A stretch of 9,168 bases of DNA from Candidatus Methanophagales archaeon. GTDB taxonomy: Archaea; Halobacteriota; Syntropharchaeia; Alkanophagales; Methanospirareceae. The DNA lies in the NCBI GenBank assembly GCA_030621535.1, contig JAUXHM010000034.1, positions 1 through 9,168 of the forward strand, read 5' to 3'. Shown one piece after another: positions 1 through 9,168 of the stretch. The position numbers were made by a program, and so were the translations under genes. The notes beneath the pieces are model-generated. The model made no database searches, was not told the DNA's origin, and saw only the letters and a program-made list of their open reading frames with translations. How positions within the stretch are numbered: position 1 is the stretch's first letter; every line of letters starts with the position of its first letter.

Positions 1-31
1 GCGCTCTCCGTGGTGATAAATCACTTGATTT

Positions 32-1234
32 TTAGACTGTGCCTCGCTCCGATAAGTCATGCACAGGACAGATATATGTTAAATTGTCTATCATCATTCG
101 TGTCTTACAACCACCGCATACACGCTGATATTCGCAATCAGCACACCACGACGCACTTTCGCCGTGTTCAAACTTGCTATCTCTTAACCTTTCCCGGACT
201 TTATCAAGCCCTTCTTCACGCACGTTGCCCATCCGAACGGGAATAAAGGGACATGCCCATACGTCCCCGTTTGGTTTGATGTACATCATTCCCTTATCCG
301 CTAAACAACCGCCGACGAAACGCCCTAAGAACCGTATAAGTCGCCTGTTATGTATCCCACGACGTTGAAGTGCGTATGCCCAGTATTCGGGAGCCGCAAC
401 AGGAATTATTATCGCTCGTACCTCACGCTGCTTATTGAGTATCAAGTCCAGAAGTGCTTTAAAATCTTCTCTTCCGAGTGCATAATCCTGTATTTCCTCC
501 CCTCTGCCAAGAGGAACGAAATTGTAGATGAAATAAGAATAAACACCTATCTCGCTGCCATAATCTATGATTCGTTCAATCTCATCGAAATTGCGTTTGG
601 TTGCCACGGTATTCAGGTGTAAATAAAGGTTTTCCGCAACGCAATTCTCTATCCCCGTAATCGCGGCATCATAAGCACCCTCAACACCGCGGATACTATC
701 GTGTATCTCGGGATTCATTCCGTCCAGACCTATTACCACACCAACCTTATATCTCCTCAGCAACTTTGCAACTTCTTTCGTTATCAGCGTTCCATTTGTC
801 GCTATAAAGACGGTGAACCTTTTGGATCTGGCGTACGCTATCAGCTCAAAAAGGTCTTTACGTAACAAGGGCTCACCACCAGTGAATACGAATGTCCGAA
901 TGCCTAACGTAGCAATCTGGTCTATCAATGCCTTGCCTTCTTCTGTTGTTAGTTCTTTATAAGTCGCTTCTCCGCCGAACGCATGGCAGTGGACGCACTT
1001 TAGGTTACACTCGCCTGTCATCTCCCATACCACATGCGGATTCACACCGAAGCAGCAAATCTGTTCCGCACCCGCACCTGCGTGGAGGAGATTTTGTAAC
1101 TGCATCGCCCAGCGAAGAAAAGCCCGTTTATTCCAGCCGGTGAGCCATGCATATAGCATAATCGTGACCGCTTGTTTCACCATCAAATGCGGTGGATTAT
1201 AAAACGGCTTCACCCTAAACCTGAATTTTTCCAT
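32..1234 (-). CDS. Radical SAM/SPASM domain protein
   Basis: A 400-residue cytoplasmic enzyme expected to cleave S-adenosylmethionine with a 4Fe-4S cluster. The canonical CxxxCxxC is at Cys76, Cys80 and Cys83 (ECNLKCVHC), followed by the GGEP SAM-binding motif at 119-122. The C-terminus is a SPASM domain with seven cysteines (310, 328, 364, 367, 373, 376, 389) that should bind auxiliary clusters; the CxxCxxxxxCxxC block is at 364-376. Family members include PqqE, AhbC/AhbD haem enzymes and peptide-modifying maturases. Sequence alone does not say which substrate this one uses. An N-terminal segment of about 65 residues before the core is basic/aromatic and may touch a membrane or partner. The ATG at 1234 is preceded by GGGAGAAGAG, a good ribosome-binding site, inside the 17-nt gap after the prenyltransferase stop. 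The two genes are therefore almost certainly co-transcribed, and a role in making or modifying a prenylated cofactor is a reasonable inference. Confidence 0.93.
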   Translation of the reverse strand: MEKFRFRVKPFYNPPHLMVKQAVTIMLYAWLTGWNKRAFLRWAMQLQNLLHAGAGAEQICCFGVNPHVVWEMTGECNLKCVHCHAFGGEATYKELTTEEGKALIDQIATLGIRTFVFTGGEPLLRKDLFELIAYARSKRFTVFIATNGTLITKEVAKLLRRYKVGVVIGLDGMNPEIHDSIRGVEGAYDAAITGIENCVAENLYLHLNTVATKRNFDEIERIIDYGSEIGVYSYFIYNFVPLGRGEEIQDYALGREDFKALLDLILNKQREVRAIIIPVAAPEYWAYALQRRGIHNRRLIRFLGRFVGGCLADKGMMYIKPNGDVWACPFIPVRMGNVREEGLDKVRERLRDSKFEHGESASWCADCEYQRVCGGCKTRMMIDNLTYICPVHDLSERGTV

Positions 1235-1251
1235 TTCTCTTCTCCCTTACC

Positions 1252-2199
1252 TTATCCCAGCGAGACAACAAATCCCCGGAGAAGGAAGATACCTATAAGT
1301 GCCATAAGTATAAAGAGCATTCCTATGAAGCCATTCTTGCATATATCTTCCAACTCGTCCTTGTTCCTCCATTTACCCTTGGTCATCGGGATTAAACTCC
1401 GTAGCAAGAAGAAAGCAGGTAACAGAAGCAGCAGAACTTCCAGTCCGTTAATTATAAATATGACGGGAACAAACAGGATTAAGCTGCATACCGTCAGTAA
1501 GATATAAACAGGTGCCATCGCCTCTCGTCCAAAGATGACTACAAGATTTCTCCTGTTCACTGCTACATCCGCATCGTAATCGGGAAATTCGCGAATTATC
1601 TTCAGTGCCGGCACATCTACCATCCATGGAAGCGCAACGATAAGAGGAAGCCAGCTAAATCCTTGCTGAACGTAATAACCTGCAAATATGGGAATAGTAA
1701 ACCCAATACCCATAAGTACCTCGCCAAAGCCGCGATAAGATGCTTTTATCGGTGGTGCCGTATAGAACCAGCCGCCAAGAATCCCGAGTATGACGAAAGG
1801 AAGTGTTAATACGCCTGTATTAAGGTAGAACTGTAATAGTACGCCAAGAGGAATTGTAGCGACAAAGAAGAGTATAGATGCAATTAGAACTTGCTTTCTT
1901 GGTAAAAGCCCCTCTACTAATACTCTCGTGCCCCCGGTTGTTGTGACGCCTACTCTATCGCCACCAACACGTTCCTTATTTATCCTGTCCGTTTCATAGT
2001 CGAAATACTCGTTCGACATGAATGTCCCATTCGTTATAAAATAGGTTATAACAATTGAAACAGCAAATACACGCCAATCTATTGCCCCTGCTCCTGCTCC
2101 CGACCATGCGATGGCGGTCCCGAGTAAGAAAGGGAAGAATATCGTCGGATGCTTATGCAGTTCTTGAATCTTTATCCACGCGATTAATTTATTGCCCAT
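1252..2199 (-). CDS. UbiA/MenA-family prenyltransferase (copy 1)
   Basis: An integral membrane enzyme expected to move a polyprenyl chain from its diphosphate to an aromatic or other acceptor. Starting at the ATG at 2199 the protein has 315 residues, normal for the family, and is hydrophobic throughout with about eight or nine membrane segments. The first Mg-diphosphate motif is intact (NEYFDYETD, residues 63-71, form NxxxDxxxD), as is the second (PDYDAD, 206-211, followed by NRRNL). The first motif and the following TGGTRVLVEGLL segment resemble MenA-type enzymes, so a naphthoate-like acceptor is possible but unproven. The frame stays open upstream to 2289, but the added 30 residues are encoded by a repeat also found in intergenic DNA near 5060. 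A minus-strand TATA (TTTATATG, 2222-2229) sits about 26 nt before 2199. Alignment with copy 2 also begins here. The radical SAM gene follows after 17 nt. Confidence 0.92.
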   Translation of the reverse strand: MGNKLIAWIKIQELHKHPTIFFPFLLGTAIAWSGAGAGAIDWRVFAVSIVITYFITNGTFMSNEYFDYETDRINKERVGGDRVGVTTTGGTRVLVEGLLPRKQVLIASILFFVATIPLGVLLQFYLNTGVLTLPFVILGILGGWFYTAPPIKASYRGFGEVLMGIGFTIPIFAGYYVQQGFSWLPLIVALPWMVDVPALKIIREFPDYDADVAVNRRNLVVIFGREAMAPVYILLTVCSLILFVPVIFIINGLEVLLLLLPAFFLLRSLIPMTKGKWRNKDELEDICKNGFIGMLFILMALIGIFLLRGFVVSLG

Positions 2200-2221
2200 A
2201 TCTTGCGATAGTTTGTGCAAA

Positions 2222-2229
2222 CATATAAA
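2222..2229 (-). promoter_or_regulatory. TATA box of prenyltransferase copy 1, probably leaderless
   Basis: TTTATATG on the minus strand is centred about 26 nt upstream of the ATG at 2199. In archaea that spacing puts transcription initiation at or within a few bases of the start codon. No Shine-Dalgarno sequence is visible in the 25 nt before this ATG, which fits a leaderless message. The assignment rests on spacing only. Confidence 0.5.
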
Positions 2230-2230
2230 T

Positions 2231-2386
2231 AATGTCATTTCAAAAATTAGTAACCACAAGATTACACAGATTTTCACAAGAAAGGACATATCAAGAAGTC
2301 TAAATTGTTTCTTCTCTTTCTGATCTCTGGTCTTGTGTTAATCTTGTGAAATCTCGTGGTTTTGCAATTTATTATCGGAATGACTA
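2231..2386. repeat. Element A: repeat with inverted ends (MITE-like)
   Basis: The left end reads AATGTCATTTC...AGTAACCACAAGATTAC. The right end reads GAAATCTCGTGGTT...CGGAATGACTAT, an imperfect reverse complement of the left (ACCAC/GTGGT and GTCATT/AATGAC match). The right 55 bases recur almost unchanged at 3889-3949 in element B, apart from a short insertion. The inner left arm recurs near 5060. There is no coding capacity. It fills the gap between the MFS gene and prenyltransferase copy 1. It resembles a small non-autonomous inverted-repeat element, but no transposase partner is visible. Confidence 0.6.
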
Positions 2387-2405
2387 TCATACCCTTTTCT
2401 ATGTT

Positions 2406-2447
2406 CCTGTATCTTGCATCCTGCATCCTGCATCCTGCATCCTGCAT
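2406..2447. repeat. Heptamer tandem array 1 (6 x CCTGCAT)
   Basis: Six contiguous 7-bp units on the plus strand: CCTGTAT, CTTGCAT, then four identical CCTGCAT. The array begins 7 nt beyond the MFS stop codon, so it would be transcribed as the 3' end of the MFS message (ATGCAGG units). Seven is not a multiple of three and the array lies outside any supported gene. A second array with the same unit, length and orientation is at 5361-5402, also just 3' of a minus-strand stop. Confidence 0.9.
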
Positions 2448-2454
2448 CCTACTC

Positions 2455-3675
2455 TTATTCCCTATCTGACATGCAAACGTTCAATACCCCGCCAATCAAA
2501 ACAGCAACCACCAGGGGGTAGAACACTGCGGAAATACCAAAACTGTCGCTCACCAAACCAAGTATTATACGTGATGTAGACCCGAAACCAAAACCGGCGA
2601 ACATTAACAGCCCAAACGCCACTCCTGTTCTTGACGGCGGGACTTCTCTGCTTATCGTGGCTATTATCGCAGGAAGAACGGTTGGAAAAATCAAGCCTGC
2701 AAGTGCTAACGCCAGAATAGCGCCGAATCGCGGTAGATAAGGAACCGCAAAGAACAGAGGTGCAACAAGGAAAAAACCATAAGCCATTACCTTTCGCTCT
2801 CCTACGAGGTCGGAGAAATGTCCACCGACAAATTTGCCTATCGCTCCTCCTGCGGTAAACACACAGGTTAGCATCACGGCAATCTCGGGACTCAGCCCCT
2901 CTGCCTCATTGAGAAAGATGGGGATGAATGTCAATGAACCACCCATAACAAAACCAAACAGACCTTCTATTACGTATATCCGCCTTATCGAACCCGTGCT
3001 TATGATTTGTCGAAGAAAATCTTTTAATCCCGGGTCATCGGCACTGGTACCGGCATTGGCATCTGAGTGAAACTTTTGTTTTCTTGTCTCCCATCCTATT
3101 TTTCCTGCTCTCACCCTTCTAAACTTGAAAAGTAAAAAGGCGAAAAAAATAGCCGGGAATGCAAGAATAATGTAAATGAGACGCCAGCCTGCGTAAAGAC
3201 AAACAAAACCCGCTATTAATGGCGTTATCGCTATTCCCACGCTACCGCCTATCTCATGTACTCCAAATACTTTTCCTCGCTTGATCTTGAAGGAATTTGC
3301 GATGTGGGATAAAGCAGAGGGGTGATAGAAACTGAGCCCGAAACCCATGATAATAAAAATGAGGGTAAGCGAGAAAAAATCGCGAGAGAGCAGTAGAAGA
3401 GCAGAGAGAATAGCAGTAGAGAAAAAACCCATACTTATCAGCATTATTCCATCAAATCTATCCGATAGCATCCCTGAGAGTATGCTCCCCAACCCAATAG
3501 CAGCTGCGAATGCAAAAGAAAGCATGCCTATCCCGGTGTTCGTTAATTCAAACTCCGCCTTTATCACGGGTGACAGCGCAGGAAGCGTCGTAGCTAAGAT
3601 GTGCATTAAACCATGCAATACAATAAACGGGATAAGTGCAGGCACAAGCTGCATGTTTTTTCCTATTTCTTCCAT
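2455..3675 (-). CDS. Major facilitator superfamily (MFS) transporter
   Basis: A 406-residue polytopic membrane protein with the usual two six-helix halves joined by a charged loop at about 185-225. The loop 2-3 signature is GMLSDRF (68-74) and its counterpart in the second half is GGHFSDLVGERK (284-295). YHPSA (117-121) in helix 4 is reminiscent of fosmidomycin-resistance-type exporters. Family knowledge supports proton-coupled movement of a small molecule, but the substrate cannot be read from sequence. The ATG at 3675 has an A/T-rich TATA-like stretch about 27 nt upstream (3699-3708) and could be leaderless. An inner ATG at 3654 has AGGA before it and is the alternative, giving 399 residues. 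The gene lies upstream of the prenyltransferase/radical SAM pair on the same strand, but element A and the heptamer array intervene, so it may be a separate transcript. Confidence 0.92.
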   Translation of the reverse strand: MEEIGKNMQLVPALIPFIVLHGLMHILATTLPALSPVIKAEFELTNTGIGMLSFAFAAAIGLGSILSGMLSDRFDGIMLISMGFFSTAILSALLLLSRDFFSLTLIFIIMGFGLSFYHPSALSHIANSFKIKRGKVFGVHEIGGSVGIAITPLIAGFVCLYAGWRLIYIILAFPAIFFAFLLFKFRRVRAGKIGWETRKQKFHSDANAGTSADDPGLKDFLRQIISTGSIRRIYVIEGLFGFVMGGSLTFIPIFLNEAEGLSPEIAVMLTCVFTAGGAIGKFVGGHFSDLVGERKVMAYGFFLVAPLFFAVPYLPRFGAILALALAGLIFPTVLPAIIATISREVPPSRTGVAFGLLMFAGFGFGSTSRIILGLVSDSFGISAVFYPLVVAVLIGGVLNVCMSDRE

Positions 3676-3729
3676 TTTATACTCACTGAATTTGTTTGAT
3701 ATTTTTTATCTGTAAAACAAAAACAAAAT

Positions 3730-3948
3730 ATAGTCATTCCGAAAATTATTAACCACCCGATTACACATCGTTGGCTCTGCCCACGTCCCCGAAAACCCTG
3801 AAAGGGTTTATTTCACGAGGGAACAATAATAGAAAACATTTTTTCCGTGGTTCATCGGTGATTTTATCCCATATTAACCGTCATTTCTTGTGTTAATCTT
3901 GTGAAATCTCGTGGTTTATTATTTGCAATTTATTACGGGAATGACTAT
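3730..3948. repeat. Element B: 219-bp repeat with inverted ends, related to A
   Basis: The outer 11 bases are perfect inverted repeats: ATAGTCATTCC at the left and GGAATGACTAT at the right. The next bases also pair loosely (AATTATTAACCAC against GTGGTTTATTATTTG). The right 60 bases match element A. The interior contains a hairpin-like ACCCTGAAAGGGTT near 3797-3810 and no open frame of note. It looks like a longer sister of element A with a different centre, hence probably a non-autonomous mobile repeat. The left end lies about 55 bp upstream of the MFS start and contributes an ACTATATTTT that could serve as an extra promoter. Confidence 0.65.
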
Positions 3949-3956
3949 AAATTTTA

Positions 3957-4070
3957 GGCACCGATTAACGCGGATTAACGCAGATGAAAAGAGCAATACC
4001 GTTAGCCCAGCTCAACAAATAAAAGAAAAAAATCCATGTCTTAAATAGAAGGAAGTCATAGTTGATATAC
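3957..4070. repeat. Element C, copy 1 (5' of prenyltransferase copy 2)
   Basis: This shares its whole course with copy 2 at 5108-5240. Both have a GATTAACGCRGATTAACRCAGATG left arm split by single differences, the core GAAAAGAG..., the strongly conserved TTAGCCCAGCTCAACAAA, and the tail AAATAGAAGGAA followed by a TATA-like GATATAC. The right arm here is shortened (ATCCATGTCT) relative to copy 2. It ends 12 bases before the ATG at 4082, so the gene's leader and promoter lie in repeat DNA. A plus-strand GATATAC (4064-4070) is a weak TATA candidate. Confidence 0.75.
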
Positions 4071-4081
4071 AAAAAGCAAAA

Positions 4082-5050
4082 ATGAACCTTAATAAGGATA
4101 TGTTATCGGGTTGGGTGGAGCTTTCCGGATTGCCCAAGTTCACAACCACATTGATTCCTTTTCTCCTGGGGGCGGTTTTAGCCTGGGCTGATGGATACGC
4201 CTTTGATGGCGTGGTGTTCGCAATCTCGCTGCTTGCGGTATTTCTACTAACCGATTTCTGTTTCGTGCTTAATGCGTGCAGTGTGTATGCGGATTTAAAG
4301 CACAAAGGGATTGATTTTGGTTATGTAGCGGGAACAACAAGCACGCTTCATTCTACTGCGGTAAGCGGGAGGTTCGATGCGCTCGTGAAGGGACGCATAT
4401 CGGTAAACCAGGCAGTTACCGGTGCCTACCTGTGCGCACTGGCTGCTTTTCCTCTCGGCGTGCTGCTGCATTTTTATTTCAATACCGGCGGTTTGACGTT
4501 GCTGCTGGGTCTCCTCGGCATATTCATTCCATACTCGTATTCAAGAGGACTGAGATTCTCTTACCACGGTCTGGGAGAAATAACCCTTACCGCAGGAGTG
4601 GGATGGCTGACGGTATTCAGTGGTTACTACTTGCAATCGCATCAGGTGAGCTGGCTACCTACCATCGTTGCTCTACCGCTGATAATAGACGCATTCAAGC
4701 TGAAATTAACGAGGGAAATTCCCGATTTCGACTGCGACCTCTCGATAGACCGCAGGAATCTGGCAATTCGGCTGGGTAAGGTCACGACCGTCCGTCTTTA
4801 TTTACCGTTGACTGTATGTTCCTGGCTTGCATTTATCCCTATTCTGTTCTTAGACGTTCCCCACATTGGGTTCGGTTTGTTAGCTATTCCCGTATTCTTC
4901 ACTGCAAAGAGCCTAATCGCGGTGCAGAGAGGCGATTGGAAAACCGCGGAAGGACTCAGCGCCATAACTAAAAATGCATTCACCGGTATGATACTGATTC
5001 CCGTTGCGCTTACCGGGATTTTTGTTCTTAAGATTGTGGCAGCTGTTTAG
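4082..5050 (+). CDS. UbiA-family prenyltransferase paralogue with altered first motif (copy 2)
   Basis: A 322-residue membrane protein clearly paralogous to the gene at 1252-2199: FPLGVLLHFYFNTGGLTL (123-140) and the stretch around LPTIVALP match closely, and both align end to end. The second Mg-diphosphate motif is intact (REIPDFDCDLSIDRRNL, 211-227). The first is not. Where copy 1 has NEYFDYETD, this protein has NACSVYADL (64-72): the first Asp is Val, the last is Leu, and only a displaced Asp71 remains. The loop after it is six residues longer. The reading frame is uninterrupted and other frames here hit stops, so this is substitution, not frameshift. It may use another acceptor, bind Mg differently, or be non-catalytic. 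An alternative start is Met7 (4100), which aligns with the copy 1 start. The gene stands alone on the plus strand, bounded by element C copies. Confidence 0.9.
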   Translation: MNLNKDMLSGWVELSGLPKFTTTLIPFLLGAVLAWADGYAFDGVVFAISLLAVFLLTDFCFVLNACSVYADLKHKGIDFGYVAGTTSTLHSTAVSGRFDALVKGRISVNQAVTGAYLCALAAFPLGVLLHFYFNTGGLTLLLGLLGIFIPYSYSRGLRFSYHGLGEITLTAGVGWLTVFSGYYLQSHQVSWLPTIVALPLIIDAFKLKLTREIPDFDCDLSIDRRNLAIRLGKVTTVRLYLPLTVCSWLAFIPILFLDVPHIGFGLLAIPVFFTAKSLIAVQRGDWKTAEGLSAITKNAFTGMILIPVALTGIFVLKIVAAV

Positions 5051-5059
5051 TTCTTTTAT

Positions 5060-5088
5060 AACCACAAGATTACACGGATTTTCACGAG
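5060..5088. repeat. Fragment of element A left arm
   Basis: AACCACAAGATTACAC followed by GGATTTTCACGAG matches 2252-2280 with only two differences (A/G at two positions). It stands alone here without the outer TCATT end. It matters for annotation because the same bases at 2252-2280 would encode part of the spurious N-terminal extension of prenyltransferase copy 1. Confidence 0.75.
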
Positions 5089-5107
5089 ACAAGAAAAAAT
5101 AAATTAT

Positions 5108-5240
5108 AGACACAGATTAACGCAGATTAACACAGATGAAAAGAGTAATGCACTTAGCTTAGCCCAGCTCAACAAAGAAAGAATAAATCCGTGTAAATCT
5201 GTGTCTCAAATAGAAGGAATAACGTTATACTTTATATACA
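5108..5240. repeat. Element C, copy 2 (full, with inverted ends)
   Basis: The most complete copy. AGACACAGATT at 5108-5118 is the exact reverse complement of AATCTGTGTCT at 5196-5206, and the arms keep pairing inward with a few mismatches for about 23 bases. Between them is the conserved TTAGCCCAGCTCAACAAA core. Beyond the right arm the tail CAAATAGAAGGAA and a TATA-like stretch are shared with copy 1. Inverted ends around a conserved non-coding core fit a MITE or a folded RNA element. Confidence 0.7.
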
Positions 5241-5360
5241 ATATCAAAATCCAAAATCCCAAAAGGAAGGTCTGTTTTGAATTTTAAGTTTAGATATTGG
5301 AGTTTGTTTAGAATTTAGAGTTTCGTGCTTAGAATTTATACCACAGGATATTGAGCAATT

Positions 5361-5402
5361 ACTGCATCTTGCATCCTGCATCATGAATCCTGTATCCTGC
5401 AT
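5361..5402. repeat. Heptamer tandem array 2 (6 units)
   Basis: Six 7-bp units: ACTGCAT, CTTGCAT, CCTGCAT, CATGAAT, CCTGTAT, CCTGCAT. This is the same unit, phase and total length (42 bp) as the array at 2406-2447, but more degenerate. It lies 19 nt beyond the stop codon of the NDH-2-like gene on the minus strand, the same relative place as array 1 beside the MFS stop. Confidence 0.85.
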
Positions 5403-5421
5403 CCCCGCTTCTTTCTTACCT

Positions 5422-6537
5422 TTACCTGAATCTCTTCATATACCTTCGTTCCACAAACTTCTTCACCAGGTATGCAAAGACCTTGAACATCATCCCACCG
5501 AAATACATCGCCGCTTTATCGTTACCGAGCGATATAAAAGCTCTGGGGTTCTGTATCGTGTTCTTTGCCCGGTATCTCTTCAGTTTTTTCCCTTTCATTG
5601 TTCTGATTATGTTCTCCGCCGCGAGTTTACCCTGTCGTCCCGCCTCCTCTACATTTTGACCGGCACGAACACCTTCATTTTCGAAATATGCCGTATCCCC
5701 AACGGCAAATACATCCTTCATGCCGTCCACACGAAGATAAGGGTCCACTTTTAGCCAGCCCTTCTCCTTTGGAAGTTCAAGGTTCTCTAAGAGGCTGTTT
5801 TGTTTTATCCCCGCCGTCCAGATAATAACGTCGTATGAGAGTTCCGTACCGCCGGTGAACGTTATCTCGTGCTCGTTTACTTCTTGCACTGCCGTACCCG
5901 TCAATATCTCAACACTTCTATCAGAAAGGAATTTACTTACATAGGTGGCTACGTTCTCGGTGGGAAAAGCGGGCAATACCCTCGGCATGAGTTCCACAAG
6001 ATATATTTTCGCGGATGCTTTTTTGTCCTTGAAGTAATCAACCAATTCACCGGCAACTTCTACCCCGGTCAACCCGGCACCAATAACAGCAATGCGGATT
6101 TTCTTGGAGTAATCGAGTTTATCAAGTGCATTTTTCGTCTCTATCGCACCTTTTAAGGTATTAACAGAATATGAACGCTCTTCTGCACCCGGTATTCCAA
6201 AAAAGGTCTGTTCTGCACCGATAGAAAACACGAGAAAATCGTAAGGTATCTCTCGTTCTTCTTTTGTCTTTACCATCTTCGCTTCGAAATCAATATTTAC
6301 GACCGCTTCATTTATGAATTCCGCATTTATTTTCGCTGCGAATTTGTTTAGGTCGCCTGATATTTCTTCTGGTGTGACTTTTCCACTCAGTATCTCTGGA
6401 TGCGCAGCTTGATATTCAAGTCTCGTTCGGCGGTCAATCATAGAAATATCAAGGTCTTTTGAGCGTTTTCGCAGCTCGCTTAGCTTGCTTGCCACTTCCA
6501 CGCCGCCAAATCCGCAGCCTATGATTACTATGTTCAT
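5422..6537 (-). CDS. FAD-dependent NAD(P)H oxidoreductase, type II NADH dehydrogenase-like
   Basis: A two-Rossmann-fold flavoprotein of 371 residues from the ATG at 6537. The N-terminal FAD site is VIIGCGFGGVEVA (GxGxxG, about residues 4-16). The NAD(P)H site is VIGAGLTGVEVAGEL (about 151-165). The FAD-binding DVFAVGDTAYF is at about 275-285, and the NDH-2-typical EAGRQGKLAAENI at about 298-310. The C-terminus is short, hydrophobic then basic (FKVFAYLVKKFVERRYMKRFR), consistent with monotopic membrane attachment. By family it would pass electrons from NAD(P)H to a membrane quinone or similar carrier, or act as a sulfide:quinone- or CoA-disulfide-type relative. The paired redox cysteines of those relatives are not evident. 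A GTG at 6561 would add eight residues, but the FAD fold starts right after Met at 6537. It lies downstream of the surface protein on the same strand, with no obvious promoter of its own. Confidence 0.9.
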   Translation of the reverse strand: MNIVIIGCGFGGVEVASKLSELRKRSKDLDISMIDRRTRLEYQAAHPEILSGKVTPEEISGDLNKFAAKINAEFINEAVVNIDFEAKMVKTKEEREIPYDFLVFSIGAEQTFFGIPGAEERSYSVNTLKGAIETKNALDKLDYSKKIRIAVIGAGLTGVEVAGELVDYFKDKKASAKIYLVELMPRVLPAFPTENVATYVSKFLSDRSVEILTGTAVQEVNEHEITFTGGTELSYDVIIWTAGIKQNSLLENLELPKEKGWLKVDPYLRVDGMKDVFAVGDTAYFENEGVRAGQNVEEAGRQGKLAAENIIRTMKGKKLKRYRAKNTIQNPRAFISLGNDKAAMYFGGMMFKVFAYLVKKFVERRYMKRFR

Positions 6538-6578
6538 ATTGATAATGTTTTTACTCCCCACTTCTAAGCATCAGGAGT

Positions 6579-6657
6579 TTATTCCAGCATAATCGCAGGT
6601 ATCCAGTCATTATATTTTCTGCCATTGGCATCCGTGAACTCGATGCATGTGATTATT
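6579..6657 (-). pseudogene. Possible coding remnant 3' of the surface protein, in another frame
   Basis: Read in a different frame from the surface protein, the minus strand from about 6657 to the TAA at 6579-6581 encodes EIITCIEFTDANGRKYNDW followed by IPAIMLE and a stop. The composition is protein-like rather than random, and the frame stays open back into the end of the surface-protein gene. No start codon or ribosome-binding site of its own is evident. It could be the tail of a lost gene, or a downstream segment separated from the upstream gene by a frameshift. Weakly supported. Confidence 0.25.
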
Positions 6658-7447
6658 TCACCTTCCTTCGCTTGATTAAATATGCCACCAATAATAATCC
6701 AACAATTACGAATGGAACTTCAAATCCGGGTGGTTGTGGTGTTGGTGTAGTCTCAGGTTTAATATCACTTTTTGTTTGGACGTTCGGATCGTAGGGTGCA
6801 TAATCGTATCTATCCGGTACTCCATCGCCGTCTGAGTCTACAAGTGTTGGCGTTGGCGAAGGAGAAGAAATTGGACTCAGTGTTGGTGTGTGCATAGGTG
6901 CTGGTGTATAGACCGGAGGATGTGAGGGTGTTTGAGTTGGTGTAGGACTTGGTGTTGATGTTGGTGTTGGAGTTGAGCTTGGTGTAGGCTGTATCGGCGT
7001 TGGTGTGGGGGTTGTGGTTACAGCTATACAATACTGGTCTTCACCCGGTGGATAGCCATCGTGCTCAGCCATCCAAGTTATATCGTCTAAATCTATATCA
7101 TTGTTACCATTAGCTGCTTTTAACTCTGCATACGTGTAATTTGACGAATTTATTATGATATAATCGACAACCATTGGTTCAGTCAAGCGATTTATAAGCT
7201 TCACCGTACCTCCTGTTTCGACAGTTGTTTCTCCGTCTTTGTCTACTCGTGTCCATGTTAGCTCAGAATACACGAAACAACCTCCGATTCCAAAGTTTTC
7301 TGCAATGTATCGCTTTCCCGCTTCGGTTAAATCTGGTGATGCACTTGCTATCACAACGAAATTTGCTAAAACTAATCCTAAAATTATGACTAATACCAGC
7401 GTTTTTTTCACGTTGAATCTTCTCATTTCATTGTTTTTTATTTTCAT
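6653..7447 (-). CDS. Secreted surface protein with Pro/Thr linker and PGF-CTERM tail
   Basis: A 264-residue exported protein. It has a basic N-terminus and hydrophobic signal segment (about 16-35) with a likely cut after ASA near 37. A globular domain follows (38-140) with two cysteines (57, 140) that could pair. A Thr/Pro/Ser-rich linker (about 144-201), a good O-glycosylation target, comes next. The acidic DSDGDGVPDRYDY (204-216) is a thrombospondin type-3-like calcium loop. The tail is PGFEVPFVIVGLLLVAYL followed by KRRK (240-262). PGF, a membrane segment and basic residues together match the archaeosortase A (PGF-CTERM) signal, implying processing and lipid anchoring at the cell surface. 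I do not recognise the globular domain. The ATG at 7447 is chosen because GGGAGGGGG sits 7-8 nt upstream; the open frame to 7510 runs into the promoter. A TATA box lies at 7514-7522. Confidence 0.88.
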   Translation of the reverse strand: MKIKNNEMRRFNVKKTLVLVIILGLVLANFVVIASASPDLTEAGKRYIAENFGIGGCFVYSELTWTRVDKDGETTVETGGTVKLINRLTEPMVVDYIIINSSNYTYAELKAANGNNDIDLDDITWMAEHDGYPPGEDQYCIAVTTTPTPTPIQPTPSSTPTPTSTPSPTPTQTPSHPPVYTPAPMHTPTLSPISSPSPTPTLVDSDGDGVPDRYDYAPYDPNVQTKSDIKPETTPTPQPPGFEVPFVIVGLLLVAYLIKRRKVK

Positions 7448-7491
7448 TTTTATAACCCCCTCCCTTTTTATCACCCTTTGTTTTATTCTAT

Positions 7492-7527
7492 TTTTATCGC
7501 TGGTATTCAATCCTTATAAATTTTTTG
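7492..7527 (-). promoter_or_regulatory. Shared 36-bp promoter module, copy 1 (surface protein)
   Basis: This block recurs at 9084-9119 with 34 of 36 identical positions. On the minus strand it reads as an A/T run, the TATA box AATTTATAA (7514-7522) and then GATTGAATACCAGCGATAAA. The expected start of transcription is near 7490, leaving a leader of about 43 nt that carries the GGGAGGGGG ribosome-binding site. The conserved bases between TATA and the start site could be an operator for a common regulator. Confidence 0.65.
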
Positions 7528-7549
7528 ATATTTACTTATATTCACAAAC

Positions 7550-7558
7550 TTTATATAA
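7550..7558 (+). promoter_or_regulatory. TATA box of the TIR-domain gene
   Basis: TTTATATAA on the plus strand predicts a start of transcription near 7580 and a leader of about 55-60 nt. The leader ends in the strong ribosome-binding site GGAGG (7628-7632), six bases before the ATG at 7639. It lies about 30 bp from the divergent TATA box of the surface-protein gene, so the two promoters could interfere or be co-regulated. Confidence 0.6.
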
Positions 7559-7638
7559 TAGCAAAAGTAGCAAACTTTATTGATATGCAACGTGAATAGG
7601 AAAAGCGAAGCGATGAGAGAATCGTTCGGAGGAATAAA

Positions 7639-8586
7639 ATGTCTAACTGGAAACCACTAAGAATGTTCATTTCACATTCAAGATTAGATAAAAGAGAGAT
7701 CAATACGATTCAAAAGTTTTTACCGCCAAGATCAATTATTCCTTATGTTTCTGAGACTACGTTCACTGGTAGACATTTATTAGATAAAATTAAAAAAGAA
7801 ATGATTAACTGTGGGGCATTTCTACTATTATGGACCGGACATACCGCAGATGTTGAGAAAATGATGAATTATCACACTAATCACCGCAATAACGAACCAA
7901 AAACAAGAGATATAATCAATTTTGAATTAGGTCTTGCTTCGTTTTTGAATATTCCGATTTTTGTAATAAAAAGGGATTCGACATTACCTTGGTATGTTTC
8001 TTCATTAACAACGTATGAAGTAATAAATGGGGACTCTTTAGAGGATGCTTTAAATAAAATTGATTTTTCCGAATTTCAAGACAATATTACTGTTGAGTTT
8101 CCACCTAGAAGTTCATTCAAGCATGGAAAAAGGAAGAGTGACAATGAACTTGTGATGAAAGATGGATTAATAGAATTTCCAGAAGATTATCCGATAAAAA
8201 AAGGTTGTACAGGAACAATCCATTTTGAAATTTCAAATAGGATGAAATTCTTAGTGAGGGACTTCCGATTATATTTAGATATTCCAAATCAGCTTGTAAT
8301 AGATTTTGATGAAGGAGATGTTGGAAGAGGCAGTCAAAAAAATGACATCTTTTGGATGAGAAAAACACCAAGTAATCGAGATGGCTACTATAGAATAAAA
8401 TTAATTTATCCCTCTCTGCCCGCTGAAGAAACAATTGCCTTAGAACTTGCAATTCGTGATATAAAGACCAAAAGAAGCGAGGAATTGGGTAATATATTTT
8501 GTTCAATTCAAGCGGATAATATTATTAGACGTGAAAAAGAAATTGAATTACGAATTCGACCAGCCGAAAGCCTCAAAAGTGGATGA
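7639..8586 (+). CDS. TIR-domain protein with C-terminal beta-rich domain
   Basis: A 315-residue soluble protein. Residues 6-135 form a TIR domain: box 1 is MFISHSRLDK (9-18), the central hydrophobic strand is GAFLLLWTG (59-67), and the helix NFELGLA (94-100) carries the Glu96 expected to be catalytic in NAD-cleaving TIR proteins. It is followed by strand IPIFVI. Residues about 150-310 alternate hydrophobic strands (TGTIHFEISN, FRLYLDIP, YYRIKLIYPSLPAEE, KEIELRI) and look like an immunoglobulin-like beta-sandwich of no family I can name. There is no signal peptide. Many prokaryotic TIR proteins are NADases of antiviral defence, with a sensor in the second domain. That role here is inferred, and no ThsA-like or other partner is in the window. 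Base and codon use is visibly more A/T-rich than in the genes to the left, suggesting transfer. The start is fixed by GGAGG six bases upstream. Confidence 0.85.
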   Translation: MSNWKPLRMFISHSRLDKREINTIQKFLPPRSIIPYVSETTFTGRHLLDKIKKEMINCGAFLLLWTGHTADVEKMMNYHTNHRNNEPKTRDIINFELGLASFLNIPIFVIKRDSTLPWYVSSLTTYEVINGDSLEDALNKIDFSEFQDNITVEFPPRSSFKHGKRKSDNELVMKDGLIEFPEDYPIKKGCTGTIHFEISNRMKFLVRDFRLYLDIPNQLVIDFDEGDVGRGSQKNDIFWMRKTPSNRDGYYRIKLIYPSLPAEETIALELAIRDIKTKRSEELGNIFCSIQADNIIRREKEIELRIRPAESLKSG

Positions 8587-8713
8587 AAGAGTATGCGCGA
8601 TGTTTATCATGTTGTGTTATATCAGTAGCCTAATCCGCCTGAGGATTGAAATCCCTCCTGTGCCATTTTTATGGAAAGAAAAAGAACAGGAAATAGAGAA
8701 GTTCTTAGAATAA
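8531..8713 (+). CDS. Doubtful small ORF overlapping the TIR gene end
   Basis: A 60-codon frame that overlaps the last 56 bases of the TIR gene in another frame and ends KEKEQEIEKFLE. Its ATG has no ribosome-binding site and the overlap is long for translational coupling, so the first third is probably not translated. The part after 8587 has a hydrophobic stretch (CAMFIMLCYISSLIRLRI) and a charged end that could be a decayed gene piece. I recognise no family. Listed only because it is the sole frame in this interval. Confidence 0.15.
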   Translation: MKKKLNYEFDQPKASKVDERVCAMFIMLCYISSLIRLRIEIPPVPFLWKEKEQEIEKFLE

Positions 8714-8747
8714 CATTATTTCATTCAGAGTGTCACTTTTCCAATTC
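8587..8747. other. Convergent spacer between TIR gene and TPR fragment
   Basis: Both flanking genes end here. GGATT-GA-AATCC (8644-8655) is a small perfect inverted repeat flanked by GA and CTC, followed some bases later by a short T run in CCATTTTTATGG. It could aid termination, but it is too weak to call a terminator. Apart from the doubtful small ORF nothing else stands out. Confidence 0.4.
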
Positions 8748-9014
8748 CTAGCTTATCTCATTAAACTCATCTTCACCGATTCCTTCCGTGATTGAATCCA
8801 AATCTTTCATTGCCAGCTCAAGATAAGGCGATTCAAGCTCCTCAAAAATTGATATTGCATTGCTCAACGCGGTTATAGCTTCCTGATACCTCCTTTGCTC
8901 ATATTTTACACTTCCTACCTGAGCTAACGTTAAAGCAATATTGAGTTTGTCCCCAATCCCTTCAGAGATCGTTAAACTTCTATTGTATTTCTCTAACGCT
9001 TTTTCATTGTACAT
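8748..9014 (-). CDS. Short TPR-repeat protein, probably a truncated fragment
   Basis: An 88-residue helical protein. Residues about 6-27 and 28-61 are tetratricopeptide-type helix pairs (VGSVKYEQRRYQEAITALSN shows the usual small and aromatic positions, with A-I-F at the end of helix B). A third, incomplete helix (63-76) and an acidic tail follow. TPR proteins bind other proteins and usually have three or more full repeats, so this resembles the C-terminal remnant of a larger one. The codons before the ATG come from the right arm of element C, then a stop, so the upstream part was replaced by repeat DNA. AGAAGGAAG in that arm, about 9 nt from the ATG, could act as a ribosome-binding site, and a full TATA module lies at 9084-9119. 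It may therefore still be expressed. Confidence 0.6.
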   Translation of the reverse strand: MYNEKALEKYNRSLTISEGIGDKLNIALTLAQVGSVKYEQRRYQEAITALSNAISIFEELESPYLELAMKDLDSITEGIGEDEFNEIS

Positions 9015-9019
9015 AAAGT

Positions 9020-9064
9020 ATAACTTCCTTCTATTTAAGACGCGGATTTACGCGGATTTATTTA
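9020..9064 (-). repeat. Element C, half copy (right arm and tail)
   Basis: On the minus strand this reads AAATCCGCGTAAATCCGCG followed by TCTTAAATAGAAGGAAGTTATA, matching the right arm and tail of element C copies at 5186-5228 and 4031-4060. The left arm and the TTAGCCCAGCTC core are absent. It abuts the ATG of the TPR fragment, so a break or insertion within the element probably created the junction. Confidence 0.7.
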
Positions 9065-9083
9065 ATTTTAACATTCATTCCCA

Positions 9084-9119
9084 TTTTATCGCTGGTATTC
9101 AATCTTTATAAATTTTTCG
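9084..9119 (-). promoter_or_regulatory. Shared 36-bp promoter module, copy 2 (TPR fragment)
   Basis: Differs from 7492-7527 at two positions only. It carries the minus-strand TATA box ATTTATAAA (9105-9113) and the same GATTGAATACCAGCGATAAA downstream. A start of transcription near 9082 would give a leader of about 68 nt through the element C arm to the TPR ATG at 9014. Together with copy 1 it brackets the TIR gene in direct orientation. Confidence 0.6.
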
Positions 9120-9168
9120 GTTTACAATTTTCAGGTTGTGGAAGAGGATAATAAACGAAAAAGGGGAA

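Follow-up and report, generated by a model that had tools for sequence, protein, structure and literature searches.

Two prenyltransferase genes in an ANME-1 contig

The stretch of DNA analysed here (the window, 9,168 nt) belongs to contig 15 of a draft ANME-1 (Methanophagales) genome (G000) that is 60.6% complete. It contains two genes of the UbiA prenyltransferase family, called here copy 1 (c1) and copy 2 (c2), whose products are 38% identical across 323 aligned columns (BLASTP); their positions and those of the c2 residues discussed below are collected in Table 1. Elsewhere in the window, a 315-aa protein (7639-8586, +), perhaps encoded by a defence gene, weakly resembles the CAP12/Pycsar TIR-like family (21.0 bits, below the cut-off of 24.7), and a protein rich in proline and threonine (6653-7510, -) ends in a C-terminal PGF-CTERM sorting signal.

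Table 1. Coordinates of the genes and residues considered in the window
Feature	Position	Strand	Basis or conservation
Radical SAM/SPASM protein	32..1234	-	Radical SAM gene often accompanies c1 in related loci
c1, canonical UbiA paralogue; NEYFDYETD at 1987-2013	1252..2289	-	Model pLDDT 89.8
c2, UbiA-family prenyltransferase, 322 aa	4082..5050	+	Intact ORF
Predicted TM helix 2 of c2 (residues 43-74), unbroken through motif I	4208..4303	+	DSSP on model
Asn64, at i-7 from Asp71, higher than the usual Asn place by about one helical turn	4271..4273	+	115/115 (best 120 of 172 matches)
Ser67, Mg-ligand Asn place (i-4), equivalent to UBIAD1 N102 and AfUbiA N68	4280..4282	+	phmmer/hmmsearch
Asp71, first Asp of motif I, equivalent to UBIAD1 D106, AfUbiA D72 and c1 D97	4292..4294	+	114/115 (best 120 of 172 matches)
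Asp78, displaced second Asp, pairs with UBIAD1 D112	4313..4315	+	90/115 (best 120 of 172 matches); not universal
Tyr153-Ser154, equivalent to AfUbiA Y139-S140 and UBIAD1 Y174-T175	4538..4543	+	Y153 116/116 (best 120 of 172 matches); S154 invariant in alignment A1
Motif II DFDCD (Asp215, Asp219)	4724..4738	+	Each 116/116 (best 120 of 172 matches)

Membership of c2 in the UbiA superfamily is indicated by its PF01040 score (61.6 bits against a Pfam cut-off of 34.2) and by its predicted structure, which has the UbiA fold and is a confident prediction. Against models of individual enzymes, c2 scored below the cut-off for MenA (TIGR00751, 49.3 against the NCBIfam cut-off of 102.15) and for the best PRK06080 model (57.1 against 264), and no MqnP model of NCBIfam was among the 9 families that c2 matched at E 0.001. 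Sequence searches of the PDB matched UBIAD1 alone (8djk; E 2.7e-11, hmmsearch with 65 sequences), a menaquinone-4 synthase whose structure is that of the hamster N102S variant, so that the solved protein itself carries Ser at the aligned place. Foldseek with the c2 model gave a different order, ranking DGGGP synthase and AfUbiA above UBIAD1, and VIA placed UBIAD1 at the top (24.2) in a tie with DGGGP synthase (23.3).

The first Asp-rich motif of c2

An earlier note on this DNA, made from the sequence alone, placed residues 64-72 of c2 (NACSVYADL, bases 4271-4297, +) under the NEYFDYETD of c1 and concluded that c2 had lost the aspartates of the first motif. Both sequences, and the intact frame of c2, were confirmed. 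The gapless reading, in which N64 stands for the N of NEYFD and V68 for its D, was rejected because BLASTP, MAFFT, hhalign (comparing profiles of 65 c2-type (A1) and 61 c1-type (A2) sequences), phmmer and hmmsearch (both aligned against UBIAD1 8djk) all shift the pairing by three residues and match Asp71 of c2 with the first motif-I Asp, D97 in c1. In BLASTP, the distance from the conserved start of TM2 to the first Asp is three residues longer in c2 than in c1. The extra residues fall between N64 and D71 according to MAFFT, hhalign and BLASTP, and further upstream according to phmmer and hmmsearch against UBIAD1, which thereby pair Ser67 with UBIAD1 residue 102. The placement of the insertion is ambiguous on sequence grounds; Ser67 is four residues before Asp71 under either placement. 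Since the predicted TM2 helix is unbroken, the residue at i-4 from Asp71, which is the place of the Asn in NxxxD, would be Ser67. As read from these alignments, the real change in c2 is the replacement of the NxxxD Asn, with Ser67 at i-4 and Asn64 at i-7: c2 lacks the Mg-ligand Asn of motif I (NDxxDxxxD/NxxxD) and retains the DxxxD of motif II and the TM4 Tyr.

Conservation was counted over the c2 of the window and P0001-P0115, taken from the best 120 of 172 matches, with the c1-like P0116-P0120 left out; one sequence (P0114) has no motif region, so counts in this region are out of 115 and not 116. Because about 25 of the 116 rows share 96% identity or more with c2, the counts are not independent, and in the thinned alignment A1 (65 rows) N64 is invariant and S67 and D71 each reach at least 90%. 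Among the 115 sequences from the best 120 of 172 matches, position 67 is occupied by S in 111, G in 2, A in 1, C in 1 and N in none; a single N is the sole exception at D71, and Y69 is found in 114. The aspartates of the first motif are hence not missing. The suggestion that an Asp ligand had been displaced stands in so far as Asp71 can be the motif Asp; Asp78, the other residue proposed, is only partly kept. The retention of motif II (PDFDCD...DRRNL) was borne out, and both its Asp residues are present in every sequence counted (Table 1).

Other differences surround the altered motif. The differences fixed between c2 and canonical enzymes (a group from which L096 and L107 were omitted) are F20, L63, A65, S67, T92, R97 and V173, of which R97 may reflect an alignment shift. 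The diphosphate-binding Lys181 of UBIAD1 pairs with Ser160 of c2, and Arg158 occupies the place of the corresponding Lys of c1, with a basic residue there in 108 of 116 sequences (from the best 120 of 172 matches). Loop 2-3 (HSTAxSGRF) is specific to the c2 clade and unlike that of c1.

Studies of known enzymes show what the Asn at i-4 does. In AfUbiA, Mg is reported to be coordinated by N68 and D72 together with D198 and D202, D76 being too distant for direct binding; the N68A change abolishes GPP binding, E. coli MenA altered at the equivalents of N68 or D72 is left with little or no function, the residue homologous to N68 in UBIAD1 is N102, and the conserved TM4 Tyr sits near the reacting C-O bond (all from PMC4106721). 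In UBIAD1, whose motif is given as N102TYYDFSKG in PMC9314443, N102 is described as the residue most frequently altered in families with Schnyder corneal dystrophy, and N102S as blunting activity and lowering GGPP affinity (PMC9314443, PMC4398444, PMC4374513). The UBIAD1 mutant data are not uniform: the statements of PMC4398444 on N102S name a loss of activity with GPP and GGPP and none with FPP, and the same source reports that D236A raises activity.

Ser67 of c2 corresponds to the same swap as in the human N102S variant of Schnyder dystrophy. UBIAD1 and c2 share the spacing N-xx-[N/S]-x-Y-x-D, the KG[I/V]D stretch that follows it and the Asp residues of motif II; wild-type UBIAD1 has Asn102, and a Ser at this place causes disease and reduces activity, whereas in c2 Ser is the natural residue. 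The context of motif II also differs (REIPDxxxD...RRNL in c2, NNTRDxxxD in UBIAD1). E. coli MenA, whose listed homologues were all close relatives and were used in a single small alignment, resembles c2 in having Asn at i-7, the motif-I Asp and a GWL[ST]Vxxx[YW]YLQ segment; in contrast to c2, it has the i-4 Asn as well, and its motif II is NNLRDxxxDxxxGKxTL. The c1 family has the motif II of c2 and an ordinary NEYFDYETD. The canonical Syntropharchaeia-type UbiA (P0116-P0118 and the protein of G056) likewise shares the motif II of c2 (RE[FI]PDxxxD...R[RK]NL), but its motif I is an ordinary SN[D/E]YFD[FY]xTD without the three-residue insertion.

These data raise the possibility that c2 is catalytically dead and acts as a prenyl-diphosphate sensor or scaffold, by analogy with UBIAD1 N102S, which stays bound to its partner. 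The blunted activity and lowered GGPP affinity caused by the identical change in UBIAD1 fit this idea, which we nevertheless consider improbable, as three Asp ligands and the catalytic Tyr-Ser pair are (nearly) invariant, a degree of conservation that a protein without activity would not require.

Distribution of c2, c1 and quinone genes

The occurrence of both copies was surveyed in 51 draft genomes of the family, 15 of which are good (completeness of 90% or more, contamination of 5% or less), with thresholds of at least 295 bits for full-length c2 and at least 195 bits for c1; the genomes being drafts, absences are weak evidence. Full-length c2 was found in 34 of the 51 genomes and in 14 of the 15 good ones (the match counted in G037 includes a TGA), with fragments in G006 and G038, while c1 was found in 14 and 2, respectively. 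Outside the family, c2 is present in G052, from a sister family of the same order, with the motif LNACSVYSD, and a relative 37-40% identical to c2 exists in G056 and G057, of the same class, that of G056 being canonical. One protein of the c2 clade (P0050) is filed under Desulfovibrio sp. S3730MH75; its contig probably belongs to ANME-1 and was mis-binned.

In an IQ-TREE phylogeny of 69 rows (proteins of at least 260 aa, the UBIAD1 stretch excepted, including 5 lipid-type rows), c2 forms a single clade of 36 rows with 100/100 support, and the residue counts given above uphold the proposal that the altered motif marks a conserved clade. This clade groups with the canonical P0116-P0118 and G056 proteins, its nearest neighbours in the tree (94/86; branch not starred), whereas the ANME-1 c1 proteins form a separate clade (98/93); E. 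coli MenA, L096 and L107 are on long branches and their placement is unsure. The c1 family also has relatives in bacteria, at about 50% identity. The canonical gene of G056 has an MqnC-like gene on one side and a radical SAM gene on the other. The simplest history would be that the lineage's own enzyme altered its motif and that c1 represents a second, canonical type.

Two readings lose most of their ground with this distribution. That c2 is a decaying copy or a sequencing error has next to no probability: the protein is full length in two thirds of the family genomes, no close orthologue with a normal motif was found among the 115 sequences from the best 120 of 172 matches, and dN/dS is 0.11-0.22 for c2 (8 pairs), compared with 0.15-0.28 for c1 (3 pairs). 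These ratios indicate that c2 is under purifying selection, in agreement with the constraint perceived in the earlier note. The same note had also envisaged c2 as a non-catalytic partner subunit of c1, and the genes are indeed adjacent in the window and in loci of the same genus. However, they are on different contigs in the six genomes of other genera that have both, and among the 14 good genomes in which c2 is full length, c1 went undetected in 12. Since c2 is this much more widespread, it cannot depend on c1, and a partner-subunit role was rejected as very improbable.

The acceptor of c2 has to be sought against the background of quinone metabolism in ANME-1. Futalosine-pathway genes and Fqo have led to the prediction of a quinone carrier (PMC9012536), and PMC5244752 reports futalosine-pathway genes while stating that genomes alone cannot separate menaquinone from methanophenazine. 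The classical Men pathway was rejected as a source of the acceptor, as the MenD model was above its cut-off in none of the 51 genomes. c1 is a candidate prenyltransferase of the futalosine route: in four genomes its orthologues and the radical SAM gene adjoin an MqnA/D-type gene, and in a fifth a fragment of c1 adjoins a complete mqn cluster (loci L073, L074, L075, L076 and L079 for the five).

Four of the 15 good genomes (G009, G010, G026 and G047) bear on the role of c2. Each contains exactly two UbiA proteins by Pfam, c2 and one of the lipid-type group (ORFs shorter than 220 aa were omitted from this grouping), along with MqnC above the cut-off and two or three MqnA/D-type matches. Because c2 is the sole UbiA besides the lipid-type protein and mqn genes are present, c2 is the likeliest candidate to prenylate the quinone head in these genomes. 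The absence of any further UbiA also argues against a catalytically dead c2. The lipid-type assignment is one of similarity: for the G009 protein the best solved relative is DGGGP synthase (E 3.3e-21), and for the group a general 'prenyltransferase' model of NCBIfam scores highest and that of DGGGP synthase next, each below its cut-off. In G048 and G049 the lipid-type protein adjoins an MqnA/D-type gene, and the two proteins may have swapped roles.

Other genomes point away from the futalosine route. c2 is present without MqnC above the cut-off or an MqnA/D match in G001, G004, G012, G015 and G016, the last of which (95% complete) has one MqnA/D match of 48.5 bits, and in G052 it is present with no MqnA/D match. 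Exactly three of the 51 genomes (G001, G015 and G016), all without clear MqnA/D genes, encode another MenA-like UbiA, possibly as a real replacement of the redox-lipid pathway; the persistence of c2 in them favours a role not tied to the futalosine route. The MenA-like gene adjoins a tocopherol-cyclase-like gene (L133:8391-10470, L134:7071-9194 and L135:7111-9170), recognised by PF14249 in two loci and by 57-68% identity in the third. Around c2 itself, no conserved quinone operon emerged from 25 loci (of which 22 are distinct, each of the pairs L007/L054, L008/L055 and L011/L060 covering a single stretch), where representatives of recurrent groups were annotated and proved to be mostly housekeeping genes. 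Among the neighbours, an AIR-synthase/ThiL/SelD-like gene directly precedes c2 in the same orientation in two genomes (L070:7998-10390 and L071:8189-10503), and a TIGR03169-like oxidoreductase, of a family named for its position N-terminal to SelD, adjoins c2 in 7 of the 22 distinct loci.

c2 could accordingly be an active UbiA prenyltransferase that uses another acceptor or donor, for example for a different redox lipid, rather than a futalosine-derived quinone. The genomes with c2 and no clear mqn genes, the lack of a quinone operon, the clade-specific loop 2-3 and the choice between menaquinone and methanophenazine left undecided in PMC5244752 are compatible with this reading, which we regard as unlikely though worth serious attention. 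On the other side, the one relative of solved structure that sequence searches identify prenylates naphthoquinones, the four good mqn-bearing genomes show no UbiA beyond the lipid-type group, and incompleteness alone could explain the drafts without mqn genes: PF02621 has no match in 6 of the 51, and about 8 of 51 would be expected to miss any single locus (hand sum of completeness).

A probable prenyltransferase with serine at the ligand position

Taken together, the kept catalytic residues, the purifying selection, UBIAD1 as the sole PDB relative by sequence, the tree and the UbiA count of four genomes suggest that c2 is active as an aromatic (quinone) prenyltransferase and that its Mg-diphosphate site is altered, with Asp71 kept and Ser67 replacing the Mg-ligand Asn; we give this reading a probability of about 0.5. 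Counting against it are the impairment of the Asn mutants of AfUbiA, MenA and UBIAD1, the five family genomes and G052 without clear mqn genes, the mostly housekeeping neighbours of c2, the MenA score below the cut-off, the fact that c1, with its normal motif, is the copy beside mqn genes, the failure of Foldseek and VIA to single out UBIAD1, and Ser160 at the place of Lys181.

With slightly more reserve, we propose that the order comprising ANME-1 and Alkanophaga has a working prenyltransferase without the Mg-ligand Asn on which the UbiA enzymes tested proved to depend, with an inserted turn, Ser at the ligand place and Asn one turn up, as a natural counterpart of UBIAD1 N102S. A three-residue (one-turn) insertion in TM2, relative to canonical relatives, would have displaced the original Asn (Asn64) by one turn and brought a small residue into its former position. 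The Mg ligands would then be Asp71, Asp215, Asp219 and water, with a weaker contact from Ser67 or Asn64, and the diphosphate would be held with the help of Lys19 and Arg158. The product may be the naphthoquinone predicted to serve as the partner of Fqo in ANME-1.

What remains, as far as sequences can tell, is a natural, clade-wide change of the Mg-ligand Asn to Ser, of which we found no published report for ANME-1 UbiA proteins in the open-licence literature. A clade living with Ser would reveal what makes this change tolerable, and with c2 the dependence of the two-Mg mechanism on the Asn ligand could be tested directly. It would also name a quinone prenyltransferase for ANME-1, a group in which menaquinone use is predicted on the accounts of PMC9012536 and PMC5244752.
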